Shown here: positions 1 to 64,000 of the stretch, piece by piece
Layout: the number at the start of each line of letters is the position of its first letter
Numbering within the stretch: position 1 is the first letter of the stretch
DNA from: Tubiluchus corallicola
Lineage: Eukaryota; Priapulida; Priapulimorpha; Priapulimorphida; Tubiluchidae
Reading direction: 5' to 3'
NCBI GenBank assembly: GCA_030141605.1
Contig: JAQGDQ010002372.1
Location: 761,694 to 825,693 of the forward strand
DNA: 64,000 nt
Program-made: the position numbers and the translations under genes
Notes under the pieces: generated by a model
What the model was told of the DNA's origin: nothing
What the model saw: only the letters and a program-made list of their open reading frames with translations
The model's database searches: none

Positions 1-912
1 TAAACCAAGCAAAATGCTTTCAAATAGAGCATACACGGAAAATCAACAATTCACAGTTTCACAATGCATGTATAAATGACATGCTACCGAGAGCAGGAAA
101 CTTACTCAATGACAGAGTCTAATAATGGAGCTGATATTGGTTGGACCCTAACCTAGTTCATTGTCAAAAAAGATATTTCTCTGGGACAAAAGAGAGCACC
201 AGCTAAAGTGCTTAAACATATTTGGAAGGGTAGCTCCTGACCATCCCTCAATAAAAATGTGCAGCAACCATGCAAATTTTCCTACAAGCTGAGCACTTGC
301 ATCAACGCTTTAGTAAACTTGGCAATGCAGTCAATTTTTTGTACATTTATCATAAAAGCCCGCCATGTAACTTTCACAACCTTAGTTACAAAATAGCTAC
401 AACAACAGTAAATTTAATTTCAATGTAAATTCTGACAAATTTACTGAAAAAGCTTGCAGTGCTTGCTGTCAAAATATGGTATTTGTGATCTGACTTGAAA
501 TAAGAGTTTAACTCACAGAGTTAAATTTTTATTAAAGTAAAAGCGTTTTCTTCAGCTATGATCTACTCTTATTTATATGATATTTTAATTGCAAAGCTTT
601 TTCTTTGACCAAATATTAATTAAAATACCATAAGCACGTCTCATGAATTGAAAATTATATTTTTTTCTCATAAATTTTTGCACTCAATAGTAGATTAGTT
701 TGTTAACATGAAAACACAAACACCGATACACTGTTATTACCTGAATGTTGCACATTAGGAGCTGGGCAGACAATTATCAAATTTTTATTGATAAAAAATA
801 AATCTACCAAGCTACTGCCAACAGATAAATAAGTTCTTAAACTAACTCAGAAAATCAACAATCACAGCTACACAGTTCAACTGCTTAGATTTATACTCTT
901 GTTGATACTTAC
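1..912. other. Non-coding flank, probably SWEET intron
   Basis: AT-rich sequence downstream, in minus-strand sense, of the last visible SWEET exon, which ends in a good donor (GTAAG at 912-908). I looked for the expected next SWEET exon (the sixth and seventh membrane helices) on the minus strand and saw none, so it probably lies off the left edge. No other gene is supported here. Confidence 0.5.
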
Positions 913-3900
913 CATAGACACCAAAGGAGATCCAAAAAAAATAACGCCCATCAAACAACAGGCTATTCCAAGCCTATTTAATGCTGTATAGTAATCATTC
1001 GCAACATACTTCGTATAGATGAGCAAGGGAAAAACAACACCCGCTGCAACTAACAGTTGTTTTTGCATAGCAACCTGCAAAAAAACTTTGGTGAGCCACA
1101 TTAATTAAAAAGTAAATACCGGGCCCTTTTTAAATGCCTTAACTAAAGCATAAAATGTTTCACAGCTGAAAATTTGTCGTCCAAACATTTAATATTTTTA
1201 CATAACATTTTTCAGGGAAATTGGTGATGCAGGTCATAAATGCATTCATGTTACAATGGATAAAACCTCTGAGATGGTACGGAATAAACGATACACCTGG
1301 CATGCAAAACCAGTACACAAAATTCATTGTCTTGGACAAGTGTATATATAAAGTACTTTGCAGCCACGCAAACCTGTTATAGGTAAACCATCTTGGCTAA
1401 ATGTTAGGTACAGTAAGTTCTCGCTTAACAACTCCCCAGTCAGCAGCATTTTGTTTTAAACATTTTGCCACCTTCTCTCATTTAATAATCAATTTTTCAG
1501 TTTCTCGGCCTTACCTTAAGCACTGAAATTTTATTTGTTAAGGTGCCTCTTTATAAAGAAGCCACTATTTACCCAAATCACTGTGAAGATATTGCTGCTG
1601 TATGGTTACCTAGATATGCCTCGTCTGATAACATTTGGCTATACTATGTGAAAGTGTGGTGTTAATTGCTCCATTCCAAAAAAACAATGTATTTATAATA
1701 TTTCTCAGCAAACTGCCATAGCTAGCATAAAATAGAAAAGAAAATTTTTAAATCCACAAAACTGGACATTATATGACCATTTGTTCAATTCTATCTCAGA
1801 TAACTCTAACCACAATTTACAAAAATGCAGACCAATCAAAATGAGCACATAAGTGTAACAATGAGTAGGACAGCCAGGAAAGCCATTAACAAAAAGTAGA
1901 ACAATAAAGACAGAGAAACTGTTACTATAATACAGTATTTAGATGACCATTTACAAAGTACAATGATGTGCAGGCAACTGAAAAACTTTTCGGAAACACC
2001 TCTGAGGTAAGTCCAACATGACTTCATCATCTATACTAATATTATTATTGATTGTTAATTTCGATTTGTTGTTCTATAAACTTTCAATACTGGAATATAC
2101 CTCTGGAGTATTTTAAGGTATTTCGCATTAAGACAATTTACTTTTAAAACACAGCATTTTCCTGCAATGCGTTAGTGTCCTGAATTGAGAATTTGCACAT
2201 CTATCCTTTCCTCTGTTTTCTTGTTTTTTGATCATGTGCAAGAGCAAACACTTGTCTGCTTACAAAATGTCATTATTAATTGTAAGCATCACAAATTTAA
2301 ACATTCTAAATTAATGTAACTGACTTACTTTAGCAGGACACATGTAGTAGTAAAATATAGTGTAACATCCTTGCAGAATGGTACCAATCAGATTCACTAA
2401 AATGATAGTCCAATCTTCTTTCATAATTCCATACTTGAGCCATAACACAGCACTGAAAAAGAAAAAATACATCACGTTATATACATATATTTATGGAGAC
2501 GGAGCCACATTGTTTGTACATGTGTATTTATGTGAGAGAAAGAAAAGAAAGCATTATATATGATTTTTTTCCCACTTACTCTATATTACCAGTGTTTTTT
2601 GAAAAAGGTTTTCAGGTAATGACACCATTTGTTTTGTTTATGCTTGTAACTGAATATTTGATTTACGCCATATTGGATGCATTTATTCTGAGAGATTTAA
2701 AGTAAAAACATATAAAAATTGTCTATTTGTTAAGATCCCAATGTTTCTGTGCGCACAACTACCCTAGTTAATAAAATAAATAAGATAACTTGAACTTTTG
2801 CTTAAAATTATTAAGGTTGCTAAATATTTACACGGCGTTTACTAAAGGAAATAATTTAGTTTACAGTGTACACCTAATTAGCAAACCTAATATACAGCTG
2901 TTTACAAATGAAAAGTTTACTTAGTTTAGTTTAGTCTTGTTTAGTTTGTTTTAGTTTATTATGTTTGCACTGTAACAGATGCGAAAATTTGCAGATGTAT
3001 AAATTTCGCTACAGTAGGCCAACTTAAATTGCTGCTGGGCTCTTTGCAGGAATGTGTCAGTTTTATTAAATTATGACAGTAGGCCTTCAGTTAATGAAAT
3101 CATAAAACCTTGAATAATGCTAGTATAGTTATGAGAGCCAGTGCAAGTTTAGTTCCAGAATGAAATGAAGTAGTTAATGAAAAGTACTGCCTATTTTTGT
3201 GCCTTATTACCCACCCAATATTGTGACAGCAGATGTTAGTATGCATATAGGTTCATGTATAGGTTGATAAATAAGGACAACAATATTATTAATAGCATAA
3301 TGCTTTACTTTCTCGTTAATTCTGTGAAATGAAGCAATAAATTTTTGTCGTCTCTGACTTACGACACGTTGCAAAAATACCACTTTACAAACAAGGCTTT
3401 AAAAGCCAATTTACATAGATTTAGCATGCACTTTTTTCTGCTTTTCAGTACTTTTGCTGAGACATGAATATAAAAAAGCAAATAGTGATTTCTTTGCCAA
3501 GAAGTTAACTATCAAAAAGCATTTATGCAAACTAAAAGTGAAAGTTTTCTGTTTAAAATAACTCTTAAAGAGGAAAATTTATCATTTTTACTATTTTAAG
3601 AAGAAATTACCTACAACTATTACTCTGAAATTACATTTTGCTACCATTCATTAATTACCAACTCAATAGCGCTATACAAAATGATACAATGTGCTTTCGA
3701 CTGCATAGCTGTGTCTCTAACAGTCTGTGTGCTGTGCAACATTGCCATTTAACTTCGCCTAACTCTATAATCAAATATCGTAGGAAGTTGGCCTTTCTTA
3801 CCAAAATGTGCTGAATTTTCAGCACAGTTTACTGATATACAGTACTTTGTTCAGTAAGAAGATCTACATGGAAAAATCGAGCATCCAGGTAGGCCAGTCC

Positions 3901-4506
3901 ACACAGAATAGGTACTAAACAGATTGGCAGCTTATTGCGATTGCACCAGCCCTCAACAGTTACACAATCAGAAAATTGCGTGGCTTGCTTGGAAAAACGG
4001 TTAATGCACAGTAAGATCATCTAATTACTTACTGAATGATTTAATTATTTTACCAAATTGATCAAAAGTATTGTTTCAGAACATATTCCTTGAACTTACC
4101 TGAAAAAAATAATGAGGCTGAGCCTTTATATCATAACTGGAAAAACTGGTACAACACAGTAACTAACACTGCATACATCATTCGCTGACTCAAAATGAAA
4201 ATACTAAACTTAACATATTTTACCTTGAAGTAGCCGTAATGAATGGAAGAGGAGATATATCACCAGTAGATCCAATTCTCCAGATCTTTTTACAAGTTGG
4301 TCTAAAAGCAAAAATAAAGGTTTGGTTGACTGCTTTGTTAGCTAACAGCAATAACATTTAATCAGCTACAAAGCATTGCGAAATCTACCTCATATAATAC
4401 TCTCGTAAATTTTCTTTTATCTAGTAGCTTACATTCCAGTCAGAGCTAGACAAACAGTCGTTATAGTTGCCAGAAAACCAACTGAGTCTGTCAGTGTGAG
4501 AGTCAT
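913..4506 (-). CDS. SWEET-family sugar transporter, 5' part (4 exons)
   Basis: Minus-strand coding exons are 4506-4433, 4301-4224, 2452-2329 and 1074-913, joined by GT-AG introns with consistent phase (74, 78, 124 and 162 bp, giving 146 residues). The start is the ATG at 4506. It lies 49 bases inside an exon that opens after a pyrimidine-rich acceptor (exon from 4555), so there is probably a 5'UTR intron. The protein shows the MtN3/SWEET signature: GSTGDISPLPF about residues 35-45, then WLKYG, a helix with a conserved Asn (ILVNLIGTILQ), a YYYMCPAK loop, and a fifth hydrophobic segment ending GSPLVSM, which matches the SPL motif opening the second three-helix repeat. Family knowledge: SWEETs are seven-helix uniporters moving mono- or disaccharides across plasma or Golgi membranes. 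The last two helices are missing because the gene runs off the window. The family call is firm; the substrate is unknown. Confidence 0.9.
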
Positions 4507-5431
4507 TTCTCCTAGTCCTGTGACTGACAAATATATTCAGTTCTACATTGATTACCTGAAAATGCAAAAACAACTGTATATTAGAAAAGGAGACAGCTAG
4601 CAGAAGTGTTATTTCCTAGATAGATAAACAAATGCACAAAAACGAAAACGAGTTACTTCAAATATAGGTAAATCAGCTAAAACACTGATTACCTTCCTCG
4701 TAAATGCCAAAACAAATGATGTTTGTCCAAAGGTTCAATTTGTCAGGCAAACAGGTTCAGTGTTATGAAGCAAGCAAATTCGATTCAAACTATAACTCGA
4801 GGTCTTGCTGAACTCAAGTTCGTGGATAGAAAAAAAAATGACGTGAACGCCGCCCTTTTGAAATGAAGGCAAATCGAACTCTGTTAGTCTGTACAGGTTT
4901 CATTCCAATATATTCCTATAAAGTTTCATGATGATCCGTTGTGAATTATTGCAGGCTTAGGCTTTTCTCTAAAATGATGTTATTGCTGCCATCTAGAATT
5001 CAAATTGGCAATTCAAAAATACGACTCTGTCATTTGTTGTTGAATCCATTCTAGTATACACTCATATATGCCAATGTACATTGCATGTATTTTCGCAAAT
5101 AAAACTGAAATGAATTGAAATTTATAATTTACCCACTTTTACAAAGCTACCCAATTGGTCTTTCGCTACCCTTTCTCCTGCACCCCCCCCCCCTTAACTC
5201 TTTCCTTTATGCTTAATTTATCCTTTTTAATCAATAACTAAAAAAATAATACTATCAATTTGTATACAGGTGTAAATGAGGAGATAAATAAAAATGTCTA
5301 TGTCTACCAACTTTTTCATTCATTAAATAAATTGAAATAATAAGAGAACATCTGCTCACATAAATAATCACAAATTCATTAGTTAAGTAGCAAACATGTC
5401 TTTAACTAACTTTAATTGACATGTTACAGGC
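4507..5431. other. Intergenic; SWEET 5'UTR exon and a LINE 3' scrap
   Basis: 4507-4555 is the untranslated start of the SWEET exon. About 5060-5127 holds a 3'-terminal fragment resembling the end of the LINE at 6259-8046: CCAATGTACATTG, then ATGTATTT, GCAAATAAAAC and an ATTGAA-type tail. Nothing else is recognised. Confidence 0.55.
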
Positions 5432-6251
5432 TGTCGGGAGTGGAGTAGGATACAAGCCAAAGTAGGACAGTTGCCGTACATCTACGTAGGGCTAGCCTAA
5501 TTAGCATGCGTCGTATGTGGCTGCACAAGTAGAACACTAGAGACAGTCACTTATTGAGTCCTTAAACCATAGTGGCAACGTCCGTTGTCCTTGTTTATTT
5601 AATAATAATAATTGAAAATGTCAACACATCATACAATTCATTATACATCTGCTGAAATAAAAGAATCTTATTCTGAGCTAGTCTAACGAGCAATATTAAA
5701 TTTGTCTTTGGGATTAATCTTTTTGAAGTGAAAATAAGCCCGTTTTTAGGCGATTCCAACATTTTTTATTTTGTCTCACTACGTGAACAATATATATGTT
5801 TTTGATGTTGCAAACTGGCACTTTTAATTGATGTCAGGCTGCTTGCCGATTTGGTGAAGACGATCAAGTGTATATCCACTGTATGATGCCAAACTGACGG
5901 AAACTAACTCAACAAGCCCAATTTTTAATAAAATGAAGAAACTTTCACAGAGTCTTTAAAAATTTGACAAAATACTTGTTGACATATCCATATCCAATGT
6001 TAAGGCTAGAAGTAGATTCATGGATCATCTGTAATGCCTGTTCTCTACTGGTATTAGTGTTGTATGGTACAAGAATTTTTTTCTGATTCCACTCATATTT
6101 TGTTTGAATTCATTTATTGATTTAGATGCTATAGTTTTGCTGCTTAGACCATTCCAACTGTTTACTACTCGGTTGCTAAAGTCAAAAGAGTGAAAGAAAT
6201 TGCTAGTGCTCTACATGGGATGCCCATGCACGACACTAGTTTTCCACAAAT

Positions 6252-6258
6252 TTAGCGC
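6252..6258. repeat. Target-site duplication, left copy (TTAGCGC)
   Basis: Exact 7-bp match to 8047-8053 on the other side of the LINE. In the uninterrupted element copy the matching position (about 9212) reads TTAGCAC, so these bases belong to the target element. Confidence 0.75.
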
Positions 6259-8046
6259 ATGTGCTCTAACAGATCTAGAGAGGGCCTCCAAAAATGTATT
6301 GATGAACTTTCACAGTATGCCACACAAAACCACCTAAAAATCAACTACAAAAAAGCGAAAATAGTGGCATTTGGAAAAAGGCTGCCATTATATACCACCT
6401 TCCAGATGAAAGCAGAAACACTAAAGAATGAAAAACATATTAAATATCTCACCAATACAGGAATACACAACAAACATGTAGAAACAGTGAGAAACCACAG
6501 CATTGGAACTCTTTTTAAAGTAAAAGCTCTAATATTTAATAGTAATTTCCCATTGAGTTTACTAATTTTCTTATTTAAGACATTAATAGTCCCTTTTGCA
6601 ATATACGGTTGCGAAATTTTGACAAATGCTTACGTAGAAAAACTAAATAAAATTAACAGCAATGACACTGAGAAACTTCTACAAATATGGAATCAATTCC
6701 CATTCGACAATGTCCAAAATAAAGTTCACAAAATGGGTAATAGGAGTAAAGACAACAGCATGTAATATTGCCTACAAGGCTGAACTGGCTTTATATCCTC
6801 TCCTCATCGCAGCAGCAAAAAGATCATACAAATTTGGCTTGACTGCTGCCCACAAACCTAGAAAGGCTATATTTAACACCATCTTCCCGTCTCTGAATCA
6901 TACAGCTCTATTGTCGCCCACATGGCAACCTAACCCAAGCTATGCATCAGAATATGAGAATGAATCAATGACAATAGCACAGAATGTCAAAAAAACCTGA
7001 ACAAAATTCTAAAAACGGGATATGAAAATATATTTTTTAGCGAAATTCATAATGGTGATAGGAAAAAGGGAGGCAGTAACAAGCTCAGATTTTACAGGGG
7101 GTTAAAATACAAAATGGAGCCTTACCTAAACACTATTAGGGACAACAATCATAGACAAGCTATCACTAAACTCTGAGTGAGTGATCATGATTTAGAAATC
7201 GAACATGCTTGTTATACCAAAACACCTGAACAAGAACGAATATGCAATTATTGCACAACCTCCTGACCTAAAAAACATGAAATAGAAGATGAAATACACT
7301 TTATTTATGACTGCTCACTTTTTCTTGAAAATAAAACAAATTATGAAATTAAACTTCACAGTCTAAATTTTTCTCTAGATGTGGCTGTTTAACAGCAATG
7401 TTCAAAAGGATATAATTCCTTTTGGAGAATATATATTTAAAAACTTCTAAATAAGAAAAACAAAAAGCTAACACTGGCTACACCTTGTTGAACCTTCTCA
7501 ATGGAAACTCAACTACTCAAGAGTTGAGACTTTTTAATATCTAGTTATAATTTTGTATTGCATAATGTATAGCTGCTAATTGTTTTTAATAATGTTTTGT
7601 TTGTTTTTTGTAGGCTTCGCTCTTAGTACAGTTTCTTTGTTTTTCATAGGTTTTCTGGTTACAGTCGATACATCTATAACATCAATGCAAGAAACTTTTG
7701 GCAACAACTCCAGTTCCTAGGGAAGAAGAAATCAGCAGTTTGGCAGCAGACTCTAACCAAATTATTTTCAACTCTATGTTATTTTTTATAATCTTTCATT
7801 TAAAAAGCTGGTACAAATACCTACTATTTTTAAGTCATTTTTCTTTTTTCATTGCTAAATTATACAATTTTTATATAACTGTGACTTTAGTATCAGTATG
7901 CCGTATCCTAACATTTGTCTATGAAAAAAACTTTACACACAGCCTATTATGATTTCTTCGGTTTATGTAGTATTTAACGTGTATTGCTTTTGCCAATGTA
8001 CATTGTATGTATTTGTGCAAATAAAACCAGATTAAATTGAATTGAA
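6259..8046 (+). mobile_element. 5'-truncated non-LTR retrotransposon (LINE), decayed
   Basis: The insertion begins inside the reverse-transcriptase domain just downstream of where the catalytic motif would be. Frame pieces at 6259-6765 and 6662-7000 overlap in different frames, showing a frameshift. The first reads as RT palm and thumb (SREGLQKCIDELSQYA, HLKINYKKAKIVAFGK, VPFAIYGCEI). Sequence to about 7320 continues with in-frame stops and a C-terminal Cys/His pattern (ICNYC ... EDEIHFIYDC) typical of CR1/Jockey-like LINEs. The 3' end carries CAAATAAAAC followed by an ATTGAATTGAA tail. It is flanked by TTAGCGC at 6252-6258 and 8047-8053, a 7-bp target-site duplication. A dead copy; the clade is not determined. 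Confidence 0.85.
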
Positions 8047-8513
8047 TTAGCGCTATTTGGCCTACTAGTGGCGTACTCCGCGCTCTGCATGGGCAACTCC
8101 ATAATTAACGCGATACGTTGCCCTAATCGGTTTGGTTTGACTATATACTACACCGAAGATCGTTGCCATTGCTAAACTTCAGTGAGCACATGGTTTCAGA
8201 TTTAATGGCGAAAAGGGACCGATTAGCCCTGATATTGTATTTCTAGTGCTTGTTGGACTAACTGGTAAGCTAGTGTTTGGTTGTTTTTTTCAGGGGTACG
8301 AGATTTCGTTTGGCGATTGCCTGTCCAATGACTACGGAGAGCGAAACTGTCAAATATTTTCGATACATAAACAATATGTGAAAATATTTTTTTTTAAATT
8401 GCATGACCTCCCTCTATCTGCGATGGTGCCACTATATACTTTCTCAGTTCTAATATCCGTCTCTGGATTATGGATAAAGTCTTAAATGTGATAATATTTT
8501 TTTAAATTGTATG

Positions 8514-9268
8514 TGTTGGGAGCGGAGTAGGACACTAACCGAAGTAGGAAAATTGGTGTACATGGGCTGCCCAAGTAGGACAATAGAGACAGGTCGCGAA
8601 TTGAGTCGTTAACCGTACCGGCAGCGTCCGTTGTATTTATTTATTTAATAATAATAATTGAAAACGTTAATACAAGTTGAATAATTTATTATACATCGGA
8701 CAAAATAAAATAATCTCGTTCTGAGCTAGTAGGTCGGCCAGTATTGAATTTCGCTTTGATATTAATCTTTTTGAAGTGAAATAAGCCCACTTCTTAGCCG
8801 ATTCCAACATTTGCTTAAGGTATATCATTTTTTATTTTGTCCTGCTTCACAGACAGGTGATCCAAGTACTTCACTACCTCTAGGACAAGTAATTTTTTTA
8901 TTACTACTTCACTACTAAATAAAAGTTTCATTTTTAAACTTGCAATAATTATTGTTGTAATAACTGTGTGCATAGTTTCTCTCTTTAAAGCATTAAATAC
9001 TTAGTTTAATGTTATGATGAGCTAATAATAATGATGATATTATTGTAAAAAAATACATTTGTAATTGTCAAGGATTATCCATATAGTCACTATTTTCTAT
9101 AAAGTCACTTTTTTCTAAAACAAATTTAGTTTTGTGTTTTATTATGTCATAATTCTCGATTCCCGACAGAAATGCCAGTGCCCTACTTGGCTGCCCTGTT
9201 TTTCCGCAAATTTAGCACATTTATCGGAAGTGTCCTACTTCGGCTAGTGGTGTACTCCATGCCCCACA
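8514..9268. mobile_element. TIR DNA transposon copy 2 (755 bp, intact ends)
   Basis: Starts TGTTGGGAGCGGAGTAGGAC and ends in an imperfect inverted copy (reverse complement TGTGGGGCATGGAGTACACC). The inverted similarity continues inward for roughly 110 bases, including GCCGAAGTAGGA against ACCGAAGTAGGA and a GGGCTGCCCAAGTAGGAC block against GGGCAGCCAAGTAGGGC. It is flanked by GTATG at 8509-8513 and 9269-9273, a 5-bp candidate target-site duplication. No transposase ORF, so it is non-autonomous. A 424-bp stretch without recognisable features separates it from copy 1. Confidence 0.75.
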
Positions 9269-9344
9269 GTATGCATTATCATTAAAATTAATTATAAATA
9301 TGATGTATGCATTATCATTAAAATTAATTATAAATATGATGTAT
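9269..9344. repeat. 36-bp tandem duplication beside the transposon
   Basis: Two adjacent copies of a 36-bp AT-rich unit starting GTATGCATTATC (9269 and 9305), plus a four-base start of a third. It begins at the right flank of the 755-bp TIR element. Confidence 0.8.
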
Positions 9345-10595
9345 ACAGGGCTGGGCCTAGGAGGTGTGGGCATTGCTGGAAATGATTTGGTGCACCCCAG
9401 GTTTGCAACTAAGGCCTGCAGAGTCGTAAAAATGTACTATTATAGGTTTTGTATTTCTAAGACAGAATGGAAAGTGCAAAATGCGCATTTAATAAAAAGT
9501 GCAGTGCATGTTAATGGACAAGCATCTACATTTTTATATAATGCCCGACAAGTAACAAACAAAATGTTTAGATCAAAACTGCATAGGTTGTGGACACCTT
9601 GTACTCGAGACTTGCATGGTCTGAATGTAGTAGCATACTTGGTATTTTGCCACTGAGATATGAATGTTTGTAAAGATGCAGTACATGTGATGAATTTCAT
9701 CACATGTTACAGTAAAAAAATCTATAGCTTTATAGATATTTAAAAGCCATTGCCATTACATATTATTTGTTTAAATATTTGTCTTAAATATACTAGCTAG
9801 CTGTTAAATAATCATAGCGACTTTTGCGGATCTGTATGTTCACATTCAATTGATAGCTTATGTTTCTGCACTGTCAGCAGCAAATAGGGAGCTGTCATTA
9901 ACCTGTAGGCAGATAACCCTAACTTTTTAAAGATAATTATCAGTATTTGCAAAATTTTGACATATATTAGTTTTCTTACTCAGTTCCAAACTATGTAACT
10001 TAGGAAAAGCTTGTTTATTTTTTTATTGCTTTATTAAATTTGAAGTCTCATTAATCTTTCTTGGAAATGTAGAATTTTAAAATGGCATGTGACCACTTGT
10101 CAAATTTGAAAGTCATATTCCAGGAGATACTAGAAGATAGTGGCTAAGAACCTGGGGAGCACTGCAAGCTTCCTTAGCACTTTTTTTAAATTTGAGGGTA
10201 TGTTGGAGACACAATTGGACACTTAGGCAATTGTAAGAAATTAGGAAAAACACATGCTTTTTGTGGTTACTTTTTCCAAGACAGCTGCAAAATATTAAGT
10301 TTACTTAAGTGAAGGCTTGTTGCCTACTTTAATATTTTTTGCCACTAACAAAATTCATTGTTATGGGGATGCACCATATCAGAGTTATTGTATGAAGCCT
10401 GATGAACTTTAATAATTGTTTGTATTATGCAGAATATCAAAAATATTGTACTTAATTGTTAAAAATTATGTTCATATTATTTTAGTTATTATGTTTATAC
10501 TTGCACTATGTGCACATTTATGAATTTTGTTTGCGTTCTTTGCAAGAATTTTATTTTGTTAGTTTGGGAATACTGTCACTTTTTGTTTGTTTCAG
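9345..10595. other. Intergenic, no gene recognised
   Basis: AT-rich sequence upstream of the Acl4-like gene. A 118-codon open frame at 9300-9656 shows no recognisable domain and starts within the tandem duplication. The TTTGTTTGTTTCAG acceptor at about 10595 suggests that an upstream 5'UTR exon of the next gene lies somewhere here, but it cannot be placed. Confidence 0.4.
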
Positions 10596-10601
10596 AAAAT
10601 C

Positions 10602-13600
10602 ATGGGGAAACATGGTATGAAAGCAAAAGCAAGGAAGCCAAAAAGACTGCACAGAAAAGGTGGGTATAATTACAGTAATTCATTCAGTTTCTTTAGTGCA
10701 GCATGATTATGGTTTAAACGAAAAACTTCTGATATGACTGTAAACTCATTAAAAAAAGAGAAGATTTAAGAGCTGTAACAGCCTTTAGGCATGGAAAGTT
10801 AATCATTTAGTCATCTGTCATCAGCTAGTCTAAGTCATTAGTCATTTTTATTTGATTTGTCAACCATTTCCAATACAATCCAAGTATAAAAAAGTATTTG
10901 TGGGAAAATGCAGTTTGTCTTGATTGATGATCTAGTCAGTACTGCATTGTAACATACCCCGACACATCGTCTCCCTTCATTACATTGCATTTCAATACAG
11001 TATACTGCATTTAACTGCACTACACTACTCTACAGTGACTACGCTACACCTCACTATGCTATTCTACGATAAACTGCAGTGCACTACACTACACTACACT
11101 ACATTCTTTATGAATATGGCTTAAATGTATATGGTTTTTCATGTGCTTTGGCACACTGTAAGCTGAAATCCAGGATTCAAAAAGTGAATCTACTCAACAA
11201 TGTGTTTATGGCATAACTAGAGCCTAGCTCGCTGTCAAAGATATCCTGTAAATTCTGAGTGACAAACCCAAACCAAGCTAATATCAACACACATTACTTT
11301 CATAAATGGCAAATGCCTGTCCACTCAACCACGAACCTGGTCATCTAATGTCATTTTGTATGCTACATAGGTTCACAGAGGCCTGATGAAGAAAGCAATG
11401 CAAGACAACACAAGAAAACAACCAAAAAGTCCAAACAGAAGTTTGGAGTGAATGCATTACTAGAAAAAGTTTGTACTGTTTTAATTTTGAAGTCTTTCTT
11501 AATTTGCAGCCATCCTGTTACTGGCCATCCATGCTTTTTATTCATTTTAATTTTATGCGTGTTTCTGTCAAACGTTTTGAGTGCCCCTGTACATTGTTAT
11601 AGTGGGCACCTTTACAGAAATGGTCAATTTTTTTAAGAGCGAAATGCATTTATTAGTCTTTCAACTGCTTGCAAAAAGGTACCATAGCTACACATTCTGG
11701 TGCAATAAACAAGTATTTGACTGCACAAATGCACGTGCGAGTTTAGCTATAAGCTGTAGATGACTGAAGCATAATGTCTCTAAGCCTGAATATACCTCTA
11801 CGGAGAAGAGTGGTCTCCAAAAAATATACGTTTTGATAAGAAGTGCTAGTTCACTGAGGTGCTTCTAGTAGCAAGTCAGTGAAGTCACTTAATTATTATT
11901 AGTTCAGTAAATCTCAGTTTTCTCCTAGAGCACGAGAACTAATTTTGTCTTTTCTCTTGGATGTAATGTATTAATAAAAGACGACCTTAAAAATACTTAG
12001 CAGCAAATTTCTATTTGGTAATTAGTTGGTAAAGTAGTAAATTTTGTTGCTTTACCTTTATCAATCCATATAGTTCATGTAAGTGTAAATAACATTGTTT
12101 ATTAGTTTCAATTTCTAAAATTCATTTTCAATTTATGGTTCAAACAAAATTTTGAGATGTCTTCTGATTATTTTATTTTAGGCACGTGAATGTCTCGACA
12201 GATTTGACATTGAAGTGGCACAGAAATTTTGTCATAGAGCTTTGGAAATAGAACCTGACAATTTAAAAGTATTGGAAACTACATCAAGCCTTCTTTTAGA
12301 AACTGGAGATGTGGATGCCGCATTACAGGTAAAAGTGCTGTAATTAGCAAGACTTAGATTTATAAATTCTACAGCTTTGATGGATTAGACATTGTTGCAT
12401 CAGAGATCACACATTTTGCTTTAATAAATAACTATAGTGTTGTAATACAGTGATCACTGTAGTGTATTCTCTTGCCAGACAAATTGCTTTTTGTGCTCAT
12501 AATTATTGAATGTGGCCTTCCAATTGTTAGTACACTCATTCTTATCGTGTATTGTGCATAAAACTAGTCTACTACGTGCAGATACTTGGAATATACTTCA
12601 CCAATTGTTTTTTAATACAGGTCTCCCAAATAAGGCACTGATTAGTAATGAGAGAGGTGTTTTGATTTTATTATAGCATGAATACGGACAAATGTTTTTT
12701 TTGTTTGCACACTGAATTGTCACCAAATGCCTTTGCAATTAATCACGACTTTTTCAGAAAGAAACAATCTTGCTTTACTTGCAGTTTTTGAATATGCTTC
12801 TACAATCAGTGAAAAACATTTTCTAAAAGTACATTTGTGCCATTTTTAACAATATCTTTAACTTGTAAACTAGCTGATTGTGCTGTTTCCTTTACATAAA
12901 ATTACCTTGTTCTTCTCATTAGTATTTAAATCGGGCAGTCAGTCTCTCACCCGATGAAGGCCATACAAAGTTTCTGTGTCTTGGGCAAGTTCTTAAAGGA
13001 CAGGAAGCTGTTAAGTGCTATCAAAAAGCCATTGATATCATGTTGTCTGAGAGGTCAGCTGATTCTGAAAATAAGGTATGGTACCTATTCTTAGCAGCAG
13101 TATTTGGGCACTCATCAGGCTAGTAACTTAGTAACTTAGCTTAGATCTGTGTCTTCAGAACTTCAGAATCAACTCTGTGTCTCTAGGTTGCAGTAAAGCA
13201 GACTACAGAGTTATTTTTTAGTTGCCCACTTGAGTAGTTATTATTTACTTTGATTACATGTCATTGTTGTACATGTGTCTTAATTTTGAAATTGTTTTGT
13301 TTCCTTTTGCTTTTATTTGATATAAATTGCATTAATTTTGTATTTTTAATAGTTGCCATATGATTTGTTTTCTCCACTCTTATTCTCATTTTTCTAACAG
13401 CAATGTCTGCCTGCCCTGTATTTTTTTAAGTAGAGATATGACCTTTGAAATTGTTATACGTTGTTATGACGTGATTTTCTTATAAAGGCAAATAAACATT
13501 TCTGATTTTTTACTCATAGACAATATTTCGCTCATAAGCCTCTTGCTAAATCATCTTGTGATTGTGATTGCCACTGCACTGAATCAAAAATGAGAAATCT

Positions 13601-16600
13601 AGTGGACTATTTGTGAAAGTCGTATAACAGCACAGGAAAGAGTGACAAAGCACTATTACTGTTAAGTAGCACTTGGGTAGTAAATAAATAGCTTTGTTTG
13701 GGTTTATATCATTTTTTAATTTAGCTATTTAAACACTACTTTTTCCAGACAGAAGCAGATGGTGCAATTGGCGTTGAGGATGTCTCCAGTTTCCCATCGT
13801 TAACTGAAATCTCTTCTGCATATTGTTCTGTTGCAGAAATATACATGACTGATTGTTGGTGAGCAAAATTTCTTTTGCCTTGGGGTCTTTACTTACAGAT
13901 CTGATGAAGGAAGTATAACTCAAAATTGGTGTGATTATAAACATTACCCTCCTGTAAAGCCTGTAATTCAATAATATAGGTTTCCTGTTTTTTTTGTAAA
14001 AAATGGCAAAAACCAAAATCCTATTCATTAGATATTGAAACATGGGATTTTTAAATACTAGTTCTAGTTGTCTGCCAAATTTTAGCTAACTACATTTTTG
14101 CAAATGGTGTTGCTGAGCTGTATGATTATAATTTGAATAGAAAGAGCATTTGCACAACTTTGGTCTTATGAGTTTATGTATGTAACTTAGGAAAGTTGAA
14201 ATTTTATGGAATACGAAATATTGTTTGTTTGCCCATTTTATCCAGTCACCTTTTGAAGTTCATATTATGTCTTATCTTATCATTCTTGAAGGCTTCAATA
14301 TCTGATTTACAGTTTTGAAGAAAATGCAGAGCATCTTTGTAAAGGTTATATAGAAAAAGCCATAGAAACTGATCCAGGCAATCCAGAAGCTCATCATTTA
14401 AAAGCAAGCTTTCTTACTACTATAGGTAACCGTGAGGTAATATTTTTTAAACTTCATTATGAGACAAAAGTATAACATTTTGCTCTATTGATTTAGTTTT
14501 CACTATACACTACCTTAGTAATGAATAATGAACTGAGTAAAAAAATGCAAAAAGTCTGAATAAGAAAATTAGTCTTACATGTCGACGACATTATCACTTT
14601 TAATAATTGTCATACTTTGCTATTTACTGTCATGTAAATATTATGTTTATTGATATTATCCTTACTTATTTATCTGCTGTTTTCCTGCTGTCAAACTGGT
14701 TAAAACACTAAAAAATGAACAAAAAGACCCAAAGACATTTTTCTTGCAATGGATTATTCGATTCCAAATAACACTAATATGTTAAAATTCAGTTTGTGCA
14801 GTTTGTTATGCTTTGAGGAATGCAGTTTTAACATCTTACTTCCATGTTAAGAAAAAACAGTGTGTTGTTTTTACGTACAAGAAGTTGATGTTTGAATACT
14901 TTTAGCAACATTTCTTTTCTAACTTCCCAGATAGAGGTTATTTTTGCTTCAGTATTTAATGGATTACACAACAATAATTACCGAATCTCACAATTTACTT
15001 TTTTGGAGATTTATTGCTTGAAGAGAAATATATGAGCTTCTAATGTGTGTTTTTTACAGGAAGCCAAAGAATCTGCCGAGAAGGGTTTATCTCTCTGGCT
15101 TCCAAACCTCCAAGCTGTTCAGCAAGGGCATCTTGAAAGTGACTCCAAAGTCGACCTTGTTGAGGTATCAACTTTTGTTGACATTATTGGTCGTATTGTG
15201 GTATACACATTGACACCAGTGATGTAGTCAAGTCTTTCGGTACCAGTCCAAGTTGAGTTTCAAGTCCTTGGGGCTCAAGTCCAAGTCAAGTCTCAAATCA
15301 CTGTGACCAGCATTCAACTCAAGTCTTGAGTCTTATTGCCCAAGTTATTGTGTCTGTGTCTGAGCTGGGTCCTAGGTTATGTTCATGTTGTCATGTACAT
15401 CTTTAAATAGAGTTTCAAGATAAAATATTCTAAGGTTTAATCAATTTTCAAACTCCTGATTAATAATAATAAATTGTTATTTTTGGTGTTATTTTGCTTA
15501 TTACTGCACTAAATTTATTGAGTAATATTGATTATTGAATTTTGCTTACAAATGGTTTTACATTTTAATAGCAATTTTGCAGTGGTGTTATAGTGAGTAT
15601 TTATAACATAAAAATTATATTATAATCAGTAGTACTAATTACAATGTACAGGCAGTTAGTCAAGTTTCTTATTACATTTAAGAAACACTATGTCAATTAG
15701 GTTCTTATCTGACAAGCTTAGCTCTGTGGTCTTACTAACAAGCCACTCTGACTGAAGACTCGCACATGTAACAGATATCCTAGTAGCTGGGTATCTATAC
15801 ACTGATTAGCCAGTTTAAAAAGCCTGGCACTAAAAAAACTGACGTAATGTTTCTGATGTTGTGTCAAGTGTACATTTAATGTTGTAATAACAGGAAAGTT
15901 TTTAACTGAGCGTAGATGTGACCACAACGGTGACCCTAGAGAGTTCAAGAACTCCACTTAGGTATAAAATATAAACATGACAATAGGCAACAAACACTGT
16001 TCGAGTGCCAGAATTGAAATGCTTTGTTAAAGGAAGACAGGATGATTTTTCATATACTACCACATTTTCAAGTCCGATAAAAAATATACATTTTAACACA
16101 ATTAGTGCTGCAAAAGCATTTCTGTTAATTAAATAATAGATTAAAAACTTAGTTAATGGCGTGCGAGCACAACTATTGATGACATCACAAACTAACATCA
16201 TTTTCAACAGCAAAAAATATTCCACGAGCACGTTGCACGTGTTTGCAAAAGCGAAAACTGAGGCACAGTACTCCACTCAGTTAAAATCTCTTCGAACAAT
16301 GTAACTACAAGTAAAGGCTTTGTACCTTGTCCTATTTGAGGCTCCCTAGACTACCAATTTGTTAACCTCGGTGATTTAACACTTTTTCAGCAAAAAATTT
16401 GGCCCTTTAATAAAAAAGTAACTCGTTATCCTAATAAAAAACAATTTGTTAAAACTAAATAGGTTTAAAAATGTTTGATTACTTAAAAATTATAAATTTT
16501 TATTGTTTGATGTATAATTTTTAGCAGCTGCAGCATGATCTTTGCTGGAAATTTTATGAAAATTATGAAGTGTTAAAGCATTTGGTAAACAGTAGGCCGG

Positions 16601-17758
16601 GGCTAAGAAGTGCAGGGCCAAATTAGAAAATTATTAGTGGAGCTGTTTGCCCCACTAATGATGCAGAACAATATAAACAGTTTGGACATATTTAACAAAA
16701 CAAACTATATTCCAAGCGTTATGTTATATAACCTCATTAACAGCACTGTTTATGTTTTGAGTGTTTGAATATCATCATCAAATTAGCAAAATTAAAATCC
16801 AATGACAATCTAACTAATGCATATAGGGTTTTTACCATTTACTTTTTTAAAAGGTAAATTGCAAGAATAAACTGAAATTATAAAACAAATGAACAAACAA
16901 TCAGCAAAAAACATTGTAATATAGGTGATATGTGAGGAAAGACTGAATAGTTTCACTCCTTCACAGTATCAAGAAACTTCATGCACATTGGACACTCATT
17001 AATTCATCATAGCATCCTCCACTCGGGCGTGTGCACAGGGCCCCCTTTTGGCGCAGAGCCCATTTTGAACAAATGTGTCTATTTGACTTAAAACCAGTCT
17101 TGATAAACAGTTATTCAAAGTGGTTACTTCTAATAAAAAAGATTATTGCTAACGTGAATGGATCTAACAAATGCATTTTAGTTTTACACAACCTTGTTTA
17201 GTGACTGCAGAACTTCAATGAATCTGAAAGTTTTAATCACATGTTATGTTATTGCCATCTCTTATAGAAAACTATTGCTTTAATGCCATTTTGATAAAAC
17301 TACTGTAATAAAATTTGTTAATATTTAGGTTTGTTCACTCAGCATTCAGAGCAGGATAGCAATATCTCAGCTACTCATTGAACTAGAAGAATATGATGTA
17401 AGTTTTTTCTGAAATGCTTTTATCTACATGCCTAATTATGATATAAGTAAAACAAAGTTTTCTTTATTGTAAATAAAAACAATGTAATTAACTAAGCTTT
17501 TTAATTTCAGAAAGCAAATGAAGTCTTAGATCTTCTTGTTGATGAAGATGATGAAATTGCAATCGTAAGTTTTGATTTTAATTTTCTTGTTCGTAGATTG
17601 GACCAGTTACTTTTGTTTGTCATTTAGATTATCACAACTTTTTAAAAGAAATATGCATTTTTTCTGTGCAGGTTTGGTATTTACTGGGTTGGCTGAATTA
17701 CTTGAAAGGTTCTGACTATTATGGAAATGCAAAATTTTATTTAAATAAGGCAAAAAAG
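10602..17758 (+). CDS. Acl4-like TPR protein, probable RPL4 assembly chaperone (10 exons, 3' end missing)
   Basis: Exons: 10602-10659, 11371-11468, 12182-12328, 12923-13075, 13749-13858, 14313-14436, 15060-15164, 17329-17397, 17511-17564 and 17672-17758. All introns are GT-AG and phases agree, giving 335 residues. The start ATG gives a very basic N-terminus (MGKHGMKAKARKPKRLHRK), likely nucleolar or ribosome-directed. TPR-type helices follow: ALEIEPDNLKVLETTSSLL, then AVSLSPDEGH and GQEAVKCYQKAI. A family-typical block ISSAYCSVAEIYMTD comes next, then ETDPGNPEAHHLKA, an acidic LLVDEDDEIAI and VWYLLGWLNYLKG. Yeast Acl4 holds newly made ribosomal protein L4 until it joins the 60S precursor; animal homologues are annotated by similarity. 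Family members usually continue about 40 residues with a Cys-Asp-Asp helix. That final exon was not found, although exon 10 ends in a good GTAAGT donor. Confidence 0.85.
10989..11105. repeat. Degenerate CTACA pentanucleotide repeat
   Basis: A run of degraded CTACA/CTGCA units ending in four clean copies of CACTA-phase repeat near 11085-11103. It lies in the first coding intron of the Acl4-like gene. Confidence 0.6.
15216..15350. repeat. CAAGTC-rich repeat, probable TIR-element remnant
   Basis: Begins CCAGTGATGTAGTCAAGTC and contains many AAGTC/CAAGTCC words in both senses. It lies in the 2.16-kb intron between exons 7 and 8 of the Acl4-like gene. The CAGTGATG start resembles hAT-type termini, but no matching right end was found. 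Confidence 0.4.
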
Positions 17759-19458
17759 GTAAGTAACACATTGTTAATGTTATGCTGGCACATTACATAG
17801 TGTAGCATGTAAATTTTATGCTGGCAGATTACATAGTGTAGCAATCATAGCAGTTATATAAGAGCATGCAATGTTATATAACTGCATAAACTAGTGATCT
17901 TGAAACTTTGAAACTGGTCCAAATGTCAGTGGAAATGTCAGCAAAATATTGTAAAAATTTTTTAACAACTTTATCATTTGCCTCCACCTTTTACTGGTAT
18001 ACCTATGTGTGTCATGTAATTTGTTGGAAATATGAAAAGCCATGGTTTTACTTTTTTGGTTTATTCCCTAATGTATGGAAAAATTGAGTAGTCTGCCAGC
18101 AAAAATGGGATGATAATAACAATTTTTGCTGGACAGTAAAGGTTGTAAAACAGTTGGTTTGGTGTCAGCATACTTACCAGTCACTCTTCATGATCAGATT
18201 TTTAATATCAGTATATCATTTTCCTAAAATTAATGTGCACAGCTAGGAGTCACTCAACATTGGAAACAGTTTGAGAAACTTACAGCATGTTTTATCTTTT
18301 CTTTGTACATTATTGTGGGCATTTTCTTTGAAATTTGTGTGATTTCATTATCAAAACTATGATTTTAACTGTCAAATTTTTCTTAAACTGTTGTTGACCT
18401 TTGGCACAAGGTGATTTGCAGGCAAAACTACAGACAAATGTGTTACAAAGAAACATCTCCTCATTTTTTCAACTTCATTTATGTACAAGATAACAGTCAG
18501 AAATAAAAGGATCATTCAAAATAGGTGACATGTGAAAAGCTGTTTACAAACATTTTTAACAGACAATTTGTAACAGATGCATTATGGGATTCCCCACTAT
18601 TCAGTTAGCTCATGTCGAGTAAAAATAAATAACTACATGCATGCAATACTTTGCATGTCCTGACTTTCTAGCTTATTCATATATATTTTAGTAAAGTTAA
18701 AGGAAGTTACTTGAAAATGATACATTGTGAAGCGTCACAGCCTGCTAATGCCCTATATGAGTGGCTCATTTAGAATAAGTAAGGTGCCATTTCTGTAGAA
18801 AAATGGAAACATAGTCCCACAAATGGGAAAAATTGAGCAGTATAATAATGCAAGGCAGTTATCATTATGCAAGACAACTGTCATATTCATATGACTATAT
18901 GCTTTGCTGAAACAAACATTGTAAAATAGACAATTAAATAATTTTAGCTTGTGAAGATCATCAACTGCCTTAACATTGTTTGACCAATGTTAGCAAAAAT
19001 GGTAGTATTAAAAACTCATATACAGCAACAAGTAAAAGCATTGCCATATTGGCTACATACCTCGTTAGGATCATGCTTGTTTTATTAGGCCACAAGTCGA
19101 TAAACATTTATATGTTCATTTACAAGTACATTAAATGCACTTGAGTGGTTCACTTTAAACCTCAAATGTAACACCAGTTCATGTTCTTGTCTACTGTGTT
19201 ACCTGTCAATTATTTTGCCCATTATGGTATCTGTTATGGAAGTTTTAAAAGACTCCACATCTTATCTATTATTATAAGAAATTTTTGAACATTCATTGCT
19301 TCATAAGCGTGATAACACTTTCTGCACCACATTACCTGTCTATAAAATAACAGAACACTACTCACAATACAACAGTATTATTTACAAACAAATTTACACT
19401 TTGTCTTTTATAAAAAGACACTAACTTCACAATAATACCAAACAGTCTAAATGCAGCA
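17759..19458. other. Downstream of Acl4 exon 10; no exon found
   Basis: Searched on the plus strand for the final Acl4-like exon. The candidate after the acceptor near 18946 reads only 11 codons before a stop and lacks the expected CDD-type helix. On the minus strand this holds the 3' side of the LRR gene; AATAAA in that sense lies at 19086-19081, a possible polyadenylation signal. Confidence 0.4.
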
Positions 19459-22053
19459 TTATACCGAGGTGACAATTGCTGTTGTTTCCGAGTTATCTAA
19501 GTGCTTCTTTGTTTCACTAGAGTGGATGGGTGGTGGTGGTGGGGGAGGAACAACAGACATAAAATCTCTTTCTTTTTTACTAACTGTCCTGCTTTTTAGC
19601 ACGCACACATAAGCACACAGAATGATTACTAAAACGGCACACATTCCCAATGAACTTGCTAGTATTATGATGATTAAGAAATGCTCATTTTCTATTCCTG
19701 TGCACACAGAAGCACTGTGATCACTGTTCTTTTTATCACTATTGGGAGTGTCTGTTTCAAAATGCTTGTTGTCATAGAAACCATTGTTCATTGAACTAGT
19801 GCACACAAATGACGACGGCTGTAAGCACATAATACACTTATTCATTAAATATGGCGGTCCATAACACGTGATACTGTTTAGTTCATCTATATCAGCAAGG
19901 CTGCTGCGCGATTTATTTTTCCACAACTCTAACCATTCACGCAACCATTTTATTTGACAGTCACAAATCCAAGGGTTCTTATTTATCCTTAAAGTCTTGA
20001 TGCCAAGTGCATGTGTTTTTGTCAGCACATCTGTGTCCATGCGCATAATCCGATTATGGCTGAGATCTAACCAGCTCAACATCTGCAGTTTTTTAAACAG
20101 CTGACCTTTAATAGTAGAAATATTGTTATAGCCAAGATCGAGCTGTTGTAATGTTGGAATGTCATTAAATGCACTGTCTGCTATATCTGTTATTGTGTTA
20201 TTTGCTAGCGATAAATGTCTGAAAGACTTCATGATCTGAAAACTACCATTTTCAATAACTTTTATCTGGTTGTGACTGATATTTATCACAATAACTTCGC
20301 TCAAGTTATAAAAACTATTCACTTGTATGTCGCTAATGTTGTTGTGAGATAAATCAAGGCTCTGTAAACTAGATAAATTCGAAAAAGTCCATGCTTGAAT
20401 CTTTTCTATGCGGTTGAAAGATAAATTAATAGCTGTTATAGAACTAGTAAATGGTCCACCTTGAAATGCCATTGGGTCAACAGTGCTGATATTGTTTCCT
20501 TCGAGGTGAATGTTCAGCAAACTCTTCATATTACAGAAAGAGTTATCTGGCAATCGGTATACGTTGTTGTTTTCCATCTGAAGGCTTTGCAAAGCGGTCA
20601 TATTTATAAAAGCTTCTTTTGGGAAAATACTAATGTGATTATTTCTAAGTACAAGGTGCTGAAGACTCTTTTCAACCCCAAGGAAGGCTTTTGAGCTGAT
20701 GTGATCGATTTTATTATTGCCTAAAGTGAGTATCCTTAGTGAACGGAGAGTAAAAAATGATTCGTCTGGTATCCATCGTATCTGATTATCTTGTAGAGAT
20801 AAGCTCCATAAATTAGTAAATCCATAGAGTGCTGATACTGGAATTTCTGTCAGCAAGTTTCCTTCCAAGTTAAGCGTTCCTGGGTTTTCTTTAAATTCCT
20901 CTAAGCTATTGGGTGGAATGTTGATATTTTGTATTTCATTGTTACCTAAATTAAGCACATGCAGTGATCTTAAGTTAGCTATTACTGTATACGGAAATTG
21001 ACTAATACGGTTACGTGAGAGATGTAGATAGACGAGGCTGTCTTCCAGCCCATTTAGTGCCCCATCAGATATGTTACTGATTTCATTAGCATCCAAGTTT
21101 AGGTTCATTAGATTGGGAAGATTGCGAAAACTGTCATTAGGTATGGATGTTATTTCGTTCGCCCCCAGTACTAAATACTGCAGTTGGTACATATTGAGTG
21201 CTTCTTTTGGTATCTCTTTTAACTTGTTACTGTGCAGATATAGCAATGTAACATTATCTAGACCGGAAAAGCCATGCTCTTCTATTGTGGTTACCTGATT
21301 ATAAGCAATGTTGAGATGCTCTAATTCAATGAGGCTGCTAAATGCTTGGTTTTGGATGGTTGTAATGTAATTATGAGATAACTTGAGTATAGCAAGTCTG
21401 TCTAAATGGCAAAATGCATTCGAAGTGATGTTCATTAGGTTATTGTTCCGTAAATCTAACTCTTGCAGTGCATCTAACCCTTTAAAGGCATTGTGAGCTA
21501 TGCTGTTTATGGAATTTGAATTTAATTTGAGCTGTGTCATTGACGGCAAAGAACTAAATGCATAATTGTGGAGCTTCGTGATCATGTTGTAACCAAGGTC
21601 TAGTTTTTTCAGATTGTGCAAACCTTCGAATACTGCAGATGGAACTTGCGCCATGTTGTTTTCTTTCAGTATCAGCTCTAATAAATAGTCTCTAGATTCT
21701 AAAAATGCTTCTGCTGCAATCGTTTCCAAGTTGTTATTTACAATGTGAAGCTCCTTTATTTTGAGGTGGGAAAGTGTTGGCTGAGGAATAGTGCTGATTT
21801 GATTGTACTCTATCACTAGTTTGGTGATGAAATTATCTTTGTTTACACTTTGCAGTGCTTCGTCGATGCTTTCCAAATTGCTGTTTTCACAGTGGATGTT
21901 AAGTGGATTGGTGCTGGTGCACCAACAAACACTCGTCTTCCTTGTCTCCAGAGGACACAGTTGTGTAGATACCTGGTTTATTAAAGAACAACCAACGTAT
22001 GCATGAAGAAGTTGATAAAACAGCCATAGCAATTTTTCCTGCTTCCCAGCCAT
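19459..22053 (-). CDS. Leucine-rich-repeat single-pass membrane protein (chaoptin/receptor-like)
   Basis: One uninterrupted minus-strand exon. The open frame extends to 22095 (878 codons), but the ATG at 22053 is preferred because TTGGTTTTTGCAG followed by ACAATGG is a strong splice acceptor. That start gives 864 residues beginning MAGKQEKLLWLFYQLL, a signal-peptide-like hydrophobic stretch. Numbered on the 878-codon frame: an LRRNT-type cysteine cluster (C47, C57, C59, C69), then about 25 repeats of the LxxLxLxxNxI form from residue 85 to 700, with scattered N-x-S/T sites. An LRRCT cap follows (NPWICDCQIKWLREWL, about 707-766), then a membrane helix (about 805-833) and a short tail with seven prolines. 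The C-terminus is TSV, a class I PDZ-binding pattern. Likely a cell-surface adhesion or recognition protein. The array resembles chaoptin, but that is GPI-anchored, so orthology is unproven. It is antisense to the neighbouring Acl4-like gene and may sit in its last intron. Confidence 0.9.
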   Translation of the reverse strand: MAGKQEKLLWLFYQLLHAYVGCSLINQVSTQLCPLETRKTSVCWCTSTNPLNIHCENSNLESIDEALQSVNKDNFITKLVIEYNQISTIPQPTLSHLKIKELHIVNNNLETIAAEAFLESRDYLLELILKENNMAQVPSAVFEGLHNLKKLDLGYNMITKLHNYAFSSLPSMTQLKLNSNSINSIAHNAFKGLDALQELDLRNNNLMNITSNAFCHLDRLAILKLSHNYITTIQNQAFSSLIELEHLNIAYNQVTTIEEHGFSGLDNVTLLYLHSNKLKEIPKEALNMYQLQYLVLGANEITSIPNDSFRNLPNLMNLNLDANEISNISDGALNGLEDSLVYLHLSRNRISQFPYTVIANLRSLHVLNLGNNEIQNINIPPNSLEEFKENPGTLNLEGNLLTEIPVSALYGFTNLWSLSLQDNQIRWIPDESFFTLRSLRILTLGNNKIDHISSKAFLGVEKSLQHLVLRNNHISIFPKEAFINMTALQSLQMENNNVYRLPDNSFCNMKSLLNIHLEGNNISTVDPMAFQGGPFTSSITAINLSFNRIEKIQAWTFSNLSSLQSLDLSHNNISDIQVNSFYNLSEVIVINISHNQIKVIENGSFQIMKSFRHLSLANNTITDIADSAFNDIPTLQQLDLGYNNISTIKGQLFKKLQMLSWLDLSHNRIMRMDTDVLTKTHALGIKTLRINKNPWICDCQIKWLREWLELWKNKSRSSLADIDELNSITCYGPPYLMNKCIMCLQPSSFVCTSSMNNGFYDNKHFETDTPNSDKKNSDHSASVCTGIENEHFLIIIILASSLGMCAVLVIILCAYVCVLKSRTVSKKERDFMSVVPPPPPPPIHSSETKKHLDNSETTAIVTSV

Positions 22054-22095
22054 TGTCTGCAAAAACCAACAAAAAACATTTACTGATTTAGCCAT

Positions 22096-24991
22096 TATTT
22101 TTGATCAATAGATGCTTTTGCCAATACAATTCTCAAATTGACATTTTCAAAATCGTATCATCTTCAGTGAACAAATTACATTCTTTTAGTTGGCAGTAAT
22201 GCCGTCACAAGAATTGATCAGAAGCTAATTAATGTTGTCGCTGGACTGAAAATTATATTTGAGCACCAATGCATCAAAAACTGTGCTTTTCACAACACCT
22301 TTCTGATAACTCCTTGTGTGTGAATTCAGTAATGAAGGCAATTTGCATATTGAAAGCATAATAATAATGTGAATAATCACGTTCCTCCACTCTACAACGA
22401 ATTTGTGAGGCTCGTTATAGTAAAATCACGCGGCTGCGAACATAAAGCTTCTTATGAACACACAAACTGCAAGCAGTATATATTCTTCTATACAAAGATA
22501 CTACCTGTTTAAAATGTATAAGTGACAGAAAGCTGATTATCCAGTGCATTACAGTAGAAATTAGCTGACAAAACAACAAACATTTTTTTTATTTTCAGTC
22601 AGTACTTAAACTGTTCAGCTCATTGCACAACTGTTGACTGCCTTACAAAATTACTAAATTTTATGTATAATTTTGCACAGTGACAATGCATAATAGATAG
22701 GCAGCTGGTTATTTTAAATAAGCCATGTTAGGTCAAAGCTACAGTGTTTCATTTCATTCTAGGAGTTTTAGAAGTCCATACACATATTTTACCCAGATCT
22801 CATGGGTGACTGACGCAGATCAATATGAAATTTTCTGAACAGCAAAACATCTGCGTAACCCTTTATGTGTCACTGCTTATTACAACTCTTCTTCTTTGGC
22901 CATGTTTACCTTCTTGGGCTTTGTAAATCAGGACTCTTGAAAAGCAGTCCCATCTATACAGCAGTTGAAAGTGTAACGTCTCTGAAAGCGTAAATCCAGA
23001 TAAATTTGTATAATGGTTTTGGCCTTTTATTATTTTTAAATTAAGAACGTAGGTTGACGGTAATAGACGTTCCTATAGTTTGACTTTTGTGATATCGTAG
23101 TTTTATTTTCAGTGATATCTGTTTTTGAGATAGCTGCAGTATCGATAAAGAAACCTCAATTAGACAGATATTTAAAAGCAGAGAAATTCAGGCACGTTTG
23201 TTTTTACCAAGCTTTCATCCAACTATATACGAACGCAATATTTCTAAATTACTTCTCAAACTTTGATGTTATTCTCGTACGCATCTATTTACTGACTTGA
23301 TTAAGACAGCAAAAGTTCTCCGAAATTCTGAGTGGCTTTTGTTATTGCAGGCTTAGTTTGCATTGTTTCTGAAATAGCTTTTAAAAGTCTGTGAATTGTG
23401 CCCTTTTAGTATCAAAGTATGTTGTATTAGGACCTATAAATACGTGGTAGATTCTGAGCCAAATTGAGGAATATCTGTGACATCTTACACTCACAAAATC
23501 TTGCTTTAAAAATAATATTTTGTAGACAATCAATAATTTTCCTCATGATCTGGACGTTCTTCTTAGTTACATATACCAAGTACTTTTATTCTGATATAAT
23601 GATATTTTATGTGGTTAATTAGTGATTGTTATGAGTCATTTATCATTAATTACTTGATCAAAAAATCACATCTAAGATTCATTGAAGTGGCAAACTTTAT
23701 TTTAATTTATTTAATATGGTGTTTACGTTCAAATAACTGGGAATTTAAGTGTGAGTCTGTGCCGTGTGAAACTCTCGGTAGTCTGACTTGCGTTGATAAA
23801 ACCATTTGAAAATCTGTCATGCCTAATATGATATCATTATGTTAGTGAAGTTACTGACCATTTTGCTCACAACTTCCTTAAACTGAAAAATACTGTAGCA
23901 CCATCGTTATTAAGGACTGAACTTTTTATCACACTGCTATTGGCTTATTGGCAAAACCGATATCAATCAAAATTATGCTGCTTTAAATGGCTCAATATCC
24001 TTGTATTTCTCATTGCTATTTTTTCTTCTGTCTTGCTAAAAGCTTCAGTTGCATTCTTCTTTCACTCTGATTCTGATGCGACACCCGCCGTTAAATTATA
24101 TTGTCTCGGCTGGCGAACTATCGTTATGAATTTCATAAAGGCACCGGCGAAATTTCGCTCTACAGTCGCTAGCTTGATTTGCAGCTGACACACGAAAATG
24201 AAATCTCCTTTGCTGACAAATTAAAACGCGTTTCTATTATGCCGTAGGTAACTGACACTGCGCATCTCAGTAGCTTCAGCTGCATTGTGAAACTAGGCTC
24301 AATTTATGTGGCAGTTAATTAGCTTTCACGAATTTTTCCCAATAGAAAACGCATAGGAAACACAAAGCCCGATATTCTGGCTTCTAATTAGAAATTGTTT
24401 ATTGCTCACTTTAATAGGAATGAGAGTCTGTAAATTACTCACTGGTGAGCTCTACTGCTAACTGTTATTAAAGCTGGTTGTAATACAAATAAGCTCAGTT
24501 CAATCTGTGTCGCGGTAATTACCCTTGGATGACCATTGGCTTGTCCTTGTTAGGTCGACTAAATTGTCTGCACAAGGTGGATCAATATAGTAAATTCACA
24601 TTGACCCCAATTTATCGTCTGTTGTACAGGAAGCCAGCCTGCTAGTACTTTGACTGGTTTCAGTTTAATGTCAATACTGTTTTGAAATGGCTTCACTTCC
24701 TTCTTTCTATTTGTCCTCCGAACTGGCATGCGCCTGAAAATTCTCTCTGATCTCAAAAACGTTGCGGATTGGCAGAATGAATTGTTTAGATTATACATAT
24801 GATATACTCTGCAGAGCATGGAGCTCAACTGAACAGACGACATTGCTGAAATTGTCTTTCTTTTCAGTCCATTAAACCGTTCGATAACCAATTGTTTTCA
24901 ATACGTAAACGATTCAATTTAATACCCATTTTTCTGCGAATTTTAGTACTTACAAAACGAATTTTTAGTAGCTTCGCTATGCTTGAAAGCA
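22096..24991. other. No gene recognised
   Basis: AT-rich sequence upstream of the LRR gene. Its 5'UTR exon and promoter must be somewhere here but cannot be placed. Short open frames (for example 24559-24891 on the minus strand) show no domain or splice support. Confidence 0.4.
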
Positions 24992-25090
24992 GGGCCAGCT
25001 ATACCACTAGGGAAATTAGGCACTTGCCCAGGATGCCAAATTTTTTGGGGCGCCAAATTCTGGAAGTAATTCTTAAATTTTTTAGATTAG
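24992..25090 (+). mobile_element. hAT-like terminus, isolated fragment
   Basis: Begins CAGGGCCAGCTATACCACTA and continues with GGCACTTGCCCAGG and GGGGCGCC words, a pattern common at hAT element ends. No matching inverted right end was seen within the next few kilobases, so this is a partial or degraded copy. Confidence 0.45.
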
Positions 25091-26216
25091 TTTTAGCATA
25101 AGTAATTGTATATATTATACTAATGTACTATACTATACTAATATTATACTAATATAACATAGTGTGTGTATAACATAAATGCACAACGTTTTAACTTGCT
25201 GAAACAAACTGCTTGTGTTATACTCCTGTCGAAATATATAGACGCCAATATGAACTTGTCTTCTTGCAGCAAAATACTTTCCATTTTTGCTTTACCTGCC
25301 TTCTTAAGATTACATTATTCAACGTTTTATTGTAGACACCATTAGCATGTTAACCCGCTTTTGCGTACAGTGTACATTGTACGCATACTGTGTGGCAGCA
25401 GAGAAAGTAACGACTCTTCATTTTATAAAAAAATTTCTTGCAAAAGCGCATCTAATTATGACAAATAAATCTATAAAAATAGAAGCTTTCAGGGCCATAA
25501 TACGGGAAAAACAAGGTAAAAAAGCTGGTGAACATTGAACGGCAAAAGATTCGTCAAAGAACTATTTGCAATCAGACAGAGTTATGGCTGTGAAGATGAT
25601 GAAACTAGTAATTTGGTGTATGAAAAAGAAGTTATTGTTTCAAAAATTTTCTGGTGAAAAGATCGAGCGCATAGTCAAGAGTATGTACACGAACAATATG
25701 CAGCAGAAATTGCAATGGACTCATAAATTCAACTTGAAATGAAATCGACACAAGCTGTAGATAGATAATTGACTACAGTTAATTAGTACACTTAGTAAAC
25801 TAGCTATTGGACAAAAAGCTGCGCATTCAATTTCTCGTTTTGTTATCGTCATTTGATGTATTTTAAGATTATTAATGGTTATCTGTAAATTAATTTCTCG
25901 GGTAAAGCAGCCATGATGTTCGGGACAGGGTGCTTAGTCCCGTATCTTCGTTGATGGGACACACACTCAGACTGAATGTAACTTACCTAATATAGATAAT
26001 TAACACACTTTGCATGAATGTAAATGACATATATTACGAAAAAATAAGATGATCTGAATTTGGTCCATGGTACAAGGGTGCCGATGACGTCGTCACTGCC
26101 CCTGGCGTACAACTTAGACACAAAATTCTTGTAGCAAATGGCCGATTTCTTATTGGTCCATAATACATTTCGTAACATTTTGTGGCTTCGCTTGCAAGTT
26201 AGGTACAAATAATTTA
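25091..26216. other. No gene recognised
   Basis: Low-complexity ATACTAAT-rich sequence near 25100-25160, then unremarkable AT-rich DNA. About 26070-26095 carries a GGGTGCCGATGACGTCG word related to the start of the tandem repeat that follows. Confidence 0.4.
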
Positions 26217-26910
26217 TTTTGCGAACTGGCTAAAGGGTACTGATGACGTAATTTGGTCACTTCGTGTGTTCCTAGATCATATCATTAATCATTTTACCAA
26301 ATGAAAGCGCACATAACACTTCCTGTTCGTCCCTGCTAATAGTAGCGAAGAGTCTATCTGTGATCATTTTTAAGTTATAAGCCTCCAAAGTGCATGTTCC
26401 TAAGCACAATTTCGTGACCTTTTAGTGTCCTGGGACAGTAAGCCAAAATGCAAAATTTTATAAAAATGCCCAAAAACGCTATTAAAATGGTTCAAAGAAA
26501 CTTTCCTAAACGTTTGGCAGCTGTATCCAGTCAGTTCTCTTTTTTCAGCTAATAGACCAGACTATTGATTTTGTGAAATGGATAGAGGGGTACCAATGAT
26601 GTAATTTGGCCATTTCGAGTGTTCCAATGTCACTAATCGTACTACCAAAAGAAAGCCCACATTTAAGTTCCTATTCGCCCCTAATAGTACATAAGTGTCT
26701 ATCTGTAAACGTTTTGGAATTATAAGCCTCCAAAGTGGACTATTTCGTGACCTTTTAGTATCACGGGACAGCGGGCCGAAGTGCAAAATTTTATTAAGAT
26801 CGCCAAAACGCCGTTAGAATGACCTAAAGAATCATTCCTGAAAGTTTGGTAGCTGTGTCTGGTCAGTCTCCATTTCGTTAAAATTTGGCCTTAACAGATC
26901 AGACTAAAAG
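26217..26910. repeat. Diverged direct tandem repeat, period about 350 bp
   Basis: Copy 1 (about 26217-26566) and copy 2 (about 26567-26910) share many ordered blocks: GGGTAC(T/C)(G/A)ATGA(C/T)GTAATTTGG, GTGTCTATCTGT-type words, TTATAAGCCTCCAAAGTG, TTTCGTGACCTTTTAGT, GGGACAG, TGCAAAATTTTAT, GTTTGG(C/T)AGCTGT and CAGTC. Identity is clearly below that of a recent duplication. Function unknown; possibly part of a dispersed repeat. Confidence 0.7.
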
Positions 26911-29900
26911 TTGTTTTAGTAAGTTAGAACGCATTTATCCTATTAGAAGAAGCTAAGATCGATTAAACTGTTTGGTCTAAACCTAGAGCATTGAACATAA
27001 TTCAAAGAGCCAAGAAGTGTTTCTGTAAATCCATGTCTTTAGAAGTGGTTACTTGATCATTTCTTGTCAAAGAGGCATTACATCTTTGCGAAAAATATTG
27101 GTTTAGCATTGTGTTCAAATGGCGGCCTATGTGACTTGAGCTAACACACGGCTTGATTGCAAAATTAAAACTCTGCATATTTAGAAATTTTATCTTCCAA
27201 AATAGTTTAAAATAGTACAATTAAAGTTTTTAAAAATTTGCAATAAATCGCAAACTAATAATACAAGAAAACAGCTTATTGGTAAGTGTTAAAATTAAAA
27301 GTATGCTAAATATAAAATTACCTAGAAATGAGTGATATAGTAATTGACAATTTTGAATGAAGGCGGTAAAATTAATCGATGTACTTAAAACCTGTAATCC
27401 ACCCATTTGCAATGTGTCTTGAATACATGTATAGGGTATAGGCATTGGGTAAATTGATCGAACAAAGAAAATCAATGAAGTTATGAAATGAACGAAAAAG
27501 AGCTAGGACGTGTCCTGATTTTCAGTCTATAGTATAAGTACAAAAGTTCTCAATGCTTTCTTCTAACATCTGTTCCTTTATCATTGCTTTGATATTTCTC
27601 TTTCTCCTTTCGACTTTCTTTCTCTCGTCTTTTAACTGATGTCGCTTCTTAGTCGCTCTCACACTCCATACTACCCATTGTTTTACAGTTTCTATTTTCG
27701 TCACCCTTCCAGACTATCCTTTGCATTTGCAAGATTTGCATCTGAATATCAGAAGTGATGCAGCTGGTGGCATCTTGCAACACAAGAAATCGTATGCTTA
27801 TTGCCTCAGATAAATCTAATTTTTCAGTAACAGACAAAAATGTAAATTTGCCGAATGTCAGTAGAATCATAAAAGCTAAGTTTTTATACGCTATTTTGAA
27901 GATTATAGCCTTTGACTATACTTTCCTGCAATACAAAATCAAGTTTCACTCAACAAATTAAATTGGAACATATTAACAGATGTTAACAAAAATTTTAAGC
28001 AAAGAGTCATTTAAACAATGCAGCAACACTTCTTTTTCATTCAGTGAAATTTGTTATGACTATGAACGAACTAATAACAGTAACGTGTGCCGTGGTAGTA
28101 ATAAATTCAGCGCACTTATTATTTTCGAAACATTTTCGACATGTTATTCGCCAGATTACGTTTATCCGAAAAGCTAGTTTTCATGGCAATAGTTTGTATT
28201 TTCCACACTGATAACTATACAGTTTTCAACTCTTGAAATTGGTAGAATACTGATTGAAGAAGTGAAAAGCTTTATCAGCGTCTACGTTTAAGACTTTCCC
28301 CATGGGATGGCAAAATTGTCGAATATCATATGAAAGGTAAATGAAAAATAATATGTGGTCGTATTGATTTCCTCTCCCCATATATTACTTACGTTAGTGA
28401 TTCCCTCGAACTGAGTCTACTAAGACTGTGCGTCCAAACAACGTAATCGTACACCAAGCCATCTCACAGCTTATTCTCACAGAAGATTGTCGATAAACAC
28501 ATAATAGTTTGGTCAGGTTATCAGGTGGCTGCTCTTACTATATTTATTCCTCTGTATCTATATTCTACACTTCATGAATAAATCAGCGCGTGGTTGATGC
28601 ATCTCACTTAGGATGTATATTGAGAATTGTAGTCAGATAGTGTTGATCAATGAAACAAGAGTATCAACACATCTACAGTAGCAATGAACCCACCAAATAA
28701 AGCCAATATTATGACTGTTTTTTGTCTTGCTTGTCTTTTTCTGCATATTATTTCCTGTATTGAATTGTATTATTTTTGCAGTCTTCTTAAACTATTTACA
28801 TTGCCGTCTTTCTTCTCTTCCCGCTGCATCTATTTGCACTTCCCTTCCCTTTCTCTCTCCCTTAAACGCGTGGATGTACTGATCATTAATACTGTCCTTA
28901 AAAATAGCCTATAAAATAAAGTTGAGCGGCTGAGTGAAAATAGCCTGATTCCAATCTGCCCTTTTAAAGGTTAGCACTAACAGCAACCCATGAAATCGTG
29001 CGTTGAGTTCAATTTGGCAGGATCGACTGTTCACATGTGATTTACGCATCTGAACTGCTCGGTGTATTGATGATTGGACTTTCTCAGTAATCCGATGCTT
29101 GAGGCAAGAAAAGAACATCGACGTAGAGTTAGATTGTGTGCCTAAGCATCCTGTTTTCTGCGTTTGCCCGAAGCACCGTCTAGCATAAATTATCGACGTT
29201 ACTCACTCGTGAATGTTATGCAAATGAACATTGTATGGAAGACGTCACTCATATATTTGCTAACTGTATAGCCTCGTTATTGGTTTGTAAATAATGCAGC
29301 GTGAAGCCACTTAATTAAACTGCATTGTGAGGCATAACAGGTGACCTTTCACTTTCAGGTCAAGGGCATTAAAATCAACCAATTAGCCGTTGCCTTACTG
29401 AATTTTTTATTTGTCTACATAGAAAAGCTAACTTGTTACACATTTTATCGTCAGTTTTCCTATTGAAATTGCTTAAAATTTAGAATTTCATGTGCCTCCC
29501 ATTTTCTTATCGTAACCTTATTTGACTAATGTATGACGGTTCAGTGTAAACTATAATCCCATCTGATCTACATAGGCTAAGCTCCAGGGATTTGGGCCAC
29601 AACTGGCTGATGTTCAATTACCGTCCTTAATTGGCATCTCGGAAGCACAAGAGTATTTCAAAGCTTACAAATACCATTAAAGCCGCTTGCCGCGGCTCCG
29701 AAAGTACGTCATTACAAATGCTCAAACTATCTTTGGTCGCCTTTTGATAATTTACTCGCGCCTGCTTTTTTTTTACTTGGGCGAATACAACATACAATAA
29801 TTATGGAAATTGATAGTAGTATTCTAGTACTAGTAGGCTAATTTTTATACAAAGATATCTTAATGTGGTGTCTGCAGAAAAAGTTACCCTTGCAGCAACT

Positions 29901-32900
29901 AAGGCAACTCTGAAAGTATCAGTCAAGTTAGTGTCAACAACGTAAAGTTTTTTCATGGAATTTTTGCATGGCAGCTAGGATACTGGTACCACATTTTTCG
30001 TTTTGAACAGTTTAAACGTCAGCAACAATTGAAATTTTTCGTTTTCGTACAAGTCCTTCATGTCTGACAGCATATTACAAACCTTATTAGGCAACCGTAA
30101 ATGCGGAAATAAGTTCAGATACGCTCTTAACACTGCTCAAGACGTGTCCACACTTTGACTTTTTGCAACAAACTGTAAATCTGGACGTATCGGATTTTTG
30201 AAGTCCATCTCTTTCTAAACACTCATAATATCACGCAAAAACGTTTTCATGAAATTATGTGCCACGGACGGATGAATGGCGAATTATTAGGGTAACAACC
30301 CAGTGAAGGAAGCGTAATTTGGCGTAATGTGGAGAGTTGCTGCTTATTGCCTATATTTTTGCGTTTCAATAGCGTATTGGCCGAGACACTCGCAGCCTGA
30401 GGTGAATCTTGGGTGAGGGCGAACATTCTCGAAAAATAAAAAAACAAGCCTCCATAAATTCAGATTCAAATCCTTAAGCATGAGAGTGTGTAGAAGTGCA
30501 AATTATTAGATTATTATGCTCGTGGTTGATTGACCGACAGTATGCACGGTGCTTGTGACTAATTATCACTTGACTTGGCCTGGCCACTGCAGTTTACTCA
30601 TCTGTGAGGAGTTTGCAATTTGCGGTAAGTTTCACATTCTGGTTCCGTTCTTAGGTTTTTAAGCAACCCTTGCTTTTTAACCGTACTATTGTAAGAAGAT
30701 TTTGATTCTTACCCCAGGTGAGTAACAGGTTGCAGGTTTTGTAACCCTGTCCCTCTAATTTTGCGAGTTAATATAAATTAAAAATGGATGTCTAACATAA
30801 ATAAAAGTAATCAATGTACAGGTTCCCTTAGATCCCGCTGCTCGCGTATAATAATTTCTAACATTCACTGTTTTAATTTAAATGGCAACATACACACATT
30901 AAATACACGTTTTAACAGCTTAAGTAAATGAATGTAGTTAACGTTAAAGTTTTGATTTCTATGCTTAATAAGTGCCGTGGAACACTTTCAACAAAGTTGA
31001 TTTCTAAGTTTTCAAATACATTTTGTTTCATTGCGATTGAAGTTGATGATTAGCACACGAGTGGGCTGTAGTGTGACGACTCGTAGATGATGGTTAATCG
31101 TTCAAAATTCCTATATGTGTAATCTAAATTTTTTTATTTAATTTCAACATATATACCGTTTTAAATCGTGTTTAGTTAAATGATTTTTATTGGCCATCTG
31201 TAAAAATGGTAGCAGAGTTGAATTGTATGTCAGTGCACAGAAAAGACCAAAAATTTAATGTGATCTGCAATGAAGCAAATTAACTAGAGTATTTATTAAA
31301 ACTAGTACGTATAGTGAACGGGATTCTGTAGACGAATAATAGTAAATGAAATTATAATCATCTGCATGAATTTATTTGCGTGAACTCAAAGTCTGACCAT
31401 TTTGGTTTAGTAATACAACTACGTTTGGCCTGCAAGTGCTTTTCGAAATTTTGAAACCAGTTCGGCGATTTTAAGTGAAGTTATCTGTATCAACAATTGT
31501 CCTTAAATGTTCTGGAATGCAAATTTAATTTACATCTTAGCTTAATGACACATTTGTCAAAAATGACTATGGAGCTGCAGTTTTTTACCCTTTACATAGC
31601 GTTGCTGTGAAATTTCTGCGCAGGAAAAGCTCATGCTACATTCATGAGCTTTCTAGTGTAAATAAAAGCGTGTAAGGTGCCGCAATTACTTGCCAGTGCC
31701 CTGTACTCCAATGCAACAGCAAATAGTGAAAAACATGAAAATTACCCAGAGTAATGAAACTGGATGGACGGCGGAGTTTTCATGCTTTTCATTCATTGGT
31801 AAATGATTTTGTATATATTACTGTACACTTGAATCGTCTTTTTCGATTGCACGTGGAAAAACTGTAAGTACACAAATGCACCCCAAAAGCGTAGTGATAA
31901 AGAAGTGTAAACCCATGTCGTAAAGGCAGTGCATCAGCATACCATGCCTCACATCCACTTATCATAACCCGTCAGGTAAACGCATATGCATGCTATTAGA
32001 TAAAAATAACACTGAAACTTTGCGTGATAATGTTAGTAAGGAATTGAGCATGTCATAAATGATTAATTAGCCAAGTCTCCAATCATGTTATTTGTGCTCT
32101 ACACTGCTTTTGAAGTAAAAACAGTTATCGGCAGCAAACTTTGTATGTGTATTTTATACATGTATTTTATGCATTTTATAAATTATAACACTGCCACCCC
32201 TGTGATTACATTTGTTGTTAAAGTTTTTTGTATGAGGAAAAAGTATAAATACTTTTTCATGAAAAAGTGTAAATAGCATTAAAATGTTGTTCAAATAAAA
32301 AAGCTTCAGTGTTTTGAAAACAATTTATGTCACGAATAACAGAGAAACTATAGCTTCTGATTAAAATCACGAAATTACATTATTGCTTGTGATCCAACTT
32401 GCGAATTTTTAATTTCCTTTATTAAAAAAATGAACAGTTTGACCAACAACAAGCTAACCGAATTAAACATTTAATAAATTTACGGACATTTTTGAAACGG
32501 TCACTATAAAAAAGGATACGCCTACAGCCGTAGTGTGAACGCTAAAGTTTTAACTTTTGTAATAGTCGTAAAGTTAAAAGAATTAATTTATTAATCATCA
32601 GGTGAATTTTCAAACCACCTGGTAAGTCTTCGGCATTGGCATAAACAAATGGCCTAATATTAGACAGTTTTCTTGTGCTAGAAATATTTATAATTCAAGT
32701 ATGATTGTGCGCTTTTATTGATCTCACTGATTTTCACGCCTCAAGCGCCCTACTCTGGTAATAGTACACAGATATGAAAGCTTTTACCGGGCTACAGAAA
32801 GCATTCTAGATTTATTATCCTCCGTTGTAAAACAAGGAAAGGCTTTGCCGCTGTGGAAGGAACTTTATGATATAATTAGCAGCTCTTGCTCATTATTGCC

Positions 32901-35900
32901 GTGACATGGTCATGACACTGAGCAAGGTGATGGTTGCACCACTAAAAATATTTTGCTCAGCTAATTTACCTACTGATAATCTGGAAAACAGACTTGGTGC
33001 TGACAAGTCAAGTACTTTTTTCATTTTCTTTTCATTTAGTTGGGAACTTTACCAAGGCCCAGTGTAATTAATTATGTGGCATAAGGGATCAACAACAGCT
33101 TGCATGAATTACATGAATAATATACATGTATTTGCAACAAAATCAGTAGAACGTTTTTACTCTATTTGAGCCTTTTTCAGCTATATAGCTACCTTTTTTT
33201 CAGTTACATAGCTGAGCAAAGTATTGCCTTTAAATGACGTTACAAACCCACAGTTAATTAACGTTGATGCCAAACTTACAAAACAGGAAACGTGAAAAAG
33301 TTGGCATGCAGTCTGAATTTGAACCAAGAGCATTCTGCTGAATATGCAGAGATGGCTTAGATCACTAGGTCATATTTACAATGACATTTGCTTGCATGAG
33401 AATTGTGGGCACTACACCTGCCGATGGGAAAGAAAAATCGACGTGTGTAAAACCTCTGCATAAATATTCTGTCTAAATTGTTATAGCTAAGAAAGGCTAT
33501 TATTTTGTTTTTTAAATTGCAGACCCTATACACGGCGACACTGAGTTACTACAAATGTGCCATTGTTGAACTTCAAAATTCATTTCCCAGTCTTTACAAC
33601 ATGAAAATGTCGCGTAGGGCCCAGCACAAATGGCAGCTTTTCTTAGCATTTTAGATGGTTTTTGCATTCGTAGGCACGATTGCAGGTGTTTTACGGTTTC
33701 GTTGTCGAGAGTTGCTGTCATGGGATTTCTGCCATTTTGTGAACTGAATGCCAAGCATTGAAATATAAAATTTTCGTTTGCATTTATACTTGTTTGTAGA
33801 AGAAAATTGGACGAGGTTTTCTACGTAGAGTTGTAGGCGGAAATCCGCCTACCGCTTCAAATGCCTGAATATCCTAACGCTCTGTTTGCTTTCCTGACAT
33901 TTTCATGATGACTGTGGTCACAGAGTTCAATTTTAAGTTGTGTGACCAACTTACTCACATCCCAAAGAAAAAACATCTTCTTGAATTATCTTTATTTTTA
34001 AAGGCATTGGAAATAAATTTAGGCATATTTTCACATAACAGTTTAACTGATGCAAAGAAATTCGCATTTTTATTTATGTAATTTGGAATTGTTTGGGTGG
34101 GCGGCGGGGAAGGAGTAAAAATCGTGTAGCATGTAGGGTGTCGGCATGCTTTTTCTTTTATTGGCGTATCACGTATTTATCTGAGCACTGTTCAAAACAG
34201 TGAGAATCCGCGAGAATTATTACAGCCGCAAATATTCATTTCTAAATTATCATCATTATTTAAAACTTCCACTGATCTCCCTGCTCATATATAATATGCC
34301 ACTTGAATTACGTATGATCTTTTCACATGGACTGTATAAGAATTTTCCCTTTTAACGCTACTCTAAGATCAAAGATGTAAGGTAATCCCCAGGTAATGTC
34401 ATTTTGTGGGAAGGTAAAGTCTTTGGCTCTGGGCAATTCAATTCTAGGAATTTTTTATCTGAAAAACCTTTTGATTCAATCATCATCAAGACACAAGGGA
34501 ATATCTTTAATCTCTTGTTGAGGCTATCCGCAAACATTTTTTCGTACAGCTGGGCAATTCATACAGTGGGAATACAGTACTTAACAACAGAGCCGATTTA
34601 TAAATTTTAGTTTATTATCAAAAATAATCCTTGTAAATGAGATACAGAACTGAATACTGAACGTTCTTGCCACGTTTAGATACTATATTTTGCATACTCC
34701 CTGTACGAGATAAACAGGCGTGAGCAGCATGGCAAATGAAATCGGCCAGATGCAATCTACTGGGTTTCGCCCTTGTTAATGACCTGGCCAGGTATCCTTC
34801 ACTTGCTCGCCGTGATCATTCAGCTGTTGCCTATTTAACTTGATGGTCTTGAAGTAAAATGTGTTTATATACGGCAATGTTTGCTTCGAAGTTCTTTTAA
34901 TTAATTTCTAGTAGCTTACCAAATTTTATGGAAAAACTTCAGTCTAAACAGATACATAGTGGTTCCATCTTTTATAACTGAAATAACGCTTAAAATTTAA
35001 TGTTATTTTTTTTGTCTTTTGTTAATTTTCTAAAAAGAAGTGCTTTATTTTTATTAACTGAAATTGACTAACATTTATTAATTATTTATTAACTGAAAAT
35101 CGTGTAAAATTTTGAAATTATTTCGTAAGTGCCATTTTATACGCTTTCCAAGCCAATTGACTTGCAATGCCCAAGATGTTTTTTACATGAAGCGCATTGT
35201 ATCTTCATATTCAAACGTCATTAATCATGCTAATACCAGCTTCGCAGGCAAATTCACACGCGCCCTACATGTTTTCGACCATAGGATACATTGAGTATGA
35301 CATATCATACAGTCATACTATGTCAACTGCAAACATACGTGTACTGTGTAGGGATATGTGTCTCTAAGTTATCTCTATAGCAGACAGACAGATTGCGCTT
35401 GTAAGGGAAACTGGGGCTGCAGAAGAAGCGAATTCATACCAATGATCGCGTACATCTAACAAATTTTCTTAGAAAATCCATCGATTGTTATCCCCATGGG
35501 GCGGCTGATTGAAAATTTGCCCCAAATAGCTTTTGTGTACGGCAGGATTATATAAATATTGGAACGGACTACAATTCATCGAAGAGTTGCCCATCAGAGA
35601 ATTTCAGTAAGGCAAATTTGGCTTTTAGAAATGTGCCACAGGAAGCAAACATCAATATCTGACGTTTAAAACCACTTAAAAGTCGTCTGAGCCCAAAGTC
35701 CCATGGGTGAGCTGATCGATTCTCCAAATAAAAATGAAATACTTCAAACTTTGCAGTGAAGTCAGACTTAATCATAATTTGGCTAATAATTTTCTTAACG
35801 ACATATTTTGCCTTCCAGCAATCAAATCAATTTGTCAATTTGGAAAAGTACAACCCGAGACGTATTTTCAACTCAGCTATAGTAACAGGGTTTGAAAACT

Positions 35901-38900
35901 TTCTATACATTCTATAACTTTCAAATATTTTAATTTATTGTTTTTAATAAATAATAATCATTTATCATTTATAGCATAACGTAGTGGCAAAGCAAAGTAC
36001 GAGGAAAATATTACAAAAAAATTTACGTAGATGTTACAAGTAGTTTACACCCTCAAGAATTTGTCACTTCAATTGAAAATTGGTTTTCTTAATCAAACTT
36101 CGTTGAAAACAAAGCGCAATGTCACGTGTGTATAGTAATTCGAGATTCATTACGCGAAACTACGTTTCATGCCAATAAAATAATCTCATTTCGGAAATTT
36201 AAACAATATTTTCCTTAATGCCACCAGTATCCAAAATACTGTAAGCTACAAATGGGAAAAGTTTAATTAGTAATGTATTGTTCAATTTATTGTACTTAAT
36301 TGGACTATAAATGTCACCAATGTGATGTCTGCAGAAAATTTAAAGTTGCGTGTTCATTTATTTCTGCAATTTGCATCTGTCCCGTTTTTTATATTCCTGA
36401 TGCAATAATTTCTGTATAGTATTGTGTATAGTAGTCACATTCCATTTTATGTGGTTTGCAGCAGACTGTGATGTAAATGCTTGGTGTCGCCATAGCCGCA
36501 ACTGTGTAAGTATGAACATTCCCTAAATGAAAGCTTTATCAGTATTTACATCAGTATTTCTCTGATGGGCAACTCTTCGATGTTCGTTATAAAGAAAGTT
36601 TTATCTTCAGATCATCATGCAGAGTCTACTCCAGAGTTGTAATTACTGTGATCACTACAATTGCAAAAGTTAAGTAGCAACGAGCTTGATTAGTAAATGG
36701 ATGGTAAATTTAATTAGTAAATGGTAACTGCCAGAAAACCTGCTTCTGGGTGTTTTCATCTGCCAGATGCCTTCATTGATGGAAAATAGATGTAATGTAA
36801 TATGTAATCTGATAATATGTAATCTGGTGGAGAATAGATAATATGTAAGATGGAGAATAGATATACATGCAAACGTGCCTAAGTCACATCTGTCATTGTC
36901 ACTTAAGTACCTACTTTTGGAGAATTATCAAATTAGGTCAGGTCGTTTCTAATATTGAACTAGGTTTCAGACCCACCACAAGTACTCAACAAAACAGTAG
37001 ACCCTGCAACTTGGTTCTGACTTCCAGTCGTCGAACAGAATAAAAAGTAATTTTGCTTTGATAATTTTGCTTAGGATATTCAAAACATGGAACATTTTTA
37101 ACGGAAAAAATAATATAATGTATAAATAATTTGAATTTTTTGTTGAGCATTCATATACCATGAGTGAACTGCAATAATTTGTAGAATTATTATAAATTTG
37201 GCATTTCTGCAGTTGGTAGCATGATCTATATGTGGGTCGTCAGTTATATTTGTCACTTTGCTGCCCTTGCTGTTCCGTGCTATATCGATCAGCACAGTAT
37301 TACTTATGCAATGTTTGTTCACTACATTAACCACACTTTAATCAAAATTTATTGCCAGCTTTCTCAATCCATTATCACATTTAATCACCCCTCAGCTTCC
37401 GCAGGCTTCTACGCACATGGTTTCCATTCACCTTGCGATCTTCCTCGTGATTACTGGCTGCGTTTTTCTTTGTAAAAGTGACTGTGAGCTGTAATAGCAG
37501 TAATTATTTTTGACTACACCTATCAGCAGGGCATTGTTTGCGGAAAAGCGCCTGACACAATCTATTTTTTGCGGCCTTTGCATGACTGGTTTATATATGT
37601 GTGAATGTCAAAACGCTATGAGTCTCGCCAAATGTAGAAGTCTCAGAAAATGCATTTTATGGGTAATATGAGACAATAGCGAATAGCTGAGTGGTCACAG
37701 TGTGTGCTTAACAGCTGAATCAACAGACTGTACGATTACTGATTTACAAATGTCAATGAAAAGTGACAGTTTACATGTAAAATAGTATTCTGGTATAGGT
37801 TTTTCCAATTTTTTTCGAATATAACTATTGAGTAGGGTAAACCATAGTTGGTATCAGGCCAGTTTTCCAGATCGTTTACCCCACGCTGTTAGCTGGCGTG
37901 TATGCGTCTGAGAAAATTTCCGGCTATTAAGCCATTCTTCAGAATAATAAATGCTGATTTTTTTCAACAAATTGGCGCTTAGTAAGAAACTTGTGAACAA
38001 AACTGATTCAATTAATACTTAAGTACTAAAACTTATAATATTACATGAGTTCTATGACCCTTTTATCTTGCAAAAATATCCTCAGTGGCTATCCGTTACC
38101 CATTTCAAGCACAAGCATTTCACAAGTATTTCCAGTACTGGTGCTAACTCAGTTAAATTCAAAAGATTGTGTGTTCTGAAAAATCTCAACTGTCCAACTT
38201 CGAAGGGGGTTCGTTTGCATGTGCGTGAAAATAAGCTGTTTCTTGAGCTCTACACGCGGCCGACCTTGTGCTAATCGACGTATTGATATTTGCTTCTGGT
38301 GCACATCTCGCAGACTTCAACACTGATGGAAGGAATGAGCCATTATATAAAACGTGATTGCAACAAATACTCGGCGTCCATGCACGCGACTAATTGGACC
38401 ATTCACTGGAATATGTAAAAATTTTCTGTGCAATTAGCAGCTAATCACTGAACGTAATTTCAATTGCATTTCTTATCTTCGATTTTATGGTTGTTTTAAT
38501 GGCCGTGTTTAGGAAAAACGAAGTCACTCAATATTTGGTAAGGAGCATGCGCAATAGAATAGATAGACTAAAGGACATGGTCTGTGCCGATAGGTTAACA
38601 ATACAAAATAGTCAGTATGGATGGGTTGCTGTTGCTGTTCATATTGTTGTACCCATTAGTAAGGATTTTGCAAAACCTGAAAAGTTGGTGTAATCAAGGA
38701 TGGTTTTGCACTGAGCAGTTCCTTACCGCATGTCACCTGTTATATGTAGTTATAAAATGTCGAAAGACCGCAAAACAAAATTGCAGTAAAACAAAGTTGA
38801 AAATTAAAGGGCAAAATGGCCATAAGGTAGAAATTTATATGGAAATTATGTGAAGATGGTTCTGCCCAATTTTCTATCCAAGGGCGTTTTGTTCCACATT

Positions 38901-41900
38901 AGGTACATTTTTTGATCACTTTGCTTGCCAATGACTGTTTTTGTGCTTATAATCCTACGTACCAATCTTTTCTTCAGTTTCTTTTACGTTCTTTTATTTA
39001 TGTCGCGCATTTCACTTTACAAATTTCCTTCATTTTTCCTACACCTGTATCACACACACTTTGTCCCTGAATCGCACACCTGTAACCTGTAACTGAATTA
39101 ATCAGCGGTCTCCTTTTAAATGACTGATATCTCCAGCAGCCATGCATTATGGTTCATTTCTTGCAATAATCAGTTTGTTCCCTCAGAGCCACTTAAAAGG
39201 TTTGTGGACCTTATCGGGAATGATTTCTGTATTTCCTTGATGGAACTGACTGAAATGAGTTTAACAGCACTTTACCCAGATCAAGCGTCAAATGCCGGCA
39301 AGAAAACATTTCTGTACAACTGACGATCGAAGGACTGCTGCAAGAGGCAAGCTCTGTTTTTGCAAACTTGCATGTACATGTATGATATTCAAAGAGTCTT
39401 CAACTTTTGAGAAATTTCATTATCCTTATAAAATGCAGATTTTTTTATTGTTTATAGCAATTGAACAATAATTACGCTCGCTGCACTGTTGTATACAGTG
39501 TTTTCTTGTAGTACTTGTAAAAGGTGAACTTTATTTTATTGTACTCAAGAAATTGTTATGTTATTGTATTGTTTTGTAAAACAATTTGTTCTTTCCGATT
39601 CGCACAAAAAAAAACAACTGCAAAGCTTTTAGTTGAAGCAGACTGGGATGCCCGGTAATGTGAATTTGCTCAGAAATCGGACTACCTGAACGGAAATAAA
39701 TAACCAATGATAAAGTTTCTTGGGGGATTTTGACAAATCGTATCAAGCAAAAGCATAGCCCAAGTTACCAACTTCTGATCTTCGTTTTTGCTTCCAAGGT
39801 TAGACGTTGTGTGAGAATTTTTAGTTTTTAGGTGCATCTCAAAATTAGTATTCACGGCTTGCTGCTCTTTTTGACGTTCCGAGCGAACCTTTGAGGTACA
39901 TTTATGTGTGTAAAACGGTGCCTTGAACATCTGTTTCTTAATGACGAGTAGAATGCAGATGTGCTGATTTTGATGAAATATTTATTGGGTGCATTCTGAA
40001 TTATTCATTTCAAATCCACAATGTCAAAACAATGTGGATATGTCCAAAGGAATAATCCGAAGAGCAGCTATCCTAACTTAGTTGTCTCCAAGGAGTTCTA
40101 ATTTGTTTTTTTAAATACATCTTTCAGTCACAATCTTCTAGCACCGTTCTAGCACGTTCTTTGAGCACCCTTCTCACACGTACCATGTTTCAAGATAGAA
40201 AACTGAAATACTGAAGCAATTTCAACTGAGCATCTTTGAATTACCGTTTACTCTTATAAATACTAACATTTCAACGAAAAATTGTTAGCGTCGTATTTAT
40301 ATAGTTTGGAGATAATGGTCACAAGTTCATATAAATAAAATAAAATTCCTGGCACTTTACCAAATTTTAAAAATTTGTGTAATTTTATCAAATATTATTT
40401 AATGCAAGGGGGACTTCTTGGTTTGCATGTATGAATAGCAGGTTTCTGAATACAAAACTTGTACTCGAAATCGAAATGCACAACCTATATATCCCTTCAT
40501 CATTACACATCATCGCTACTTCACGACGTCTATCGTAATAATGTACTAAAATCTTTACTAAAGTTATTGTATTAAACATTAATGTACTTTGGAATTTGAC
40601 ACTCAGTTTCGCACATTTAGTTACATTCAACTTTTGACATATATTTTGAGCTATGACAACACAGCTCCTTGAAGATGGCTGTTTGGGAACATCTAAAACT
40701 TGGAAGCTATTAAACAGCATAGATACTGAATACAATTCATATAACTTATACAGCTTATCTTTTATGTGGTATTGTTGATGCAAATGCGGTCAGCGTAAAT
40801 TATCTGAGAAACTGTGCTTATCTAGGGTATAATAAGTACACTAGTCTAGCTCCCCTGACGTACTTGCTTCTGAATATCGCCATTAAGTCTTACTCTTCTA
40901 GTGTATTGATCACGTCAATTGTATATGAACATTGCTGTTTATGACTTCTATATTCCGTAATTACTGGTGACATGCTGGTGGAACTGGTGGCCCCGCGGCA
41001 AGTATGCCGGAGTATATCGGAGACAGGCATAGTGAAGCCACAGAAATTTTTTTAGCAAGAATAAAAAGCAGAAATTACTATAGTTTGTAGCCTGTTCATT
41101 AACTGATGTTGTATTAATGAGAGTTGCATAAAATCGCCACACGATAAAAATGTAATCAAACAGTACACCTGACTATAAAGGTACGTTGCTAAGCAAATTA
41201 TCAATGTGGAATACATGTTTTTCATCTAAGCCACACATACAGTTCGTAAAACATCAGTTTACTTTTTCCTCAGCTTTCTCAACTTGTTGACATGAAAGTC
41301 AATTTATAGACCCAGTGACATGCAAACGAATTTTTCCACTCGTCTAATAGGATTTTTCCAATTCTGATTTCCGATTTCGCTGATATATGTGCATATCGTG
41401 TATCTATTTGAATTTCGTCTCACTGCACTGGCAATATTGCCGTGCTACAAGTTACTATAAAATGGCTAGTGAGTGTTACCGCAATTATTTCACATAACTT
41501 TCATTATAGTCACAGAATTTTTTCTGGAACCATATTTCATTATTAGGTTAAGTTTGGCTTGCAGAGGAGCCAAAATTGGATGCATATCCTAGTGCAACCT
41601 TTTTTCCTTCTTGATGGCTGTATCTGCATTTGATGGAAATTGGAAAATATTTAGGTTTGCGTAAGGTGCATTTTACTGGGAAGTTCCAACTGTTTCGCCT
41701 TTACTGCATACTTTCTCCTTGCTTTGCGGAGATACACCTTGTCGGCGTCTCAGCCATGGAAGTTGTAAAAGCAATATGATGCGGCAATCCAACCATAAAA
41801 CAGGCTCTTGATTGCTGCTTTTACAAGACGTCATTGCTTTTCTGTATGTTTTTAGTCTCTGGTGCACGTGCGTGCTCATTCACGCGACAAAACAAGAGTA

Positions 41901-42795
41901 TACTTGCAATTCCGTGCATATGGCTTCTCAGATTTGAAATCCACTGGTTTGTAATAATTGAGAGAACAATGTTGAATATTATTATATATTATTGAATTTG
42001 CTGCTTTTAGTTGTTTCTAATCAAACCGGCAGTAATATTTTTCATGTAACTGAATAAGTGAAATTAATTACTTAGGTGTGATGGTTGAAAGTAACGATTA
42101 AACATATGCGTCACGACTTCACCAATTAAAAGAAATGGCAATAAGACCTCAAACGTATTCAACAACAGCACACTGACCGTAGGATCGCCATTTTAAAGGA
42201 AGCTTTTCAATCCAAAGCCATTTAACTGTCAGTGAGCTGCATAAGAATTAATCGGAATTTACTCGCGTCATTGCTCTTAATCGTTAATAAATTCCGTTAT
42301 TGTGTATAAGAGAACGATTTTTCGGGCTTGGGTTTTCAGTGTTTCTTCAGTTTTTATACGTACGCTGGACTGCACATGCAAAAAACTCTCCAGGAAATGA
42401 AAAATGTAGACGCAATTAGTATGTGCTGTTTAAGCAAATTACACAAACATTAAACACTCTTTGAATACCCTGTAATGCTTTATTCATTAATCTGTCTTCC
42501 TTTCACTAAATGGTTAATCTGTCTTCCTCACACTAAATGAGCATGATAGTAATAGAGTATCAGAAAAACAATTTTCCTGGGTTTGTGGTCGTTTGGCCAG
42601 CAATATCCTAACTGAGAAGTAAAAACAACTTTGCCAGCTTATTAATACAAGCTGTAGAAGTAATTGTTTTATGTAATTAACTAACCTTACCAAAATCCTA
42701 TAGTTTTTTTTATAATTCCACTGCACTTTGTTTTTTTTTGTATATGTATTCTGTAGCTTCACACATCTCTGCTAAATTTACTCTAATAATAATTA
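26911..42795. other. About 16 kb with no recognised gene
   Basis: Both strands were read for the missing Acl4-like 3' exon, for CDK5RAP1 5' exons (YGCQMN, GC-MAE, MRGCDNMCSYC, GQNVNS motifs) and for tRNA-like structures; none was found. Open frames here are all under about 135 codons, without domains or convincing splice context. Low-complexity patches include ATATGTAATCTG-type repeats at 36780-36860. Confidence 0.4.
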
Positions 42796-43020
42796 GTTTA
42801 GTTTAGTTTAGTTGAGTTGAGTTGAGTTGAGTTGAGTTGAGTTGAGTTGAGTTGAGTTGAGTTGAGTTGAGTTGAGTTGCGTTGCGTTGCGTTGCGTTGC
42901 GTTGCGTTGCGTTGCGTTGCGTTGCGTTGCGTTGCGTTGCGTTGCGTTGAGTTGAGTTGAGTTGAGTTGAGTTGAGTTGAGTTGAGTTGAGTTTAGTTTA
43001 GTTTAGTTTAGTTTAGTTTA
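42796..43020. repeat. Concentric pentanucleotide microsatellite
   Basis: Forty-five uninterrupted 5-bp units: GTTTA x3 (42796-42810), GTTGA x13 (42811-42875), GTTGC x14 (42876-42945), GTTGA x9 (42946-42990), GTTTA x6 (42991-43020). The unit variants are arranged symmetrically around the centre. It forms the 3' tail of the minus-strand LINE remnant. Confidence 0.95.
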
Positions 43021-44360
43021 TGTGGTATATGACCAACAAGGCCAGCCAAAATACGTTTTACAGAAACCACATCAGTTTGCGTGCACATTCAAGAGTAAAC
43101 AGCACATTGCATCATTACATCAGATGACTGCATAATATTGGATAACTTCTTTTCGTTACTAAGCGTTATATAACTTAGATATAGTTCACTTATATAATTA
43201 TTTCAAACGTTACGTGCTACTGCGTGTTTTGAACAATGAAATAAAAATATTTGTCTTCTACAACGTTACAGGTTTCACAAAGACGATTCCTAAACTGCGT
43301 CCGCTAGGTTCTAAGTTTATGATTTTATGTCTTTAATATTTTTATCATTTAATAAGGAAGATTCGAATACAAACTCGGACTTGTTGATAAAAGTGCAATT
43401 TAGACATATTTGTTAGAGATTGTCGTCAGGTTATTCAAAAGTTAGCTTTAACTCATCCTTCAGCAAGACAGACAGTATTAGAATAAAGCGCTATTGAGTC
43501 AGCATTTAGCAGTTGATCCAAATTTATCCTATTTAACATCAATTTCGACGACCTGTACCAAAGAACATTTAAAGTTTTGCTAAAGTGGTATCTTGGTTGC
43601 ATAGTCGTGTTTGTGGAAAAGAAATACCCGAAGCCAATATTTAACAACTCTACAAGAAATATCTAAATTTATCTGATATCTTCCTAATGCTCCAACCATG
43701 GCTGGAGTAGGAGTTGTCAGCACCTAAAATTGCTTTATAATATTTAAGAAAAGGGTTTCAAGAACAGCAAAATATTTCATACCACAGATTTCACATCCAT
43801 AACATAGGATGGGTTTGGCATATATGTTAAAGAAAGGTATTTGCAAAGTTGGCTTCAAAATACCCAAATGTTTTTGATTTACTCAGTAAAGAAAATACTA
43901 CTTCGTTGCCTTGCGAGGCAGGATAATTTACAGATTCATTAAATTAATCATTTGGATTAAAATATACGCCAATGCATTCGTGCTCGACATATTGTTTTAT
44001 TAATGTGCCGTAGCAAAAGAAATCCTGTTGGTGATTCAACAAAAGTACTCTTTTCAAATATTAAAATTTCAATCTCACTGGATTTGACAGTTTAGACTCC
44101 ATTTTCTACAATGGCTGTTCAGTAGCTTTAACTGATGTAGCAAACCCTTCTTAGTTACAATAATTAAAACGAGATCATCTGTAAACATGTCATTAATTAG
44201 TATTATGCCATCAGAATCTTGTACATTTTTTATAGACACTCATCTAAATCAATAAAATACAATAAAAACAGCATGAGTGACAGAGTACAGCATTAAAGTA
44301 CACCAAATTCAACCAAAAAATACTCAATTAAACCAGGATCAGCTAACACAACTTCGTGTA
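42796..44360 (-). mobile_element. Decayed LINE with pentanucleotide 3' tail
   Basis: The minus strand carries a reverse-transcriptase remnant broken by stops and frameshifts. Near 44345-44245 it reads ADPGLIEYF then CCTLSLMLFLLYFIDLD, matching the RT block usually written GVRQGC-LSP-LF-LYI-DL. Next, at about 44230-44160, comes DSDGIILINDMFTDDLVLII, with FTDD (codons in 44185-44171) as the catalytic F/Y-x-D-D. Further on are ESVNYPASQGNEVVFSLLSK, YFEANFANTF and YYKAILGADNS. The 3' end is the tandem (TAAAC/TCAAC/GCAAC) tail at 43020-42796, reading in minus sense. The upstream limit is a guess. It is distinct from the 6259-8046 LINE, which ends in an ATTGAA tail. Confidence 0.8.
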
Positions 44361-45612
44361 TGTGTAAATGCAGCTGAGCAGCATGCAATTTCCTTGATAT
44401 TGGCCTTTTTCTTAAACAGTTTTGTCGTTGTTTTCTTTTGTAATAAAAATAGCTAACTGGACATCTCTATTATCTGTATTTAATTGAAATTTACGCATAC
44501 TTTATTTTTTAATTTTCTTTTTGGGACTGTACGTTCATAATCGAGCAATTTTTTAAAAAATTTTTGCATTATGCCCGGATTGGAAAATTTTCTGCTGTAC
44601 TTATTTAATACCAGCTGCTACAGCTGGAAAAATAATTTCTTATACGCCAGATACAGTACTTAAGGTGCTATACTTACTACCTGATTTTATATTTGACAAT
44701 TTTGGATTGGCGTTGTTTCATTGCTTGGAAAATATGTTTTAATAATTATTGGCCAGAGGGTTGAAGTCGGGCTTGAGCATTGTCCCACACAATTGTTTTA
44801 TCCAACGGACACATATTTTTTCTGCTCCTCATATTACATCTCTTGTGCTTGTGTATTTTCATTTTTTCAGCAAACATAAACAGAAACATAAAAGAGAAAA
44901 ATCTACATGCATATCAATAAAATTTTGGTACAGAATGTTGAAGACAATAACATACAGTTAATTGCTGAACAGCCTGTCGGCTGACGATAAATAAATCTCC
45001 CGGTATTTTCACTATTGCCAATTCTACCCTTTAAAATGCTAAATCTTGCTTCACAGGTGCAAAATTCCATAAGTTGCATGACAAAGCTCAGCAAGTTGCC
45101 GGCCTTGTGTATTAGTAATTTTATCCTCGTTAAACCTATCCGGGAACAAATTTACGTCATACAAATGAAAATGAGGATATGGAATTGTGGTGAAGTTTTG
45201 CTCACTAGCAGTTTCTTCATCTAAAATGAAATCATTCGAATTTGCTGTTTGTTTAGTTATTGAAATCACCACTGATGACATCATTAGGTAACTGCAATAC
45301 AGTAGATCTGGTGTAGGATTTACTACTTAGAATTTATGCAAATTAAGCAAAATATAACATTTTTAGGTAATTCAGACGAGTTGAATTTGAACCTCGCAAT
45401 GTTTGGATGCGTGGTTTTGACAATTTCATAGATTGAACTTAAACCAGAACAATGAAGCAATTCAAATCCACCTGCAATTCTTTACTTTTCACGTTCTGAA
45501 CCAAAAACATTTGTATCATAACCCGATTTGTTAAACGACGCACCGTCTGATAATCAAGTTTCTACTAAGCCAACGAAGTCAGGCTTACATATTAGTCCGT
45601 GGGACAAAAACC
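44361..45612. other. No gene recognised
   Basis: AT-rich sequence on the upstream side of the LINE remnant. Its more 5' parts may continue here in unrecognisable form. No supported coding region. Confidence 0.35.
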
Positions 45613-46053
45613 ATGGTCTTGTAACAAGGTCTGTTATTGGGTACCCTTTATACCGTTATCTTGGTTGGTGTCCACTGCTGCCTGTCCCGACTTTCAACAG
45701 TTAAAGTTAAACTAGTTAAAGTTTCGATCCAAGTTCAATCAAAACACCTCTATAAAGTGACGTGCATTAAGATCCATTGCTCTAAGTTAGTTTATTCCTA
45801 CTATGATTGTGTCCACACTATTTTTGTTCTAGCTTCTAACTTAACTTATTACAAATCACTTCCTACTCTTCCATGTTTTTCACATGCAGTGCAGAGTCTT
45901 GAATCAATCCAATCACTGAGATTTTCAAACGCCATTTTTCTCGAAAAATTCTTGCTACAAAATCTCTGCAGCGGTCTGTCGTTTGTCATTAATAATGCCT
46001 CGTCACATTGAAAATGTTATTACAGGCCCTTATTAATGTCGCCATTCTCTTTT
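45613..46053 (+). repeat. 441-bp direct repeat, copy A
   Basis: Ungapped match to 46533-46973, offset 920. By eye only about five substitutions: GGGTAC/GAGTAC, ACAAAT/ACATAT, ACGCCA/ACGCTA, AATTCTT/AATACTT, TTACAGG/TTATAGG. The boundaries are sharp on both sides. It contains a 124-codon open frame (45637-46011) conserved in copy B only because the copies are nearly identical. Confidence 0.9.
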
Positions 46054-46532
46054 CACTGGAGCGTCTGCGTGTTTGCATAATGTCAGCAAACGAACTGAAC
46101 GTGTTTTTCAAGGTGTGCTTCATTGTGTTTGATTTTTAAGCATTAAATATTACACAAATAGTTTTCTAATAACTGAGAAAATCAAAATTGTTAAACACGT
46201 TTACATTCAGGGAATATAGCCGTTACAATACAGTAAACAGTATGGCGAACCTTATGATTGCAAAGACTTATTTTGTGATTTTTTTTGTATAATATGGAGG
46301 TAACAAAAAATACTACTTTTGTTCACCTTAGATGCAACTGAATTGGATCACTTGGTCCATTTATTAACTTTACTAGAACGAATCTTTTCTGAAGTAAAAT
46401 TATTAGTCATTAGTAAATATAGCTTATTCATACAGAAAAGTAAAAATTTTTTGCAATAACAGTATTCCTTGGGACAAAAGTCAATTTGTGCTGTTTGCCT
46501 GTTCATCAACCATTTGTTTTCCTTAGAAGACG

Positions 46533-46973
46533 ATGGTCTTGTAACAAGGTCTGTTATTGAGTACCCTTTATACCGTTATCTTGGTTGGTGTCCACTGCTG
46601 CCTGTCCCGACTTTCAACAGTTAAAGTTAAACTAGTTAAAGTTTCGATCCAAGTTCAATCAAAACACCTCTATAAAGTGACGTGCATTAAGATCCATTGC
46701 TCTAAGTTAGTTTATTCCTACTATGATTGTGTCCACACTATTTTTGTTCTAGCTTCTAACTTAACTTATTACATATCACTTCCTACTCTTCCATGTTTTT
46801 CACATGCAGTGCAGAGTCTTGAATCAATCCAATCACTGAGATTTTCAAACGCTATTTTTCTCGAAAAATACTTGCTACAAAATCTCTGCAGCGGTCTGTC
46901 GTTTGTCATTAATAATGCCTCGTCACATTGAAAATGTTATTATAGGCCCTTATTAATGTCGCCATTCTCTTTT
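46533..46973 (+). repeat. 441-bp direct repeat, copy B
   Basis: Partner of 45613-46053, separated by a 479-bp spacer without recognisable content. TG...CA ends, primer-binding site and flanking duplication are all lacking, so LTR identity is not supported. A partial tandem duplication of a 920-bp unit is simpler. Confidence 0.9.
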
Positions 46974-47662
46974 ACGTACGCTGTTACGACGCAGTAGCCC
47001 CCCCTGCCTAGATTGCATTTGACCGATTATTTTATATGCAATTTGACATTGCATGTCGGTATCTAGATTTCTACGGCAGTTCCTGCGTAAAGTGGATAAC
47101 TGGAACCTAGCACACTGTCAAGGGTAGTCCTCTAAGATGGGGGCACTGGACCGGCATTCTGGGAGGTCACCCATCTACTTGCTGTCAGTGTCTGTCACAC
47201 TCGGATTGTGCTTCACACATGCTGACGAGTCAATCATTCTCCGTGCCACACAAAATTTCCATTTCACAACACACGCTAAGCATGAAAGATCTATTCTCGA
47301 ATATGGTCGCTTCCCAGTGTGCAAAAATGTCTTACGTTTACCGAACATTCGCTAATATGTTAATATTAACCGAGACATCAATTGACATAACTTTGGGGCA
47401 TCTTTATTGACTGTGCCGTTGCTGTCTACTTCAATGCATTACTGTTTAAATCCACTCTGCTGTTGTGTCTCTCTGGGGGGACATCTTGCATGACTGATCA
47501 TCTGCATGGCAATTCATCATATCTTCATGTCGGCTTGACATTGGGATGTACATAGATAAGAATATTTGCCGTCTTATTTGTGGTCGCCGCAAGTTAAGTA
47601 GAGGCGGCACTGTTTTATTTGGAATCCGTAAGGTAACGCAATATTGGCTTCCCACGCAACAG
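46974..47662. other. No gene recognised
   Basis: Somewhat less AT-rich sequence with short open frames only. No domain, splice or repeat evidence. Confidence 0.4.

Positions 47663-47751
<89 letters not shown>
47663..47751. repeat. Compound (CT)n(AT)n microsatellite
   Basis: About 11 CT units pass into about 33 AT units without interruption. A short second AT run lies at 47778-47790. Open frames of poly-(Ile-Tyr) on both strands here are translation artefacts. Confidence 0.95.
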
Positions 47752-47754
<3 letters not shown>

Positions 47755-47790
47755 CGTACGTAAAAGAGAATGGCGACATATATATATATA

Positions 47791-49235
47791 AACTTGGGAC
47801 AAACCCACAAAGCATAATTCTTGCTGTTATTAATCTATAAGTTACTTTCACAATTTGTATTGAAAAGCATAAGATGTTGTGTCCTTCCGTTGGCAGAACG
47901 GTATATTACGCGACCACTCGCGCTGAGCTTTGTCTGTTCTTGCTGTTTGACACCTCAGCATTGTCTATAGTTGACGTAATGGGCATATGATGATGTCCTC
48001 ACTGCGAGCAATCTCGCATCATCAACTTCAGCAACAAGAAATTGTCAAAATTGTGCATTCGTTCAGTATTTGACAGCGTCGGTGTTTCGGCACTCGCTAT
48101 TTTTTAACTAAATGACGATTATACAAATCGGGGTAAACGCGCACCATTATTTATATGATGTTAATTTATCAAAGCGTTAACAAATTATATCATCTAAAAA
48201 TGTCTGACTTTAAATGAAATGCACTGTATGTTTGCCATTCTTCGCTCATCCTATATAATAAATAACATTTTGAATTTTCATGCAACACTTCGTGTTTGGG
48301 GAGAATTGCATCATTGCAGTACAGATTTAAACGTATGGGTTTTGCTTACTTTTGCACTGTACGAATACCGAATCCGATTCAAATGCGAAATGCATTTGAC
48401 TTACATTGTATGTTTTTCATGCAAAATTTGCCTTGTCGTTGAGTATACAGTAGAACACAATGTATAGCGTTGCCGTAAGAAAAGGTAAATTTCTTATTTA
48501 AGTAGCAAAACTGTAGCAAGCGTGGGCTGTGTGATTTTGGATAACAAATTTCTAAACTTCAAGCTTGACTAAGGAACCCAGTTATTACACGTAAAGCCCT
48601 GGTTCCTTTACTCTAAAATCAGAATAGATAGATTCGTTTTTCTCATTTTAAAGCTCATTCTACCTCCCTTCTCTCTTCCTGTCTATAAAATGTGCTTGAA
48701 TCACCTGGGCTGCATTTCGTAATATTACTGTGAGCTTGCTGTGAAAATTATCGCGCAAATTGCAACATTAATCAATAAGAAGCATCTCCGATCATATAAT
48801 TATGCTCATGGTAATGAATAAATTGGATTCGCGGCACCATTTAACGCATGATTATGAAAACACCGCTGCTTTTTCTGGACAAATTTCGCTTCTGAGTTTT
48901 TCAGATAAGACATTTTCTTGGTAACAGTGTCATTTGTCCGTTTTCAAAAAGTGTGACAAAAACGTGACGAGTCTGCCCACCTATACGTATAGGAAAGAAT
49001 TATTGTAATTGTCTAATTTACTTTTACTATAATTTCAATAAGTATGTTTTGATCTGCCGTAGACCTAAATTAAATGGCAGTTCGTGTTTTCGTGAATAAT
49101 TATATTAGAACTAGAGAAACATTTCATGTTATTGCAATTATCCATGTGAATGATTAATTAATCTAACGGAAGGAGGAGAATTTAGGCTAACTTTTTTACT
49201 CACATTCATAATACATATTTTGCAAAATACAAATA
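47791..49235. other. No gene recognised
   Basis: AT-rich sequence without supported exons or repeats. Confidence 0.4.
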
Positions 49236-49875
49236 TATGTACACACTAGTCACAGTGTAGTGCTAGTGTTGTAATGTAGTTCTATAACGCATTACTAGCA
49301 TTGTACAGTATGCTGCAGAATGAGCCTTTTCACAATTCCAACGATTGATGATGATCGTGAAAAGGTCAAAGGTTAAGTGTACCAGACAACGCATTTGTGT
49401 ACACTTGACAATGCCTCGCAACCCCATGCTGTTGTAAAAGTAATTAAGAAAAGGGACGAATGCTAGCTATAGAACCTTATCTAGTTCATTTTTACTTCAC
49501 GGGCAGACTAATGCATAATTAAGTAAAGTCCACTTGCTTTCCCCACATGTCACGTGACGGCTACAGACCTATAGCAACTGCGCGTGCGCACAACGAAACT
49601 GCGAAAAGGCTTATTATGCAATACAATGTAGTATTACGTACAGTGGCTGTTATAGTTCACTAACGCATTCGGCATTACTAGTCAGTTGTATTACATTGTA
49701 TAGTATGTTATTGCATTAAACAGGATAATGTGGCACTACTGTTATAATATATTTCAGTAACGCATTACTAGGCTATTACATTATGCAGTATGCAACTGAA
49801 TCATCTAGTTTAATATATACTACAATAATTGTTACAGTTCAGTAACGCGTTACCAGCCTATTGCATTATATTCTT
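49236..49875. repeat. Degenerate repeats around TAACGCATTACTAG
   Basis: At least four scattered copies of a motif of the form TATAGTTCAGTAACGCATTAC, followed by TATTACATTATGTAGTATG-like words (near 49285, 49660, 49755 and 49840). Spacing is irregular and copies are diverged. Possibly remnants of a repeat family; no ends are defined. Confidence 0.5.
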
Positions 49876-50879
49876 TGGTTTCACGTGCGCTGAAACAACA
49901 TGTTATAAATACGTTCTCGGCGTTTCTCTTTTCCTTACGTACGCCATCACTTCCCGTTGCATTTTAAGACTGACAAATTGATTTATCATTTTATTGCTTT
50001 ATTGTGTTACTGAATTACTGAATAATGCATTACTCTCGCTGCTAGGTCTATAAGTTCGTGAAGCCATTTAATTAATACTCACCACAGTGTAATTATTTTC
50101 ATTTTGTTGACAGAATAATTAATTTCTATGCGGTTGCTATCCAGTTCTCCAAGAAGACTATTACTTTATTGTATTTTCAATGTCAGTTCATCTGAGTGGC
50201 TGGTGCTATTTTTCGTAATAGTATGCATACTTGTACATAAATATGACTTTTGTAATTTTAAGCTTACAACAGTGTTGCGGGCCTTACAGATGTACGAACC
50301 GTGAGGTCACACCAGGCCCGCAGCTTTAAGTGAAATAAATAAATCAAAAGAAAAGATTTTTATTGCTTATATGTACCTGCAATCATTGCATTAGCCGCTT
50401 ATGTTTATTTTTTATGTTTAAGTCTTCTATGTTTTAGTGTCCGCATATTTGTTTTTTTGTATACTTATAAACATTGTGTATTGCTGAACATTTTAACTGA
50501 AATTCCTAAGGCCTCTTATGATATAGTGTAAGTATTTGACAATGATAACAAGATAATAAGCAGTGATAGTAAAGGCTAGCTGGCCAGCTTAATTTTTATG
50601 CATTTACTAACATAAGAATAAATTGTCTCCTAAAATAAAAATGCTGTAGTTGAAAGTTTCAATACTAGGAATACGTGCATGTTAGGGGCTGGTGTGATTT
50701 TAAAAATATATGGTTGGTCATTTTTTCGGAAAGCCTGGAAGAAATAAATTACATCAGTTTACAGTTTTCGAAATTAGCTAAGTTAGTTCATTAAATTCCG
50801 CCCTCCAGTAACACAAGTTAAATTGACCATTAAAAAAGTTATCAAGTGACAGCTGTGTCAGAGTCCTAGTAACGTAGTG

Positions 50880-51205
50880 GCCCTCCGAAGTCACCTTGAT
50901 ACACCTCTTGTCTTCGTATTTCCCCCAACTGTTTCCATTTCAAATACAGGGCTTAAATTGAGAGTACGATAAAAAGGTTTCGGGTGAGGATTGCCAAAGA
51001 TTCCTGTAACAAGTGATTCCTTTAACTTAATGGCTTAGTTTAACATCTAGCAATACACAACGTTTTTCATTTCATTTAGAGGGGTTAAACTGAAAGTACG
51101 ATAAAAAAAAGTTTTCGAGTGAGGATTGTAAGACAAGTGATTTCTTTAACATAATCGGTTCCCGCTGAGGTCACCTTGATACACTTCGTCTCTTCGAATT
51201 TTCCC
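50880..51205. repeat. Shuffled pair of short repeats
   Basis: Block 1 (GTCACCTTGATACAC followed by CTTCG) occurs near 50893 and 51170. Block 2 (AGTACGATAAAAA, then GAGGATTG, then AAGTGATT) occurs near 50965 and 51097. The order is 1-2-2-1, all in direct orientation, so it is not a simple two-copy tandem array. Confidence 0.6.
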
Positions 51206-52315
51206 TAAATTTTCTGCCGAGCCTGATTAAATTTACAGGGCAAACCTCTTTCCAAATTAAGCTCCACACTCACGCACGTAGTTCACATCTGCCATTTCTC
51301 ACAACGCACGCGGAATTAGCAAGCGTGCATGGAAAAGTGATGTCACCTCTTAAGCAATTAATAATTAAATGAATAAGCTTGAATTTCCCTCACGGGATTC
51401 TTAAAAGTGCTTACTCACTTACTTATCATTTGTAAGAGATAAGCTTCGCTGCAACTGTTTGCGCTGCGTTTGCATCTCGTGCATGTTACATTCGAGAATA
51501 TTGTTGCTTCATACTGCTTTGTTGATTAGTTGGCTTCTTAAATTGGCAAATTGACATTGACATTACTTTGGGTGGTACCTACTGCTGCTAATAATGGTTC
51601 ACAAATTTTACGTAGCTTTTTTCACGTAAAATTGGACGTGTAGGCCAAAAATTCATTATTTTTCGTATAACGAGGTCGCCCTTGCGCGTGTAACGTGAAT
51701 TGCATAATTCCAAAGTGAAAAGCATATCGGGATAAAGTCAAATTAAAATAATATACATATATTTGTCGAATTATTGTTGCTATCTGGAAAAGTTTCAGAT
51801 ATATTATCTTACATAACGTGTATTGTCTGTAGATTAATTGAAATGTTTTTAAGATTTTGTTTTAACATTACTGTAACCCGTATTTTCAAAAGTTTTAGTC
51901 TAAATTACACCTTCATTGTTGTTTAACTTACTTAAACTGTATTGATATAGCAAATATTGTTTTAATTTACATTCTGAAGATGCCAAACGATTGCCGAAAT
52001 TTTGAAGATATAAATTCCGATTGTATCAATGAATGTAATTATATGTAATTAGTCAACATTTTCTACTTTGAACGAACTCACGTACAGGCAAAGAACTCTT
52101 TTCTTGTCAAAAATGGATATAACTGGATTTGATAGTCACTCTTCATATATAGTTAACTGCAGCTTGGGCAGCATGTGCGATAAAATTGAATTTTCGGCAA
52201 GAATTAGCGTATAATTGGTTTAGCAATGGTTTCAGTAAAAGGTGAAGCCGTAATAAGACTAATGGCTTCAGTTGCAGCTGCCATTACAGCAGTCACTGCT
52301 CAAATTCATGGCAGT
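51206..52315. other. No gene recognised
   Basis: AT-rich sequence with no supported exon. Confidence 0.4.
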
Positions 52316-52505
52316 GTCTTCAAGCATTGTCCATAGTAAAGTCAAATTCACGACGGTTGTGTGCTTCAAGCACTGTCCACAGTAGATTCATATTCACAAA
52401 TAACAAAGGTTGTGTGCTTCAAGCACTGTTCACGGTAAAGTCATATTCACAAATCACAATGATTGTGTGCTTCAAGCATTGTCCACAGCAGAGTCAAATT
52501 CACAT
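52316..52505. repeat. Four-copy ~53-bp tandem repeat
   Basis: Units contain GTGCTTCAAGCACTGTCCAC and TCATATTCACAAAT. The CAAGCA word starts at 52321, 52367, 52420 and 52473, giving spacings of 46, 53 and 53. Copies are moderately diverged. Confidence 0.85.
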
Positions 52506-52598
52506 TGCTGTGAAAAACGGTGGTCTAGGAAACCTTACACTTTTACTGAGCATTTCGCTGTTTGTTGCAATGAAAAAGTCAGATTTATTGTCACTGAG

Positions 52599-52599
<1 letters not shown>

Positions 52600-52660
<61 letters not shown>
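52600..52660. repeat. (GAT)n trinucleotide microsatellite
   Basis: About 20 perfect GAT units. Translation gives poly-Asp, poly-Met or poly-Ser in different frames. No independent evidence for a coding region surrounds it. Confidence 0.95.
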
Positions 52661-54291
52661 CCGCAGTTGTTATACTGCTATTGCCACTGCCTTTGCCCCC
52701 TACTACTGCTATTGCTCTCACTGTTACTGTTGGTACACCTCTGCTGGACTGGCAGTCCTGCTGTTTTGAGTCTTAGTGTTTGGTCCTCGTGTGTAATGAC
52801 CTGAATTTCTATTAGAAAAAATGTAGAAGCAAGCATGTTGTAGTAAAATTAACAGAGCTTAAGAAATCAAGAAATTTGCCAGTCATCCAAGAGCTTTCCT
52901 AAAAGACTCCCGTATGTCTAACAGGCAAAAGCAGTACTGTACCACACCTGATTAGGCCAATCATAAAATGCAAGGCTCTCAAATCAGAAATTGTAACAAA
53001 CTTTATGCTTATTGGCAACAAAAATAAATTTCAGTCTTCACCCATTTTTTTCAAACACAATTCATTTCAATATAAGTCATAATTAGATCAGCATTCATCG
53101 CAAAAGTGATCTCCTTTACTATATCAGCTAGTCGTATGTATGGTATGAACGTATTGTGAATTGGCTTCGTTGGCTCTATGCGACAAATCAAATATAGGAA
53201 TATACACTCAAGAGTATTTACTGAGCAAATATTAAGCATGGGCTGTATAACTGATCTCAATAATTGCTTTTGTCGTAAGGTTGTCAATTATCTCGGAAAA
53301 GAAAATGTTAACCAATATCACTGAAAAAGTGATCTGAAGAGATATAGGTTTCGGTTTACACTTATTGTCCTAAAATGGTCGTTGCAGGCTGAGCCTAACT
53401 GTAGGCAAATTTATACGATAGACGAATAGTTAAACCTAAGTAATTTATGAAAATGTAAAACATAATCAGTAACTTCTAAAAAAAATTCACGTCTTATGAA
53501 TACCGCAAAATGTCTTTTCACCACTACCCAATACTAGCAGATATTACAAGCGAAGCTTACTATAGTGACATCATTATGTAAATACAAAATACACACCGCA
53601 TTTTTTTAAGTAAAAAATTACTGAAAACGTCATTATCACTGCTTATTGCAACACGCATATGATCATACGGCGACATAAATTCCCGACATAGTTATAATTT
53701 TTATAAATATATTTCAGCAAGATAGAAATGTCATCTCGATTGCACAGAAGCTAAATTTTGACTTCAACACCTTGTAATCTGTACTTTGCAGTCTGTGTAG
53801 GGCATTGTGATTATTCGAGGTATGAAGCCGTGTCTACATTCCTGTTTCCGGTGACCTCGGGAAAAAGAGTTGAAAATAATAAGATAGCAACGCGTGACTG
53901 ACTGTCCCTTAAGCACAGCTCCAATTTAAGATATTCTGTTTGCTTAGAAGAAACCCTAGCTTTACTTACTGTCGCTATTGTAATATATCTATGATCAAAC
54001 ACAAAGCAGCTCAGCGTTTGACCACAGTTAGACATAACACAGTTCTAATCTGACACGTAGTTAGACATTAGTGTTCATGCTAAATCAAGCATACATAGAA
54101 TATACATGCCATATAGCATAATTTTACTTATTTGTTTGAAGTTTTACTTCAGCACTTTAGTATATTGGAAAGTTTATGTACATTCAATAATAATAATTGC
54201 TTCTGTTTTTGTGTGCATAATAAGTTTTGTAACATTGTATTATATTAATCATGATATTACGATGTTTATTCATTTTTTTAAATTTCTGCAG
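52661..54291. other. Upstream intron of CDK5RAP1 or intergenic
   Basis: No exon recognised. The first visible CDK5RAP1 exon starts after a clear acceptor (TTTCTGCAG at 54283-54291), so an upstream exon must exist. Neither this stretch nor the 30 kb to its left shows one that I can recognise. Confidence 0.4.
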
Positions 54292-57200
54292 GTGCTCACA
54301 GTCATCAAGGAAAACCCAAATATTTGCAAGCAAATTCACCTGCCAGCACAGAGTGGAAACTCAACAGTATTGACTGCAATGCGCAGAGGATACACTAGAG
54401 ACACCTATATAGACTTAGTCCATCATATTCGAAGTATTCTGCCAGGTAACTGTTATTGTCTGTTCATAGGTTATTGTGTTATGTTACAGTGTCTTAATGG
54501 CAGTGTGGTTTATCATATCACATTCACAGTATGCTGGCCTAAAATCTGGACTATTGTGTTTCTTTCACAAATTTGTTAAGTAATATTAATTTGCTGTTAT
54601 ATATGTTCTTATATTCATTTTTAATCATAATTAAAACATATTTTGTTGTGAAATAAATGAGTTACTAATAATAACTAATAATAATAAATAATAATTATTT
54701 AAATTCACCAGCCTAGAACAATAATGATAGTAAAGTGGTTAGTCATTTCTAAAACAACTTTTGATAATTTTTTCCACAAATTCTTTTCGTTTTTGCAGAA
54801 CAAAATGACTTTATAGGAAAAAAACATTTATTAAGTTTTAAACGAACCGTTAAAGAACTCGTATGTGTGTGTGTTACTTCTTAACATGGCTTCAAATTTT
54901 GTAATCGTATGTGTGTGTTACTTCTTAACATGGCTTCAAATTTTGTAATCGTATGTGTGTGTGTTACTTCTTAACATGGCTTCAAATTTTGTAATCGTAT
55001 GTGTGTGTTACTTCTTAACATGGCTTCAAATTTTGTAATCGTATGTGTGAGTTACTTCTTAACATGGCTTCAAATTTTGTAATCGTATGTGTGTGTTACT
55101 TCTTAACATGGCTTCAAATTTTGTAATCGTATGTGAGTGTTACTTCTTAACATGGCTTCAAATTTTCTAATGTCTTTTTCAGGTGTTTTTTTATCAAGTG
55201 ACTTCATCTGTGGTTTTTGTAACGAGACTGAAGAGGCTCACGAAGACACGCTGTCGCTTATTCGGCTAGTCAAATACAATTTTTGCTACATGTTTCCATT
55301 TAGTTTGAGAAAGGTGGGTGAAAAAATGAAGAAAAACAGAGAAATGTAGAGATTGGCTAGAAGTATGAAGTGTTTTACGGTTGCCAACACCCGACCACTT
55401 AAGTATGACTGACTCGTAGTGTCACTTGTTTGGCAACTCGTTATCTTAATTTAGTGTTTATGAATTTATTTAAAAGCACTGATTAGCAGGGCCTATTTCA
55501 TGGGGCGGGGGAGTGGGGATACTTCCCTGGGCCCTCACCCTCCAGGGGGGCCTCACACCAAGGTAACATTTTTTTCTTTATGCGAACATACTGCCTCTTC
55601 TCTCTCTCTTGCCGCACGCGCGCCGTTTGCCAGTATTGACAAGTATTAAGGACTGGTCTTGAGAATAAAGCAGTTTTTCTTTCAACTGTTCTTTCCTTTA
55701 ACAACTGTATAACTCCATATTTTCTCTTCGAAAAAAATGCTTCTCCGGCGTTCTAGCAGTTCAAAAATTTTCTGCACGCCAACCATGATGGCACCCATGC
55801 CCCGGCGCTTCATGCCACCCCCCCCCCCCCAAGGGGGCCTCACATGCCCCACTTCCCCGGGCCTAGCTTAGGCTGAAATAGGCCCTGCTGATTGGCACCG
55901 ATTTGTGATGAAGATCGGGTGAGAAAAATGTGAGCAGAATTTCAAAGATTATTGTACAGGCATTACAGACATTTTCAGTTTTAATATTTTCTTGTAGAAG
56001 ACTCATGCATATCACAAGCTAGAAGACAACGTGCCGCAACACGTCAAGGTTCGTCGGATGCAGGAAATTCTTGATTGTTTTCGACAAGAAGCAGAGAAGT
56101 TGAATGCGCAGCTTGTTGGCTCTGAACAGCTGGTGTTAATTGAAGGAGTAAGTTGATTTTAGTAGGTGATTCAAAAAAAAATAAGAAAAACAAACCGTGG
56201 CTGCCTTAACCTAGAATGACCCAGAATTCTTTCATACATTAGCTTTATTCATTTTTTATTTTACGTAGTTAGTTAGTTAGCTAGTTATATTAGTTAGTTA
56301 GTCAGTCAGTTAGTCAGTTACTGTATATAGTTATGTACAAGTCGAATTTTTGGGAGGCGATTTTAAGGTGAAATTTTTGGGGTCGACTTATACTTACGAT
56401 ATGTTTTTTGACTTGTACCACCACTTTGCATTAGTTTACCCAGTTGCTGTGGTTGTGACTTGTACCACCACTTTGCATTAGTTTACTGTGATACACGCGT
56501 ATAGTGTGCTATTTTAAAATGTGCTGATGAAGTCTGTTGTTCTTTTACCAGACAAGTAAACGATCACAACAAGATTTATTCGGCAGAAATGACGGCGGTA
56601 CTAAAGTCATTGTACCTGACGTTGAGGTGCCCCTAGGAGTTTCCACTGAAATTCACAAACGACTAAAACCAGGAGATTATGTTGTAGTGCACGTAAGTGT
56701 TTTGTGAAATTTTTGTTGACAGTTAAGTAACATTAAACCTGTTCTGTTCTGAGCTAGAGAAACAGAGTTAATATTCATCTCTTGCTTACTGTTGAAGTTT
56801 GAACTTGTATCAGTAATTTATTGTTAAAAACTTGAACTTAAAAATTATTACTAAGAGTTGAAACTTTTCCCACTTAAACATTATCAGTGTTTTTGATCAA
56901 GCAGAAGACCTTTTATGGCATTTCATTAAAAAAAGAGCTTACATGTACCTCGCATAGGATATGAGAAAGAGCTTACATGTACCTCACATAGGATATGAGA
57001 AAGAGCTTACATGTACCTCGCATAGGATATGAGAAAGAGCTTACATGTACCTCGCATAGGATATGAGAAAGTGCTTACATGTACCTCGCATAGGATATGA
57101 GAAAGAGCTTACATGTACCTCGCATAGGATATGAGAAAGAGCTTACATGTACCTCGCATAGGATATGAGAAAGAGCTTACATGTACCTCACATAGGATAT

Positions 57201-58588
57201 GAGAAAGAGCTTACATGTACCTCGCATAGGATATGAGAAAGAGCTTACATGTACCTCGCATAGGATATGAGAAAGAGCTTACATGTACCTCGCATAGGAT
57301 ATGAGAAAGAGCTTACATGTACCTCACATAGGATATGAGAAAGAGCTTACATGTACCTCACATAGGATATGAGAAAGAGCTTACATGTACCTCACATAGG
57401 ATATGAGAAAGATCTTACATGTACCTCACATAGGATATGAGAAAGAGCTTACATGTACCTCGTGTAGTATATGAGAAAGAGCTTACATGTACCTCGCATA
57501 GGATATGAGAAAGAGCTTACATGTACCTCACATAGGATATGAGAAAGAGCTTACATGTACCTCACATAGGATATGAGAAAGAGCTTACATGTACCTCGTG
57601 TAGGATATGAGAAAGAGCTTACATGTACCTCGTGTAGTATATGAGAAAGAGCTTACATGTACCTCGCATAGGATATGAGAAAGAGCTTACATGTACCTCA
57701 CATAGGATATGAGAAAGAGCTTACATGTACCTCGCATAGGATATGAGAAAGAGCTTACATGTACCTCACATAGGATATGAGAAAGAGCTTACATGTACCT
57801 CGCATAGGATATGAGAAAGAGCTTACATGTACCTCACATAGGATATGAGAAAGAGCTTACATGTACCTCGTGTAGGATATGAGAAAGAGCTTACATGTAC
57901 CTCGCATAGGATATGAGAAAGAGCTTACATGTACCTCGCATAGGATATGAGAAAGAGCTTACATGTACCTCGTGTAGTATATGAGAAAGAGCTTACATGT
58001 ACCTTGTGTAGTATATGAGAAAGAGCTTACATGTACCTCTTGTAGTATATGAGAAAGAGCTTACATGTACCTCACATAGGATATGAGACACTCTAAATAT
58101 CGAGATTACTTTTTCAAAATAACTGGCACTGAAGACCTAAATAAAATCAACATTACAGTATTCATCTGATGGTTTAAGTCTGTGTGCATCTACACTAATA
58201 CTACAATTTTGTTCTGAATTGCATAAAGAAAGAACCAAGATGTTACTTGTATGTATGTACAAATGCTGGTTTATCCATTGAGACCAAGAAATCTCTAAAA
58301 TTGCATTGTGAATTTATAGCCTTGTTTTGAAGCACCTAACTCTGTAATGTGATTCCTTATTTAAAGTGTTTGTAAGGAAAACATGGAAGCTGGAGACATT
58401 TTTTGTCTGGCTACATTTACAACAATTTGTAATGAAAACTGTTACATTTGCAGGTGAATTCGTCTACATCACAGGTACTGAAAGCAACACCTATGTTTCA
58501 CACGACTTTGCAGGATTATTCAAGACAAAGCTATTGCAAGGAGATCTATGCATCCTATCAAACCTACATGAAGAGTAGCATTCGGTGA
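54292..58588 (+). CDS. CDK5RAP1: CDK5RAP1 tRNA methylthiotransferase, C-terminal five exons
   Basis: Exons 54292-54445, 55183-55313, 55998-56147, 56552-56692 and 58454-58588 (stop TGA 58586-58588), all GT-AG with consistent phase, give 236 residues. CDK5RAP1 is a mitochondrial radical-SAM enzyme that adds a methylthio group to i6A37 of mitochondrial tRNAs. Visible here are the late radical-SAM segment ([42 protein letters not shown]), the linker helix ([20 protein letters not shown]) and a TRAM domain ([38 protein letters not shown], closing FHTTLQDY). About 300-330 N-terminal residues are absent, including the UPF0004 domain and the CxxxCxxC iron-sulphur motif. The frame is open upstream of 54292 to an ATG at 54106, but that stretch is hydrophobic and precedes a strong acceptor, so it is intron. 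AATAAA at 58955-58960 may be the polyadenylation signal. Confidence 0.93.
54860..55171. repeat. 44-bp minisatellite, seven copies
   Basis: Unit contains GTATGTGTGTGTTACTTCTT then AACATGGCTTCAAATTTTGT. Length varies by GT-dinucleotide number. The last copy ends about 11 bases before the 3' splice site of CDK5RAP1 visible exon 2, so the final unit overlaps the branch-point and pyrimidine-tract zone. Confidence 0.95.
55487..55887. mobile_element. hAT-like non-autonomous TIR element (401 bp)
   Basis: Ends are CAGGGCCTATTTCA and, in inverted form, TGAAATAGGCCCTG, perfect over 14 bp. Flanks are CTGATTAG (55479-55486) and CTGATTGG (55888-55895), an 8-bp duplication with one mismatch. An 8-bp duplication with CAG...CTG ends is the hAT pattern. 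No transposase. It sits in the intron between CDK5RAP1 visible exons 2 and 3. Confidence 0.85.
56936..58088. repeat. 34-bp minisatellite, about 34 copies
   Basis: Unit starts GAGCTTACATGTACCTCGCA and ends TAGGATATGAGAAA, with almost no length change through 1,153 bp. Copies differ mainly at one six-base site (CGCATA, CACATA, CGTGTA) and at GGATAT/GTATAT. It occupies most of the last CDK5RAP1 intron. It has no unique spacers, so it is not CRISPR-like. Confidence 0.97.
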
Positions 58589-58970
58589 CATTACGTCGGA
58601 CTAGATCTGCAATAGCATAGCTGGTCTAATCTTTAATCTTTCAAGAATCTAGACAAAATTGCTTATGGTCACAATCAAAGGTTGATAAAATAGTTAATAT
58701 AAAATTAGTGTCCATCTTTGTCTCTGAAGGTGCCTAAAGTAGATTCACATTTTTTAGTCATCTTAAATATCGAAATTTCTTAAATTGTATAATTTCCTGA
58801 CAGATCTGCCATTTTTAAATTCGTCTGTATCATTTGAATTGAGCTGTTCGATCATTAAACTGAATTGGTTTTTGGATTTTCAAAATCAATGACAAAAAGT
58901 GACAAAATGTGGCTAATTATTATGATTACATGTACAATATTGATATAATTATTAAATAAAAACTTAATTT

Positions 58971-59013
<43 letters not shown>

Positions 59014-59670
59014 TGATATAATTTTCATGCCTTGCAAAATTTATTGCAGGTATTGGTGCTGTATGAAGTGTCTATTGCATTTTAGAAAATAATCTACAAA
59101 TGTTCAGTAATGCAATTACACATTGAGGTGCAAAATATATTTCTTGTGCGTAACTTATACTTAAAAAAGACATAAAACAGATTACTTCTGTAAGCATTAC
59201 ATTTTAATATGTTATATCACAAGTAAAACAAGTAACATTTAGTTTCCATGTTAATTGTTGTAATTACACACCCCTGTCAGAATTTTTAATAGTAGTGACT
59301 ATAATTTGCATAATATATCATGGTGCTTTTTAATTTTTAAATAACAGTATATAATGACGTAAAAATAGTTTCATTTCAACTGATGTTTTCATCCATTTGT
59401 TAACTGCTATCACCACAGATAATTTACTATAATTATTAATTAACAGATTTACTGAAATCTGAGTCGAGTCACAACTGTTACCACAGACTATGCTTAATAT
59501 CAAACCCGGTTAACGTCTATTTACAAAGACCTTTGAAAGTAATATTTAAAATCATGCAAATTTGAACATCTGCAAATTCACAAGTTAACAAAGTTTCACC
59601 AATGTGTCGTGACATTAGTAGCGAAAGCAACGCAGTAAATTCTACAAAACTAGATTTTGTATAATCATAT
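58589..59670. other. CDK5RAP1 3'UTR and intergenic
   Basis: Holds the likely polyadenylation signal at 58955 and a (TA)n microsatellite at about 58975-59011. No other feature recognised. Confidence 0.5.
58975..59011. repeat. (TA)n microsatellite
   Basis: About 18 TA units just downstream of the CDK5RAP1 AATAAA signal. Confidence 0.9.
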
Positions 59671-60133
59671 CAGTGGAGGCTTGTGTATAGGCACTACGGA
59701 ACTGCAGCAGCCCCTGTTTTCACTCGATATTAGTGATAACATTCAACATAATGTGTCTTTCTTTCTTTATTTCTTTCTTTATATTTGTACATTATATAAT
59801 TCTTAAGTCTAATGTAAGTAGCCATTTCCTAGTCCATGGAAAAATTACAAAATCCTTGTTCGGAACTGTGTGCTTCATAGTTCCAGCGACGTGGTGTTTG
59901 GCCGTTCTGTGCATGCGGGCATGAGAACATGCCTGAGATAAGAAGCCGCACGCTAAGTAGAGAAAGCACTGTCTCTCATGCAGTGCCGACCCTGTTGTGC
60001 AAGTGTAAGGTAGTGTTTCTTTTTGACTAAATTTTGTTTTTATATGTTTGTCTCATTTTACACAGTATTAAAACATTGGTTAAAAATTTTCTGAAGCAGC
60101 GTCCACAACAATTTTAACTACAAGCCTCTACTG
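59671..60133. mobile_element. Short TIR element (463 bp), hAT-like ends
   Basis: Begins CAGTGGAGGCTTGT and ends ACAAGCCTCTACTG, inverted over 14 bp with one mismatch. The 8-bp flanks (AATCATAT and AACAGCAT) match at only four positions, so the target duplication has decayed or the ends are slightly off. No transposase frame. Confidence 0.65.
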
Positions 60134-60328
60134 AACAGCATTGTATTCATTAACAATCAGTAAGCCTAACAATTAACTCAACCAAATATAAAATTCCAGC
60201 AAGAAATTCAGTTACATTCAGTTAAAACGGCACATTTTAAAATTATTTACTGCGAACATTAATTACTACAGTCTCCACTCATATGTTATTGTAGGTGAGA
60301 TTGAAAATTTTTTACATATAATTTACAG

Positions 60329-60696
60329 CAGGAGTGTCCAACATACGGCCCGCGGGCCAGAATCCGGCCCGCCATGCGTTTCTATCCGGCCCGCAAAGTT
60401 TCTCTTATTTGGTCAAAATTTAATAGACAGCTGCACTTGTGACCCAACTATCAGATTTGCCGGTCGTCAACAATCCATGAAGGTCACAGTCATTAACAAA
60501 CAAAAGCAGTGCCAGATTTCACATTAAACTGATCAAAAGCATGAACTTACAAGACTGTCTCTTCTAGCTTAAATGTAACATAAAATGTATTTTGTGCTTC
60601 ATTGTCTTTTTGTGGTTGTGAAATTGCTAATCCGGCCCGCAACTACTTTGAAGGTTGTACACTTGGCCCTCAGTTCAAAAAGGTTGGACACCCCTG
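60329..60696. mobile_element. hAT non-autonomous element (368 bp) with perfect TSD
   Basis: Starts CAGGAGTGTCCAAC and ends GTTGGACACCCCTG, inverted over 14 bp with one mismatch. It is flanked by identical 8-bp ATTTACAG at 60321-60328 and 60697-60704. Just inside the left end it has the CGGCCCGCGGGCC word and repeated CCGGCCCGC, a subterminal pattern seen in many animal hAT/Charlie-type elements. GC-rich ends stand out from the AT-rich surroundings. No transposase. Confidence 0.93.
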
Positions 60697-60704
60697 ATTT
60701 ACAG

Positions 60705-61327
60705 GTATGTGATTTTCAATTCTACTGTTGGCTACAAGTAACTTTGAAAAGCTCAAGTAGACTAAAAAAATGTAAAAATATTTTACATACAGATTTAATG
60801 CCACCCTTGACACTTATGTAAAAAATAGTTTAGTGAAAACAACTTACATATCTATGTTTTTCGTTGCTGTTCCTCATTATTATACAGTTATGCTTAATAT
60901 TGACCATTTACACATTCAAATAACCTGTAAAACTTTACTTAAGGAAGATGTTATCTGCTTCACTCAAATTTGTGCATGAAAAAACCTAAAAAGCTACTGT
61001 AAATAGCTACAATAGCTACTAAAAGTACCACAAATACAGTTACATAAATAATATAGGGAAATAGAAAGAAATTGCAAAAAAACTATAGTAATTAACTTCA
61101 TTAATTTTAGGTGTAAAATAAGATGCAGGCATAATAATAGTACAGATGAAACTTAAAAGCCACTATCATGTCGTCATAGTGACATAGAGAGGAAAAGACA
61201 AGAGTGTAATGCAGGTTAACAGGTCAGTCAATTACTAAAAATTGTAATTTGCATTATTTTTTGCTTAATCTAGCTCAGTTTTTAACTTTTCAAGTAAAAC
61301 ATGATAGCTGACTTAATACTCATGAAT
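60705..61327. other. No gene recognised
   Basis: AT-rich intergenic sequence between the hAT element and the ~102-bp tandem array. Confidence 0.4.
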
Positions 61328-61935
61328 GTGTATATCATTCTAAGCTATTTACTTTATAGATAACATTTTATCTAAAACTATTTGCCAAATAGCTAGCTAC
61401 AATGTATATCTTCACAAACAGTAACTTTGTGTATATCATTCTAAGCGATTTACTTTATAGATAACATTTTAGCTAAAACTATTTGTCAAATAGCTAGCTA
61501 CAATGTATATCTTCACAAACAATAACTTTTGTGTATATCATTCTAAGCTATTTACTTTATAGATAACATTTTAGCTAAAACTATTTGCGAAATAGCTAGC
61601 TATAATGTATATCTTCACAAACAATAACTTTTGTGTATATCATTCTAAGCTATTTACTTTATAGATAACATTTTAGCTAAAACTATTTGCGAAATAGCTA
61701 GCTACAATGTATATCTTCACAAACAATAACTTTTGTGTATATCATTCTAAGCTATTTACTTTATAGATAACATTTTAGCTAAAACTATTTGCGAAATAGC
61801 TAGCTACAATGTTTATCTTCACAAACAATAACTTTGTGTATATCATTCTAAGCTATTTACTTTATAGATAACATTTTAGCTAAAACTATTTGCGAAATAG
61901 CTAGCTACAATGTATATCTTCACAAACAATAACTT
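61328..61935. repeat. Six-copy ~102-bp tandem repeat
   Basis: Units start GTGTATATCATTCTAAGC at 61328, 61429, 61531, 61633, 61735 and 61836 (periods 101-102). Each contains a TAGCTAGCTA palindrome and ATGTATATCTTCACAAACA. Copies differ by only a few bases. Confidence 0.96.
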
Positions 61936-62845
61936 ATACAAAAAAATGTAAAACAAAATTAAAGTAAAATAAATGCAACAAGAGAGGGAGCAAACAAAAA
62001 CTGAAAATAGCTAAATTATAGCTACAGTAAATCTATAACAATAATTAAGTCCCTAAGAACTTTTAAAAATGAGTTTACTGAATAATTTAAATGCAAGATT
62101 TTTTATAAATTATTTACATACCTATAACACGAAATTAAATACTAGAAGTATTTATTTCTGATATGCAACAGTAAACTATCCTATCATTGTAAAGAATTTT
62201 TTGGAATGTTTTTCTATCACAAGTAAGAGATTCTATCACACATTATTATTATTATTATTATGAAAAATTTATAGCAGCTAATAGCTACAATCTATTAATA
62301 TTTCGTTTTGATATATCCTCAGCTCATCCTATTTAAAACAATTTCAGTATTTAAACTCTGTAAAGATAGGAGTAGAGCTGACACACAATACATTGGAGTA
62401 GTTTTGTTGAGACTCAAAAAGCTTGAGATAATGACTGACAAGCACCAGTCTTCTGATAAGAAGCCAGAAACGGGTCAAGAAGCCAGACTAATACTGGTTT
62501 TGCCAACCTAACAAATGAATGCATAGAAATTCGTGTGGGAAATTTGTAGCAGACAACTTAACTGCTTCACAGTCAATTTCCCTAAGAAATGTCTGACAAA
62601 CACATTTTCCAATAGTAAATAATAAACTAGATGCAGTATTCGTGTTGTTTCAAAATTGAGACTGTTTAAATCACTATGTTTATACCACTTAAAAAACGTA
62701 TAAAGAACATTATAAATTACAATATTAAAAAAAGCATTTAAATACCTACTGAAACTCTTCCCAAAAAGTCAAGTTGCAGAAATATGATTAGAAAGTGTGC
62801 CAGCTGTGTTACTGCTCTGCTTAGGCAAGCTTGCTTAAAAAATAT
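61936..62845. other. TDH 3' flank, no gene recognised
   Basis: Likely holds the TDH 3'UTR on the minus strand, though a clear polyadenylation signal was not fixed. A short ATT repeat lies at about 62242-62260. The 67-codon plus-strand frame at 62308-62511 has no supported function. Confidence 0.4.
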
Positions 62846-63982
<1,137 letters not shown>

Positions 63983-64000
63983 CTATATAGTAAGTTCCTT

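Follow-up and report, generated by a model that had tools for sequence, protein, structure and literature searches.

Structure of the array and the adjacent LINE remnant

The window analysed here is a 64-kb stretch of Tubiluchus corallicola DNA that forms the terminal part of contig C1752 in an assembly of 343.5 Mb and 2344 contigs. At positions 42796-43020 it contains a pentanucleotide array that directly abuts a LINE remnant. The array parses into (GTTTA)3-(GTTGA)13-(GTTGC)14-(GTTGA)9-(GTTTA)6, i.e. 45 units and 225 bases with zero interruptions. The unit counts given in the first-pass annotation (3-13-14-9-6) are thus exact in every detail, and Tandem Repeats Finder (TRF) agrees with the direct parse (period 5, 44.8 copies). 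All five blocks are assigned to the minus strand. The outer shell on the target side (42796-42810) consists of three GTTTA units (TAAAC in element sense), taken as the ancestral unit on the basis of the parse and the tails of relatives described below. It is followed in the parse by 13 units of GTTGA (TCAAC in element sense; 42811-42875), the first derived unit, which differs by a T>G change, and by a core of 14 units of GTTGC (GCAAC; 42876-42945), the second derived unit, which carries a further A>C change. The first derived unit then reappears on the LINE side in nine copies (42946-42990), and six GTTTA units (42991-43020), again assigned as ancestral from the parse and the tails of relatives, form the LINE-side outer shell.

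The units on the two sides of every block boundary differ by one base. With five pure tracts, no spacer and neighbours that are one mutation apart, the array shows both properties by which we tested for a compound microsatellite; the earlier term 'satellite' is too strong, and the proper class is a 225-bp compound pentanucleotide microsatellite. All 14 CpG sites of the core block are intact in a surrounding region that is CpG-depleted (CpG o/e 0.66), which is consistent with a young core. As for strand folding as a driver, neither strand of the array folds better than shuffled sequence.

The LINE copy (43021-44330, minus strand; the 5' limit is approximate) is a 5'-truncated and broken remnant comprising the 3' UTR and the C-terminal reverse-transcriptase region, as identified from its relatives, an RVT_1 match in one of them (L007) and the reading frames. 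A region with the motif FTDDLVLI is recognizable, with many stops and frameshifts. Relatives with 65-75% DNA identity match its 3' region; across all relatives the identity is 65-83%, so that all are old, and none is a close sister copy that would show the array before its expansion. A Pfam search of L007 with stops masked gave an RVT_1 match (E 1e-8), and the same type of search gave no match for the window copy itself, which is too decayed to score. In the 3'-complete relatives, homology starts at base 3-13 of the element body beside the array (counted from 43021), which places the array at the 3' end of the LINE. Its earlier description as the 3' tail of a LINE is therefore upheld by the point at which the relatives' homology stops and by the RVT_1 match. 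A search for a target-site duplication returned just a 9-bp AT-rich match (TAATAATTA), lying ~400 bp past the point where the 5' end was expected.

Assembly context

The array and its surroundings are byte-identical on six contigs (C2107, C2072, C1831, C1752, C1974, and C2074), of which four end at one common base, one starts there, and C2074 continues past it. All six also have identical sequence at points spread over the 64 kb and at two further positions, ~100 and ~400 kb upstream. From this identity, we read the six copies as a single locus that is represented repeatedly in a redundant assembly. Their use as six genomic copies lending independent support was ruled out by the identity at all sampled points over ~400 kb, and because of the redundancy they give no independent confirmation of the block order. 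Any copy numbers counted in this genome must be corrected for the same redundancy.

Elsewhere in the window, tandem arrays with 96-97% match occur at 56932-58088 and 61327-61935 (34 copies of a 34-bp unit and 6 copies of a 102-bp unit, respectively), and two long single-exon reading frames are present on the minus strand, namely one for an 878-residue leucine-rich-repeat protein (19459-22095) and one for an NAD-dependent epimerase-family protein (62846-63970).

Tails of related LINE copies

The unit carried by the tails of related copies was examined in 13 other LINE copies that extend to the element end or stop just short of it. The 35 bases that follow this end were scored for every pentamer rotation class (204 classes), with a stretch 75-110 bases away serving as the control. 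The GTTTA class (written AGTTT; TAAAC in element sense) ranked first of the 204 classes, with a z of 9.5 over the 13 copies and 0.4 in the control stretch, and z was still 5.4 after the two best copies were removed. Six of the 13 tails are individually significant for GTTTA (p<0.02), e.g. L166 (...TTTAGTTTAGTTTAGC) and L161 (...TTAGTTTAGTTTA), and the remaining seven are eroded and show no clear GTTTA pattern singly. For the first 11 copies, the z values of GTTTA, GTTGA, and GTTGC were 9.7, 3.4, and -0.4, respectively, the value for GTTGA being expected from its likeness to GTTTA. A further copy, L168, has a single GTTGA. The number of recognizable tail units per copy is at most about five, and a GTTGC tail, which had been named beforehand as the contrary observation to look for in other copies, was found in none of the LINE copies examined.

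The presence of short GTTTA tails in the relatives and of no GTTGC tail indicates that the rim of the window array is ancestral and that the long array grew after insertion. Judged from these tails, the ancestral tail was a short (TAAAC)n in element sense and the outer shells represent the old units. The top rank of GTTTA thus bears out TAAAC as the ancestral unit proposed in the first-pass annotation, and the origin of the inner variants after insertion follows from the short tails of the relatives.

Block-built arrays in the genome

A random order of the 45 units could take ~3x10^18 arrangements, and the block order is therefore not due to chance at the unit level. At the block level, two A, two B, and one C can be placed in 12 orders without equal neighbours, only three of which obey a one-substitution rule. 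One of these three is the mirror order, so that the concentric arrangement is in itself weak evidence. Genome-wide, just two loci show a GTTTA2-GTTGA2 boundary, namely the window array and a pair of copies on contigs C1487 and C1570. Arrays composed of pentanucleotide blocks from a different unit family (ATTAT, ATTGT, GTTGT, GTTGC, ATTGC, ATTAC, etc.) are common in the genome.

Among 52 sampled arrays, 79% of neighbouring blocks are one base apart versus 53% after block shuffling, and none of 2000 shuffles reached 79%. The first block equals the last block in 8 arrays, where 8.9 are expected, i.e. without enrichment. Mirror order is likewise not enriched among the 53 arrays that include the window array (4 seen and 3.7 expected from shuffles), all counts of this sample being limited by the choice of the sample by seed motifs and by the 20 arrays that are cut by the fetched stretch. 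The window array is the sole mirror-order array with five or more blocks among the 53, where 0.7 would be expected in all. An apparent GC-rich core is weakly supported, since 7 of 2000 shuffles reach it, or 121 of 2000 when uncut arrays are considered, and the choice of seeds biases it. Mirror order is accordingly rejected as a law that holds throughout the genome; the genome-wide rule is a one-step walk, of which the mirror is one outcome. The view that an origin at the centre is specifically marked by concentric shells is not sustained by these counts, and it is weakened further by the place of the mirror among the three permitted orders and by the slippage simulations described below. In contrast to the window array, L089 (C146:55350-56150) shows a one-sided walk that starts from GTTGA, where the blocks of at least three units are GTTGA57, GTTAA36, and GTCAA21, with no return within the fetched stretch.

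Seven other loci, L110 (C156:48480-49200), L119, L120, L139, L097, L123, and L153, contain clean pentanucleotide blocks that step one base at a time, and the first four of these leave an AT-rich unit and come back to it along a different path. One such closing walk reads ATTAT2 ATTGT5 GTTGT7 GTTAC7 GTCAC11 ATCAC5 ATTAC2 ATTAT6. Across the block arrays, all four combinations of bases are present at 40 of 151 pairs of variable positions. The derived bases thus seem to occupy overlapping intervals, for which clonal slippage of whole units is insufficient without recombination or repeated mutation. Recurrent mutation, including CpG decay, may lie behind these pairs, GTTGT and ATTGC being the expected products of such decay from GTTGC. 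Exchange of patches shorter than the five-base unit, with each base spreading separately, is a minority reading to which we would give roughly one chance in seven. At L091, L102, L126, and L133, sequence resembling ATTCATCAATAAACTTATTATTA lies on the right flanks of ATTGT-type arrays, which suggests that these arrays may also be located at the 3' end of a repeated element.

Growth of the array

The explanation that we consider best, and hold with good though not full confidence, is that a short LINE tail was lengthened in place by two substitutions, each multiplied locally, with the older units left at the rims. A short (TAAAC)n tail would have been laid at insertion of the LINE; a T>G change inside the GTTTA tract would then have generated GTTGA, which multiplied; and an A>C change inside the GTTGA block would have generated GTTGC, which multiplied in turn while the older units remained at both rims. 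The post-insertion timing is inferred from the relatives, which carry at most about five recognizable units, and one-step parsimony suggests the order in which the two inner variants arose: GTTTA as the ancestral unit requires two substitutions, whereas GTTGC requires four, with parallel changes on both sides. The copying mode would most likely be short-range replication slippage or sister-chromatid conversion, as has been argued for MSY1 (PMC2599865), by one or a few units per event, and the sequence fits these two mechanisms alike.

Simulations of slippage and of end addition, a comparison that had been proposed as a check, separated the two modes of growth. One-ended addition yielded A-B-C and never A-B-C-B-A, whereas local slippage by single units gave A-B-C-B-A in ~10-20% of three-type chains, and multi-unit steps gave this order more rarely than single-unit steps. 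A model of large-segment exchange was rejected, as its simulated arrays were interleaved rather than built of blocks. Three-type arrays in which both variants arose straight from the ancestral unit outnumbered nested chains several-fold, and neutral models rarely produced balanced blocks of the size found in the window array. Neutral slippage alone thus makes the array possible, not expected; the newest or purest block may have been favoured by a difference in rate. In other arrays, paralogous or allelic copies with common flanks (C1487/C1570, L092/L093, and L122/L130) vary mainly inside and keep the rim, e.g. GTTGA4-GTTTA3 or 2-GTTGA2 in C1487/C1570.

Four other explanations of the window array were weighed. 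The LINE may have inserted into or beside an older GTTTA/GTTGA microsatellite, so that the array would be target DNA. GTTTA and GTTGA arrays are indeed common in the genome away from this LINE, but GTTTA-like sequence is found at the 3' end of this LINE family at many unrelated sites, which shows that the unit belongs to the element or its fixed junction, and the 5' end of the window copy shows no GTTTA tract; we regard this origin as improbable. About equally improbable is a mixed tail made in one step during target-primed reverse transcription, through slippage of the LINE enzyme along the RNA tail. Short repeats are added at the 3' junction by LINE enzymes of several clades, and the position of the array coincides exactly with the end of the element. 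Past the two derived units, however, the sequence reverts to TAAAC on the side facing the target, where a one-ended process gives A-B-C only, so that the presence of this unit at both ends disfavours one-ended growth; moreover, the tails of the other copies are short and of the GTTTA type, and GTTGC is found in none of them.

That the block order or lengths are an artefact of assembly appears very unlikely: the six identical contigs of this redundant assembly are not independent, but similarly clean blocks are found at many independent loci of the genome, and any long read spans 225 bp. The least credible explanation is that the GTTGC core is oldest and the rims were derived by mutation at the edges, since, even though substitutions in microsatellites reportedly occur most often at the ends of tracts (Brohede and Ellegren, as cited in PMC2644718), the same two transversions would be required independently on both sides and the rim unit is the tail unit of the relatives.

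Comparison with known systems

On the preferred explanation, i.e. in-place growth of a LINE tail, the window array is a neat case of a known mode of short-repeat growth and no new system; a literature search on LINE tails yielded nothing closer than the systems compared here. In the survey of Kofler et al. 2008 (PMC2644718), neighbours in compound microsatellites differ by one mutation in >90% of cases and new tracts arise mainly at the ends of old tracts. The window array resembles compound microsatellites that originate from amplified imperfections in that its neighbours are one mutation apart and the mutated unit would have been multiplied by slippage, but differs in that both of its derived units are internal.

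A further likeness is found in (ATTTT)n-(ATTTC)n-(ATTTT)n and similar pentanucleotide alleles known from SCA37, FAME, and CANVAS (PMC8773600, PMC11043136), which are also pentanucleotide arrays in an A-rich tract or tail of a retroelement. In SCA37 and some FAME alleles, a derived pentamer is nested in the ancestral one within the A-rich tract of a retroelement; as in the window array, a unit derived by one base has expanded within and is flanked on both sides by the ancestral unit. Those alleles are, however, longer, associated with Alu, composed of two unit types, and located at human disease loci, whereas the window array is associated with a LINE and has three units and two nested steps.

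The MSY1 minisatellite (PMC2599865) is likewise AT-rich and has its variant units sorted into clean blocks, and it mutates by 1-3 units and by boundary switches through intra-allelic exchange. Unlike the window array, it has a 25-bp unit, lies on the Y chromosome, and usually shows the order 1-3-4, which is not a mirror. In layered centromeres, e.g. that of human chromosome 8 (PMC8099727), newer repeats are central and older ones have been pushed symmetrically to the edges, so that the mirror symmetry with old repeats outside is shared. That centromere, however, consists of megabases of alpha-satellite higher-order repeats with kinetochore function, whereas the window array spans 225 bp with no known role, and the mirror is not the regular outcome among the arrays of this genome (4 of 53 versus 3.7 expected).

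The window array combines three unit types with an outgroup that sets the polarity independently: other copies of the host LINE identify the ancestral unit of this nested microsatellite, and the direction of growth need not be assumed. The array offers a parallel to human disease alleles such as SCA37, which arose in Alu A-rich tracts, and the larger collection of block arrays in the genome could be used to test slippage against short-patch conversion.
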